NCBI RefSeq assembly: GCF_003144245.1
Contig: NW_020289983.1
Coordinates: 186,001-250,000 of the forward strand
Length of the DNA: 64,000 nt
Direction of reading: 5' to 3'
From: Jaminaea rosea
Lineage: Eukaryota; Basidiomycota; Exobasidiomycetes; Microstromatales
Position 1 is the stretch's first letter, and every line of letters begins with the position of its first letter. Made by a program: the position numbers and the translations under genes. Under the pieces are notes generated by a model. It had not been told where the DNA came from. It made no database searches and saw only the letters and a list, made by a program, of their open reading frames with translations. Positions 1-64,000 of this stretch are shown in pieces.

Positions 1-693
1 TGCACAGCCTTCTCCAGAGCTTGTACCTCATCGCGCCTTTTGCGAACGTGGGCGAGCTTTTGATCAACTTGCTCTTTGCCCTTGCTGAGAACCGCAGATT
101 CTTTGGACGCGCGGGAGAGTTGGTAGTCGAAGGTCAGGATAGAGGATTCGAGTTTGGTGAGCATAGTCTGAGCGGGCAGAAAGGGTAAGGGCGGTCAGCC
201 AAGAGAGTTGAGTGCTCCACGCATTGCTGCTCACCTGTAGATTCTGATGCACAGCAGGATTGTTCGTCTTGTCCTGTATCAGCTTGAAGACCCTCTTCCC
301 CGCTGCCCTCGTAGATACGGCGTTGACGCCGAGTACGCCCTGTACGTATTGCTGAGCGGCACACTGGAAGTCGACGAGGTCATCAAGGAGCTGTTTTGCC
401 TCATCCGGCGTCAGATGAGCCAGTGAGGCAGCCCATTGCGAGTCAGGGTCGTTGCGCTCAGCGAGGAGTCGATCGAGATCATGGACATCGTCTGGCCAAA
501 GGCGCGTGATGTCGTCCTTCTTGGCTTTGGCCTTGCATTTTGGGCAGCCTCGTCTTGCGTGACTGCTGGAACCGGGCCCGTCTTGAAGCCATTGCGTAAT
601 GCAGTTGCCGTGGAAGACGTGCCCGCAGGGGAGGCAGACGGGTCGTACATCGTCGTCATCGCCGTAGGCATCGAGGCAGATTGAGCAGCCCAT
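1..693 (-). CDS. RING-H2 finger protein with coiled coil (partial, runs off the window)
   Basis: Probable ubiquitin E3 ligase. The start at 693 gives an N-terminal RING beginning at residue 3: CSIC, then C-G-H-V-F-H-G-N-C, then CPKC, i.e. C3-H2-C3 zinc ligands. An intron is placed at 168-234 (GTGAGC...CTCAG). It joins NLQ to TMLTKLESS in an open frame that continues to base 1. The second exon is rich in Leu, Lys, Glu and Arg in heptad-like spacing, consistent with a coiled coil. A RING at the very N-terminus followed by coiled coil is the layout of TRAIP-type ligases, but that identity is only a guess because the C-terminus is outside the window. Without the intron the frame runs to 64 with unlikely composition. 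Family call secure, subfamily not. Confidence 0.8.
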
Positions 694-1106
694 GCCGGAT
701 GGGCTGGAGAGGGCGGAGCGGGGCTGTCGATGCTACTCAGGGCAAGTGATGGGTGGGAAAGGAGGAGATGGGAATCCCCTTGCCTGCTGATTAGCCCTCG
801 AGATGCCGGCCGCCTGTCAAGGGCTCATCGGCGGCTTGATCGCGGATGAATGGATAACCAGGGGAGCAAAGTGCTCTTTCCGCTCGTCTCAGGCCCAAAC
901 GCGTCGCCCTTTTGCAGCTCGACGCGGGCCACACGAGCGGACTGGCAGCGGTCATTCAACTCGCGAGTGGCATTGAGGCAGCTCCCTCATGGCTGACGGA
1001 CTTCTTGTCAGCTTCACTTCTCGCCTTTCTGACTCGTCATCGTAGCTCTGTCTGATCGAGCATCCGCCACTACTCGCTGCCGCAGTCTCGGCGACAGCGT
1101 CGAGTC
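694..1106. promoter_or_regulatory. Divergent intergenic region between RING protein and disordered protein
   Basis: 413 bp between two outward-facing start codons. It must hold both promoters. I see no clear TATA box and no coding signal; pyrimidine-rich stretches occur before 1107. Confidence 0.4.
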
Positions 1107-3126
1107 ATGGTAGCTAAAGCGACGCGCTCACGACAGCCGCTAGCTTCATCGTCCTCGTCCGGGTGAGCGTCATTTCTGCTCAGCGCGTCCAACTGAGGAT
1201 GCCCATAGCTGATACTGGCCCCTCTCCATCGCACCTACGCTCAGTCAGATCAAGAGAGTATACGGCTCTTCTATTGGTCCCAGCGTCAAGCGCTTCCGCA
1301 GTCTTGGCCCCTCGTCCTTCGCCATAAATCAGGGATGGAACGGCGCTAGCTCAGTCAGCCCTCTCTCTTCTCCTTCTCCCTCTGCCTCCCACTCACTCGC
1401 CATCACCGCCAACACTGAGGCTCAACAACTCGATATGGGCACTTTCGATGGAGCAGGACCATCAAAGACGTCGAGATCCCGCTCTTCGTCCGCATCGTCC
1501 TGCCTGTCACTTCCTTCAACTGCCTCGTCGCTCAGCATGTTCGATGACGATGGCCACGACAAGGGCGGCCGCACTCAGGAGCAAGAGCCCACGCCGCCTT
1601 CTAGCCCATTCGAAGGCCAGCAGCAGTTCGATGACAAGAAGATCGCTGGCGTTGAGCTTGAAGGTGAACAGGCGCCCCCTAGCTCCCAGCCTGGCACGCG
1701 CTTCAATGGTCTTCTGAAGCAGAGACCATCCGGACTGAGTGCGGATGCGGACGGCATCGTCGAAGACAGCCTGGCCTCGACTTCAGCTCTCGTCGTGCCA
1801 GCGAAGAGGCAAAGGAGAGCGCCCAAGAGATCGCCCACAATGCTCAGCGAGCAGGCGTCCCGGCGGGCGTCGAGTTCAGCCACCACGAACTCACGTAGCG
1901 TATCAGCATCAACCTCCGCACATCCTCAATGCAAGGCTGGGTCGAGAGCTTCATCTGCATCCTCCGCTACGTCCTCTCTGTCGTCAGTCCCATCAGCCTC
2001 AGCCTCGCCTTCAGAGTCGCGCCGCCTCACGCCACCGCCATCTCCCTCCACGCTGCATGCGCTCGTCACGGCGAGCACATCACGTCCAGCCCCTCCGGCT
2101 GATCACCCAGGCAGGAGCATCGCCCACGCTCAAAGTGGCTGCGGAGGAGCAGACAGGCAGACTGGAATGCTCTTGAGGGACGGAAGATTGCTGGTGTACG
2201 AGGACGATGATAATGACGCGGGGTCCAAGAAAGCAGAGGTCGCTGTGAGCAACAGACCAGTCACTCGCAGTCGAGCATCAAGGGCACTTCCACCGCAAGA
2301 GCCGCCACAGCAGCAGCCGTCAGAGAAGGAGGAACCGCTAGCTAAGCGTCTCCTCAAGCGCAAGGCGTCATCGAGGTCTAGAGGGGGAGACAGCCGCGGC
2401 AGCGAGGCAGGAAGCTCGAAGGCAGTCAGCAGCCAATCTGGCAGCAGCAAGACCTCAAGGAGAGCCTCAAGCTCAGCAGCAGCGGGCAGCAGTAGCGGAC
2501 ACAGCAGCGGTGCATGCGGCTCACGTATGGTGGTCCTTCGTCGTCGAGGCCGAGCAAGCGCGCCGGCCCTAGTAGGCCGTCAAGTAGACGAAGAGCCCAG
2601 CACGTCCGACGAGGAACTAAGCGCCTTCTTTTGCAATCGTCCACCCAGGCCCAAATTACGGGCTCACGCACAGGGCGTCGCAGCCGGTGCTAGCAAGACG
2701 GGAAGGCCATCGATCCAAGCAGCCATCCGCGGTCGCGCTTCTCTCCCCTCCTTCCCAAGCACCGCCCCCTACAAGCTTCGCACCCCAGTTCTCCTGCCGG
2801 AGCGAAGCTACTATGCGAGGACGAAGAGGGAGGAAGCCAGTCCGACTCCAGGGGCATTGCAGCGACGCGCAGAGATCATAGAGAAGAGGGTTCTCCAGGG
2901 CATAGAGTCAGAGCCGCCGCTCGCGGGCAGGGGAAGAAAGGTCGGCGCAATTGAGGAGCTTGATGAGATGGACGGGAGGAAGGAGGAGGGGTTGCGACGT
3001 GATGAACCGGCTGCTGCAACTTCTTCGACCGCCGGCGATGCTGCCGGCATCAAGGGGAAAGGCAAGTTAACCAGCTCTGCCACGGTAAAGCGATCGGTCG
3101 CCATGAGAAGGAAGACGATGGGCTAA
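1107..3126 (+). CDS. Serine-rich basic disordered protein, probably nuclear
   Basis: Unrecognised protein of about 645 residues. The long open frame starts with an ATG at 1435, but an upstream exon fits better. ATG at 1107, exon to 1162, intron 1163-1244 (GTGAGC...CTCAG), then 190 bp open in frame straight into the 1435 ATG (56 + 1882 nt is divisible by 3). The added N-terminus contains the basic motif QIKRVYGSSIGPSVKRF, the least low-complexity part of the protein. The rest is rich in Ser, Ala, Arg and Pro with several basic clusters (PAKRQRRAPKR, AKRLLKRKASSRSRGG) that look like nuclear localisation signals. No enzymatic domain is visible. A chromatin- or chromosome-associated role is possible from composition only. 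Coding status fairly sure; start inferred. Confidence 0.7.
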
Positions 3127-3466
3127 GCCACAACGAGACTCGCATATGTCTATCTCATCTAGCACCCCAACTTCGACACCATCTCAGGACAGCACAATTG
3201 ACACCACCATCGCTACCTAGCAACGCCGTCTTGCTCAGCGGCGAAAATCTCTTCGTCTCGAAGAAGTGACCGAAGGAGGAGTGAGACCAAATGGCGACCT
3301 CATGAGAAGGAGGAAGGAGGGGATCATTGAAAGGGAGAGGGAGAAGAGAGGAGAAGGATCATCAATCTGGCGCTCAATTTGAGCTTCCTTTCGTTTCAAT
3401 AGCAATACCACCCACCATCATGCATCGCGACATTGCTCGTTACTTTATGACTATATATACACTACC
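3127..3466. other. Convergent 3' intergenic region
   Basis: About 340 bp between two genes that end toward each other. It should hold both 3' UTRs and polyadenylation sites. A short AT-rich run (tatatata) lies near 3450. No coding signal. Confidence 0.4.
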
Positions 3467-3970
3467 CTAACCGCGGCCCGTACTCTCCCCTACCCACCTG
3501 GCGATCGTCGCGTACAGATAGACGGGTACAAGCAACAAACCACAAAAGCCAAGCCGGGTGAGCCACATCACCACCGTCTCCCCCATGCTGCCGTCCATGC
3601 CGTCGTTGTCGTCACTCAGCCAAGCTGACCCGGCTGGTGGGAGGAGGACGATCCCCAATCCGAAAAGGAGAAAGAGAAGGGAGAGGGTGTAGATCAGGGA
3701 GGCCTGCTGCTCCGGGTCACTCGCGGGTGCATCTGCCGACCTTGCTCGTCGTTCAGCGTTGGGCAGTGTTGCGGGCGCGGTGCCTAAGCTCGAGGAGAGC
3801 GGGACAGCTGGGATGGTGGAGGCGGACGAGGTGACTGATCGACCCTGCTGAGGAGGCAAGGGCGAGAGGAGTGGCGCCACAGGGAAGTTGGGAGATGCCG
3901 AGGGACGCAAGCCACTGTGGAGTGTCGCATCATCCTGCTGGCCGTGCCCGTCATCCTGATGCGTGCGCAT
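3467..3970 (-). CDS. Two-membrane-segment protein, candidate PIG-Y/Eri1-like GPI-GlcNAc transferase subunit
   Basis: 167 residues from the ATG at 3970. The first ~90 residues are polar and disordered. Two hydrophobic segments follow: about 91-110 (LIYTLSLLFLLFGLGIVLL) and about 135-155 (LGFCGLLLVPVYLYATIARW). PIG-Y and fungal Eri1 are tiny two-segment ER proteins of the complex making the first GPI precursor; human PIG-Y ends with a P-V-Y-x6-W-x-G pattern, and here PVYLYATIARWVG gives a similar match. The similarity is short and judged by eye, and the long N-terminal tail is atypical. The gene lies only 62 bp downstream of the F-box/RCC1 gene stop on the same strand, and its frame is open for some codons upstream of the ATG, so an upstream exon or shared transcript is possible. 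Confidence 0.5.
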   Translation of the reverse strand: MRTHQDDGHGQQDDATLHSGLRPSASPNFPVAPLLSPLPPQQGRSVTSSASTIPAVPLSSSLGTAPATLPNAERRARSADAPASDPEQQASLIYTLSLLFLLFGLGIVLLPPAGSAWLSDDNDGMDGSMGETVVMWLTRLGFCGLLLVPVYLYATIARWVGESTGRG

Positions 3971-4032
3971 ATGGTGGTCAGTTCGGCGACACTCGTTTCT
4001 GAAGACTCGTCAAGGGCAACACCTACCCAGCC

Positions 4033-6325
4033 TCAACGTACCTCCTCCAATCTCTCGCCGTCTTGGTCTGCTTCTCCCTTGCACTCGTCAGCTCGGCCGC
4101 CTCGCAAAAGGCGCGAATCAACGGCGATGGCCGCTGAGTGCCAACCTGAGGATTGAACGAGGCACGTTAGAAGTCCGGTCAGCACCGCACTGCTCAATGA
4201 GAGGGCCCTTGATGACGCGCCGACTCACCAGCGAAGGCGATATCAAACACGAAAGTCCTTTTCACCTTCTCTTCATCTCCATCAAAGCGCACCTGCGTGG
4301 GTCGCTCCACCCCTTGATGAGGTATAACGCGCAGTGCCAGCCTATCATTGGAGGAACTGGACGAATCGCCTCCGTCCTGCCCCTGCGGCTGTCCACCTCC
4401 CTGCGGCCCTCCTACACGCGCCCCAGCCAGACCAACTCTGAAATGTCTCCCACCCAGCAGGGGTACCATGCTCCCGATCCTCTGTGGCGGCCTGCGCCTC
4501 TCTGGCTGCGGAGGTGCGACCGGCAAACTATCCCAAATGCCCAGCGCTCCCTGACTCCATTGGCCCCACGTCAACACCTTCCCCGAAGTGGTCAGCGCGC
4601 CGTAATGCCAGTCCCCTACGGAGATCTTGATCACGCCGATACCTTGTAGCTCAGGTTTCACGGAAGGACCAGTAGAGGAGATGGAGTCTCCTTTGCCCAG
4701 GAGAACTATACCGCCGTGATCGTCGTTGGAAGCTTCATCGTCCTGAGGAGTGGAAGAGGTAGAATAGGCAGCCCAGGTACGGAATTGGGCACTGATATGT
4801 TTGATCCTCAACTTCTCTCTATCTCTCACCAGCCCAGCCAGCCTCCCATCCCCTGAGCTGAAAGCTGCGAGCGCTGCGATTCGTGATGGCACGCAAAAGT
4901 GTTCCATGAGCTGCCATTCCCTCTCTGCCTCATCGAAGGCCCGCCTTAGTGCATTCGCCGCTCGCGTGCGGGCCAGCTCGTCATTGTTGTGTAGGTCTAC
5001 GCCTACTTGCCCTTGTGCGACGGGTGAAACGTCGAGCTTATAGACTAGCCCGTGAGAAGTGAGCGCAAGCACGTAATCTTCGCCTGCAGCTACCTGTGCT
5101 ATGCGTTGATGCTGCGGCGCACGTGTAGCTGTTGCCTCTGCTGCCTGCTCGGTGGAGTCGATGTCCATCTCTTCTGCAACTTCCTCTGGCGGGGTAGGAA
5201 GAGCGGGAAGTAGAACACGATGAACATCGCGCCATCTGCTCATTGAAAATTCGGAGTCACTTGATGAAGGTGAGCCGTGCGCACCCTGGGAATGCGTTGT
5301 CGGCGGATCGCCGGTGGTGGAGACCCAGTCTGTGTGCCAGTAGATGATGTGGGATTGCGGGCTGGTATTTGAAGCAGTGTCTGCCCGCTCAGCATCTCCG
5401 CTAGGCTGCTTCTCGACGAGAACAGCAGTAAAGTCCCATCCGGCCTCGAGCTGCACCACATTTGCCCTTCCCTCGCCGAGGGGCGCGAAGGGCTCGTCAT
5501 GTACTCGTACGCCGTCCCACGCTTTCCATTCGAGTATACTACTTGACTCGGTCAGAGACACTGCGTGCTTTCTGCCGCATGACAGCTGCTTGACTCTGAC
5601 AATGCGGCCATCTTTAGAACACGAGAGGTCCATGATCGCAGGAGATTCGGCCCTGATCTCCTCGTGAGTGAAGAGGTCCCCGTCCATCTGACCCCAGTAG
5701 AGGATGCGCCCCGTTGAGGTCAGGGCATGGAATGACCACCCTCCAGCTACGACCTTGATGGGCGTCCCTACACCGTCGCTGTCTTTGACAGCTTTGCGAC
5801 CACTGGCCGCGCCGAGACGATGAGCGAGGCTCTCCTTCTTTTGCCCCTCTGACGGTCGGCGGTAATCCAGCCTCAGAGGGAAAGGCGCGCCGCCCAGTCC
5901 ACGAGCCGTATATGCCGGATCGAAGACGAGGCCTCTCAGCTTCTCATCCGCAATATCGCCCTCTCTGATGCCTAGGCGGCCATGATCGCTCTGTCCCCAA
6001 ACGAAGACAGAGGGGGAGGAAAGACCCCGGTAGAGCTGCTGCCAGCCGGTGACTCGGGCCGAGGCGTGAGGAGGAAAGTTGAAGTCGTCTTTGCGAAGCG
6101 TCACGATGTCAGTGAGTGCGTCGACGAGGCGACTTCGAGCTGCTAATCACCCTGTATGCGCCTTCTCCAAATGAAATCATTGTCCGTCCACTGCTGCAGC
6201 GTCTTGCAAGCCTGTCGTAGTCTGGCCAGGTCTGCAGTCGGAATGTAGGGCAACAGGCAATCCAGAAAGACGTCATAGGGCAGCTGTAATAGTGGACATG
6301 ACTGCTGGCTACCTGACGCTGCCAT
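4033..6325 (-). CDS. F-box protein with RCC1-type beta-propeller (Saf1-like SCF substrate receptor)
   Basis: Three exons, about 715 residues: 6325-6151, 6088-4229, 4145-4033; introns 6089-6150 and 4146-4228. Exon 1 encodes an F-box (LQLPYDVFLDCLLPYIPTAD...WTDNDFIWRRRI), which docks on Skp1. The remainder has RCC1-type blades: VFVWGQSDHGRLG near the N-terminus, ILYWGQMDGD, KQLSCGRKHAVSLT, VLTWGQWSQGALG. The 3' intron is confirmed because splicing restores the blade ending FDIAFAGWHSAAIAVD, which the unspliced frame lacks. F-box plus RCC1 repeats is the architecture of yeast Saf1, an SCF receptor that targets adenine deaminase Aah1; target here is unknown. The first intron ends in an unusual CAAAG acceptor. 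Head-to-head with the small membrane protein gene. Confidence 0.85.
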
Positions 6326-6584
6326 CTTCTGATGAGTTGGTGATGGTGAGGAGAGTGGAGGAGGAGCTGCCAAGTGTTGGTTGGACGGCCGGAACTAGCC
6401 GCACTGCACTCACTCGCCTTCCAAGCTGAGTCGGGGCCACCCATTTCGATTCGACTCACGGAACGGAAGAAAGCCTGCTAGACCAGATCCAGTGTCCCAA
6501 CCTCGCCGCCGTCGGCCCTCTGGATTCCCAATCTTTCCCCGCACAACCCAACTCATACAACTCCACCATCTCGCCATCGCCAAC

Positions 6585-7007
6585 ATGGTCGTAGGCAGCG
6601 TTCTCGGTTGGGCAAGCGTCGGATTCCTTACGCGATGCTACCAGCTCGGGATTCAGAAGCGAAACATCTTTGACAGTGGGTAGTCGAGAGCGCGGATTCC
6701 TCATTGACTTTCTGCCTTCCTCGATCCACCTACTGACCGGAGCAATCCTTCACCTCTATCCCGTCTCTTTCCCTCACTCCTCTTCATCATCTCATCGTCC
6801 TCGTTCCCATCCTCACTCTCTCGTCCAGACTTCGGCGGCCACGCCATGCTCATGACTGCCTTCGGCGGTTTGGGCTACTACTTCCACGGCCTCAAGGAGA
6901 GGCAAGAGGCCTTCATCCAATACAAGACGGAGTCGATCCAGGCCAACAGGGAGAGGATGGCCGGCGTGTTGGAGGAGAGGAAGGCGCAGAATGGCGGTGG
7001 ACACTAG
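6585..7007 (+). CDS. Small 89-residue single-pass membrane protein, probably mitochondrial
   Basis: Two exons, 6585-6675 and 6829-7007, with intron 6676-6828 (GTGGGT...TCCAG); total 270 nt. Splicing joins ...RNIFD to NFGGHAMLMTAFGGLGYYFH. The second half contains one moderately hydrophobic segment (about residues 34-51), followed by a highly charged helical tail. No signal peptide or catalytic motif. The short length, single membrane segment and charged tail are typical of accessory subunits of respiratory complexes (for example complex I), but I cannot assign a subunit. The gene has a larger intron (153 bp) than its neighbours. Coding status is supported by the clean splice phase and by codon structure on both sides. 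Confidence 0.7.
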
Positions 7008-7177
7008 GCGGGCGAGAGTGATGGACTTCCCTTCGTAGAGAGAAAGAGAGGAGGAAAGGCAGGACTGTTCTTCGAGAAGCAAGATGCTCGAGAATGACAT
7101 GACTCGATCTATTACCGACAAAGCAGCCCACGGATCATGCGATGGGGCTCACTTGTTGCCTGCCGCCTCTCGCACGC

Positions 7178-8896
7178 TCACCCACAAATCTCCTCCTTAT
7201 CCCCTACCCCCTCCTCGGAACCCCGCACAAGCAACTCTATCTCCCCCCTGAAAGCAGCACAGAACAGGCCCAAATTATGATCCGATGCATCATCGCCAAA
7301 GGGCACTTCCAGCTCTCCATTGATCCCCACCACGCCCAGCAACGTCACTGCCACCAGCGTGACGAAGGGGATCACTTTCCAGCCTAGCTCCGTCACGAGG
7401 GTGAGAGGAAGGGCCAGCAGGTAGGCGGCCGTGCACTGCTTGAGGTGGATCCCGTACGCGGCGGGGATGGCTGCTGCTTTGATGCGGTGTAGCGAAGCAT
7501 GGGCTGATGTCAGGGAGGAGATCAAGGTGTTGCTGTAGTTGAAGCCTGCCGGGCCGGCGAGGTCGAGCATCCCGCTCGCTCGGGCGGCAGTGAGGTACAG
7601 GCTGAGCTGGTGGAGGGAGTACAAGGCGAGACTGGGTGGGGGCATGATGGGCTGTGCTTGAGATGAGGAGCTTTCCTCCTGCTGACGCAGCGATGCACCT
7701 GCGTCTGGCAGTGGTTCTGTCCCTCGGAGCAACGGCGTCGCCTCGCCAGAGTCGGCGTCGCTAACCGCAACGGTCGGGTGGCTCGCAGCGCTGGGGGTCT
7801 GGCTGCGGCGCCTGAACCAGCCTGTTGCACTCGAAGAGCGATCTGCCGTCGTCCCCGCTTCGACGTCTTGCTCACTCTGCTGCTTCTGCTGTTGCTGCCG
7901 CCTGCCACGGCCCATCGACTTGACCGTACCCATCGAGTCTGGCGCGAGGCTACGTAGCGTGCTGAAGTCGTATCCTGATGATGAAGCCTCCCCACCGCTT
8001 CCCGTCGTCGAGTGCATTGCAGCGTGTGAGGGCTGCAAGACAGCACAACTTGACTCCCACCTATGACAATCCTCCTCGCTCAGCACGCCCTCGTAATCTG
8101 GATAGCCGACGCCGTACTCCTCGCGCAGCTCGTGGGCGAGGGCAGTGAAGAAAAGGCTTAGTAGGCGAATCGCTCGGGTCTTCTTTCGGAGGCGACGGGC
8201 GTACACCTCGATTCCGTGGGAGAGGCCTGAGTCTTCCTCTCGACTAGCACCGACCGAGGCGGTGGAGGGGCGCAGAGTGGAGCGAGCCGTGTCGTACGAC
8301 GACGACGACAGGAGGGTATCTGCCATGCTGACCTTGTGCTGCATTTTACTCTCCTGTATTCTACCCTCCCCTATACCCACCGAGATATCAGCATTCAACC
8401 AGATCCACCTCCCCAAGCTCCTCCCCTCAGCCTCCGCTTGAGCCCAGACTTTTCTCGCCTCATTCCACTTCTCGAAGCATGTTCCCGTCCTAAAGACCAG
8501 CAGCAGACCAACCACGATACTGAGCGGCTGGACTATGGTTGAGGACGTCTTCCATTGTCGACCGTAGAAGGCGTCTGCACTGAAGATCAGGGCAGACCAG
8601 AGGGTGATGCCTAATACGGAGGGGAGAATTTGAGGGAGCACTGAATGTCGAATTCGAATGGCGTCACGAAAGAAGTCGACTTTGCTCAGCTTGAGCTTTG
8701 CTTGCTCCTCAGCTTGGAGAGATTGTAAGAGCGAAAAGTGTGGCAGGCTGAGAATCCCTCCTTTGGGAGATGGCTTGGATGGCGCCGTACCGCCATTTTT
8801 ACCGAAAGAAAAAACAAAGCCCCTATCTGGTCGTGCTGTTGATGCGGGCGAGGGAGGCGCAGGCTCCTGACCTGGTTGCGGAGGGGAAAACAACAT
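7178..8896 (-). CDS. Bestrophin/UPF0187-family anion channel
   Basis: 572 residues, single exon from ATG at 8896. The N-terminal half has the family signature: F-F-R-D-A-I-R-I-R-H-S-V-L-P, then a first membrane segment (PSVLGITLWSALIFSAD), a second (IVQPLSIVVGLLLVFRTGTC) and the conserved F-E-K-W-N-E-A-R. C-terminal parts show an L-S-S-L-T-S-A-H region and two adjacent hydrophobic stretches (LLALPLTLVTELGWKVIPFVTLVAVTLLGVVGING) leading to E-V-P-F-G-D-D-A-S-D-H-N-L, matching the family's conserved 'PFG.D..DL' end. A roughly 150-residue Ser/Gln-rich insertion sits in the middle, which is longer than in bacterial homologues. Fungal members are thought to be plasma-membrane or organelle anion channels. 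Convergent with the preceding small gene (171 bp apart). Confidence 0.85.
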   Translation of the reverse strand: MLFSPPQPGQEPAPPSPASTARPDRGFVFSFGKNGGTAPSKPSPKGGILSLPHFSLLQSLQAEEQAKLKLSKVDFFRDAIRIRHSVLPQILPSVLGITLWSALIFSADAFYGRQWKTSSTIVQPLSIVVGLLLVFRTGTCFEKWNEARKVWAQAEAEGRSLGRWIWLNADISVGIGEGRIQESKMQHKVSMADTLLSSSSYDTARSTLRPSTASVGASREEDSGLSHGIEVYARRLRKKTRAIRLLSLFFTALAHELREEYGVGYPDYEGVLSEEDCHRWESSCAVLQPSHAAMHSTTGSGGEASSSGYDFSTLRSLAPDSMGTVKSMGRGRRQQQQKQQSEQDVEAGTTADRSSSATGWFRRRSQTPSAASHPTVAVSDADSGEATPLLRGTEPLPDAGASLRQQEESSSSQAQPIMPPPSLALYSLHQLSLYLTAARASGMLDLAGPAGFNYSNTLISSLTSAHASLHRIKAAAIPAAYGIHLKQCTAAYLLALPLTLVTELGWKVIPFVTLVAVTLLGVVGINGELEVPFGDDASDHNLGLFCAAFRGEIELLVRGSEEGVGDKEEICG

Positions 8897-9186
8897 AGGT
8901 GACCGTCACGATGGCACTGAACTGGCGAGCTAGAGGAGGAGACCTGGCGATAACAAGAGATGGACGGAGATGGAAAGAGGGCAACTCGGAGACCAACGCG
9001 GACTCAAGTCAAGTGTTGGACGATTGGCCCTCGTGCACGGGCCCCTTAGATTCGATGGTACGAGTCTGCTCTTGGCTCTCGAGTAATGGCTCTATTTGCT
9101 TTGATTCTAGTTGCGTGAGTGCATGATACGATCCGACGTGGGGTATGTACAGATACGAGAGTCTAATGCTGACTATCCTTCCGATG

Positions 9187-10365
9187 CTACGCGACAAGAG
9201 TCCAAGCAGACACGACGGCGACGAGGGCCGCTACGCTCCATGGCAGGGCAACCGCAGCCACCATGGCGCCTGAGGAGCTGCCATTGCCGCCCTTGGCATT
9301 TTCCGCCGACACGGATGACGCAGAAACGCTGGCGGTGTTGGCAGAGTTAGCTGCGTTGTCAGTGCCGCCCCCGGTGCTGAAAACGCGCACCGAATCAACA
9401 GCCCAATATGCCTCATTGAAGCTGGACCCGTTGTATCCTACTTGCGCACTGCAGGCTCCGTACGTCTTAGCGCAGGAGGTCTGCTCGTACGTGTTCCCTG
9501 CCCAGTCCCCACAGAGCGTGATGTCGAAGGTGATCTGGTGCTCGCCAAAGTCGGCGTGGCACTCGTCTGCGATGGCGAACTGGGCGCCAGGCTTGCCCCA
9601 GTTGGCAGGGTTGACCGAGTTGCTTCCCGAGGCAAGATCGGAGGGGGCAGAGCCTTGCGGCCAGAACCAGACGCGGATACCATTGCCTGTGGAGCCGAGA
9701 CTTCGCTCCATTGCGTAGATGCCGCCGTCGGCTTTGTTGAATGCTGGGCCCGTGTTGGATGCCGAGGCCCCCGTGGTGCCGTTCATCTCAATACGACAGC
9801 CGGTCGAGGAGTCGCCGCAGTCCTGATAGGCGATGATGCCCGTGCCATTGTTGGCTTCGGGAAGGATGCACGAGCCGTTGGTGTGGAGGGAAGCAAGGTT
9901 CGAGTCGTACTGGTCATTGGCATTCTCAATGATGTCGATTTCCCCGCCAATCGGCCAGCTGTCCAGATTCTTCGTAACAGTCCACCACGCGGGCCAAACG
10001 GCGCACGACGTGGGCATATGAGTGGCGTTGAGAACATAGATGCCGTCAGAGTAGGACTTCTGCGAGTTGATGCGGATGGAAGGACGACCGGCCAGCTGCT
10101 CCTCGACGGTCGAGACACCCATGTAGAAGAGGTCATTCTCTACGCGGGTCAGGTTGAGCTGTTTGGCTTGATCTGCGCTTTGATAGACGACAAGCCCGTG
10201 TGTCGGGTCAGTGCCTGTTGAATAGTTCCATGAGGAAGTCTGCAGGAAAGAATTGGCGTCGTACGTGTCTGTGAGAGTCCAAGACGAAGCAGAAGCAGAG
10301 TTGAAGAGGGCGGTGGCTAGCAGGCCGGCTGCTGCCGTTGCCGTGAGCGGCGAATGTGAGGGCAT
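9187..10365 (-). CDS. GPI-anchored GH16 endo-1,3(4)-beta-glucanase
   Basis: 392 residues, single exon from ATG at 10365. Residues 1-27 form a signal peptide (TAAAGLLATALFNSASASS). The catalytic core contains the GH16 motif G-E-I-D-I-I-E-N, with the presumed nucleophile E142 and acid/base E147, preceded by PAWWTV. Several N-x-S/T sites and paired cysteines fit a secreted enzyme. The C-terminus has a Ser/Ala/Asn-rich spacer and a hydrophobic tail (MVAAVALPWSVAALVAVVSA) typical of a GPI anchor signal, so the enzyme is likely held at the plasma membrane or cell wall, where it cleaves or remodels beta-glucan. Related families (Crh-type transglycosylases) share the motif, so hydrolase versus transglycosylase is not settled by sequence alone. 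Confidence 0.9.
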   Translation of the reverse strand: MPSHSPLTATAAAGLLATALFNSASASSWTLTDTYDANSFLQTSSWNYSTGTDPTHGLVVYQSADQAKQLNLTRVENDLFYMGVSTVEEQLAGRPSIRINSQKSYSDGIYVLNATHMPTSCAVWPAWWTVTKNLDSWPIGGEIDIIENANDQYDSNLASLHTNGSCILPEANNGTGIIAYQDCGDSSTGCRIEMNGTTGASASNTGPAFNKADGGIYAMERSLGSTGNGIRVWFWPQGSAPSDLASGSNSVNPANWGKPGAQFAIADECHADFGEHQITFDITLCGDWAGNTYEQTSCAKTYGACSAQVGYNGSSFNEAYWAVDSVRVFSTGGGTDNAANSANTASVSASSVSAENAKGGNGSSSGAMVAAVALPWSVAALVAVVSAWTLVA

Positions 10366-12406
10366 GGTGGGAGGAAGAGTGGAAAAAATTGAAGCAGTGA
10401 GCGTGTGATAGAGAGAGTGGCTGTGAAGGAGGAAGAGAAAGAAGTTGCAATGGCGGAACGCACCTTCAAGTCATTCAATCGATTCTCAAACGTCCACTCT
10501 CGGCAACGACGGCGATTTCTTCGGCATCTTGACGTGCCGGCTGTGCGGCTTCCCTCTGACTTGCGTCTCTCAGTCAAGAAATCCTGCAGCGGAAGCCGGA
10601 GCAGTGGAACCAAGGCCAAGCCACCTCAATTTCTACTCGACCGTCAAGAGAGCAGAGAAACGGCCTTGCGCCTCGGGGATGGCTAATCATCTCTCTGCCT
10701 GCTGCATAGCGATGCGATGACGCGTGCCGATGGCGGTGATCAAGGCAGTGTGATTGCCTCCTTACCGCCGTCATGCTGACTTGACGATCTTCAAGGAAGA
10801 GAGAGCATCCTCATGGCGACCGGGGCTGCGGCTGGCTACCCGAGCAGCATTACCACGACAAGATATTGAGAGCAGCAATGGGCCATACTGGCGGACAGGC
10901 GGGCATCGAAGAGCTCTGCGATGCTTGCCCTGAGTCTAGTCTTTGAAGTAGCGCAAGAGCTGCACCACAATGACGACCTCGAGAAGGGTAACAAGAGTCG
11001 GCATGTCGCAATGCGACGAGAAGCCGACGACTTCGAGGTGTACCATGACCGAAGGCTCGCCTGCGAGAATCGATACCAACACCTCTTCTGGTGAAGCAGA
11101 ATGGGCAAGTGATTGTCTGATGATGTCACGCTTGTGCCCTTGACGGCGTGAGCTCCGCAGTCATGGGCTGCGGGACTGCCATGCCGTGCCGTAACAGGGT
11201 CCTCTTCGACCATTACTACCACGGCCCGCTCCGGGCGCAGCTGCCAATCACTGCCGGTGAGCAGGGCATACGAGGACGGTCAGCAGCGTTGTCTTATCGT
11301 CTCGCCACGATCATTGCGCTCGCTTCGCTTGGCACAATGGTGAGCGGCGCGATGGTCGATGTCGTGATCGATTGGGCAAGGGCAACGCTCATCCGTGTCC
11401 AGAGCAACAGCGGCGGCGCCTTCGCCGGATTGTGGCACGGCAGAGTACGGTTCAAAATTCCTACCTGGCATGGAACGTCGTGGCAGCAAAGTAAGGCGAC
11501 GCAAAGCGTCAACTCGTCGGAGAGATGTCAACTCAGCGCATGGCCGGAGAGAAGTGCCTACAGCCTACCCAGTCTAGTGGGCCTTGAAGGCCGCAGCCAA
11601 ATGTCCAGCAATGGAGAGTTCAGTCTTCTACTAAGTCGACGGGGTATGGACATGCCAAGCCCAGCGGACGCCCGTCTGAAGTCTGAAGAAGAAGAAGCTC
11701 CCTACGGGATGCCCCTTGGACGCCGGACAGTTGCCTCTTTCAGCATCAAGGATCCATTCTTCCTCGTTCGCAATGGCTAACCATTCTCACCCTCGCTTGG
11801 GTATGGATTGGAGCCACCAATGTACGGAGCACGCCACCCGGTGCCGCTTCATCGTATCGTCCAAGCGATGATACTCGCTGGGCTGGTGATGGGGCTCTGC
11901 CCTTTGCCAGGGCAACCGGGCAACCGTGCGACGACCGTGTGTCGCCGTTGCCGTAGCGGCCGCAATCGCCGCCGCCACCGTCTTCGTCGTCGGTGGGCCG
12001 CGCTACGCTCTGAGAACCCGTCGACGGCTACACGACCGTAATCACACCGCCACAGACTTGCCAGTCAGGTACCATAATGCTTAGATGACCTCGCTTCCAC
12101 CGAAGGAGTGGGCGCTGTGTTGCCTCCCCCACTCGCTCGTTCCGCCACTGCTCTCGCTGCCCGGGTGCTTGGTGCTGACGTCGTTGGAGAAGCGATGTTG
12201 CCCAAGCCCAAAGCCACTCCGAATAGACGAGGACCAAGCAACCTCAAATCGGTCGTCCTTATCTACCAATAGGGACCCTCAAGATCGCGATCGCCTTCCC
12301 CTCCTCATACCCATCTCCTCCTCTCCACCCGACCTGCACGACTACCATCAATACCAGCAAAGCACCAGACGAGAAAGAACAGCACACCGAAAAGACAGTA
12401 ACTAGG
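10366..12406. other. 2.0 kb intergenic region without a supportable gene
   Basis: This lies between the outward-facing GH16 and N-acetylglucosamine kinase genes. Open frames on both strands (for example 11148-11780 + and 10836-11222 -) have no recognisable motif, unbiased composition and no matching splice sites. It must contain two promoters; the last ~110 bp before 12407 are pyrimidine-rich then A-rich, like a fungal 5' leader. A noncoding RNA or fast-evolving gene could be present but nothing in the sequence shows it. Confidence 0.4.
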
Positions 12407-14157
12407 ATGGTCCCACGATTTCAGCCACGCATCTCGACACCGATCGACATTGCGGTTTCCTCGCTCAGGAGTGATAGCATGCCGTTGACGCTAGCCGGCC
12501 AAGGCGCTGAGGCAACCAATATCGGGCGCCCTTTCGTCATCTGCGTCGACGCTGGTGCTACTAAGACCCACGCAGTCCTCCTCTTCACGGACACCCTCAC
12601 GGTTGAAGGATCCGACTCGTTTGAAGTTATGGTGGGCTGCGGTAGCTGGTGAGTAGCGCGGTGAGCACGGATGTTACTGTACAAAGCCGAGCTCACACGC
12701 TCTGACCCCACCTCTTTCGCAGCAGTGCACTCGGACCTGTCAAGGCATCGGACGTACTCCGTGCCGCCGTTGTCTCTGTCCTTACGAGGGCTGGTCTTTC
12801 CAAGTACATCTCAGCAACGCCCGACGATGATCCTGGCTCAGCGACGCCTCCTCCGAGCCCAATTTCGGCTGATGCCAAGCTCTTCGATGCCAATGACTTC
12901 GATCATGACGAGCACAAGTGGCGACAGACTGTAGAGTCCAGAGTCAGGAGAAGCATGAGCTATGCCAAGCCTTTGCGCAATTGCGGGGCTCTTTGGGTTG
13001 GACTCGCGGGCATCAATTCGCCAGCCGTTGAAGAGGAGATCAAGGCGCACGTCATCGACTGGGTAGAGCCTCTTGGCCTGGGGATCTCAGGCGACCTTTA
13101 CCTAGGCAATGACGCTCTCCTGCTCGGCGCTCCGCTGCTCAGCAGCAGCTGCTCGCCCACTGGCCAAGCTGGCAAAGCAATCTGCCTCATCGCGGGCACT
13201 GGATCCATTGGCTTCGCCCTAGGTGCCGCTCAGCACGACGGATCTAATGACTGCGAAGACCGCGCCCGCGAATGCCTCGCTTGCGGCTCCAATCATCCCG
13301 TATCCTGCCAGTCATGCCGCCTCGACATGATCCCTGACGAGCTCGCAATGGCAGCATCACTCCCCCAGGCAAAGATCAAGACGCCCAATGACCTTACCAC
13401 TCTCGCGCAAGCTGGCGGATGGGGCTGGCTACTCGGGGATGAAGGGTCAGGTTACCATGTCGGTCTCTCTGCTCTACGTCTCCTGCTGCGCAACGAGGAA
13501 GAAAGGGCAAGGAGCAGTGAATCTGCTTCACGTCGACATCAGAACAAGACCGACCTTGCGCCATCACCCTTAGCCTCTCTCTTTGAGCGCCAGGCCTGCG
13601 CTATACTCGGTGTAGCATCAGTTGAGCAGCTAGTACAAGCCACGTACGCTTACCCCTTGGACTCCTTCAAGCATTGGGTCGCTAGGCTTTGCCCTCTCGT
13701 CTTTGCTTGGGCCTTCCCCACGAAGGGCGAAGGAGGCAGTCCCTCTGTCACCATCGACGAAAAGGAAGACGACGGTTCGCACCGTCTCGCTCGGACCCTG
13801 GTAGAAGAGTCGGCCAATCATCTTGCTGATCTCGGAGATAAGCTTTTCGCCTCTGCCAGCAACGAAGAGGACAATGAGGTCCCATCAGGTTGGACCCTCA
13901 TCCTCGCTGGCGGACTCTTTGCCAACTCGAAGCCCTTTGTCGATCTTCTGCTCGAAACTTGGCGGCGCAAGAGGTGCGAAGATCGAGCCGGTCAAAATCT
14001 CTTCGCCTCGATCAGGGTGCTCGACCGCCCAGCCAAGGAGGGAGCCAAGGCGCTTGCCGCGCTTGCTATAGAGGAGGGGGTAATGGCCCGTGAAGCGGAT
14101 GAGGTTCTCAATTGTTGCAGTGAGCTACCTCACGGCCTCTCTGGGCTAATGGGCTAG
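12407..14157 (+). CDS. N-acetylglucosamine kinase (BadF/BadG/BcrA ATPase superfamily)
   Basis: Phosphorylates GlcNAc from cell-wall chitin or glycoprotein turnover. Exons 12407-12648 and 12723-14157, intron 12649-12722, 558 residues. The phosphate-1 loop is in exon 1: FVICVDAGATKTHAVLLF. Exon 2 carries the sugar-kinase motifs LWVGLAGINSP, LGNDALLLGA (catalytic Asp region), CLIAGTGSIGFALG (phosphate-2), GDEGSGYHVGLSAL and near the end LILAGGLFANSKPF (adenosine motif). A Cys-rich stretch (ECLACGSNHPVSCQSC) with C-x2-C pairs interrupts the fold, and with other insertions makes the protein longer than animal NAGK (~340 residues). The intron ends in a tandem acceptor GCAGCAG, so two isoforms differing by one Ser are possible. 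GlcNAc catabolism is known in dimorphic fungi; here no other catabolic gene is adjacent. Confidence 0.88.
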
Positions 14158-14513
14158 CACAGACAAGGAGGCGGCGACGTCACGGGCGCGAGCCGATGAC
14201 GACTGGGCTCTTGAACGCGTATCCTCGTCACGGCCCCGTCTCTACGCTACCAGGCTGGTCGCAGCGCCTCCTATTTTTCTCTAGCTTGGCATCCTCTTGA
14301 TCTTCTCACTACGCTATCTCCTCTGTCGCCACGCCACGTACTTTACGCCCACGACCTCTCCATTTGCTGGTTACCCAAGTCTTCAGACTCTGCTGTCGAT
14401 GTTCAGATTTTGTCCTCAACGAGACGAATGTGCAGACTGAAATGCACTCTCGTCTTGCTAATGCTACGCATGCTGAGAACCCACTACATACACTACGTTC
14501 CCGCTTTCCCGCT
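14158..14513. other. Convergent 3' intergenic region
   Basis: 356 bp between the ends of the GlcNAc kinase and Doa4 genes. Pyrimidine-rich; short open frames only. Should contain the two polyadenylation regions. Confidence 0.4.
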
Positions 14514-17500
14514 CTACACACCTCTTCTCCTCAAGAAGAGCACATACGGCGAGCTACTCGCCATCTGCCTCTCCGCCAGTCCCTTCCCTCCCGTCACCCT
14601 CGAGTCATCGGCATACCACCACTCTCCCCCTGCATTCCTGATCGAGGCAGTGTAGTGTCCCGTGCCGAGAGATCCATGGTGATGCACTACACCGAAGACG
14701 TCGTAGAGGAAAGGAGGCTGCTGCGAACGGGAGATGGGCACATCCCTCGCTGCGCTCCTTGCCAAGGAGGGAGGGAGGGGTGAGGGCACATAGTTGCTCA
14801 ACTCGAGCCCCGTGAGGGGAAAGGTAACCTGCGTCTCGATCTTGTCCGTGAAGGGTCCTTTGAAGCTGAACCTTTTGAGATGGATCAACAGTACCATGGG
14901 CAACCTCGAGATACTGAGCCGCTTTGTCGCCCTCCTCGGCTTCTTGCAATTAGGGCAATGCCAAGCGTCCTGCTTTTCCAGGATCTCCTCCTTAACAAAG
15001 GCGTCGAGGCACGCCTGCAGGCTGACCGGCCCGCGCCCGTGTGAGGGCGAAGGGATGGGCAGGGAAAGATACATGAAGGCGTTGTAGGTTGTAGAGGTCT
15101 TGGAACAGGTGAGGCAGGTGAGCTTGTTACGGAATTGGCCTTGGAACCAGTCCACGATGACGCTGAGCAAGGGCGGCGAGGGGGTCAATTTCTTGTCTCT
15201 CCATGAGTACCCTTATCTCCGCTGGCCTTTGCACTCACGAATCATTCCTCTGCCGATAGATGGTCCACTCCTTGACACTCGCGACCTGCTGCGGCAGAGT
15301 CTCCAACTCCTCCTCACGCTGCGGTGTCATGTCCACAGGCGGCGGCTTGTGCACGACGCGGTTCAGGTCCTCGTGGAGCCCATCCATGAGGAAGGCGAGG
15401 AATTCTCTGCAAGAGCAAAGATGAAAGTGGAAGGTAATTAGTGAGCTGCGAGTGAGAGAGTAGAGATCGTGGGGCAGGAAAAGGTACTCACTGACTGTCA
15501 TGCTGCTCAAACCCTCTGAAGCTCGGCGCGAATCGGCTAATTTGCTCCCTGAAGGTCACCGGGCTGACGAAGGTGTACTGCTCACTCCAAAGCACCTTCA
15601 CGAGATGCGCAAAGGCCTCCGCGAGTGCGCCTTGCGTGCCCAGCGGGTTGACTGCATTGATATCGCGTCGGTATGAACCGTCGAGCATGAACTTGGCGAG
15701 TGGTATGGTAGCAGAGAGGCATTGCAATGTTGCGTTTTGATAGCAGGAGTTGCCCACATTCTTGAGGCCTGTGAGGCCGATGCGGAGGGAGTCGAAGGAT
15801 GGAAGGGGACGGACAGCCATGCGCGACCCGCCAGCGCTCATTGCGCCCGAAGGGGGGCGTTGCTGCGGGTGTGGGTGGTGAGGATCCATGGCTGTGGCCG
15901 AGGTGGTCATGCTTCGGTTGGAGACGCCATTAGAGCTTACGGCTGCGGGAGGTAGCTGCGGGGCGCCTGTTTGGCCGGCCGATGAGGCGTGAGGGCGCAG
16001 CTGCGGGTAGTCGAAGGAGGTGCGACCTGATGAGGAAGGAGGACGTTGGGCCACAGGGTGATGCTGATAGTGCTGCTGCTGCTGCAAGTGATTAGGCGGC
16101 TCGCCGTAGGGTATCGAGGGCTGGTTCGGGAAGTAGCCCGGCTGCCCGGCCGACGTGCTTGCCGAAGCTGCGGAGCTACTACCTGCTGCGCTTGGGGGAA
16201 AGCCAGGAGCCCCAGGTGGTGGCACGCCGCTGCTGCTGGGCGTACCGGGCGACTGATACGTCTTGGCCGGCATGGAAGGTGCATTGTACCCTGACGAGGA
16301 CCAGCCTGCCGCAGAGCTCGAGGGAGCAGGTGAAGAAGGTGGCATGACAAATCCCTGCCTCCTCTGCTTCTTGAGCAGCTCCTCGTCGCCATATCGCCTC
16401 CCGAGCTCAGGTGACGCCCCGCCATTGACGCTGCCGCTTCTCGACGCCCTCGTCGCTGATCCATTGACCGCTGCTGCTGCTCCTCCTGCAGCTGCGCCAG
16501 CACCCCTATGCTCCACCTTGATATTCCAACTCTCCCAGCCCCCAACGAGCAAGAAGGGGGCCACCTTCAGAGTCTTGTTAAACTCATGCTCATAGATCGC
16601 CTTCACCACGGTATCCAGCCTCTCAAAAGCCAGCAGCGCCTCGTCGTAGGTCTGCCACCCGCTCAGTTGCGGCTGGCTCGGGTTTGGTGCCCCGAGCAGG
16701 CGGGAACTTCGGTCGTAGAGAACGACAGCATCGTACCTGTGTCGATTGGCGAAAGCAGTCTGCTCACCTGGTGGGGCGAGAAGGAGCTTGTCCTCCAGAT
16801 CGGCGGAGGTCATGCCCCGCTTCAAAGTGACGCCTCCTTCTAGACAGACAGAGTCCGCACTCGGCGAGCCACGGGCTACGCGGCCTGCTTCGTATTCGTC
16901 GCGGGATCGCAGGTCGAGGAGCAGGATGTCTAGGCCTCTTTTGCGGACCATTCGGCTTGACTCGCTGCTGGAGCCGGTGGAGTCTTCGCCTGCTGCACTG
17001 ACGCGCTCGAAGCCGGGATTGAGTAGGGACCAGAGCTCTTCGACTTTGATGTGGTTGCCGCGGGGCAAAGATGGCTTGGAGCCAACAGTCTCTGGCGCAC
17101 TGCCTGCAGGAGGTGCGGGAATCGGCGGGCGTGCGCGGGGAGCAGCTGCTCCTCTCGGTGAGCCAGGAATGAGGGCCGCTGGGCGATTTTGAGCCGCGAT
17201 GATGGATTGGCGTGAGGAGGAGGGGGTCATCCCGCTGCTGATGCCACTGCTGCTACTGCCGCTGCTCTGCTGCTTCTGTGGGGAGTCGCCTGATGAGGAG
17301 CTCACGCTGAAGGGCTTGGGCACGTCCCTCCCTAATGCCAGATCAGTCGGAGGGGCAGGTGGGTTGGGCAGCGGCCTGCGTGAGGTTCCCGGCGCATGCG
17401 ATGGTGTCGTAGGGAAGGCACCACCCTCGTCCTGTGTCGTGGGCTCGGATGTGGGCGCAGAGGGGAGAGGCGAGGGGATCTTCTTATCAAAGTCGTCGAG

Positions 17501-18397
17501 GCTAGGGTACGTATCCGAGAACTCGGAGGCGGTGGGTATTGACGCATCTCCTGAGTGCTGCTGCTCCTCGGGTATTGTGGATCTTGAGGAGCCAATAGGC
17601 TCACTGAGGCGCTTTCCCATGGGTACACCGCCTACGCCTGCTGTCCTGAGGGCAGCCAGGCGACTGGACAAGCTAGAGACCTGATCTGCCGCTTCACCTG
17701 ATTCAGCGCTGCTGCCCTGCAGCTGCGGTGTTGCTGACCCAGAGCCAGGGCGAGAATCAGAGGCATGCTCCCGAGGAAGGACGATGCTCGCACTAGCCAG
17801 AGCAGCAGCTGCGTCCCCCTGATCCGAGGTGGTGGTGCGCAGCTGTTTCGCCGGGCCAGGTTCAGCAGGCGGCGGTGGTACCTCTGATGGCGGAGCCTCG
17901 TTCTGCTTCTCCACTGACACAGCTGCTGCTGCTGCTGCAGAAGTAGACGCTCTCCTCTGCTGTTCCTGTAGCTTGGCATTGCGCTCTTCCCTCTCCTTGA
18001 GCGTGGCCTCAATCCTCGTCGCCCTACTGATCACATCTGTGATCCTCTGCATGAAATCCTGATACCGAAAGTACGAGGGACCACGCTGCGCCTGAACTGT
18101 TGGCCATTCTGGATGCTTTGTGATGAAAGCGGCAACATTGGCTGCCTTGAGGTAGTTGACAAAGGCCTGCTCCAAATGCCCCTGGCGATCGCTCGACTCT
18201 GCTTTCTCAAGGAGAGCGGCAGCTGCTCCTAGGTAAGAGCGTACTGAGAATGAGGGATCGAGAGAGGCTTTTGCTTGCTTGCGTAGGTTCGTCGGGTGAT
18301 TGGGAGAGAGGATACTGCTCGAACTTGTCGCACGTGAGACAGACGAGGAAGAGGCCAAGGGGCCTGGAGGCGGCCCCGGTGCGTGAGGTGCCGCCAT
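14514..18397 (-). CDS. DOA4: Ubiquitin-specific protease Doa4/Ubp4 type (rhodanese + UCH)
   Basis: Deubiquitinase that recycles ubiquitin from endosomal cargo at ESCRT-III. Three exons: 18397-15492, 15406-15239, 15162-14514, with introns 15407-15491 and 15163-15238; 1240 residues. N-terminus (about 45-150) is a helical MIT/USP8-dimerisation-like region (LDPSFSVRSYLGAAAALLEK). A long Ser/Pro-rich linker follows. The rhodanese domain (LDILLLDLRSRDEYEAGRVA... VVLYDRSSR) lacks the active-site Cys, as in USP8, so it is a binding module. The UCH domain starts with GLKNVGNSCYQNATLQCLSA (catalytic Cys near 885), and the first intron junction restores EQHDSQEFLAFL. A Cx2C...Cx2C zinc ribbon (CLTCSKTS, CPNCKKP) and the His box GTGHYTASIRN are in exon 3. 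All catalytic elements are present. Confidence 0.93.
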
Positions 18398-19014
18398 CGG
18401 GGCCAGGAGAGGAGGTGATGAGACGCGTTTGCAAAGGCTCGACGGTCGCAGTACTGGTATGCTGGTAGCGATGCGGATCGTGGAGGCGACAATGTTGTAT
18501 CGACTCCGATCTCAGGAGCTAGCGAGAAGATATCGCGGCGCTCGAGGACCACCAATAGCCACGCCGTATGTGGTGATGAGGGCAGGCAAGTGCTGTTCTC
18601 CCCAGCAAAGAATGTACGGCTATCGTCTCGTTGAGGCTGCGGAGACGAGACGAGGAGGGGTCGTTCTAATGACTGGTTGGAATTGGAAGGGAGGCAAGTC
18701 GTCGATGTTGCCAAGCTCAACGTCGTCCCCGCGGAGACGGGACAGGGTCGTGCGTGGCTGAGCGCCGCCTGTCCCTCTCCACTCAGCGGATCAGTCCGCG
18801 TGCGACCGAGCGACGCGAGACGACACGACGACTTCCATCGATATGCTTGAAACATGATCGAGGACAAGGCGAAGAGAAGAAGAGAGAGTCTAAAACATCT
18901 GATTCTTTTTAAAGATGGTCGTCTGATCTAATGATGACCGCACAAGAGGCGAAGAGCACACACTCTCGCGCCTTACCTTCCTGCTTCTTCCTCCATCCCG
19001 CCTCCTCTAACCCC
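18398..19014. promoter_or_regulatory. Doa4 upstream region and SERCA 3' region
   Basis: 617 bp between the SERCA stop and the Doa4 start (tandem, minus strand). A T-rich patch (gattctttttaaag) lies at about 18900. Open frames crossing it have no motifs. Confidence 0.35.
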
Positions 19015-22000
19015 TCATTGTCCTTTGCCTTTCTTCTCTTCTTGTCCCTCAACCAAACTATCCTCCGGCGGGCTTACAAAGTTCCTCGTGACAAATTTGC
19101 ACGCCTCATCCAATACAATGACCGGGGCAGAGAAGGCCAAGACAGCCTTCCACTCTGCCCAGTTGAGGGGCGTGATGACGAACAAGTCGCGCAACCACGG
19201 AACATAGAGGATGGCGAAGTGCAGTGCCATAGAGAGGGCGATGGCGAAGATGAGGAAGCTGTGCGGGCAAAATAAAGCGAGTACGTCGGTCAGTACTTTG
19301 GTGCTGCTTTGGCAAAAGAGACGCCAGCGCCTACTTACGGATTCTTGAAGGGCGTCTGCAAGAAGATGCTGTCAACCTCACTGATGGCATTGAGCGCATT
19401 GGCCATCTCGATGGTGACCAAAATGCTCAAGCTCATCGTCGTGGCCCTCTTCGCAAACTCATTGGAGAACATCGCGCACCCCACTTCAGGGAACAGCGTC
19501 GAGCACTGGTGGAAGTGCGTGAGCTGATACCAAGAGATCTGCGGGCCGGCAGAGTAGTACATGAACCACCAGGCATACCCTGCCACGGTGGCTGCGCCGA
19601 CGTAGGTGCCCACGATCATGTATCGGGTGAAGAGCCATTTGCCTACCAAAGGCTCATCGCGAGAGCGCGGACGGTGGCGCATGACTTCGTGGTCTGGCGG
19701 ATTGAAGCCGAGCGCCGTGGCGGGAAGACCGTCCGTGACCAGGTTGACCCAGAGGAGTTGGACGGGGATCAGCGCCTCGGGCATACCCAGGAGGACGGTG
19801 AGGAAAATGCTGACCACTTCGCCGATGTTGGACGAGATGAGGTAGCGGATGAAGCTCTGCGTATTGTTGTAGATGCTCCTGCCCTCCTCGACCGCCGTCT
19901 CAATTGTCGCAAAGTTGTCGTCGGCCAAGACCATGTCCGCCGCGAGCTTGGCGACATCGGTCCCTGTTCCCATGGCAATGCCGATATCTGCGCGCTTGAG
20001 CGCAGGCGCATCGTTCACTCCATCGCCGGTCATAGCCACCACCTGACCTTGTTTCTGAAGGAGTTCGACGAGCAGCGACTTGTGCGAGGGCTCGGTACGG
20101 CTGAACAGGCGCGCGGTCTTCACGACCTCCAGCTGCTCGCTCTCGGACATGGCTTCGAAGTCTCGTCCCGTAAAGCTCATCTTGCTCAAGTCAGCAGACG
20201 GGTCAGAGGGGAGCACGCCGATATGGCGACAGATGGTCTCCGCTGTGGGCTGGTTGTCACCCGTGATGACGATGACGCGGATCCCGGCCGACCTACAGCG
20301 GGCGATGGCTGCGGGGACTTCCGGGCGAGGAGGGTCCATCATACCGACGAGGCCGACGAGGGAGAGGTTCTGCTCGAAGTGGACGTAGTCTGCGCTGGAG
20401 TTGGAGCGGTACGCGGCCGAATCGGTGGGGAGATCGTCTACTTGGGCGAGAGCGAGGGTGCGCAGCCCTTGCTTGCCGTAATCTTGCACCTTGGAGAGGA
20501 TAGCGGAGCGATGCGACGAGTCGAGGGGTACCGGCGCCGAGGAAGAGCCGGTGTAGATGGTCTTGCAGCGCTCAACGACCGACTCGGGGGCGCCCTTGAC
20601 GAGGAGGAGGCCCTTTCCTGATCCATTGTTGATGAGCGTGGACATTGATTTGCGATCGCGCGAGAATTCGAGAGTGAGGAGACGAGGAGAGGCAGCAGTG
20701 TAAGCCTTGCTGACTGCGGAGGCACGCTCCTTGCGCTGCAGCGAGTCCAGCTTGGCGTTGACGCTCGAATCGCTGTGCTGCAGCTTCTCTACGAGGACCT
20801 TGAGCGCAGCCTCGGTCGGCTGACCAATGGCAGCATAGTTGCCATGCTCGTCGACAGAAACATCCGCATCGTTGCAGACGGAGCAGATGCGAGCCAAGGC
20901 GTCGACGGAGGAGCCCTTCTGGTTGAGAGACGTGACTGCCTTGCCTGAAGCGTCGCGTACCTCGCCTGTAGGCGCAAAGCTGGTCCCCTCGACCTGGTAC
21001 TCGGCCATGTCGCTCAGCAGACCCTGCGACTCGAAGACGGCGAAGCGCGTGACGCTCATTTGATTCGTGGTGAGAGTTCCCGTCTTGTCTGAACAGATGA
21101 CGTTCGTGCTGCCCAACGTCTCAACGCTAGGCAAATGTCGTACGATCGCGTTCTTCTTTGCCATCTTCTTGGTGCCCAGCGCTAGGCAGGCAGTGATGAC
21201 GGCAGCAAGTCCCTCGGGGATAGCAGCCACGGCGAGGGCGACTGCAATTTTGAAGTAGTAGATGGCCCCCTTGACCAGCCCACCGTGCGAGGGGTCAGAG
21301 AAGTGGCGGATGTTGATCAGCCAAACGAGGATGCAAATGACCGAGATGACCTTTGCCAGCAGCTCGCCAAAGTCATCGAGTTTCTGCTTGAGAGGAGTCT
21401 TGTCGTCATTGTCCTCGCTGATCTCGGCGTGAATCCCACCAATGGCTGTATGCTTGCCCGTGAGGACGACGACTGCGACCGCTGATCCGTTGACGATTGT
21501 GGTACCGGAGAAGAGGATGTTGGTCATGTCCTGCTTGACTGCACGCGGGTCAGGGACGGAGTCGAGAGACTTGTTCACTGCGATTGACTCTCCGGTGAGG
21601 ATGGCCTGGTCGACTCGGAATGAGCTCGAGTTGATGGCTACCAGACGGCAGTCAGCGGGCACCTTGTCGCCAACGTTGACATAGATGATGTCTCCCGGCA
21701 CGAGCTCTTGGGCGGTGACCTTCGAAGAGGTACCATCGCGAAGCACTGTGCAGGTATCTGGCGAGTACTCGCGCAAAGCATCGATTGCCTGGTCTGCGTT
21801 GCGCTCCTGGACGACGCCGACAGTGGCGTTTGCGATGAGGATGAGAAAGATGACGGCAGGTTCCACGAGGGCCGTTCCCAGCGACTCATTCTCTTCGAGC
21901 AAGGCGAGAACAAAGGAGATGACTGCTGACGCTAGGAGGATAAGGACGAGCTGGTCCTTGAACTGGTCGAGGATGAGCTGCCAAAGCGGTGTCGGAGGAG

Positions 22001-22130
22001 CTTCCGGCAGCTCATTGCGTCCGTACTTTTCTCTGCGGGCAGCCACATCGCTCGAGCGCAGGCCCACTGAGGCATCGACCTGGAGCGTGTGGCAGACTCC
22101 CTTTGCAGAGTCGGTCCACGCGTCGTCCAT
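19015..22130 (-). CDS. SERCA-type P-type Ca2+-ATPase
   Basis: Pumps Ca2+ into the ER lumen. Exons 22130-19339 and 19258-19015, intron 19259-19338, 1011 residues. The start [12 protein letters not shown] matches SERCA N-termini; the frame is open upstream but that extension lacks similarity. Visible motifs: PEGL of M4 ([16 protein letters not shown]), phosphorylation loop [16 protein letters not shown] with D348, nucleotide-binding [11 protein letters not shown], hinge [20 protein letters not shown], and C-terminal membrane helices ([20 protein letters not shown] with M6 Ca2+ ligands). The last exon adds the final helix pair and a polar C-terminus ([11 protein letters not shown]). Budding yeast lacks a SERCA; its presence is normal for basidiomycetes. 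Head-to-head with the PQ-loop gene, 289 bp between starts. Confidence 0.95.
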
Positions 22131-22419
22131 CGCTACTAGTGCTAGTTGATGATGGTCAAGACGAGGTGAGGAAAGGAAGAAGAGGTTGAGCCTCCTTCGC
22201 TCCGCTCGCTCCCTTTCTCTCCTTTCTCCCGCTCCTTGCTGCATCGACGTGGAGCTCAGAGCGGAGTCGCGACTGAGACTTGGCAGACGGAACGGAGAGC
22301 GGGCCGAGCGAGGCAAAGGCGGGTACGGAAGGAGGCTGCGATAGCGAGCTCTGATTCCTCTTGCCTTTGCTCCACCCATTATTCGCCAGCTGAGAGTGTA
22401 GACACGGCCCGCCGTCAAA
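22131..22419. promoter_or_regulatory. Shared divergent promoter, SERCA / PQ-loop protein
   Basis: 289 bp between outward-facing start codons. It contains pyrimidine-rich tracts (cgctccctttctctcctttctcc on the plus strand near 22206). A bidirectional promoter is the simplest reading. Confidence 0.5.
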
Positions 22420-23901
22420 ATGGTCGACTCGACATTCGGCCTATTAGCCGCAATCGGCATGGCGGTCGGCGCTCCCCTCATTTACGCAGACCAAGCGCAC
22501 TCCATGGCTAAAGTGCGCGACTCGACCGGATTCAGCAAGGATGTATGCGCCGTTGTCTTGCTCTCCAATATCGCTCGCTTGGTCTGGTGGTTCCACGAAC
22601 GATACGAGCTCGTCCTAGTCGTCCAGTCCTGCCTCATGGTCGTTGCACAGATTGCGCTGTTGAGCCTTGTGCTGCGATTCCAGCCGGGAAGCTATGCCTC
22701 GTCCGCGTACACGAGTTCTTACCAGGATTACCTGAGGAGCGATCCGGGACCCGCAAGACCAGGTAGACCCAATGGCGAGGCTACTCGCCCCCGGCCTGAG
22801 ATCAATGTCGAGCCGCCGACGCCAGAGCAGCAGCACGCGAATCTGCCGCCGCCCGCGACAGCATCGTCAAGTAATACGAACGAGTACAGCAACCCTGGCT
22901 TTCGCTCTCTCTTCGGGGGAGGCAGCTCGTCATCGTCAGGGGGTGGCTATGCCCCCATCGTCGGCGACTTTCGCTTCCCGACTATGCCCCTCCTCGACGC
23001 CCCCGAAGGCTATGCAGCTTCTCAAGACGAACACGACGGAGAAGAGGATACGGACCCTGTCTCCCTTCCCACGCGCCTGGCAAGACAAAGCAAGCACTCC
23101 TTCGGACGCTTTGCTGGCCGACTCAAGCCGCTCTTAGGCGTACGCAACGACGGCAGTCTTCGTGCAGACGGCTCCTCGAGCGGTCGCCCGTTCGGCTTCT
23201 GGACCTGGACGAGCTTGGAAAGCTACATCGTCTTCTTGGTCTGCTACACCCTCTTTCTCCTGGCGCTACAGATCACAATCGGCCGCGTGTCCTCAATGTA
23301 CAACGCCCTGCTCGGCCTATATGCCCTGGGCCTGGAGTCTACTTTGCCGCTCCCGCAGCTCATTGCCAACCAAAAGCGACGTTCCCTCGCCGGCTTCCGC
23401 TTGTCTGTTCTTGCCGGCTGGTCTCTAGGTGACCTGTTCAAGGTAGTCTACTTTCTCTTCTTGAAGCCAGGAAGCCCATTCCAGTTCTTGGCCGGCGCGC
23501 TGTTCTCTTTGAGCGTCGACATTGGAATCGTGGCGCAGGCGAAGATGTTTGCAGAGAAGACGGCAGAGGATGAGGAGGAGCTGAGGGTTGCCAGTGAGGG
23601 AAGAAGGATGGAGGAGGCGGAGAGGCAACGAAGAGCTGGTGGGGATGGCACCGGTAGAGACCAGCAACAGCAGAGATCAGCGACAGCTGCGAGGAGCGGC
23701 GGCAGCAGCAGCAACGGTCCGCGGGCGAAGAGCGCGCCATCATCTGCCAGTGCGAGTCAGGATCCGTGGCTGCAGGAGCACGCCGATCTCGATGAGGATG
23801 CGGTGCTGTTTGACTCCTCTCATGGACTGCCAGACAATCAACAGGGCAGGCAAGGGCCAAAGGCAAGTCAGCATTTTACGATCGAGGCGGATGATGACTG
23901 A
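22420..23901 (+). CDS. PQ-loop repeat membrane protein (SLC66A2 / yeast Any1-like)
   Basis: 493 residues, single exon. Two PQ-loop units: the first at residues 1-90 ([20 protein letters not shown], then a Phe-Ser-lined second helix and a third helix), the second at about 270-385, with the diagnostic motif L-P-L-P-Q-L-I-A-N and F-x-L-S-V-L-A-G-W-x-L-G-D. A ~170-residue polar Ser/Gly-rich loop separates them. Length and order fit Any1/Cfs1 and SLC66A2, Golgi/endosome proteins linked to phospholipid asymmetry and flippase function. Other PQ-loop transporters (cystinosin, Ypq) share the fold; the long middle loop and the C-terminal acidic tail favour the Any1 group. The C-terminal tail is Gln/Ser-rich and disordered. 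Confidence 0.82.
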
Positions 23902-24017
23902 GCGAGCGAAGAATGGTACCATTGCAGAAAGAGACCTCAGCAGGAGGGTATACCACGACGACGTCGACGAAATGGAAAGCATTGCACACACACTCTCTCT
24001 CTCCATCTCCTCCTCCT

Positions 24018-25393
24018 CTACGCCTTTCCCAAATACTCCTGCTTCCACGAGCTCACAAACAACTCCCTGCTCTTCACAAGCGCTACGAACCAAGCAGGCA
24101 CTGTCCACCCGAAGAGGACGCCTTGTCCATCCTTCGGCCCGAAGCTGACCATCATGATCTGCGGAGGCTCCTTCCATGTCGATTTGCTCGCTTTGCCCTT
24201 GCCCGCGACCAAGGATGCCACCTGAGCTGCGACGACGGGTGCTTGGCCTTTCATAGATACAAAGGTTTTGGGGCCGGGAGCGTCACAGCAATCCCCGTAC
24301 GCAAAGTAGAAGCCTAGAGCTGGCTCGGTGAGGCGTAGCGTGGCAGGGTCCACTCGGATGGCGCCTACGTCGTTGAGGGCGTTGGGGTGGCCAGAGTTAG
24401 AGATCAGCGACGTGTTTGGCCTGCCGCCTGTGGCGACTACGACAAAGTCTGCCTCTACCTCCGAGGGTGAGGCGTCTCCTGAGCCCTCGGCGGGGACAAT
24501 GGTGAAGCTGCGCGGCGAGGGGAGGAGCGTTGCGGAGGGCACATCCGAGGGCACGTCGATTGAAGCACCCATGCGAAGGTCGACGCCCTTGTTCTTCATG
24601 GTCTTCTCGAGGGCTTTGCCCATCTTTGGATTGAAGCCGCTGATGAGAGAAGAGGACTTGCTGACGAGGGTGACCTGTGCGAGGGGCGAGAGATGACGTA
24701 CGAATCAACATTATGACGCAGTTGCGCTCCTTCGTGTCTTTCTGTCGCACCTTCTTGTCAGGGTACTGATGCTTCACCTCGCCCACATACTCGATACCGA
24801 GCGGCCCCCCTCCTACGACCAAAACAGACTTTGCATCCTTTGCTCCTGCCATTGCCTTCTTGAGCCCCTCGACTGCCCCCTCCTTCGATCGGTCGCTAGG
24901 CTCCGAGGGAGCGTAGTGGTTGGCGCCAGTGACGAGGATGGCATACTCGAAGGACACAGTGGTGCTGCCTTCGAATTCCTTGCTGATCGTGACTGACTTC
25001 TCGGCCAAGTGGGTGACCTCGGTCCCACTCAGTACAATGTGTTGGGAGGAGGAAGGAAAGACTTTGGAGAGGTCTTGGAAGGCGAGGTCCTCCGCGGCTG
25101 AGGGTTGAGAATGAGTCAGCGCGGGATCAGAAGCTAAAGGCAATCAAATGGCGCGCTCTCACAGGGCATCGTGCTAGCCCTCAAGGTGGCAGGATGGTAC
25201 CACGCTGCGACACGAGGGGAGTTTAGTGATCAGCTCGGAGGCGGCAGCGCGTACGCTCGCTCGACAGCTCACCATAGTCATTCTTTTCGATGAGCACGAT
25301 TCGATGGCTCTTAGGTAAAGTCTTCTCGAGTGCCCGGGCAGCATAGATACCACCGCTGGCGCCAACGATGACGATATTCTTGAGTGACGACAT
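24018..25393 (-). CDS. AIF/AMID-type FAD-dependent NAD(P)H oxidoreductase
   Basis: Pyridine nucleotide-disulphide oxidoreductase fold, 388 residues in four exons: 25393-25273, 25204-25163, 25097-24751, 24674-24018. Exon lengths close every phase. The N-terminus IVIVGASGGIYAARALEK is the FAD-binding Rossmann motif, with Gly-rich G-A-S-G-G-I instead of the more usual GxGxxG. A second glycine motif, VLVVGGGPLGIEYVGEV, binds NAD(P)H. A third stretch VVVATGGRPNTSLI and the FAYGDCCDAPG motif near the C-terminus contact FAD. The size matches AMID/FSP1 (AIFM2), a quinone reductase acting at membranes or lipid droplets, rather than mitochondrial AIF; no presequence is visible. Substrate not determinable. 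Starts head-to-head, at 1.85 kb distance, with the NRPS-like gene. Confidence 0.85.
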
Positions 25394-27243
25394 GACAAGG
25401 CTAGGAGGTGTTGGTCAGGCTATGCAGATGCAGGCGCACCACGGGGACGCAGCGACGAGGGCGGACTGGGACAGCCTCGGGCTGAGCTGAGCAGCAAGCT
25501 GCGAGCAGCCACGCGGCTGAAGAGACCATGATCACTACCTCATCCTCCCGCTCACCTGTAGGGGAACAGCTGAGAAGGTATTCAAGAGCTGAGAGACATT
25601 CATACGTGCTTCACTCTTCAGATGTCGGGGCGTGATGAGGAGCTTGACCGCAAACTCTCGACTACCGTACCTATGCTCCGACTTCGCTCGGCGGGCCCCC
25701 ACGTTGCGAAGCTTCATCCATCGTCCACAATTGACTGCCAAACGAGCTCCGACCATCGATTGATCACCGGCGTCCAGAAGATTTGATTGGTACACGTTCT
25801 GCCCTCAGCAAGGAACGAGGTATACTCCAGTGTCGTTCGACGTGAAGGGCAGCTTCGTCCCCTCGAACCCTAATACTCGACATTCTCAGGCTGTGCACTT
25901 CTTGATTCGTCGATGCTGATGATGGTCACTCCCTGCGCTCCCCTTTGATCGAGACAAACGTCGAGGCTGTGACCGTACAGCATAGCCTAGCCATGACGAC
26001 AGCAAGCGCTGGTCGAGAATAGAAGCGCTCGTCTCACTGCTACTGATCGTGGCCGGCAGACGTGCAGCAGCCTGCCTCGTTGCCGTTTCGGCGTCGCCTG
26101 CGTCTTGACCTGAATCAATAAATGCCTTGCCGCCGGTTGGCCGACAACAGGGAGTAATTACGCGCCGCCAGCATCCAAGCCACAATGTGCTGGTCCAGCA
26201 TTGCGCACCGCCTTCCCTCAAACTGCTGGGCAAGAGGGCAAGCAAGCAAAGCTCCAGGCCCTGCTCTTCCTTCTTCTCATCTTTTCGTTGTCGAGCTCGC
26301 ATTCTCCAATCCTCCCCCAAACAAGACGTTAGCAGCTCGATTTGGGGGACGCCCTCGTTGTATTGGCTGTACGGGGATTAAAAGTAGCGGCACACGTACA
26401 CGTTTCGGCAGCGGCTTCGGCAATCGAAGCGTCCACACAAACGAGGCGATGGCTGAAGAGGAGGAGGGGGTCCGTCCTCCTCGTGCCGGCGGCGGCAGTA
26501 GCGACGTGACGATGTGTCGCAGTTATAGTTCACGTCAAACGGCACCTCGGGATCCAAATCTGGGGATCGACGAGGGTAGGGGGCGTGGCCTGCCAGCCTG
26601 AGCCAAACATGGCGTGATGAGCGAGGATTCTCATGTGCCAACGATCAGCGCTCAGCGTGACGCCACGTTTGAACAATTGTCACCTTTTGTCTGTCTGTCA
26701 AGGAGCCTCTCGGTTTCGCACGTCAATTCGACGGTCTGGCCTTGAACTGCCTTCACGCAACGCACATGGGCAATTGCTCTAGGCGCCCGCAAAAATGTCC
26801 CCGACCTTGCTGCCGTCGGTATTGCGCGAAGGAAGGAGGTAGAGGCTGACTGCCGTACGTTGCTCTTAGGGGCGCGTGCGGGGAAGAGGGGAGAGGAGGA
26901 GGGTGCACCGCACTGCATGGCATGGCATAACATGGAGCAGCGACGTGCGGGTGGAACCCCATTGATTGGTCCACAAGGAAAGCACGAAGGAGCCAGGATT
27001 CGGCACGGCCCTCACGGCACGGAGCACGGAGCTGATCAGATCGAGCGTGGCCTGTCGCGAGCCATCGCCGCTGAGTACATTGTCCCAAGCTAGATGTCGC
27101 CATGTCAGGCTGTGCCGAGCTCTATGAAGTGGTCGATTTCACAAATGTATTCGAGGCAGGGCCACGGGCTGCTTCTTCCTCTCTCTTTCCATCATCTCAT
27201 TCATTTGAAGTCCCGTGCCAACTTCATTCGCTGAGCTGCGACG
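25394..27243. other. 1.85 kb gene-free divergent region upstream of the NRPS-like gene
   Basis: No open frame here has motifs, good composition or compatible splice sites. It is one of the two largest gaps in the window and includes the whole upstream region of the Pls-like synthetase. Pyrimidine-rich tracts occur shortly before 27244. Long upstream regions are common before tightly regulated genes; no specific transcription-factor site can be claimed. Confidence 0.4.
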
Positions 27244-30200
27244 ATGGCGACGACATTTCCGCTCGACAAGTCGAGGGTGCTCACAGGGGAGGGAGCCCTT
27301 GCGGTCGCACCTGCTCCGCCATCCAACGTCAACACTCTGCCGCGCCTGTTCCAGCATCAAGCGCAGGCCCAACCTCAGGCCACGGCCTTTTCATGTCAAG
27401 GAAGCGACCACCTCCAAGAACTGACCTACGCCGAGGCTGACGGCGTTGCTCGCGTCGTAGCCGCCCAGCTCGCTGGCCTGCACGGCGGGCGCACCTCGCG
27501 TGATGAGGCGCCAACTGTAGCTATCTGGCTGGAGAAGGGCATATCTCTTCTCCTCTCCATCCTCGCCACCACCTACAGCGGCGCAACGTGGGTCCCATTT
27601 GATCCCGACGTACCTGTAGAGCGAGCCGCAGTCTGCTGCGCTGACTCATCGGCCACGGTTCTCCTCTGCGATGCGATCCACAGAGAGCGAGCTGACGATG
27701 TTGCGAGCAGATTGCCCGCGGGCAGCTTGCAAGTTGTCGAATTTACCGAGCTCAACGAGACCAGCCACAGCACCGCTTCAGCAGCCCAAGCTGAGGGTCC
27801 TCGTCCCAGTGACGCCGCTTACTTGATCTACACATCCGGTACTACGGGTACGCCGAAAGGAATTGCCATCCCACATTCTGCTGCCCTGACCTTTGCACTA
27901 AGCGAGCGAGCCGTCCTTGAGACCAGCAGCGATGATATCGTCTGGAATGGTGAGTACCACACGCCCGCCTTCCGTTTACGTACGCGCAGACTGACTTCAT
28001 GTTTTTGCGCGCGCAGGCTTCTCTCCTGCCTTTGACATGTTCGTTGAGGAGATGTGGGTCACAATCGCTGGCGGTGGACACCTCGCCATCGGTACCCGAG
28101 AAGAATGCCGTGACGTGCCCGGCCTACCCGCCATCTGGACACAACGTGGCGTCACGGTCGTGAATGCGGTCCCCACTTTGATTGGCATCATGGGGATTGC
28201 CCAAGCAGATGGGGACTCCAAACTCTTGCCAGCGTGTGTTCGGCTCATCAATCTGGGCGGAGAAGCTTGTCCTCCCGCTCTGGTCTCCAAGCTCGCACGT
28301 CCCGGCCTGCGGATCATCAACACTTATGGGCCGACAGAGACTACCGTGACGGCTACATGGGACGAGCTGATGCCCAGCGCAGCCGTGACTATCGGTCGCC
28401 CCCTCCCATCGTACCACGCTTGCTTGCTGCCCATCTCCGAGGACAGCGGACCTGTATCAGACTTCCCACTCGAGCTCTTCGAAGGCGTTGAAGGCGAGCT
28501 TGCGATCGGCGGTCCCTGCGTCGGAATAGGCTACGTCGGTCGGCCAGACTTGACGGCGCAGAAGTTCATTCGGCACCCGCTGGCTCCGCAAGGCTGCGAA
28601 GGGGAGCGTCTGTACCGCACAGGCGACCGAGTCAGGCTCACGGCCGAGCTGAAGATTGCCTTTCTGGGCCGCATTGATACCCAAGTGAAGCATCGCGGCT
28701 TCCGCATTGAGTTGGGGGAGATTGAGTCACTCCTCTCAGGCCATAGGGATGTACAGGCCGCAGCCGTCATCCTCACCAATCCAAATACGGACACCGCCCG
28801 ACTCGAAGCTTTTGTCGTTACCGCACCTGGTGCGCCGCAGGATGCCAGCTCGCTCAACGCCTTGGCTGCTGAGCACCTACCTACGTACATGAGGCCTGAG
28901 GAGGTCCACTTCCTCGAGGCGGATGAGATGCCGCGTTTACCGAGTGGAAAGATCAATGCGAAGGCGCTGCATGATGTGGCTGCTCGCAAAGCTGAGGAGG
29001 CCGCCGCTTCCAAGGTAGTTGCAATCGATGAAACCGACGTCACGGACAATGACGTAGATCCCTCGACTCCTCTGGGTATCCTCCTCACCACAATGGCCAC
29101 AGTCTTCCCTTCAGCAGGGCGTGTTTGCCCCACCGCCGACTTCTTCATCGACCTAGGTGGACACTCGCTCCTCGCAGCCATCCTTGTCTCCAAGCTCCGC
29201 CAAGCCAAGAGCGAAGGAGGCGACGCGCCGTACGCCTCCATCGGCCTGCCGGATATCTACGAAGCTCGCACTCCACTCGCTATTGCCGCGCGCTTCTCAG
29301 CCGGCGACGACGATGCTTGCAGTTCAGAAGATGCTACGGTCACTGGAGAGCCAGAAGACCAGCTCCTCACCGAAGGCACGGGTCCCACAACAGGCAGTCA
29401 CTGGCCCGTCTCCCCGCGCAACTTCGTCCTCTGCGGCATTGCTCAAGTCGTTCCGCTCCTCTTCTTGTTTTTCCTCATGTCCCTCGAAATCTTGGTACCC
29501 TACCTCATCTTCGACTACATTCTTCACATACGTGGGGTTGGCTGGGCGATCCTAGTCACGTACGGCGTCTTTGTCTCCGCTCCCGTACTGCTCGGCGTAG
29601 TCGCCGTCATCGGCAAGTGGATGGCCCTGGGTCGAGCAAAGGAAGGGGAGTACCCTCTTTACGGAGTCTATTACTTCAGGTGGTGGCTTGCGGATCGATT
29701 TGCCAACTTGGCAAACACAAAAATTCTGGCCGAATCGGCCTTGTACCCGCACTTCCTCCGCGCTATGGGCGCGAAGGTTGGGAGCTACACACATCTCGGC
29801 GCGATGGCAATTGGTGCAGCGGCTGACCTGGTCGAGATAGGCGACGATGTCGTCATTGGGTCGGACGTGGTGCTCATGACCAGTGTGGTCGAACGTGGTC
29901 GCCTCATTCTCAAGAAGGTGATTATCGAATCCGACGCCATCATCGGCTCCAACTCGGTCATCGAAGGCGGCGCCACCCTCTGCGAAGGGGCAGAGCTCGG
30001 TGCCCTATCCATGGTTCCCGATGGGATGCGGGTTCCAGCCTTCCAGCGATACCACGGCTCTCCCGCTCGATTCGACCGCGAGATTAAGGAAGGTGAAGCA
30101 GCGCAAGGCAAAACCTCTCGCCCTTCCAGAGCGCGGGCATTCGCCATGCTGCTCGGCAACGCCTTCATCGTTGTCTTCGTCCTGCCGCTCCTCTACTACA

Positions 30201-31783
30201 TGCCGCAGATCCCCGGTCTAATGCTCTTCGACCTCGTTGATCTGAGCGACATTGGCATGTGGGGGCAAGTAGCCGTGCTCTCCATCCCGATCGCCTTCGC
30301 CTACCAGATAATCGTCTACGTGCAGCTCATTGCCTTCCGCTGGCTGTTTCTCGGCGGTAGATTGCGCGAGGGCACATACCGCGTCTACTCTACGTGGTAC
30401 CTGCGTAAGTGGTTCGTCGACCGTATCATGGACTTGGCGCTTGATGTCCTCCATCCAGTGTTCGCCACGTTGTACATCGTGCCTTTCTTGAGGCTGCTCG
30501 GCGTCAAGGTGGGTAGAAGAGCGGAGGTGTCTACTGCGAGAGGGCTGCAATTCGAGCTGCTCGAGATTGGAGATGAGAGCTTCGTTGCTGACGCGGTCCT
30601 CATGGGCGACACGATCGTGCGGGGCAACGAGTTGACGCTCAAGAAGACGAAGCTGGAGAGCAGGGCGTTCGCAGGCAACGCCTCGCTCCTGCCGCAAGGC
30701 ACCGTCCTCCCTACCGGTTCTCTCGTTGGCGTACTGTCCATCGCCCCTCCGCTGGACAAGCCCCTGGAGAGAGACACCTCCTGCTTCGGCTCGCCTCCCG
30801 TGCTCATGCCCGCCCGCCAAAAGGAGGAAGGAACAGGCGACGCCTCTCTCCTCTTCAACCCTTCCCGCGGCCGCATCGCCATCCGTCTCCTTATCGAAGG
30901 CCTCCGCATCGTGCTTCCCCGCGCAATCATCATCTTCGGCCTCGGTTTCTCCCTCAACATCGCCTATACAGGATACCACGGTATCGGCGCCGTCTACACG
31001 CTGTTGATGTTGCCCCTCTTCTACCTCTTCATGATTGCACTCCCCTCGATGCTCTTCACGATCGCGCTCAAGTGGCTGCTGATCGGGGACTACCGCAAGA
31101 AGGAGACCAAGTGGCCGCTCTGGAGCCTCAACGTTTGGCTGAGCGAGGCAGTCACTTCGACTTGGGAGACGATCGCGGAGCCCTTTCTTGCTCAGTTACT
31201 CGTCGGTACACCGTACTTAGCGTGGTTCTTCCGAGCATTGGGCGTCTCCGTCGGCAAGAGGGTTACGCTCCTCTCCTCGGACATCACCGAGTACGACCTT
31301 GTCTCCCTTGGAGATGAGGCTGTCATTAATCAGCACGCCGGACCGCAGACGCACCTGTTCCACGATAGAATCATGCAGCTGGGCACGGTCAAGTTGAGCG
31401 AGAGGGCGGTGATGAAGCCGTACTCCATCTGCTTGCCAGGGAGCGAAATCGAGGCGAGTGCGCATCTTGGTAGCCTGTCGCTGCTGATGAAGGGTGAGAA
31501 GCTGCCCGAGGGCACGGCATGGGAGGGCGCTCCTACGAGGCCTCGGAGCAGAAGGAAGAGGGCACCGGCGGGTGCAGCGAAAATGGGCAAGAGCGCGCCA
31601 TCCTCGTCATCTTCGTCGACCGCGTCGAAGAGAGGCAGACCTCTCTTTGAGCTTGGCACTTTGCCCTTTACATCATCAAAGTCGCGTACCGTCACCACGC
31701 TGCCGATGACGAACGTCTCGACGGCGGCCAGCAGCCTGCGAGCGACTAGCCATGAGCGTTACGCCAGCGAAGGCTCTGCTTAG
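27244..31783 (+). CDS. Pls-like nonribosomal peptide synthetase (A-T-membrane/LbH x3), predicted poly-amino-acid synthetase
   Basis: Exons 27244-27949 and 28017-31783, intron 27950-28016; 1490 residues. Adenylation domain 30-560: A3 YLIYTSGTTGTPKGIAIP (193-210), A5 TYGPTETT (338-345), A7 YRTGDRVR, A8 QVKHRGFRIELGEIE, A10 with K547. Carrier domain motif DLGGHSL with phosphopantetheine Ser619. There is no condensation or thioesterase domain. Instead six membrane segments in three pairs alternate with three homologous soluble modules, each opening with a G-x-x-V-G motif (GAKVG at 820, GVKVG at 1064, GVSVG at 1311; period about 245 residues) and hexapeptide-like left-handed beta-helix repeats (EIGDDVVIGSDVVLM). 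This is the architecture of epsilon-poly-L-lysine synthetase Pls, whose tandem modules join amino acids into isopeptide chains. The product is inferred to be a homopolymer of a basic amino acid. C-terminal tail is basic and Ser-rich. Confidence 0.87.
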
Positions 31784-32463
31784 GCGGCGTGAGCTCCTGG
31801 CAAAGCCTCGCCCGTTGATACCCTGTACATATGATCAGCTTCGTTTGGTCCACTTGTCACTGTGCCCGTACTCCCCGCAAAATAGAAGCTTGCTATAATG
31901 AACGATGTGTTTCGTGTCCCTTTGTTCGCCGTGTGGTTGACTATGAAGTTGTCCGGTGTGGAGCGAGGCAACGAGCGGGCAACGCAGTCGCAGTCGCAGT
32001 CGCAGTCAGTTGCAAGCCACGATGCGAGGAGTCGAGTCGAGTCGGGTCAAATGCGGAGCGGAGCTGGGCGCGTCTGCCTCGCGAGGCGGCGGGTCGAGTC
32101 GAGGACAAGGCGCAACCAACACTCGCGAGCGAGCCAGACAGAGGGACAGAGACTTGACGCTGTTCACCACCTTGCCATTTCTCCTCGTCCTTCCATCCTG
32201 GTCTTGACTAGCCCAAGGCCAACGACACATTTGCTCCATTTCTATCAAGGAGCACTCAAGCCGACACCACACGCTTGCCCTCGCCATCACCAAGTCCCTG
32301 TGTCCGCCCACGCCGAGCCGTCGCCGCCTCTCAACACATCCTCGCACTCGTCCCTCTTGCCCACACCGCCTCGTCCTAATTGAAAGAGTGCTTCATCCTC
32401 GTCATCCAACAATCGCTGAAACAAAGTCGTGTGTAGCAGCAACAGAAGCAGAAGCAAATAGTA
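31784..32463. promoter_or_regulatory. NRPS-like 3' region and CDK1 upstream region
   Basis: 680 bp between two plus-strand genes. Contains a perfect hexanucleotide repeat (31984-32007). The last ~80 bp before the CDK1 ATG are A-rich (gaagcaaatagta), as in fungal leaders. Open frames here lack motifs. Confidence 0.4.
31984..32007. repeat. Microsatellite (GCAGTC)4
   Basis: Four perfect tandem copies of a hexamer, in noncoding sequence upstream of CDK1. Confidence 0.8.
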
Positions 32464-33696
32464 ATGGAGAACTACCAAAAGATTGAAAAGGTCGGAGAAG
32501 GTGAATGAGCCCGGCATCGAGGCGCGCATTGGCTCAGCTCAGATGCTCACTCCTTCCCTCCTTGACGCGCTCGCAGGCACCTATGGCGTCGTGTACAAAG
32601 CTCGAGATCTCACACCACAAGGTAACGGCCGTATTGTTGCCTTGAAGAAGATTCGTCTCGAAGCAGAAGATGAAGGCGTGCCAAGCACGGCCATCAGAGA
32701 GATTAGTCTGCTGAAGGAGCTCAAGAACGAGAACATTGTCAGGTGAGCAGCGCGGTGCTCAACTCTCCCTCATCAAGACGCTAAAGTATTCACATTCGTC
32801 GGCATGGTCAGGCTATACGACATCATCCACCAAGAATCCAAGCTCTACCTCGTCTTTGAGTTCCTTGACCTCGACCTGAAGAAGTACATGGACAACGTTG
32901 CAGGCTCATCTGATGGTCTGGGGCCGGACATCGTTCGCGTGAGTGCGGCGATGGCTCCCTCTCGCTCTCTGCTCATCGCTGCATGGCCACTCATATCCAC
33001 TCTCCCTCTTTGTCGCCGTCCTGCCGCACGTCGATCGCTCGCAGAAATTCACTTTCCAGCTCATGCGCGGCATCTACTACTGCCACGCTCACCGAATCCT
33101 CCATCGCGACCTCAAGCCGCAGAACCTTCTCATTGACAAGGCGGGAAACCTCAAGCTTGCCGACTTTGGACTGGCACGCGCTTTCGGTATCCCGTTGAGG
33201 ACCTACACGCATGAGGTGAGCACTGGCGCAGCATGGCCAACAACAACTTCCTGCCCCCGATACTGAGCTAAGCTTCCCTATCCCCCGGCCTCAGGTCGTC
33301 ACACTATGGTACCGAGCCCCCGAAGTCCTCCTTGGGTCGCGCCACTACAGCACCGCGATAGACATGTGGTCCGTCGGATGCATCTTCGCCGAGATGGCAA
33401 TGAAGTCTCCCCTTTTCCCCGGCGACTCGGAAATCGACGAGATCTTCCGCATCTTCCGTACCCTTGGCACCCCGACGGAGAACGACTGGCCTGGCGTCAA
33501 GTCTCTTCCTGACTACAAGGCGAGCTTCCCGCAGTGGGCGGGAGTCAGCCTTGCGAAGGCAGTGCCCAGTCTCGACGCGGCAGGACTTGAGCTGCTGAGA
33601 GGAATGCTGGTGTATGACCCGGCAGGAAGGATAAGCGCCAAGAGAGGTCTGGGCCACGAATACTTTGCTGGAGTAGGTGGAGAGGTGATGGCATAA
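32464..33696 (+). CDS. CDK1: Cyclin-dependent kinase 1 (Cdc2/Cdc28)
   Basis: Master cell-cycle Ser/Thr kinase, 300 residues, five exons: 32464-32500, 32577-32742, 32812-32938, 33045-33215, 33295-33696. Exon sums are phase-consistent. Splicing gives [23 protein letters not shown] (inhibitory Thr14/Tyr15), the exact cyclin-binding helix [20 protein letters not shown] with catalytic Asp, [10 protein letters not shown] (DFG), the activation-loop Thr in PLRTYTHEV, and YRAPEVLLG. The full length matches the family. The presence of [14 protein letters not shown] and [13 protein letters not shown] distinguishes it from Pho85/CDK5. The first exon is only 37 nt and the first intron splits the glycine loop, a common position in fungi. 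No residue essential for catalysis is missing. Confidence 0.97.
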
Positions 33697-34458
33697 TACG
33701 CGATGAAGGGCAGATGGGCGTGTACGAAGGACGAGAACACACGCTCGGCTTCCCGCGACGCCCAGCCCAATAAGAGGGCATCTACCTCCCATCTCGCTGC
33801 CCCATCTACGCTCCCCACTTCCAAGACCGCACCGGACTCGACCCTCGACGACTACATCGCACCGCACCGCAAGCGTAAGCCGCCTATCGCAAGGCAAGCA
33901 TCAGAAGAGGTTGCCGTCTATCCTGACAGCGCCCGTTCGACACGCTCGCCCAAGGCTGCTGCAGCAGCGCTGTGCTCGCCATCCTCTCTACTCCTCGTCC
34001 CGCCCATACGGCGATTGTATTATTCTCCTGTCCTTCGTCTCGTTCTATCTGCGCACTGATAGTTGTTCCCAGAAGCCTGTGCAAGCGACGACGCACGATG
34101 CAGGACTGCTTCGTCTCGCCTTTGAAATAGGCTGACACTGAGTCACAACCGTGGCAGGCGGGGGCGTCGCACGACAGGCGGACCAGGAAAAGGCCGAGGT
34201 TGGACCGTCGAGTGGCTTGATTGGACCCTTGAACGAGACGCAGCTGCGCTTTCCATCTTTCCAATCTTCCTAAATCCTCCACTCAGTCCTCTCACCTAGA
34301 TCTGCTCATCTACTCTCATTCAAGCTATCAGGACCTTCTCGGATTGCTCTCTTGTAGCAATAGACGCTACGCCGGCCTCACAAGATACCTTCCAACCAGC
34401 ATCTCAATCCCCGGCCACGCCACTCTGTCCTTCCCCCGTCCCGGCTTACATACTCAGC
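33697..34458. other. Intergenic region, CDK1 3' end to MBL hydrolase promoter
   Basis: 762 bp between two plus-strand genes. Short overlapping frames only, none with motifs. Pyrimidine-rich just before 34459. I see no RNA gene. Confidence 0.35.
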
Positions 34459-35898
34459 ATGTCCACGCTCTCTAGCACCTCAACTTCGTCCTCCTCCTCA
34501 TCTTCGTCGCAGCGCTGGCTCTCCCGAGTCCTCTACCTAGGCACAGGTACATCAGCCCAAGTTCCCGCAATCCATTGTCTCCTCCCTTCCCCCACCACCC
34601 CACGTCGCCCCGGCCCTGCCGAGCCAGAACCAATAGCATGCGCAGCGTGCAGCCACGCAGTCGAAGTTCCCGGATCAAAGAATCGTAGAGGATGCACCAG
34701 TGTAGCCCTAATCGGCGGTGGACGGCCGCGGGCAGATGAACCGGAGGAGCTCCTCCTAATCGACTGTGGTCCCACCTTCTACCCTTCGGCCCTCACCCAC
34801 TTTCGCCCGCATTCCCTCCCGCGAAGGATATCAGGCGTTCTCCTCACCCACGGACACGCGGACGCCGTTCTTGGGTTGGACAATTTGCGCGCCTGGACCA
34901 TGGGAGGATTGCAGAGCTGCGTAGATGTGTATCTGACCAAGGAGACGATGAAGGTTGTGGAGGGGGCTTTTCCTTACTTGGTGGATAGGAGTAAGGCAAC
35001 TGGGGGAGGGGGTGTGGGAGCGTTGAGGTGGAAGGTGATTGATGGGGTGACGCCCTTCAGAGTCGGAGGAGTAGAGGTCACGCCATTGCCGGTACTGCAT
35101 GGATTTGCGGACGGAGGTTCATTTGGCTGTCTGGGATTCAGGGTGGACGGGTTCAGCTACGTATCAGACTGCGTAAGTAGCAAGCGATGAGCGAGCAAGC
35201 AAGCTGGAAAGGCGTGAGCTGACCATACAAGCTTCGATGACGCATCTTAGCATCACGTGCCGCCCTCAACCTCTTCCCTGATCAGCGGCTCACAGACCGT
35301 AACAATCGACAGCCTCATGCCGAGGCGACATCCCTCCCACTTCTCCCTCTCGCAAGCGCTCAGCTTCCTGTTGAGCCTACCGCGAACTGCCTCCACATCT
35401 CAAATGAATGGCACCTCGAATGGTAACAAGGCGGGAACAGAGGGTCAGTTCGAGCTGGGCATTCTCACGGATCTGACGCATCGTCTGGAGCATCATGCCC
35501 TCCAGGAGGACATGGACGCATTTGTGGAGGGGCTGAGGGGATGGGTTGCCAAGAAGAGGGTACAGCAACAGCAAAAGAATAAGGGCCAGGCCAACGGTGT
35601 CGCTGCAGAGCAGTCTCAAAGGCAGGTAAACGGCCGCAGCAAAAAGGCAAAGCGTCACGGAGAGGGGTCTGGTCCTCGCTGGTGGGCACCTGTGTGGGAT
35701 GAAGAGGAGGCGGAGATGCCTGGCGGGGAGGGTAGAGTTGTCCTCAAGCAAGAGGGACGGGACATGGACGAAGAACAGGGGGACGACAATGACAGCATAG
35801 ACTGGGAAACGATCCACGTCCCGGACATCGTCGTCGCTTTTGACGGGATGGTCGTCGATTTTGATCGCAAGACAGGAAGGCCGACTGGATGGCGATGA
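34459..35898 (+). CDS. Metallo-beta-lactamase-fold hydrolase (PhnP/YhfI-like)
   Basis: Exons 34459-35172 and 35251-35898, intron 35173-35250; 453 residues. Zinc-binding core: the motif LLTHGHADAVLGLDNLRAW carries T-H-x-H-A-D as in the phosphodiesterase/PhnP and lipoyl-type MBL group. LLLIDCGPTFY gives the upstream Asp and PLPVLHGFADGG a later His; the spliced junction gives YVSDCHHVPPST, in which Asp is the metal-bridging residue, and TDLTHRLEHHAL near residue 310 supplies further His. A near-N-terminal motif LGTGTSAQVPAIHC is also family-typical, with CAACSHAV as a Cys-x2-Cys pair. Fungal relatives are annotated as putative hydrolases with unknown substrate; I make no closer claim. A Lys/Gln-rich insertion near the C-terminus is likely disordered. 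Confidence 0.82.
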
Positions 35899-36141
35899 GC
35901 CACATAGTCCTCCGAGCATAGCATGGAATGTAGAGCACGCTGATCGGAATCGCACACGTCACCGATGAGAAGAGAAATCGTCGAGATTGGTGTGAGCGGT
36001 ATGATGATGTGTGACAGGGTGGCATGAGAAGAGAAATTGGTGGCTACATGCTGACTCGTGCAGCTGGCCATACCTCTTGTGTGGGGCGGCCCTAAGACGA
36101 AGATGGTGACTTGCTGATCGTTTCGCTTCTTTGTAATCCAA

Positions 36142-37436
36142 TCATCTCCCTGGTTGACTGGAAGAGGAAGACTCAATCTCATCGTGCTCATCTTGTTCCC
36201 CTCCTCGGCTTGCCGCCACTGATCCCTCAGTAGCTCCATCTCCGGATCCAGCGCCCGGTCCATCTTGCGCAGCTGACCCATCACCAGATCCTCCAACTCC
36301 GCTTGGCGCCTCTCCTCGTTGACCCCTCAACATCACGACCGTCCTTTCCAGCTCTTCGATCACTCCAAGGTAGCGTCGATTCTTAGCCTGCGCGCAGCTG
36401 AGCTCCTTTTGAACCATACGGAAGGCGCAGGACTGCGGTGGTAGGCCGGCCATTGTGGCAGTGGTAGGGTGGCTGCTACTGGGCGAGCTGTGGCTGCTGG
36501 CGCTTTGAGCGCTGCAGCTGGGGCGCTGAGCTCCAACATCCGAGGTTGTGTGCGTCTGGCTGACGATGTGGATGTGCGCGCGATCTACATTCTGGCTATG
36601 GCTGTTGGTGGTGAGGGCGCGCGGCTGCTGAGGAGGCGGCATAAGAGCGGCAGCCGTGCCAGGGGACGACCTTGGCGATGATCTGGAGAAGTTGACACCG
36701 CGCCGAGCGTGAGGCGAGCGAACATGCATTGGAGGTGCTGAGCGGCGAGTGGAAGCAGTCGCATTCGTTGTCGAGGCTTGAGTGCCATGCATAAGAGCCG
36801 CAGGCAGCGAGGGGCGGTGTTGAGCGGACACAGGCAGGTCTGTATGCTGTGTCTGCTGCTGCTGCTGCTGCTGTTGGATGGCAGCGATAGGCGAGCGCCC
36901 ATTGGTTGCGAGCGACTCATCATCTATGGACGCAAAGAAGTCGTCCGGAATGTCCTGGAATTGGGACTCGGTGTCGGGGCGTTGAGTAGCTGTTGCTGAG
37001 TTGCCTGGCTGTATGCTGCCGTCATGCTGGCCCTTCTGTGCTTGGGAGGCCAGCGTTGCACCTGACGGGTTATGTAAAGCTGAGATCTGCTGCAGAGAGT
37101 GCGTGCGAGGCGCGACATTCTGATCGAGGGTGTGGAGATGAAGGGGGCGAGTCTTGCTTCTTGCTGATGCGGCGTGAGTGGGTACGAGAAGGTCAACGGG
37201 CTCAGACTCAGCACGGTGCTCTACACAAGTCTGATCGATTCGATCTTCCGTCACTACCACGACATGCTCCCTCCGATCTGAGGCTCACGAGGCATGACTG
37301 GCGCAGGGACACGTCGACTGTTCAAGGCTTGATCATCATTGAATGCTAGGGGTGGGAAGGGAGGAGCTGCGCCGCCGGTGGACGAGCCGGATCGACTAGG
37401 TGGACGAAGCGCGACGCCACTGCTCCGAGTCTGCAT
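36142..37436 (-). CDS. Disordered protein with a short C-terminal coiled coil, unrecognised
   Basis: Predicted 389 residues from two exons, 37436-37289 and 37163-36142, intron 37164-37288 (GTGAGC...CATCAG), total divisible by three. The unspliced frame starting at 37260 is also open, so the 5' end is uncertain. Most of the protein is Ser/Gln/Pro/His-rich, with a polyQ run (CAG-type codons around 36855-36875). Two parts stand out: an acidic-aromatic motif DIPDDFFASIDDESLA, and a C-terminal helix SCAFRMVQKELSCAQAKNRRYLGVIEELERTVVMLR (split here for length: first half Met/Gln/Lys, second Leu/Glu/Arg). The acidic motif is of the general kind found in RPA-binding checkpoint proteins such as ATRIP, but this resemblance is weak. 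Shares a divergent promoter with the CID gene. Confidence 0.55.
36858..36878. repeat. CTG/CAG trinucleotide run encoding polyglutamine
   Basis: Short in-frame run of Gln codons in the disordered coiled-coil gene (minus strand); approximate limits read by eye. Confidence 0.6.
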
Positions 37437-37837
37437 ATTGGCTGATGGGCATGACCAGATAAGCAGATGAGCTTGAGACGGCTAGACGAGGCTGTTGGTT
37501 GGCGAAGTGCGCAATGAGTTGGCTTGGTGATTGGGATGGTAAGACGAACGGGCGGACAGAGACCGCGAGTTGGAGAGGGCGGACTGAGCTCAAATTGAGG
37601 TCGAGTCGACTTCGCGTATCGGACCGGAAGCGGGCAGATGCCGCCGACCTCGAGCAAGACGTCGAGTCGGTCAGCGTTTCGTCCTGTCCTCCAACTTCCC
37701 GGCATCCATTTTACACTATCAGCTTACCAGCAATCGTGCACGCATTCGACGGCTTCCCAGCGTCCGCGAGGGCGTGCTGCACCTAACACAAGTTCGCGGC
37801 CAGTTGCGCGTGGTGATAACGCCCACACTGCCCCGCG
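37437..37837. promoter_or_regulatory. Divergent promoter region, coiled-coil protein / CID protein
   Basis: 401 bp between outward-facing starts. No motif beyond GC-rich sequence is visible. Confidence 0.4.
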
Positions 37838-39751
37838 ATGTCGGCCATCGAGGACTTCAAGAAGGTCGTCAAGGAGGCGATCGCGTCGAACAAGCTCTCG
37901 TCGAGCCGGGTCGAAGCGGTCAAGAAGGCCTCGGCGAGGTGTCTCGACGTAAGTGCGCGCGCTACCTTCAGCTGTTAGAAATCCCGGATCACTCACCTAC
38001 CACCTTTCGTCCGCGCATGCAGCGAGCTCAACTAGCCAGATCACAATTCCTCAAGCTCCACCTTGGGGCCCCGGCATCCTCCAAAATCGTGTCTCTGTAC
38101 CTCTTCGATGCCATCGTCAGGCATGCACGGGACATCATCAAGAAGGATGGCGCAGGCACGGACATCGGGACGGTCCTCCCTAGCGTAGCCAAGGCCGCGC
38201 ATCCAAAGGCGGCCCTTGTCTCGGCGGCAAAGGAGTTCATGAAGGAGATGGCCACGGCTGTGCAGGAAGTGGCGGAGGATACGGCGAAGACTGTCAGGCC
38301 GGACCAGAAGGTGCGCGGCGCGAGACTGAGATGCTGAGGTCCTGGGTACAGGCAGCTGACCACATGCGTTGCTACGCCCGCAGGAAAAGGTCATCAAGGT
38401 CATCGACATCTGGCGCAAGGCGGAGACCTTCGACTCCAGTCTACTGTCAAGCGTAGCAAACTCAGTCAGAGCCGTGGAGTCAAGACGGTCAACACCAGGT
38501 CCTGTCTTTGATAATGGACTGCATGATGGGCACAATGGTAAAGGTCATTATCGTATACGAGATACCCATGGGCAGCTGCAGGGAGAGACAATGAGGCGGC
38601 GAGGAGGAGCAGTCGCTGTTGCAGCAACTGCCTGAAGAGGCGGTCATGGCACGGTCAATGTCGGTACGGGACGAGGAAGAGGTGAGGGCTAGTCCCAATG
38701 GCGACTCATCGTAGCACCTAGACATCACCTCTCCTCGGACCCTTTCAGGCCAAGCCTGCCTGCCGCCGTCAATCGCGGCCCTCCGTTGCCAAGCACTGCA
38801 TCGCTCGACCAAGTCAATCGCTGTACCAGTAAAACGTCATCATACCACTAGAGCTCAAGTCACTAAATACGATACCCCTTTTCTCCTCTCTTCCTTTTCT
38901 CGCATGCCCGCCCGCGCCCGCCCTCCTCGCCTGTGCGACGTCCACGTCTGCTGCTCTCTACGTTCGCGACGGCGTGGGCGCGGTAATCACAGGTCTGAAC
39001 CGAAGCACAACGCCGACAAGTGATCCTCCGCAAGGCGCGTACGGTACGGCGAGTGGCAGCGGCGCAGCTTCGTCAACTGGAGCCGCACCTGGTTTACCGG
39101 CAAGTCTGGCTGCCTTGCTAGGCGCAAATGCACCGCAGCAACAATCTACCCAGCCTCAAGCCCAAGCAGGTGGTGCACAAAGCTTCATGGATTCGCTGAA
39201 CAGCTTGACAGGTGCTCGTGGGCAGCAGCATCAGCAAGCAGCCACGAGCGGCAGCGGCGGCGCCACGGCTGGTCCGTCTTTCGACCTGAGCCAGCTCACC
39301 GCGCTTCAGCAGTATACGCAACAGAATCATCAGCCACCACCAACTGCGGCATCCTCTTCGACAGCACATCAGCCCGTAGCTCAATTTCAATCAAGCTCCC
39401 TACCTTCAGGCGCGCCAGCTCCTTCGACCTCCTACACTCAATCATCAGCAGCTCAATCCACGTCGGCTACCTGGCCCCCTCAACCAGACTCAAGCGTAGG
39501 CGATCTCTCCTCCTTTGATACCTTCAGCTTCGATCCGACTCGTGCGGACAGCTGGCGTACTCTGGCGCAGAAGTGGGCGAATACGTACGGCAACATGCCG
39601 GCCGTGGTGGAGTTGGGAATGAATTTCCGTGAGTACGCACAGGCTGGGGACCTGTGCATAGTCGAGGCTACGGGATGCTGACGATCTGTCCCTATCTGTC
39701 TCACAATCACACAGTGATGTTTCATCAGCAGGCTCAGATGATGATGATGAT

Positions 39752-39782
<31 letters not shown>

Positions 39783-39902
39783 GGAGGAGGTGGGAATGCT
39801 ATGGGCGGCAGTGGTGGGATGGGAGGGGCCGGTCAGTATGGTCAAGCCGGCCAAAGCCAAGGCCAAGGATGGGGAAGCGGCGGCGTGAGTGGCATGATGT
39901 GA
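37838..39902 (+). CDS. CTD-interacting-domain (CID/RPR) protein, Seb1/Nrd1- or Rtt103-like
   Basis: The CID binds the phosphorylated RNA polymerase II tail in termination. Clear exons: 37838-37948, 38023-38310, 38384-about 38502, 38993-39628, 39715-39902. Splicing gives MSAIEDFKKVVKEAIASN, then LHLGAPASSKIVSLYLFDAI, then EKVIKVIDIWRKAETFD, the typical eight-helix CID ending. The segment 38503-38992 is unresolved: a single ~490 nt intron (donor after STPG, keeping phase 1) is possible, but so is a small internal exon. Exon 4 opens with GLNRSTTPTSDPP, which resembles the S-T-T-P-x-G-S-P-P sequence following CIDs in Seb1-type proteins. The C-terminus is Gln/Gly-rich with one conserved-looking patch SWRTLAQKWANTYGNMPAVV. 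No RRM was found, so RNA binding by this protein is not established. Confidence 0.75.
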
Positions 39903-41123
39903 CAATATCCCTTCTCGCTCCCGTCGCAAATACAATAGCTTCTCGCCCTCATCCCCTTGGCGTCGTAGTATTTCGTCGCGTCTCATTTGTGCGACTCGCC
40001 TTACTAACAGGCAATAATCTCCCCACTCGCCATTGTAAGCCTCGTCGCGCGCGTTGGGCTGCGAGAGTGCTAATTCGACCGATGCAGCGGCCTTGGCCCT
40101 GATTCGACTTGCCCGCATACTCGGTGGAGCTCGAGGTCAAGTGAACACGGCGTGAAGTCAAGCTGGCCTCCCGTGGCTTGCCTTGACGACGCGGATGCAA
40201 GTCTGAAATGGCTGCATTCGAGTCGAGACTGAGCCCGCGTCCGTCCGTCCGTCCGTCTCTGCTCGACCTCAGTTCTCTGCGCTCCCTCGCCTCAGTGCGC
40301 AATTGGACCCGCCTGCGTCAGACTGCCTGACGTCGTTCGAGTCGAGTGTCGATAGACGACAGACGACGGCGACGAGCAGCGGCAGCAGCAGCGACGAGCT
40401 CGATGAGAGCTCAGGCACGACGGACTCCCAACACCCAAGGCTCGAGCTCACCAGCTAGCCACCGCCGCACTCGCTGCTCAATCTCTTGTCTCTTTACCAC
40501 GCCTCTTCGACGACTCGAAGTTGAGAGCTAAGCATCAGCCGCGACCCAGTTCGCGCACTCTCGTTCATCCTCGTCGATCTCAAGCAAGGTCGCCCTGCTC
40601 CGCTCATACGCGCGCCCTGCCGCCTTTGCTTGCTCTCGACGCCGACTACGCACCCGCCGCTCCCGCATTCTCTCTCGACGTTGTACACCATCGTTGTGCC
40701 GTTCTCCTCGTCGCCACCATCTCGAAAGGCGCATCTCCACTTCATCCGCACCAGCAAGACAAGGGCCGCTCCGCCTTCACTTCCCGGTCAACGCAAAGCG
40801 TCACATCGCAATCAGCATCCGCCTCATCGCAGCCGCCATCGACGCCGCCGGCGCTGCCCCTCTCGCACGGCTCATCCAAATTGAGCCTTCTCTTTCCCTC
40901 CAGCTTCAACGTTGAGGCACTGAACTGAGGTGCAATCGCCCTCACGGACCTTCTCTTCGCCACCTTCGACTTGAGATCGAAGACTCAGTGGCTCCTGCAA
41001 CCGCAATACAGCCAGGGCAAGAGGGTCGCGCGCACTCTCTGAACCGCTCGCCCATTTCCTACGCTCCTATCTCTTCGTCATCTCTCCCCTCCTCATCGGC
41101 GCCGCCGCATCGTCTTGTCCACG
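39903..41123. promoter_or_regulatory. Long upstream region of the Reg1-like gene
   Basis: 1.2 kb without a supportable gene. The stretch from about 40450 to 41123 is pyrimidine-rich with several short overlapping frames, resembling a long 5' leader with upstream ORFs. It also includes a (CCGT)n microsatellite. A noncoding leader intron is possible but not demonstrable. Confidence 0.4.
40238..40257. repeat. Microsatellite (CCGT)~5
   Basis: Tandem tetranucleotide copies in noncoding DNA. Confidence 0.75.
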
Positions 41124-43778
41124 ATGCTCTCTGCGCCCCAGCCGTATCCGAGCGTGAGCGCTGCGACGCCCGCTCCGGATGATGCGCAGATCGAAAAGAA
41201 GATGCCCTCCATCTGCGTCGACTATCTTTCGCACAATTGGGCTCAAGAAGATGTGTGGCAGAGCTGGAAGGCAATGACGAAGAGGAAAAACGAGGTGAGC
41301 AGCAGTTGCGAGATATCGAGGGCGTGGGAGGGTTTCGCTGATATCGTCTTGGCTCGCCCGCTCGCTCGAACAGATCGCAAACGGCGTGCGTTTGGAGAAT
41401 GCCAGCTGGAGGACATGGGCTAAGCAGCGAGGCAATCTCAAGACCATCAATCCAGAGACTCTCAACTGGTCAGTACAGCTTTGGGAACAGGACTCGCCAT
41501 TGCTAATCGCCTCTTCTCTCCCTCGCACCCTCGCAGGCTCAAAGACAGCGATGTCACTTGGCTGTACGGTCCTCTGCATGAGCATGCCGACCCCGTTCCC
41601 CCACCCAAGGTCGCCTCGACGCAAGATCGTCTGGACCTTGACGACTCCTCGGCCAAGAAGTCGATCCTCAAGCATCGCACCATCGGCGAGATGCTCACTA
41701 CGCCGGGACGCGCAGCCTCGCCCGCCGTCGAGGTGCACATGGACCCCGAATTTGCGCCTTCCAGAGACGCCTCGCCTCAGGGCAGACCACCAATAGGGAC
41801 GACGGTATCGATTGCCTCAGTCAAGTCGGATACCAATCTGGCCGGCAAGATACTCAAGGGCGCAAAGGGCAGCCCACCGGCCAGCGCACGCCTTTTGAAC
41901 CACCCGAGCCTCGAGCGCTCAGATACGACAACTACTGCTGGGTCAGAGGAGAAGCGTCACATCAGCTTCAACTCGCGTGTCGATCAGTGCATTGCGGTCG
42001 ACTATCCAGAGGAGGAGTACGGCTACTCAGATGGCGAATATGACGATGACGAGGAGGATGAGGGTACCCATTCAGACGAGAACACGAGCTCTGGAGAAGA
42101 AGGCGACGTTCTCACAATGAAGTCCAGCCCGAGAAGCGCGAGTCAGGCGAGTCTGTCCAGCCGCCAGTCGAGTCCATCGAGCGAGCATCAAGCCATCATC
42201 GCCAAGCTTGCGCCCACTCGTCTCAAGACGAGCGACACCTACCCTGCTCCCTCGCCCGCAGTCGTCGATCCCTCTGGCTTCACGACGATGCCGCATCAGC
42301 AGCAGAATGGCAGCGCAGCACCTGCGACGTCGATCGTGGGCGGAGGCTCGGCACTCAAGGTCTCTTCGCAGCCTCACGTCGCTGAGGAGCGTAGCATGTG
42401 GGATGACGACCAGCCAGGATCGGTCGACTACTTCAATGCGCCTTACCTCTCAGACCGCGGCACGGGAGGAGGGAATGAGTCGGGGTCAATCGTCACGTCG
42501 CAGGCGGGTGCTGGAGGGAGGGAGCGCAGCAGCTCGATTTCAAGCGAAGGAGACATTGACATTCGCCAGCAGTCCTCGAGCGACAGCGGCTCTGCTGTGG
42601 GCTCATCAGGCTCGTCTTCGGGCGGTGTACCAGCGCAGCCTCGCAGTATTCTGAAGAGGCGCAATTCGCAGCAGCCGCAAGATTCCGTGCCGAAGGACGA
42701 GGTGGCATCCAAGCCTCCGGGCTCTTCGTCTGCCTTTCTTGCCAGCAACACAGACGGCGGTAATGACGGCGGCGTAGTATCAGCCGCTGGAGCCGGCTCA
42801 GCAGCAGCAGCAGGTGCAGCAGCGATTGCTGCATCTGGCGCGGGATCGTCTTCGTACGGGGGCGGGTCCTCTTCGGCCTTGGCGACATCGTACGACTCTT
42901 CGGACTCGCAAGACGACGCAGCTGAGGAGAAGGGGCGTGGTCGCACGTCGCAGCGACTCGGCTCGTCGGCCAGCTACGAGCGTATTCAGGAGGCGGCGCG
43001 TAAGTCCTCGACGGGGGGCAGCACAAGCAGGGGCAGTAGCGTCGCGAGCAGCAGCACGAGTCCTTCGGGAAGTCAGCAGCGGACGTACCACAACGCGTCT
43101 GACAATCTTGGCAGCGGCGGTGGAAGCTTTGGTGCGCGTCGCGCTAGCATGAGCAGCGACGACGATGCGAGCAGCGTGGGGAGCAGCAGCCATGCGTCGA
43201 CCAAGAGGAAAGGCTCCTCCTCCTCACTACGTGGCAGTGGCGCCAACAAGGACCAGCAGTCCGGCTCATCAAAAGGGCTCCCTCCGGCCGGCTCGCAGCG
43301 GCTGAGTGTTGATCTCGACAACTTGCCGAGCAATGACCCAGCCTCTCATAAGTCTGGGACCCAGTCGAGCAAGAGCGGGATGGGCTCCACACCCACCCCT
43401 GGCGCTGGTGGGCCCACACCGCTCAATACGCCCACCCTAGCCCTCGCCCACTCAAGACGTCACGGCTCCTATTCCGGGCAAGACGACGACGAGGATGAGG
43501 ATGAGGACGAGTATTCCTATTACACGACTCGCGACTCGCGCCGTACTGCCTCGAATGTATCAGGCGCCCCGCCTCTCTCGCCCGTCATCCCGCGTCGCAC
43601 CTCGGCCACCGGCGCCCTCGTCGCGCCGTCTGGAGCTGATCGACAGGCAGGCGTGAGGGTGCCACTAGCGGACGATTTTGTAGAGGAGGACGAAGGCGGC
43701 ATCGTGGGCAGGGCCGTCGAGATTGTTAATACTGCGAGGGATTTGATTGCCGCTGTTTGGCCTACGAGGGGTAGGTGA
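41124..43778 (+). CDS. DUF1752/GATA-N (AreA-like) domain protein, Reg1-type PP1 regulatory subunit
   Basis: 835 residues from exons 41124-41294, 41374-41468 and 41537-43778, introns 41295-41373 and 41469-41536. The first ~100 residues form the DUF1752 domain: YLSHNWAQEDVWQSWKAMT, then IANGVRLENASWRTWAKQR, then PETLNWLKDSDVTWLYGPL; each boundary falls at an intron that restores the motif. A second conserved patch, RHISFNSRVDQCIAVDYPEE, matches the Reg1/Hex2 segment next to the PP1-binding site. In budding yeast Reg1 directs PP1 (Glc7) to Snf1 kinase for glucose repression; the same role is inferred. The remainder is a very long Ser/Gly/Asp-rich disordered tail with acidic runs. A C-terminal patch (GIVGRAVEIVNTARDLIAAV) looks helical. 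Confidence 0.88.
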
Positions 43779-44138
43779 GAGGGAAGAGCGGAGAGAAAGA
43801 GATCACACGATTCTCTGCGCTACTCTGCGCTACTCTGCTAGTTTTCGTCTTCTTTGTTTCACGGCTCTTGCGCTTTCTTATGGTTTCGGTCCGAGCATAG
43901 ACTATCACTTGGCTTTCCAATTGAGCAACATCATCATCATCATCACCAACACCAACGCCATCATCGCGTTCTACTCGCTTTCTGCAGTATCTTCCCCATT
44001 CTCCAGCGAACACTTCTCGAGTCTCATCACCCTTTTCGCCTTTGTCCATCTCGATGCGTGGCTCGGTCTTGCGCAGCAATCAGTTTTGCAAGTGGGTGGT
44101 TTCAATTACACAACAGTTCAGTCCCTGCCATTGCGAAT
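43779..44138. other. Convergent 3' intergenic region
   Basis: 360 bp between the Reg1-like and Qri7 gene ends. Contains a short CAT-rich run near 43935 (atcatcatcatcatcacc). No coding support. Confidence 0.4.
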
Positions 44139-45629
44139 TTACAGATCCTCCAGCGACCATTTGCTACGAGGCAGAGCCCCAAAAGCTTGGCGTTGCCGCT
44201 CTTCTCCGCCAGCGAGAGTATCAAGATACCGAAGGGTGCCGACGTGTGCTATCATGGCTGCATTCTGCGAGCAAAGGTCGAGGTGGCGTCAGCCAGTATC
44301 GCTGCGTGTACTCCGTGCGGTGAACTCACATCGACACAAAGCGCCAAAGGCGGGAAGACGAGGTACTTTCCCTCAGCTTGGCTCCATACCTCGCCGAGCC
44401 GTCTACGCAGCTCACCATTGCTCGCCACACCTCCGCTCACTACGAGGTGCCGAACCTCACGCAGCGCGCTGAGAGACTCGCGGGACCAGACTGCATCGCA
44501 AGCCTCGTTAGGATCGAGAGCAAGTCGTACCTTGTCTATCACCTGATCGATGGCCGTAGACTGAAACAGCGCAGCAATGGCCCGCCGAGTGGCTATCGGG
44601 GCTTCACCATCGCCCAGCTGTTGCATCCGTGTCTTCAGGGCGCTCTTCAATCCTGAGTAGGAGAATTCTGGCCGCTTTGCGAAGGGCGAATGCTTCATTA
44701 ATGGCTTCAGCGCTGCGGCTCCTATCTCTTCTCCTTCTTCGCTCCTCGAAGCCGCAAAAGCTTCAAGCGACGCTCCAGGCGAGTTGCGCATCCAGTCTGT
44801 TGGGATCGCGAGCAGTCTCGCCGCTTTGTCGAACGCATCACCGATCGAGTCGTCCGATGTGCTGGCCAGGATTGTATAGCTTCCTACACCGCTGGCCAGG
44901 ACAAGCATTGTATGCCCCCCTGAGAGGAGGAGAGTGAGGAACGGGAAGGTCAAGGGTAACGCTGTCTCACCGCCCTTCTCAGCTTCTGTCAGAAAAGGTG
45001 TGAGCGCATGCGCCTCCATATGGTGCACCGGAATGAGCGGCTTGCCCCAAGCAGCAGCGAGGGTCTTTGCTGCTGTCAACCCAACGCTAAGGCAGCCGTT
45101 CATCCCTGGACCTTGCGTAACGGCAATCGCATCGACCTCCCGGCCGTCGGGGCTGATGTTGCCCTTGCTCAGGCATTCGCGTATTGCGTAGGGGAGCGAA
45201 GCCATGTGATTGTGTTGAGCTACTAGCGGGTGGATGCCAGAGGTAGCGCCATGATCCTGCCGCTTAACGATTGAGGTCAACAGTCGCGGGCCGGGCTTGT
45301 GTGAAGAGGGCGTGGGGAAGGGGCCATCGAGGGTAAGCTTAGAGGTCGAGGCGATCGAGTTGGCAGAGTAGCTTTGCGGCGCAGCAACGATGGCAGCGCA
45401 CGAGTCGTCACATGAGCTGCGGAGGGCAAAGAGAAGGTCTTGTGAGCCGGTGGCCGAGCATCCTTTTCGCTCCCACGGACGATATCACCCTGAATACCCA
45501 CGTCTCGATGCCAAGGATTAATCTCTCCCCGCGCTCATTGACCCAGAGCGGGGACGAAGTGGTCAATCGACGGGTGCTCATCCTAGAGGGTCCAGCGAGG
45601 CTGGCACATCTTGCTCCGCTCTTCAACAT
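44139..45629 (-). CDS. QRI7: Mitochondrial tRNA threonylcarbamoyladenosine transferase Qri7/OSGEPL1
   Basis: Makes t6A37 in mitochondrial tRNAs that read ANN codons. Exons 45629-45502, 45416-44330, 44264-44139; introns 45417-45501 and 44265-44329; 446 residues. Residues 1-30 are basic and hydroxylated (MLKSGARCASLAGPSRMS), a typical mitochondrial presequence, which argues for Qri7 rather than cytosolic Kae1. Splicing restores ILGIETSCDDS at the start, and LCVDNAAMIAH at the end, both ATP/metal-fold motifs of the TsaD/Kae1 family. Also present: VTQGPGMNGCLSVGL, the metal-binding HHMEAH, LLLSGGHTMLV, GDAFDKAARLL and VSGGVASNGELR. Family-typical length and full motif set. The long frame alone starts internally, so the first exon is essential for a correct gene model. 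Confidence 0.93.
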
Positions 45630-46325
45630 CTTGGCAGCCTGCCTCCGCAATAGTGGTAGCGATGGTGACGTGTGGAAAAAGGCGAGGCAGCGGAAAGCGG
45701 AGAAGGCTCTAGCGCATCTTTCTTGCCGTCCTCACCGCGCTCGCTTCTTTGCTCCGCACTCTCACAGCTACCAAGACGGCATTAGATGCCTCAAGATAGT
45801 GACCGATGACGCGGTCGTCAAGGGTCCATCACCTCAGCAAGGCGACCATGAGGACCCGAAGCCTCGTCGTCCAGGCTTGGATGGGGCGACGTGCGAGCTC
45901 AGCCTGGTCATTACCTTCGCCCTGCCGCAACAATTACCGCAGGGCGGGGCTGTGCTCTGAGTAGGTCCGGTCACACCGCTTTTTCGCCCGTATCGCCCTG
46001 AGTGATGATTATTCGTCAGGGACATCAATCGCCCTTAATGAAGGCTGGACTGCCGCTGCCCTGGCTGCCAGGGTGCGATTGCGGGCCGTCGAGCCGACCA
46101 GCCGTTTACCCTGGCGCCGCTGATCCGCCCCTCTCGCCGCCGCCGACCCCACTCTGACTCCTCATTCATCATTCTTGCTCGCAATCACTAGCCTGCTGTG
46201 ATGATGCTGATGGTGGAGCTGATACTGGGCAGTGCAGTACGTCGAAACGTTGCTTTCTTTACCATCGCCATCGCCTCTGGCAAGGCTTCACCGACCGCCA
46301 GCAGCGATATACCAACTCCTTGAAC
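45630..46325. promoter_or_regulatory. Divergent region, Qri7 / Flo8-like regulator
   Basis: 696 bp between outward-facing starts. Overlapping frames (for example 45412-45960 +) are antisense to Qri7 exon 1 and carry no motif. Confidence 0.4.
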
Positions 46326-49307
46326 ATGGAAGAAGAGCCTCTGCGATACCCTGGCGGCCTGACGGAGCGGCTTGAGCAAGATGCGTGAGTGCCAGCGAAG
46401 GATGCTGAGCGCATATGATAGACTAATTCGAGCGCCCACCTGGCCAGGACAACCGCTGAGGGCTCTCTGGACGACTTTGTGATCCAGTACTTGCTCAGGC
46501 GTGGCTACACCAAGACGGCTAGACACCTCGTTCAAGAAAACCCACAAGGTGTAGCTATCGGGTCCGTTGACAATCGCGGCATCAATGCGCCTAATAGCTT
46601 CCTCTTCGAGTGGTGGTCGGTCATCTACCCGCTCCTCTCCAGTGCTACATGCTCAGGCAAGCCTGATCCTTCACTCCTCTCTGACCTGGCATCTGCCGTT
46701 AGCGAGCGTTCGCGACCTCAAGCAGGAGTATCAGCCGAGAAAAGCAGCGCCAACGAAGATGGCTCCCTCTTTGTATCACCTGAGCTGCTCGAGCTTGACA
46801 AACTCGGCGATGACAAACTCCAGAGCATCGGTCCTCTGCCTCAGCATCTTCAATCACCGCCGGTCTGGAATTGGCCCACCGCCAGCGAGCAGGGCACTGT
46901 GAAATGGCCAGAGTTCCTCTCGCCATTTCAGTCCCCTACAACTTCTTCGTCTTCTCAGCCTGCCATAGTAGCTCCTATGGCCACCCCAGCTGCACGTAAG
47001 CGCCCCAGGAGCCGCAAGACGCCCGATGAAGCAGCAGTGGGTTTGATGGTCGGCGGAGCCATTGGTGAAGAGCAGCCACAGGATAGTAGCGTTGAGACAC
47101 CCGCACCAAAGAAGGGTCGAGGAGGCAAGACCAAGTCACCAGCCGCACGAAAGAGCAAGGCAGCTGCTGTGGCTCAATTTGCCGACGAGGGGGACGACAG
47201 CGCTCTTGATCCTATCCGTCCTCTCCCTACTCCTAAGCGCAAGCCCGCCGTCAGACGCAAGACAAAGACAATCTCACAAGACGCAGGGAACGACTCTAGG
47301 GCACAAGCTATCGCTGCCGCCATGGCCTCCTCTCCGAATCAGCTCTTCAGCCCGTCGGACGGGCCTCGTCCTACAGCACTCTCAGTCCCAAGTCAAGGCG
47401 TACCGCTTCATTCAGCGCAAGCCTTGTTCACCAGCGCGGACAGCAGCGACGGCGTTTTCAACCAGCACATATGGTCCAGCGGTCATGGCGCGACCAGCTC
47501 AGGTGCATCCCTGCCTAATCTACCGAGCTCATTCTGGAAGAGCGTGCCGCAGCAGCGAGGAGGCCAATACCCTGGCGGCGTTCTGTACCAGTCTTCGATG
47601 CCTTCAGCCTTTGTCATTCCTGCGGCACAGCAGCGTCCTCCGTCCTCGGCATTCACCTTCCCACATCAACGGGGCACTGGAGGAGCGTCCTCTTTGCCGT
47701 CGACTCTGAACACGCAGGAGTGGAAGGACTGCCCTCTAACAATGCCCTCGACCGCAATCGCACGTGCGACAGCTCATTCCTCGGCGCCAACGGCAGCCAA
47801 GCCACAAGACGGTGGCGAGGTCGATGAGAGAGCCAGCGGAGCGTTCGCCTCCTCGATGTTCGACCCTCACCACCCATCCCTAGCAGCAGGCAGTAGCAGC
47901 GCTCAATGGCCATCGCGCCCGTCTCAGCAGCCGCTCACCCACATTACCCAGGATGTCGACGTCTCCAATGTCCTCTCTCGTATCAAGCCGGAGATCCTAT
48001 CGCGAATGGCCGCTGCGGCTGCACAAGCAGCGGAAACATCCATGAGCGGACACGAGGTGCGAGGAGAACGGATGTCAAGCGAAGACGGGGCCGGCGGCCA
48101 TGGTCATGCTCAAAGCGACGATGCTCGACACGATGAGGATAAGGAGCCGATGACATCTGATGGCACTCAGCATCAGCAGCATCAGCAGCAACAACAGGAT
48201 GATCAACCGCGACTGGTCCCCTCCGCCCTACTTCAGCAGCTCATTCACGCCTCTTCTCGCGTGGCTGCCTCTCATTCAGGTCTGACCCACCATCATATTC
48301 AATCAGGTAGCCATCATCACCTTTTTGCCCCGTCCTACGCTGCAAGCACCCAAAACGAGGGCGACAGGGCACACACGGATACCATCTCGTACCTCAGTGC
48401 CCTCAATAATTCGAGCCAGGACGTCGGCCTCGACGAAGAGACTGAACGATTGCTCGATGCTTGCGTGGCCGAGTACTGCGCCGAGAGGGATGCGGCAGGT
48501 GAGCGCAATGCAGATGGTGCGAATGAGCGCACCAAGTCAGACCAGCTCGATCAAGACAAGAGTGGAGGTGCGTCAGCCAGCGACGCTGCCCATGACGAAA
48601 CGAAGGACGGCAAGAGACTGCATGGGCAAGGTAACGGCAGCGGCAGCAATGAAGCTGCGCGGCCAGCTCATCCCGACCTCAACATATCGCAAGCCACATC
48701 AGCCAGTCCCATTCGCCATGTCAGCAACGTCGCCGCCTCTTCCGGGCTCACCAACCCCACTCTCTGCTCTCAAATCCCAATCATGACCCTCTCTCGCGTC
48801 CCCTCCATCAGCGGCAGTGTCGGTCGCGCTGAGCCAACCAGCGAAGCTTCCTCGATCTGTAGTGCATCAGCAACTACCCAGGCGCTGAGAGACAAGGTGC
48901 AGAGGAGCATGACTGCCCAGTACGAGGCGATGGAGCTCTTCACTGAGCTGTACGCGCCTCAAAAGGAAGGTGAGGAAGAGGATGGAGCGGCTGAAGGTAG
49001 AGATGGGGAAGCCGTGGAAGAGCAGCAGGCGAGCGGTGTAGCTGGCTGCGCTCAGCCTGACATTGTGACCAAGCATATGAAGCCTGCGGAGAGAGGAGGC
49101 GAAGGCGTCGCAGTGGACTCTCAAGCGGGACAAGAGGCTTCAATTGCCCTCGCTGTGGCAGCTGACGGCCAGCAGACATCCTCCCCTCACGACCATGGCG
49201 ACATGTCCATGCAGGACGCACTTGGTAGCCAGCTTGCCGATGAAACGATGCAGCCCTCGTCTCCGAATGCTCGTCCTCTCGAGACCTGTCCTCAAGCGCG
49301 TAGCTGA
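46326..49307 (+). CDS. LisH-domain transcriptional regulator, Flo8-like
   Basis: Exons 46326-46384 and 46448-49307, intron 46385-46447; 972 residues. Exon 1 starts MEEEPLRYPGG. The junction builds a LisH helix pair (LDDFVIQYLLRRGYTKTARH), followed by the signature APNSFLFEWWSVIYPLL. This LisH plus F-L-x-E-W-W-S pairing is shared by Flo8, LEUNIG-type and SSBP/SSDP co-regulators. In yeasts Flo8 acts downstream of cAMP-PKA to control filamentation and adhesion; the same role is inferred. Nuclear-type basic clusters occur near residues 230-270 (ARKRPRSRKTPDEA, KRKPAVRRKTKT). The rest is Ser/Gln/His-rich disordered sequence with an H/Q-rich run (HQQHQQQQQDDQ). The start in exon 1 is required for a full LisH. 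Confidence 0.85.
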
Positions 49308-49436
49308 CGTATCAACGCGGCCAAGCGCCACTATGACCAGGGCATGAGATCAAATCTCTTCATTTGGATCAATCCACTTGTCACCATCTCTCCATTCGAA
49401 CCAATGACATTCACCAGTAAGCCCCGTGATCCGCCG

Positions 49437-52241
49437 CTACTCCGCCTCTGCCTCTGCCTCTTCTCGCATCTCCTCCTCACGCTCCTGCTCCATCCCCAAA
49501 ACCCTATCCCATCCCCCAACCTTCGCAACCCTAACGCCCGCCACTCCCCTCCCACTCGTCGGCGCCTCCCCCTTCCTCCCCCTCCCACCACCACCACCAC
49601 CCCTCGTCGTCCTCTTGATATAGCCCAGTAGGGCCAATGTAGAAAGGGCGAGGGCGAAACGAGCCTGCGCATCCGCGTCTTCCTTGCCACCGGAGGAGGG
49701 GGAACAAACAGCCAGCCAAGCGCGATACCAGTCGTCGAGGTTGACGAGTCGCCCACGCGTTCCTCCGCCAGGTCCGCCCGCCTCGAGAAAGAGGGAGTAG
49801 GCGACGGACAGATCTGTTTGCGCTTGCGAGACGGAGCTACGGTGGCCTTTGTCCTCACCATTGTCACCCTCATTGTGCCCATCGGCAGGACGCTTCCTCT
49901 TTCCTCGACCCTTCTGCGGCATTTCTGATGTGCCATTCATCTTGCCCGCTCCTCCGTGGCCAAGCATCACATTGAGCCTATGCAATCTCTCCCTCCTCTC
50001 CTCTACCTCCTTTCCGACTCCTTGATCACGCTCCTGCTCCTGCTCCTCCCTGACCTCAGCAGCCGCAGCAAAGTGTTCCAGATACACGCCCGGCCTCGCG
50101 AGCGCAAGCGTGATAGCCGAGCGAGGGCAAGCCCCATCCGCGCTGATGGCTTCCAGTCCGGCGACCCTCTCCGCGTCTCCCCCGCTCTCGTCAGGGAAGG
50201 CGTCGCTAAAGAGGGGCCTCTGCTGTGAGGCTGGAGCACTGAGCACAAGCTTTCGGACCGTGGCTCCGTACCAGTCCGCAATGGAGGTGCGCAATGAACG
50301 GATCCGCTCTTCTCTGAGAAGACGGCGTGAGACTGCCGTTGGGTCAGGGCGAGAGCTGTCCCTTGCTGGCGAAGCGGAGTTGGAGCCAGAGTCAGCCGCA
50401 GTGCAGCTTGCCAGCTCCTGTTGGAGGGCGCGAACGCGGTCGAGGAGATCGTTCCTGGTCGCAGAAGAGGCAGTGGAGGAGGAGGAGGAGGAGGAGTCGG
50501 CCCAGTCCTCAATCTTGTCGAGCCAGATTTCTAGAGCTGCGAGTGGATCAACGGCTGTCGAGCCTGGTTCTCCTTGCAAAGTCGTCTCATCAGCCGGCCT
50601 GCGCAGGGTCTTCAGCCTCGGTGCGAGAAGCGTATTAAGTTTGCGCCTCAGCCTGGCTGTCACACGCGCCGCTGCCTCTTCTTCCACTGCTTCATCGTCA
50701 TCGGAAAGCGATGTCCCGCTGCTGGTCGTGGCAAGTGAGTAGCGGAGCGCAGCAAGGTCGCGCTCGTCCGTCCTCGAAGCCATAGACGTGGACGCCACAG
50801 TGGACGGTATGCCCAATGCGAGAAGCTCGAGGCCGATTTCTCGTCGCCTGTTGTGCTCTTGCCCCTGCTCGCCACAGCCCTCTTGACCGCCTGCAAGGCT
50901 CTCGAGCCATAGCTCAAGCAGGCCTTGGTGATCCTTGCCCATCAGCATAGCCTTGAGTTTCCTCCTGTCTTTCCGTAGGCGCTCCGGAAGACAGAAGAGG
51001 TTTGGACCATCTTCGTCGCTTCGCTGCTTCTCGTCGAGGTCCATGGCGTCCTCATCTTCGTCTTCCTCTCGTGGGCGAGCAAGGGAGAGGACCAGACTGC
51101 TCCTCAGCCGCTCAAAGAAGGCTGACGTGAAGTGCTCAGTCGTGAGGGGAGAAAGACTGGGCGCATCATCTCTTTCATCTACACTAGCACCCACAGAGTG
51201 CAATGAGGTAGTAAAGTAGCGCTGCAACGCCAGCTCACACCACGCTCTCACGGCCTCGATATCCTTCTCTGGGCTCTGAGCAACTCTAGCCTTCTGGTAC
51301 GCAGCGCGCAGCATCACTCCACTGAGCGGCCCACTCTCGCCGCCCAGGACAGGCGTGTTTGAAATTCTGCCCACCAAGGCTCTGGCGTCCCATCCTGCCG
51401 TGTCAATGATGTCTATATCGAGGCCGCGCTTGTCCTCCCATGCCATCCCGTCTAGACCAGCAGGTCCGCCGACGCATTGCAGCACGATGGCGATATTGAA
51501 TGGTGGAGTTTGCTCCTCTGCATCGGTCGGCAGATTGGCGAGGTAGGCCAAAGTAGAGAATAGTGGAGCCTGGGGTAGACCAGCTAGGCTGATGAGGTAT
51601 GTACTTGGGCGTTGAGAGGGGGAAAGGGCAGCGTGCCGCTTACGTAGCCGGAGAAAGGACTGAGTTGCACTTGTACTGCTTGTTGAAGGGTCAGACGCAG
51701 CATCAGGGAGCTGCGAAGTCCACTGCTCCACGATGGATTCGATGAGCCTGGCTGCGCTTGAGGCTTCGCATTGGATGAGGGAGAGGTGGGCCCAGGCTGC
51801 GCCGCCGGAGCTCTCGGAGATCTTGTTGACGATACGCTGGTACAGCACCGGCTGCGGGAGTAGCGACTGTATGGCGGCGAGCGGAATCGACTCCGATGCT
51901 GCCTTGCCTCGCCTCTCGGTCCCCTCGATCCAGTCGTGCAGTCGCCTCACCGTCGGCCCGGCGAGGTCGTCGAGAGCTTCATCGCATGCTATCCCAAGAG
52001 CTTTGTTGGCATGGAGATACGCCCGTCGCCTTCTTCTCCGAGGCATGTCATTACTCTCGTACCTGTCAAAGCGAGGGAAGGCGCATAGAGGTGCCAGAGG
52101 TTCGTACGCCTCATCGTCGTCGTGCTCTTGTCTTGATTTGCTGCGCGAGGCGCGGGGCTTGGCCTTAAATGCGACGACGGGCTGGGCGATGGAGGAGAGC
52201 GAAGAGGTCGACGCTACTGGTCCATCATCGCCTACAGCCAT
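49437..52241 (-). CDS. ORC3: Origin recognition complex subunit 3 (Orc3)
   Basis: About 934 residues, single exon from ATG at 52241; the frame stays open upstream without a better ATG. Orc3 belongs to the ORC that loads MCM helicase at replication origins. The N-terminal region (ACDEALDDLAGPTVRRLHDW; then PLFSTLAYLANLP; FNIAIVLQCVGG) fits the AAA+-like fold. The C-terminal winged-helix matches the family: SLFLEAGGPG...RLVNLDDWYRAWL, then RFALALSTLALLGYIKRT, ending with a basic/aromatic strand GGWDRV. As in other fungi the middle is poorly conserved, with acidic runs (EEDEDEDAMDLDE). Identification rests on the C-terminal module and overall order rather than on catalytic residues, since Orc3 has none. 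Divergent with the senescence-domain gene. Confidence 0.8.
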   Translation of the reverse strand: MAVGDDGPVASTSSLSSIAQPVVAFKAKPRASRSKSRQEHDDDEAYEPLAPLCAFPRFDRYESNDMPRRRRRRAYLHANKALGIACDEALDDLAGPTVRRLHDWIEGTERRGKAASESIPLAAIQSLLPQPVLYQRIVNKISESSGGAAWAHLSLIQCEASSAARLIESIVEQWTSQLPDAASDPSTSSTSATQSFLRLRKRHAALSPSQRPSTYLISLAGLPQAPLFSTLAYLANLPTDAEEQTPPFNIAIVLQCVGGPAGLDGMAWEDKRGLDIDIIDTAGWDARALVGRISNTPVLGGESGPLSGVMLRAAYQKARVAQSPEKDIEAVRAWCELALQRYFTTSLHSVGASVDERDDAPSLSPLTTEHFTSAFFERLRSSLVLSLARPREEDEDEDAMDLDEKQRSDEDGPNLFCLPERLRKDRRKLKAMLMGKDHQGLLELWLESLAGGQEGCGEQGQEHNRRREIGLELLALGIPSTVASTSMASRTDERDLAALRYSLATTSSGTSLSDDDEAVEEEAAARVTARLRRKLNTLLAPRLKTLRRPADETTLQGEPGSTAVDPLAALEIWLDKIEDWADSSSSSSSTASSATRNDLLDRVRALQQELASCTAADSGSNSASPARDSSRPDPTAVSRRLLREERIRSLRTSIADWYGATVRKLVLSAPASQQRPLFSDAFPDESGGDAERVAGLEAISADGACPRSAITLALARPGVYLEHFAAAAEVREEQEQERDQGVGKEVEERRERLHRLNVMLGHGGAGKMNGTSEMPQKGRGKRKRPADGHNEGDNGEDKGHRSSVSQAQTDLSVAYSLFLEAGGPGGGTRGRLVNLDDWYRAWLAVCSPSSGGKEDADAQARFALALSTLALLGYIKRTTRGGGGGGRGRKGEAPTSGRGVAGVRVAKVGGWDRVLGMEQEREEEMREEAEAEAE

Positions 52242-52701
52242 ATTGGCGGCGCAGCGGCTACGAGAGGTCGTGTGAGTCTCACGAATGGAAACAAGGTGTT
52301 GCTTTGGCCGCCTCTCCTGCGGTCCTTGAACATCAATCCGAAAGGCCGTGCGCCTCGCGCTCTCTCCGTGTCTCCGTTTCAGAGCTCCACGCGAGCAACT
52401 CACTCACACACTCACTCACTCACGACTCCACCTCCAGACGCCAATTTCAGTCGCAGCGGAGCCAACTCGTGGTCGAGGCTTGCACCGCACTTGGCTTGTG
52501 CCTCCCCGCGCCTCCCGGCGGCGGCGGTGTTGGCTTGGCTTGGCAGGGCCCCACCCACCCACTCGCACCGCACAGCCTCGAAACAAAGGGACACAGCAGG
52601 AAATAGCAAAAGAGTCTCTTGGTGGAGGGTTGGAGCTCTCCTCTCATCTGCTTTCATTTCCCTTTCCTTCTTGCCTCCTCTTCTTTCACTCGCTCGCCGT
52701 A
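52242..52701. promoter_or_regulatory. Divergent promoter region, Orc3 / senescence-domain protein
   Basis: 460 bp with CAC/CTCA-rich sequence around 52395-52430 and pyrimidine-rich sequence just before 52702. Confidence 0.45.
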
Positions 52702-54600
52702 ATGACGTCCTCCCCCTCGAGCGAAACACAAGCAGTAACGCTTCTTGACGTGTCTGATGTCCCCCTTGTTGTCACCCAGCAATACAGCGGTGAGACGATC
52801 CCCCTCTCCAAGGGACAGGCATGGCAAGTCCTCCTCGTGGCGATCCCAGGTGCTCATCCCTCTACCGCATATCTGGTCATCTCTGTCCAGCAGCCCGGGA
52901 GTAACAGCGGAGATTTCGAAGTGGTAGTGCATAGCGACCATACAGTCCAGTTGGAGAGGGCGGCGCATGCGACCAACTTTAGGGTGCAGAGCGATGAGGT
53001 TCCTGGAGCATTTGTTGTCCTCGCATTGCCAGTCAGTGCGCAGGGGAGAGAGACGGCAGAGGCGCTTCAGGATGTGCTGGAGCAGTATTGTGGGTTGACG
53101 GAGGTCAAGGGTAGCGAAGCTGCCAACAGAGGTGCGGGTGCGGTACCTCCACCGACTGGTAGTGAGCAGCAACAGCGGCAGCGGCAGCATGCGGATATCG
53201 AGTTGGAGGACGAGAATGGAAATGGTGAGTGCACGCTGCACTGACCTCCATCTAGTCGTGCACGTACTGACCAACACTTTCTCACCTCTCGTCGGCCCAC
53301 AGTCCTCGCCACCCTCGACCCCGCTTCCACCCCCGTTGCTCCGTCCACCGGCTCCCCCTCCGCAGCTCCTACCGCACAACAACGCGAAAAGGACTGGCTC
53401 ATGAACGGGGCTCATGGCATAGCACGAGGCATGAACACCTTCTCAGGCTGGGCAGGCGGCCATATGACACGAGCAGCAGATCGGTACACCAGTCGCGGCG
53501 ATGCGGGATTCAACAGTGGGGCTGCGTCCCCCTCTAGGCAAGGATATGCGGGCAGTCCCAGCCTCGGCGTGCCAGGAAAGGCTAAGACGATGGGCGATGT
53601 CTCGCCTTCCTCAGGGTATGGGGATGAGAAGAGGGGATACACAGGATATGCCGGGAGTAGCAGTGGGGTCGACTACTCCACGGATCAGCACGAAGACGCC
53701 AGCACATGGCGTCGTTCCCCCTCTCCACTGCAGTACACCTCAGCAGGAACAAGCAACGACGGCCACTCCTCCCCACGTCGCTCAAATGTCAAGGTCCATC
53801 CCTCAGTCACTCGCGGCCTCACAGCCCTCCAAACCGGATCGGGCCACGTCGTCCGTCTCTCCGGCCAAGCACGCACTGCCATCCTCAACGCCTCCGAGGG
53901 GGCGGGACGCAAGTTGGGCGGCGTATCCTCCAGCATGCGACCGGGAGAGAAGGAGAAGTGGCAGGCTCAAGAGAGAGAGAAGTGGGAGAAGAGACAGTAC
54001 GGCCAAGGGTATACTGGCAGTCCGACTGGTAGCCCATCTCTGCAGCCTGTCAACGCAGGCCCACCCTCCGGCACCAGTACCCCAACTAAGAAGCCAGGCG
54101 CGTTCCGTACCCAACTGGCCCGAGGAGCACAGGCGGCCAACGTGCTGATCGACGGCTTCGACTCTGCCCTCTCAAATCTCGTTGACTCCGCAGGCTCATC
54201 AGCCTCGCAGGCAATCGAGTTCCGCTTTGGGCCTGAGGCTCGAGCGGCAAGTGGTTTGGCGGGCAATGTAGGGAGGAACGTCTTCCTGGTATACAAGGAT
54301 GTCTCCGGGATCAGACGCAAGTGTCTTTTGAAGGTAGCAGGGGGCTCTCTACAAGGGACCACACCTGAGGGAAACAAGGTCGTCGTTACCATGCCGCCCG
54401 AGCAGCAAGAGACGGCTGCGGGTGTGTCGGGAGGAGTCATGACGGGAAGAACGGGTGGGACGATGGACGGGAATGGTGGTGGCCGCACGGACGTTGACTC
54501 AATTGAGCACGACTATCATCCTGCTGCTGCTGCGAGCTCGTCAGGAGGGGCGGGGGGTGGGGGAGGACTGCCACGGTATGAGGATGTCAAGAGGGGGTGA
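52702..54600 (+). CDS. Senescence/spartin-domain protein
   Basis: 606 residues from exons 52702-53224 and 53303-54600, intron 53225-53302. The N-terminus (about 15-125) forms a beta-rich region (DVSDVPLVVTQQYSGETI... VPGAFVVLALP) like the one preceding the senescence domain in spartin and plant ERD7 proteins. The senescence domain is at about 210-560: NGAHGIARGMNTFSGWAGG, VTRGLTALQTGSGHVVRLSG, NVLIDGFDSALSNLVDSAGS, GNVGRNVFLVYKDVSGIRRK. Spartin binds lipid droplets and endosomal membranes; yeast and plant relatives are less studied. A Ser/Gly/Pro-rich insertion (about 220-380) interrupts the domain. Partner and exact location cannot be deduced from sequence. Confidence 0.8.
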
Positions 54601-54975
54601 GCCGCATCCCATCTCTTTCCCGCCGTAATGTGAATAGAACTTCATCCACGTTGCATCTTGCAAGGTGCGAGTGTCTGCTGCGATCAGAACGAAGGAAGTT
54701 GGCCAGGCTTTGTGCCCCGCTCGTGGCCGCAGGGGTGCAACGCGATCTGTACTGCTCTGCGACTGAGGCGGCTACGTGCGTGTGATCGTGGATCAATATT
54801 CATCTAGCCGCTGCTTGATATCCCATGGCTAGAAGATGTGGTGGGAAACAACCCCTTCACCACGCTCAGCTTGCCGCTACCGTCATAGCAGCATACCATT
54901 CTCCCTTCACTGCTGCTTCCTACCACCCTCCTCTTCTCCACCATGCGCATGCATATATCCGTCCATCTCTTCTCC
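54601..54975. other. Convergent 3' intergenic region
   Basis: 375 bp between the ends of the senescence-domain and Atp4 genes. No coding signal. Confidence 0.4.
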
Positions 54976-55935
54976 TTAGATTGCCTTGCTCTTGACGAGC
55001 CCCTCAATCTCAGCAACAGCGTCATCAAGGATCTGCTTCTGGGTCTTCTCGTCCCTGAGGCTGGCAGTGACCTTCTCGATGACGGAGCGAGCAAGCTGAC
55101 GCTGCTCCTCCTCGCGCTGCTGTCCCTCATACCTGACCCACGAGTCAAGGACGGCCTTGACCTCGGAGGCGAGCTCGGTGCGCTGCTTCAGCTCAAAAGC
55201 GACGGACTCGTTTTGGGCAGTTTCCTGGCAGAAGCGGGATGTTGTAGAGGACGAAAGGGGAGAGGTCAGCGGTTGGCTCCGGAATGTTCGGAGAAGGAAG
55301 TGACGAGTTGCAGAGCAGTGTAGTCTCGCTCGCTCGCTGGGGCGCACCTTGGCAAGAGCAAAGAGGGCGGAAGTGTGAGCCGAAACGTCCTTCTGCTGCT
55401 CGACGGAGTCGATGCGAGCCTGGACAGCCTCGGTGTGGTCCTTGCGGGCGCCAAGGAGGACGTCGCGGATCTTGCCGGAGGCTCCGTCACTGCGCAGGCG
55501 GTAGCGAGGTAAAGTACAAGGTCAGTCTCTCTCTCTCTCTCTCTTCTAGCATCGGTATCATGTACAGTCCATGGAGCGCCGTGCTACTCACGCCCACTCG
55601 CCGTAGGGCTTGGCGATCATCCTGCCGACAAGGACAGCGAAGATCAAGAAACCACCAGCAATGACCGTCTCCTCGTTTGCGACGTAGAGTTCCTTTGAGA
55701 TAGCGACGGCGGACAGACCAGTGCCGAGGGTGACGATACCAGCCTTGGAGATGAGGGAGTTGCCAGGAAGAGAGTCGATGATCGAGGCGGCACGCTCAGA
55801 GGGCTCAGGCTTCTGCGCAGCTTGGAGGGTGCGCGAAGTCGTCGAGAAGGCAGCGCTGGCCGGGGCAGCGGTTGCCGGGCGGGCGACAGCGCTGCGAAGG
55901 GCGGCGGAGCGTTGAGCTGCGATGCGGAAGCTCAT
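54976..55935 (-). CDS. ATP4: F1Fo ATP synthase subunit 4 (subunit b, peripheral stalk)
   Basis: 244 residues; exons 55935-55592, 55489-55348, 55224-54976, introns 55490-55591 and 55225-55347. The N-terminus MSFRIAAQRSAALRSAVARP is a mitochondrial presequence. It is followed by SIIDSLPGNSLISKAGIVTLGTGLSAVAISKELYV and a second hydrophobic segment AGGFLIFAVLVGRMI, the two membrane parts of subunit b. The rest is a long charged amphipathic helix (LGARKDHTEAVQARIDSVEQ... SVIEKVTASLRDEKTQKQIL) that forms the stator stalk. Length equals yeast Atp4 (244 residues before processing). The first intron carries a (TC)n tract. Three exons in phase. Confidence 0.93.
55526..55544. repeat. (TC)n dinucleotide tract in Atp4 intron 1
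   Basis: Perfect TC dinucleotide run within the intron, read by eye; on the coding strand it is a purine tract near the acceptor-distal part of the intron. Confidence 0.7.
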
Positions 55936-56256
55936 GGTGGTGGTGGTGATGGAGGAGGAGTGGTGGTGGTGATGATGAGGAGAGAGCCGAGGAAGATCAG
56001 TCGGCGTTGCCAGGCCATCGACCGTCGAGCAGCCAGACGGGCCACGAGCCTCGAGCCTTGAGCCTCCGCCCCGTCTTGAGAGTGGACTCAACGGCATCGG
56101 CCTTGGCCGGCTTGCGAGCCAGCAACGACCCATCAGCGCGCGAAAGGGGCAGCCACGTGGCGTTGCGTGACAGCTACATTCTACGGCAAGCATGGCAGAG
56201 CGGGCTTCTATTGCAGTACAAGCACGAGAAAGAAGGTCGAATGTCGCGACTTGCAT
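55936..56256. promoter_or_regulatory. Atp4 upstream region
   Basis: 321 bp between FMO 3' end and the Atp4 start, both minus-strand. A CCACC/CATCACC-rich stretch directly upstream of the Atp4 start (55937-55980) is the only regular pattern. Confidence 0.4.
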
Positions 56257-58319
56257 CTAGTAGCCCAGAGTTAGCCTTCTCAGCGTCTTGTTTTCCTTTC
56301 GCCGCGCCCGCCTCCACCCTTTAACGCGGTACCACTCCTCGCGGCCCTCTCGCAAGTTGGCCTCCGTCGTCTCTCTCCAATAGCGCTCAGCCTGCGCAGC
56401 ATCGGCTGGTAGCTCTCCGGCTGTGGTGCTAGCCCTGTTCTGTTCGCCTCCCTGGGCAGTGGGGTCATGGCCCGCCCCATCGATATGCTCCAAAAGCGCA
56501 TCCACATAATCAAAATCGCTCGGCGACCCGAAGACGAGCGGCATCGGTCCCTGATTTCCCCTCACCCCACTCTCATCTCTCTCTCCTTCCTCCACGTCCT
56601 TACTGATCCTCGACTTCCACCTCTCAGGATCATTCATCGCTAAACTCCGACTCAATGCAGGCAACTTGCGCGCCTTCCCCGCCCAATAAGACGCAATGTA
56701 CCTCGCCTGAGCGTGTGTGAACACGAAGGGTACGACGCCCGTGGGCAGGCCAAGTATGCCCAGTGAGTCGTCGGGAGAGTAGAGGAGTAGCCAGTCGTCC
56801 AAGTTGGCAGGGCCCGGTGCACAGGGTGTTGACCAGGGTGACAGCGAGGCTGTGTGAGGTGGGGCATCGTGGCCCTGCGCAGCCTCGCATCGAGCTCGTT
56901 GGAGGGCCTTTTCTTCCTCTTGGCCGCCCACTATCTCCCTCTTTGGAAGCGCTGGCACAAGCGGGTATCTCCCGAACGGCTCCTCGCTGTAGTCCACGAA
57001 CTCGTAGCTTACGTTGAAGCCCGTAGCAAACACGATGGCATCCACGTCCTCCAGTCGCGTCTCGTCCTCCAGTAGGAGGGTCCCGTCCTTCTCCACTCTT
57101 CTGATGCGTGGAACCACTTTGATCCCTTTGCTCCAGGCGGGGCTATGCTCGTCGAGAGGATCATAGTCCATAGCGGGCGGCTTGGCCAAATCCTCGATCG
57201 AGTTGATGACCTCTGGTCCCTCACCCCGCTTCACCTGCTGAATCCACTCTTCCTTCCCACCCCCGAGGATCTCTGCCTCAGAACGAACGATGTACCCTCT
57301 CAACTCTCTCGCCACGTCCATTCCGGATGAGGAGTTGCCGACGATGACTACGCGCTTGCAGGAAGAGAAGGAATGCGGGGTGCGATACCATGCGGAGTGG
57401 AGGAGCTTGCGAGAAGGCTTGTTGGTACGGTGAGCGTTGGCATTGGGGGAGGTGAAGTTCCACAGACCAGGTATGGGAGGAAGTGAGGGAACATTGCATC
57501 GGCCATTTGCGATCACGACGCAGTCGTACTCGTCGACGCTTCTTACGCCTGCCTCGAGGTCAAGACTTTCTATCTGCCACGTAGACCCCTCGCCTTCTTG
57601 TCCATCGTCGTGCGCTGGGCCTCGTAATCGACGCAGCTTGGTGACCGCCGTATTCAGCCTGATATCGCCGCCTAGTGCTCCGCTCTCCTCGCAGTCTGCG
57701 GCAAAACGAATCAAGTACTCCTCCACCTCGCTCCGCGAGGGGAAGGCACCTGATACATCGCGAGGCCGAAAAGGGTAGTCTCTGTAGCTCATGAGGTCGC
57801 AGGGTATGTTGGTACGGAGGCCCTTTTGAGCGGAGACAGGGCGAATGATGGCTTGTGAGTGGCAATCGTGCTTCTCAGCGTGCATCGGCTGCTCACCTCG
57901 TACATTGCTCCGATCGGCCACCGTCTATCTTCTTCACCCTCGCCTTTTCCCTCCGAAGGTCCCGAGGTAGGCCAACCTCTACCATGCTCATCCCACCTGA
58001 TGATACATTCCCCCGGCTCTTGGTCACACATCCACAATCCGGCCCCCAACTTAGGTCTGCGCTCGTAGATTGTCCTCTCGAACGCCACCTCGCTATCAGC
58101 TGCGTGTGAGAGGTGGTGCAGCTGCTGGGCTTGAACAATCCCGGCTGAGCCACCGCCGATAATTGCGACACGTTTGAGTCTCCTGCGGCCGTTGACTGCG
58201 GAATGAGCTACGGGACCTCGGCCGTTGTGACGAGCATCACTGGAGCCGGCGGATCCTCCCTTATCTATGCCAGCTGGGGTGGCGGGCGTACCACCGCTAG
58301 CCGCAGCGTGGGGCGCCAT
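56257..58319 (-). CDS. Flavin-containing monooxygenase (FMO-like)
   Basis: 662 residues; exons 58319-57897 and 57822-56257, intron 57823-57896 (acceptor TCAAAAG). The first ~45 residues are low-complexity. FAD motif: RVAIIGGGSAGIVQAQQLHH. The junction gives MYEGLRTNIPCDLMSYRDYPF, the FMO family's 'LRTNIPKEL' motif. The NADPH motif is RVVIVGNSSSGMDVARELRG; the HSAWYR segment supplies the FMO fingerprint His. A C-terminal DAIVFATGFNVSYEF is the conserved 'ATGY/F' motif. A Glu/Gly-rich loop (SEGKGEGEEDRRWP) interrupts the N-terminal domain. FMOs oxygenate soft nucleophiles (N or S); yeast Fmo1 makes oxidising equivalents for the ER, but no signal peptide is visible here. Substrate unknown. Confidence 0.87.
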
Positions 58320-59366
58320 GGTTCCCTCCTGCTGTCGTTCTCGGTCCCTCGTCGCCTTTTGATCACGGCTGATAGTCAAAATCTGAGCCTTGCCGGGCGA
58401 GCAGTCCTTGCTTGGCCTCCCAGTCTGGTCTTGCGTGCGTGTAGTACGAAAGCAAGCGACGATATCTCGGGCGAGCGGTGATCACATCATCTCTCCGCCC
58501 TCAACTTTCTCGGCAATTGCGGCGGGAACGGAGACTTTTTTCGGTCTGAGGACGCGAGCGAAAGCGGGGGACGCCATGCTGGCGGGTACGACTAGTCTAC
58601 CACGGAGCTCCTTTGCCAGAAGCGAATCAAACCAACACGATTTGAGCTTTGGCAATGTATTTTGGCAAACAGAGGAGAAGGAGGAAAGAACGAGTAGAAA
58701 TGAAGGGAAGGAGGGAAGAGGGAGAAGAGAGCTGGGGCCAAAGGAGGTATGCAAATGGCTTGGGAAGAGCAGGGCATGCCGACGCTGAATATCGCAGAGG
58801 AGCAGCTAGCCTGTTCTACAGGTGGCTGTCCTCTTCGAAAACGACCACGTGGGGATGCCGGTTGACGAGCAGTAGTGTCCAGGCTGATCGAGCCTTGCCC
58901 GACGTCGTCCGCCTCGCGCCTCCCGAAAAAGAAAGAAGTAGGATAGAAGTAACGGTGACGATTGGCTGAACACCCCGGTGGTTTCGGGATGCCGATTGAT
59001 GGATTGAAAGTGCTGGCTGATTTGCTGCTGGCTGTCGCTGTTGCTGCTGCTTTCTCCTCATGATTGTAAAGACTAGCGAAAGCTTGTTGAAATTGATCTT
59101 GAGATTTCGATGAGCGCGTGTGCAATTTAGAGAGAGAGCGAGGCTGAAATGAAGAGATGCTGTTGCTTCTTCGGTGGGTCGATAGGTCGTGGCAGGGTCG
59201 TGGCAAGTCGTACGAAGGGTGGGTAGTGGGAGGCAAAGGCGACTGTGAGGGCCATTGTTGGGTGTTGAAGGAAGCGGTGGTAGGAAGTCCGTCGAGTGGG
59301 AGACCGTGAGGAAGCTGCTTTCGCTGCGTGTGCTTGCTTGGTGCGATTGCTGGAGAGCTCGCACGC
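58320..59366. other. 1.05 kb intergenic region, CK1 3' end to FMO promoter
   Basis: Two overlapping minus-strand frames (58592-59377 and 58816-59385) run in from the CK1 3' end but have Ser/Pro/His-rich, motif-free translations. FMO promoter and a long CK1 3' UTR are the plain reading. Confidence 0.35.
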
Positions 59367-61164
59367 CTACGCCCCACACCTGCAAGTCAAGAAGTCCACA
59401 AACTTCTGTCCAAAGGTCTTCCTCTCCGCCGGGTGCATATCTCCGTTCGCCATTCCCCCAACGGGGCCACGCCCGTCCACCCTCCTCCCTCCCTCGACCG
59501 CACCCGAGCTGTTGGTCACCATGCCACCTGCATTGCTGGCATTGTTGTGGTTGGGCGTCATATTGCCTGCATGCCCGGACGCATCACGTCCGAGCGGGCT
59601 GTGTTGACCTGGCAGACCTGCCACAGCTGCATCGCGTACGGCAATATTGGATCCTTGCCCGACTCCAGCAAAGGACTCGCCCCGATGGAACTCGCTGTGC
59701 GATGCACGCAGCCCAGCTTGGTTGCCTGCTGTCTGGCTGCGCTCGCCTTGACCACCACCTGGCACCAATCCCGCAGGCACGCCCGACTTGCGGCCCTGCT
59801 TGGACCCATTGCGGGTAAGCGGAGGTTGCTGCTGTGCCTGCCCTTGTGAATGGCTCTGCCCTTGCCCACCCTGCTGTACCGTCGTACCAGCCTGCGCGAT
59901 CTGAGAAGCATGACGACGCTCCCTTTCCCTGTCTCCCCTGTCTCGCTGCTCCCTCTCACGCTCGCGCTGTACTTCGCGTGTAGTACCCGCCTCCCACCCT
60001 TTACCGCCGTACAGCATCATCCAGTCGTAGACGCCGTCCTCGGGCTCGCCGGAGGACTTGAGCACCTTGGTGAAGAGCTCGCGGAGGAAGTCATAGTCTG
60101 GTGTCTCTTCGAAGCCCAGCTTGCGGACGTAGTTGAGGTAGATGCCCTGCGTGCCAAATGGGAGGAATGAGGATCAGTCTAGGCTCGGAGCGTATCGCCC
60201 ACGACGTCACGCGCGTCTGCTCACAAATTCCTCGGGGAAGCCCTCGCACAGCTCCTTGATAGGGGTGCTCTGCTTCTTCTCTCCAATCTTCTCGTACTTT
60301 TGCTTGTTCGTCGCCGCCTTGAGACCTTGCCATGGGAGGCCACCTCGGAGGAAGTACCTGCGCGAGCACGGTGGTGACAGGGGTCAGCTACGAGACCTCC
60401 TTGAAGATCTGACCTCCTCACGCGCACTCACATGAAGACGTGTCCCAATGCCTCGAGATCATCTCTCCTTGACTGCTCTCGCCCCAAGTGCGTGTTGATG
60501 GACATGTAACGAGCCGTCCCGCTCAGACTCTTTCGCTCGCGATACGGGATGTGCTGCTTCGTCTTTGGGTCGCGGTATTGCTTTGCCATGCCAAAGTCAA
60601 CGACGTGGACAATGTTGGCTCCCTGCCGATCGCGATGGGATAGCAATGATGGTCAGTGTGGGTCGCAGACTGGGCAGGCGGCCACGTTTCAGATTCGCGC
60701 AGTCTCACCTTGGTCATCGGTCGTCCGATCAAGAAGTTGTCAGGCTTGATATCACGGTAGATGAGGTTCTTCTCGTGAATCGTTTGCACCCTCGTGATCA
60801 TCTGCTTGGCAGTCATCACCACAGTCTTGATGGAGAACTTGCGCCCGCACATATCGAAGAGATCCTCCAGCGAGGGCCCAAGCAAATCGATGACAAGGAT
60901 GTTGTGCAGCCCTTCCTGCCCAAAGTAGTAGACCTGCGGCACACCAGGGCAGCCAGCGAGGATCTTGTAGGTGCGGTACTCGTCTCGCAGCTGAGGCGCA
61001 TCGCTCTTACGCGGCTCGAACTTGATGGCTACCGTCTGCGAGTTGAGCAGGTTAGTGCCCTCGAAGATGACACCAAAGGAGCCCTCGCCGATCTTCTTGC
61101 CGACGCGGTAGTGCACGCCGACGATGTTGGAGCCTGAGCTGTGTGTTGTGTGTGATGAGCTCAT
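59367..61164 (-). CDS. Casein kinase 1, Yck1/2-like
   Basis: 519 residues, four exons: 61164-60709, 60622-60432, 60357-60225, 60146-59367, introns of 67-86 bp (60623-60708, 60358-60431, 60147-60224). Kinase domain about 16-290: [54 protein letters not shown] (the YRD variant typical of CK1), [13 protein letters not shown], and the CK1-specific [12 protein letters not shown] before [12 protein letters not shown]. The C-terminal ~190 residues are Gly/Gln/Ser-rich and end [12 protein letters not shown]: two Cys near the end, where Yck1/2 carry a palmitoylated Cys-Cys. In yeasts Yck1/2 act at the plasma membrane in endocytosis, septins and glucose sensing. The spaced C-x-C instead of CC is unusual, so membrane attachment is likely but not certain. 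Confidence 0.9.
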
Positions 61165-61723
61165 GCTGGGCGGTGCGGTGTGGTGATGATGATGGTGGTG
61201 GGCAGGCTAGGATGAATGCGACAACGGGGCTGTCTTGTCGTCGTAATCGTCGGAAGGTCTAGCGGCGTTTGACGTCGAGGCTGCGATCGTCGTTGCAATG
61301 CCGTGTCAGCAAAAGACTCGGCGCAAAGACCACAGTCAGGAGGTTGGAGAGGCTGTTGATGAGGAGCGGGATTGACTTTGGCGCCTCTCGCGGGCGACGA
61401 CAGGCAACGAGTGATGGGTTCCGACGATCGCCAAGTACAGTGCGCTTCTATCGACGGAGAGGAGCGAGCGAGATGCGGCTGGTCTCTATGCTGCTTGCGG
61501 TTGCTGGCTCAACACGATGAGACTCCTGAGCGCTTGGTTGCGAAGGAGCAGGGCGCAGACACAGGAGAAGAAGTTGTGTCGTCGAGCCTCAAGGCCGGGC
61601 CGCTGTAAGAGGAGGATGAGGTGGTGAGGAGGAAGGAGAATACGTGGAAGGGCGGGGGAGTAGGGACGCTAGCTCGCGATTGGTAGTGAGGGAAGGTCGA
61701 GAAGAAGAAGGGGAGGGCGGGCT

Positions 61724-61749
61724 TGCGTGCGTGCGTGCGTGCGTGCGTG
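61724..61749. repeat. Microsatellite (TGCG)~6.5
   Basis: Perfect tetranucleotide tandem repeat in noncoding DNA upstream of CK1. Confidence 0.8.
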
Positions 61750-61802
61750 GTGAGGACAACGTCGATATTGAGGAGGCGCTTCAACTCGAGTCGTCGGTCG
61801 TC

Positions 61803-61826
61803 GTCCGTTCGTCCGTTCGTCCGTTC
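61803..61826. repeat. Octamer minisatellite (GTTCGTCC)~3
   Basis: Three nearly perfect copies of an 8-bp unit about 55 bp from the (TGCG)n run; limits approximate. Confidence 0.65.
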
Positions 61827-62397
61827 TGGCGAGGAGACGAGGGGGCCAGCCAGTCGGGCAAGGAAGCGGGCGGGCTTTGAGCAGAGAGCCGCGAGCGCGA
61901 GCGCCCCCTCTTTCTCTCCTTCGGCCTCGCCCCGGCTCTTGCCTTGCTTGCAGCCTCGCCTTGCCGCTTGCCGTCGACGCTTCAACTCTGGATTCACCCG
62001 TCGCCAGCCGCGCGACACACACACTCGTCCTCACACCTCTCCCTCTCCGAGAACGAGCAGAGCAAGCAAGCGGGAGCAGCCGCATGGCATAGCATGGCCT
62101 CGCAGCAGAAAGGAGTAGATCAAGGAAAGCTTTGATTAAAGAGCGAGGGTGGCGGGAGAGAAAAGCTGCATGCACACACGCCACGAGGTGATCACAAGAT
62201 CAATTGAGTGAGCTATGAATGGAGACTAGCTCCATCGTCACCCAAGTCACATGGCGTGAATGAAGGAAAGGCGTCGCGTGAGTAACTCACTCATAGCTCA
62301 CTCAGTGCGATTATTGGCCGAAGTGAGAGCAGGGTACCAAATGCAAATGCGTCTGAAGTTGCGGCAAGAGAACAAAAATGCCATCACCGCCTCACAC

Positions 62398-64000
62398 CTA
62401 CGCCGCAGCCTGCCCCTTTTTCTTCTGCTTCTTCTTTCCCTGCAAGGCCTTCGCAGCATCACCATTCACCTTCTGCTTCTTGCTCTTGACCGCCCCTTCC
62501 TCGACTCCGTTCGCCTCGCTCACACTATTACGACGGTCCTTGTTCTTCTTGCCCTTCGCAGCCCCATTGCTGGCACTGCCGCCCTCTACGAGTGCCAACA
62601 TCTGCTTCAGCAAGCCCTGCAGCGATGTTGACTGCTTGAATTGCTCGCTCTGCCCCATCGTCTCGAGAGCGTCGCGGATTTTGGTCGGCTTCCAGACCGA
62701 GCGGACAGCCTCCGGGGATGAGGTGGTAGCGCTGACACGCTGAGTGAGGCGTACAGCTTGGAGGGCAAACTTGAGAAGCTCTTTCACCTTGCCTGCACTC
62801 GCTCCGCCCTCACTCGAGGTAGAGTGCGAGGCCGTAGCGAAGGCAATTGAGCTGAAGACGACAGTAGCCACCTCGGGCATCGCCTTTGTGACGACCTGCT
62901 CCTTCAGCTCCACAGCTCCAGCCGCCTGGTTGAGCACGGCGAGCAGCATCTGGAACGCCTGCTGCTGTCTGAAGGCCTTGATCGAAGCAGAAAGGGAGCA
63001 ACCCTCGAGTAGGACAGAGCGCAGCTGCCAGCCAAGCCGTGGGAAGCGCTTCAGCGCATCGAGGAGGAATGAGGGCTTGAGTTGCGAGGCAGAGCGTGTC
63101 AGGAAGTCCTTGAGCGTCTCCTCATAGAGTCTGATGAGCTTTGCGTTGAGTTCGTCGCCTGCCTCGCCGAGGCAGATGCGAGTGAGATAGAGGTTGACAA
63201 CGCTCGCCAGCGAGGCAAGGTCGCCGGATGTAGTCCGTCTGGCCAGTCCATGTACGGCTTCCAGGTCCTCCAGCACGCCCTCCAGCCCATCCTCGTCCAC
63301 TTGAGGCATCTCCTTGGCCTTGCAGATGCTGCTCCTCAGCACCGTACCGGCTTTTGTAGCCAAGGAGCGATCAATGTCGTCACCCTCGCTGGCAAGGACG
63401 AACAACGGCCGTGCCAGCACGAGCACTTCCGCAGAACTCGATCTTCGCTTGGCGAATATAGCGAGCAAGTCGAGCACCTTGTGCTGGAACGCGACGCTTT
63501 CCGCCTTGGCTTCCTTGGTCTCTTTGCGAGACTGGAGACGAGCACGGAAGATGTCGCCGAGTTGGTCGTCGATTTGCATCATTTGGTCGTCGGTGAGGTC
63601 CGGGACGGACTCATTGTCGCTGTCATCGCCGTTGACCTGGGGACGAGCGACGTCTTTGTCTACACCTTCGGCATCCGGGTCTGCCGCATCTTCGTCCTCG
63701 TCCTCGTCAGCCATGCCGGCGGCTTTGAGCACTTCTGAGACAGCGTTGCGGAGATCCTCGTCTACTTCCTCGTCATCGTCCTCGTCATCTTCATCCTCAT
63801 CATCCGAATCGGACGAAGTAGCCTCACTCGTCTCCCCGGCCTCTTCACGGTCCTCCATCTCGTCGTCCTCATCATCCTCACCCTCCGCACCCTCTGGCTC
63901 CTCGTTCAGGCCCAACTGATCAACCAAATGCTCGACGCTCCCCCTGTTCATATCGGGGACATAAGCTGCAAAGACGTGCTCTGTCACCGCGCGAAGGAAA
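62398..64000 (-). CDS. Pol5/MYBBP1A-type nucleolar protein (partial, 5' end outside window)
   Basis: The frame is open from base 64000 to the stop at 62398, so the N-terminus lies beyond the window. The visible ~533 residues begin FLRAVTEHVFAAYVPDMNRG and contain VEHLVDQLGL, a long acidic Asp/Glu-rich stretch with DEDEDDEDDDEEVDED, then the conserved motif VPDLTDDQMMQIDDQLGDIF and helical-repeat-like sequence (VLDLLAIFAKRRSSSAEVLV). The C-terminus is Lys-rich (KGKKNKDRRNSVSEANG, ALQGKKKQKKKGQAAA), a nucleolar-type tail. This matches yeast Pol5 and human MYBBP1A, proteins of rRNA synthesis and early ribosome assembly; despite its name Pol5 is not known as a replicative polymerase. The acidic middle plus basic tail is typical. 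Confidence 0.85.
   Translation of the reverse strand, partial: FLRAVTEHVFAAYVPDMNRGSVEHLVDQLGLNEEPEGAEGEDDEDDEMEDREEAGETSEATSSDSDDEDEDDEDDDEEVDEDLRNAVSEVLKAAGMADEDEDEDAADPDAEGVDKDVARPQVNGDDSDNESVPDLTDDQMMQIDDQLGDIFRARLQSRKETKEAKAESVAFQHKVLDLLAIFAKRRSSSAEVLVLARPLFVLASEGDDIDRSLATKAGTVLRSSICKAKEMPQVDEDGLEGVLEDLEAVHGLARRTTSGDLASLASVVNLYLTRICLGEAGDELNAKLIRLYEETLKDFLTRSASQLKPSFLLDALKRFPRLGWQLRSVLLEGCSLSASIKAFRQQQAFQMLLAVLNQAAGAVELKEQVVTKAMPEVATVVFSSIAFATASHSTSSEGGASAGKVKELLKFALQAVRLTQRVSATTSSPEAVRSVWKPTKIRDALETMGQSEQFKQSTSLQGLLKQMLALVEGGSASNGAAKGKKNKDRRNSVSEANGVEEGAVKSKKQKVNGDAAKALQGKKKQKKKGQAAA

Follow-up and report, generated by a model that had tools for sequence, protein, structure and literature searches.

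Several members of the Pls/PosA family of cationic homo-poly-amino-acid synthetases have been described. PosA of Acinetobacter baumannii makes delta-poly-L-ornithine (adenylation (A) domain structures 8g95-8g98), whereas Pls of Streptomyces albulus has a lysine-type pocket (A domain structure 7wew). In fungi, Epls makes poly-lysine, and its description in PMC7179176 gives it the same layout and a lysine-type pocket conserved with that of Pls. That article speaks of Ascomycota, and the string "basidiomyc" does not occur in it. PMC10522769 extends the family to several genera of fungi and assigns the majority of its fungal sequences to a branch of ornithine type; a basidiomycete that it lists, Botryobasidium botryosum, has a different code. 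What has already been published (PMC10522769) thus comprises the family, its occurrence in fungi and an ornithine-type branch within them. Here we describe a member from Jaminaea rosea, a yeast-like basidiomycete of the Microstromatales. As far as the open-access literature goes, the J. rosea enzyme and its more complete gene model are new, as are the near-fixed pocket code of its nearest relatives, an antiporter neighbour in bacteria and a tree that crosses fungal phyla. An initial sequence-only reading had called such products rarely noted in such fungi, which is fair for basidiomycete yeasts but overlooks the several fungal genera covered by PMC10522769.

We have analysed a window of 64,000 nucleotides of J. 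rosea DNA. The synthetase gene (27244-31783, forward strand; Table 1) has two exons and encodes, with the intron spliced out, a protein of 1490 aa (GFSPAFDMFVEEMW). If left unspliced, the frame is broken within the substrate-pocket motif. The protein database match P0001 from J. rosea was 100% identical over the C-terminal region and represents the same gene. This public protein is 41 residues shorter than the spliced model because the in-frame residues 116-156 are omitted. The relative P0015 has a stretch similar to these residues, so their absence from the public protein suggests an annotation error.

Table 1. Coordinates of the synthetase gene, its encoded domains and other loci mentioned in the text (window positions unless a locus is given).
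Feature	Position	Strand	Basis
Exon 1, synthetase gene	27244-27949	+	Read from sequence, translated
Intron, 67 nt, GTGAGT...CAG	27950-28016	+	Sequence reading; frame restored by splicing
Exon 2, including stop codon	28017-31783	+	Read from sequence, translated
41 codons (residues 116-156, in A domain) absent from public J. rosea protein	27589-27711	+	Comparison with public protein
Adenylation domain, ~residues 36-553, intron inside	27349-28969	+	PF00501 36-408, PF13193 470-547, TIGR01733 61-486
Pocket motif D242 M243.. E246 (D-M-E, ornithine type)	28034-28048	+	Family motifs, PDB-chain alignment
Carrier (T) domain, ~residues 585-660; S619 at 29165-29167	29063-29290	+	LGGHSL motif
Module 1, helix pair + beta-helix, residues ~702-927	29414-30091	+	Module homology, structure model
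Module 2, residues ~940-1174	30128-30832	+	Module homology, structure model
Module 3, residues ~1186-1410; invariant H1348 at 31352-31354	30866-31540	+	Homology, model, conservation
PQ-loop membrane protein, ~3 kb upstream of synthetase	22402-23898	+	Frame scan
Flavin-binding monooxygenase-like reading frame	56260-57924	-	Frame scan
Acyl-ligase-type paralogue, locus L046 (G000:C8:190000-199500)	3122-7913	-	Domain matches

Judged by its sequence, the protein is a new member of the Pls/PosA family. The NCBI model TIGR02353 ("Pls/PosA family"), which represents the C-terminal part, matched residues 711-1408 with 573.4 bits (cut-off 423.1) and was covered nearly end to end (positions 2-694 of 695); the same kind of search exceeded this cut-off in one of 14 named control genomes. 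The carrier serine S619, located in an LGGHSL motif, was Ser in all 121 aligned protein rows (the best 120 of 1715 matches plus the window protein). The Pfam carrier model PF00550 was unreported for the synthetase, and the T domain was assigned through this invariant motif. No condensation or thioesterase family was found in the synthetase by the domain search. The three homologous membrane/beta-helix modules have a computed spacing of 244-247 residues, and a structure model built on 6 sequences displayed three long-helix pairs (the predicted six membrane helices) together with three tandem beta-helix domains. A simple hydropathy scan gave extra peaks at residues 1039-1064, modelled as shorter helices, and at two sites inside the A domain. 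Among solved structures, the C-terminal domain matched by sequence hexapeptide proteins only, over part of its length, and the single match under E 0.001 in the viral fold library was an acetyltransferase. This agreed with the sequence-only reading, which had proposed A and carrier motifs (S619) with neither condensation nor thioesterase domains, three homologous modules about 245 residues apart and a Pls-like A-T-three-module layout. Neither of the results it had named as refuting, a canonical NRPS as best match or a fold lacking three beta-helix modules, turned up.

The substrate pocket was read from the family motifs as DMENNGTVTK (D242, M243, E246, N285, N314, G316, T338, V346, T347 and K547). 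Reading the PosA and Pls PDB chains via alignment to a bacterial relative gave DMEHNGTVSK and DAESIGTVV, respectively. Like PosA, the window enzyme combines the A-T-three-module layout and the TIGR02353 family name with a D-M-E pocket and then N-G-T-V; it differs in its eukaryotic host, in two pocket positions (H to N and S to T, from PosA to window) and in that its product is predicted. With Pls it shares layout and family, but not the D-A-E-S-I-G-T-V-V lysine pocket. The PosA substrate-contact positions D217, M218, E221, T304 and S313 correspond to D, M, E, T and T in the window enzyme. According to PMC10522769, D217 and E221 are essential in PosA, T304 and S313 help, and the residue at the M218 position sets chain length: lysine enzymes have Ala there, PosA has Met and diaminopropionate enzymes have Phe. 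The window enzyme has M243 at position 2, T338 at position 7 and T347 at position 9, in keeping with the PosA-type combination of Met, Thr and a hydroxyl-bearing residue.

The code was nearly fixed among the aligned rows. E246, which corresponds to PosA E221, the acidic pocket position assigned to the side-chain amine, was Glu in 82 of the 84 rows with a letter there, and Met occupied position 2 in 82/83. The full code was readable in 82/121 rows (75 DMENNGTVTK, 3 DMEHNGTVTK, 2 DMENNGTVSK, 1 DMENDGTVTK and 1 DSFNNGTVTK), counts that describe the nearest relatives and not the whole family, since the rows derive from the best 120 of 1715 matches. The odd code DSFNNGTVTK belongs to P0083. The other 39 rows were gapped in the code, and we infer that in many of them the gaps stem from gene models. 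The 28 bacterial rows were more varied: 15 DAESIGTV(I/V)K (lysine-type), 4 DFEC-type, 4 DMEH-type, 2 DGESISVVNK and 3 incomplete. We regard it as reasonably probable that the J. rosea protein is a membrane-bound Pls/PosA-family synthetase making delta-poly-L-ornithine.

We have then examined the gene history in trees obtained by quick searches with SH-aLRT support only, from which the PosA C-terminal part and Epls were left out. A tree of 55 rows placed the fungi mainly in two mixed groups, one joining Microstromatales with Dothideomycetes (Mycosphaerellales kin and Aureobasidium) and the other containing Kockovaella, Ceraceosorus, Leotiomycetes, Eurotiomycetes, Thozetella and Venturia. Tilletia branched earlier than both. 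The bacterial outgroup did not form one side of any branch, as P0113 grouped with it. Forcing together the 8 basidiomycete rows cost 358 log units (p 2.7e-38) and forcing the 7 Ustilaginomycotina rows cost 344; both arrangements were rejected. In a 20-row test without the long Kockovaella and Tilletia rows, and also without Venturia and bacteria, uniting Microstromatales and Ceraceosorus (5/20 rows) cost 283 (p 1.4e-80). The gene has probably moved between phyla of fungi in the past, transfer being the simplest reading that fits the tree, but Microstromatales as one clade was not rejected (p 0.124), so the tree shows no direction of transfer.

The alternative is an old fungal duplication followed by many losses, with no transfer. 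It is compatible with the lack of an indicated direction, the two mixed groups might each descend from one of two ancient copies, and gene presence is known from the matches listed (best 120 of 1715). Yet the Basidiomycota and Ustilaginomycotina clades were strongly rejected, and both would call for many separate losses. The C-terminal identity of the window protein was 65-72% with Dothideomycetes and 45% with Tilletia, whereas a paralogue in the same genome (locus L046) was 78-79% identical to its Tilletia and Ceraceosorus counterparts. We consider the duplication and loss scenario rather unlikely. Two of the protein matches carried plant labels, P0009 (71% identical to the window protein; Quercus suber) and P0139 (a match to the paralogue; the fern Adiantum nelumboides), and both are probably fungal contamination of plant assemblies.

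The paralogue served as a same-genome control for the synthetase tree. It resembles the synthetase in having an adenylation-carrier region followed by hexapeptide and membrane stretches, but its adenylation domain is similar to acyl-CoA ligases and not to amino-acid A domains, and TIGR02353 reached 187 bits in 3 stretches, below the cut-off of 423. Among the best 120 of 955 matches, its identities were 67-89% with named Ustilaginomycotina (including Malassezia) and 52-58% with Agaricomycetes; some of these matches also had RING-finger Pfam matches. A 13-row tree set J. rosea, Parajaminaea, Ceraceosorus, Tilletia, Thecaphora, Violaceomyces and Malassezia against five Agaricomycetes, without the cross-phylum mixing of the synthetase. 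No ascomycete was recognised among the matches listed (best 120 of 955), so the control tests the basidiomycete side only. With this control, the synthetase tree would clearly illustrate how a large membrane enzyme can have a history at odds with the fungal phyla. No described function was found for this paralogue type in the open-access literature.

Returning to the predicted ornithine polymer, the pocket suggests that the A domain would activate L-ornithine with ATP, and the invariant carrier motif that ornithine would be loaded onto a phosphopantetheine arm at S619. By analogy with the characterised relatives, the three fused beta-helix modules would then join the units through the side-chain amine. 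In the structure model these modules may form a pseudo-trimer that resembles hexapeptide acyltransferases in its construction and is attached to the membrane helices, which suggests that three fused protomers replace the usual acyltransferase trimer; such a stand-in has been proposed for PosA (PMC10522769). A candidate catalytic residue is H1348 in module 3, which was His in 106/106 protein rows with a letter there and in 28/28 bacterial rows, and was the sole His outside the carrier motif in the list of residues common to fungal and bacterial rows.

The enzyme might instead activate ornithine and yield something other than a free secreted homopolymer, such as short oligomers, a tail on another molecule or an intracellular store. 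Chain lengths in the family vary, with 7 to 12 units for PosA in vitro (PMC10522769) and 8-18 or 24-35 units in Epichloe strains (PMC7179176). Delta-poly-ornithine inhibits yeasts in vitro (PMC10522769), so a fungus releasing it freely would run a risk, and the window frames scanned around the fungal synthetase contained no recognisable gene for ornithine or for export. Against this, the characterised members named in PMC10522769 make homopolymers, and the C-terminal part of the J. rosea protein is a full-length match to the family model. We judge a product other than the free polymer to be improbable.

No gene cluster was seen among the 28 other window frames scanned, many of which had no match. 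The recognised neighbours were general: a P-type cation ATPase, a USP8-like deubiquitinase, the PQ-loop protein, an oxidoreductase, a metallo-beta-lactamase fold, TsaD, an ORC match and others. Visual reading of the sequence added a cyclin-dependent-kinase-like frame near 32800-33700. PQ-loop proteins include basic amino acid transporters; the neighbouring one had no PDB relative by sequence and no NCBIfam match. In two Rhodospirillales loci (L014 and L028; code DMEHNGTVTK, with C-terminal identities of 40 and 41% in the best segments), an open frame begins 8 bases before the synthetase end. It matched the TIGR00905 basic amino acid/polyamine antiporter family with 484 and 486 bits (cut-off 409), beginning at residue 45-46 of the open frame. 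It came nearest to the TIGR03810 arginine-ornithine antiporter (532 and 540 bits), though without reaching the 591 bits that this model requires. As L014 and L028 are closely related, they amount to a single instance in favour of the ornithine reading. In the 30 other loci of the scan, several of them with short flanks, tblastn found no antiporter match; these included a Mucilaginibacter pair with a D-M-E code (DMEHNGSVTK). The class of the L028 genome had a match in 10/385 genomes (G001 included), and its 9 new rows gave 8 readable codes, none D-M-E and 2 lysine-type.

The sequence-only reading had favoured a lysine polymer, and this substrate is probably wrong on pocket sequence, because position 2 is Met as in PosA and not Ala as in Pls. 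As first-choice substrate, lysine was ruled out on the pocket residues. The mass added per residue is 114.08 Da for ornithine and 128.09 Da for lysine. The pocket also has N-N-T where Pls has S-I-V. The window A domain scored 228 bits with PosA and 166 with Pls, but 5u89 (229.5 bits) and LgrA chains (388 bits, two stretches summed) matched it equally well or better, so A-domain kinship alone is weak evidence. Family and layout are common to the lysine enzymes, and the fungal Epls makes poly-lysine, but with a pocket reported as conserved with Pls (PMC7179176). The PosA A domain tolerates lysine to some extent in adenylation, without lysine polymer being found with PosA (PMC10522769). A lysine-polymer synthetase is, in our view, quite improbable. 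An ordinary NRPS or unrelated acyltransferase has a negligible chance and was ruled out, for although the A domain by itself is similar to numerous NRPS counterparts in the PDB search, the full-length TIGR02353 match above the curated cut-off and the lack of condensation and thioesterase families contradict it.

More tentatively, and with slightly less than even confidence, we propose that fungi hold a large family of delta-poly-L-ornithine synthetases, distinct from Epls. Such a family would have passed between Basidiomycota and Ascomycota on two or more occasions, and its present hosts would include basidiomycete yeasts, black yeasts and leaf-spot fungi. As the polymer inhibits yeasts in vitro, producers would have to resist or contain their own product. 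If so, poly-ornithine, which the open-access literature documents for a single bacterial enzyme, would be made widely among fungi, and Epls, whose use of lysine is proven, would stand apart from these enzymes.

Six bacterial loci (L050, L052, L053, L054, L055 and L058) had codes of neither lysine nor ornithine type, namely DVEANGTGSK, DLED(I/L)G(S/T)VVK and DFEHSGTCSK; a DLED code is mentioned as unassigned in PMC10522769. The J. rosea genome also contains two long open frames, of 4683 aa (G000:C10:389488-397335) and 4148 aa (G000:C14:121055-128650), with three AMP-binding matches each, which by sequence are likely conventional multimodular NRPS genes.
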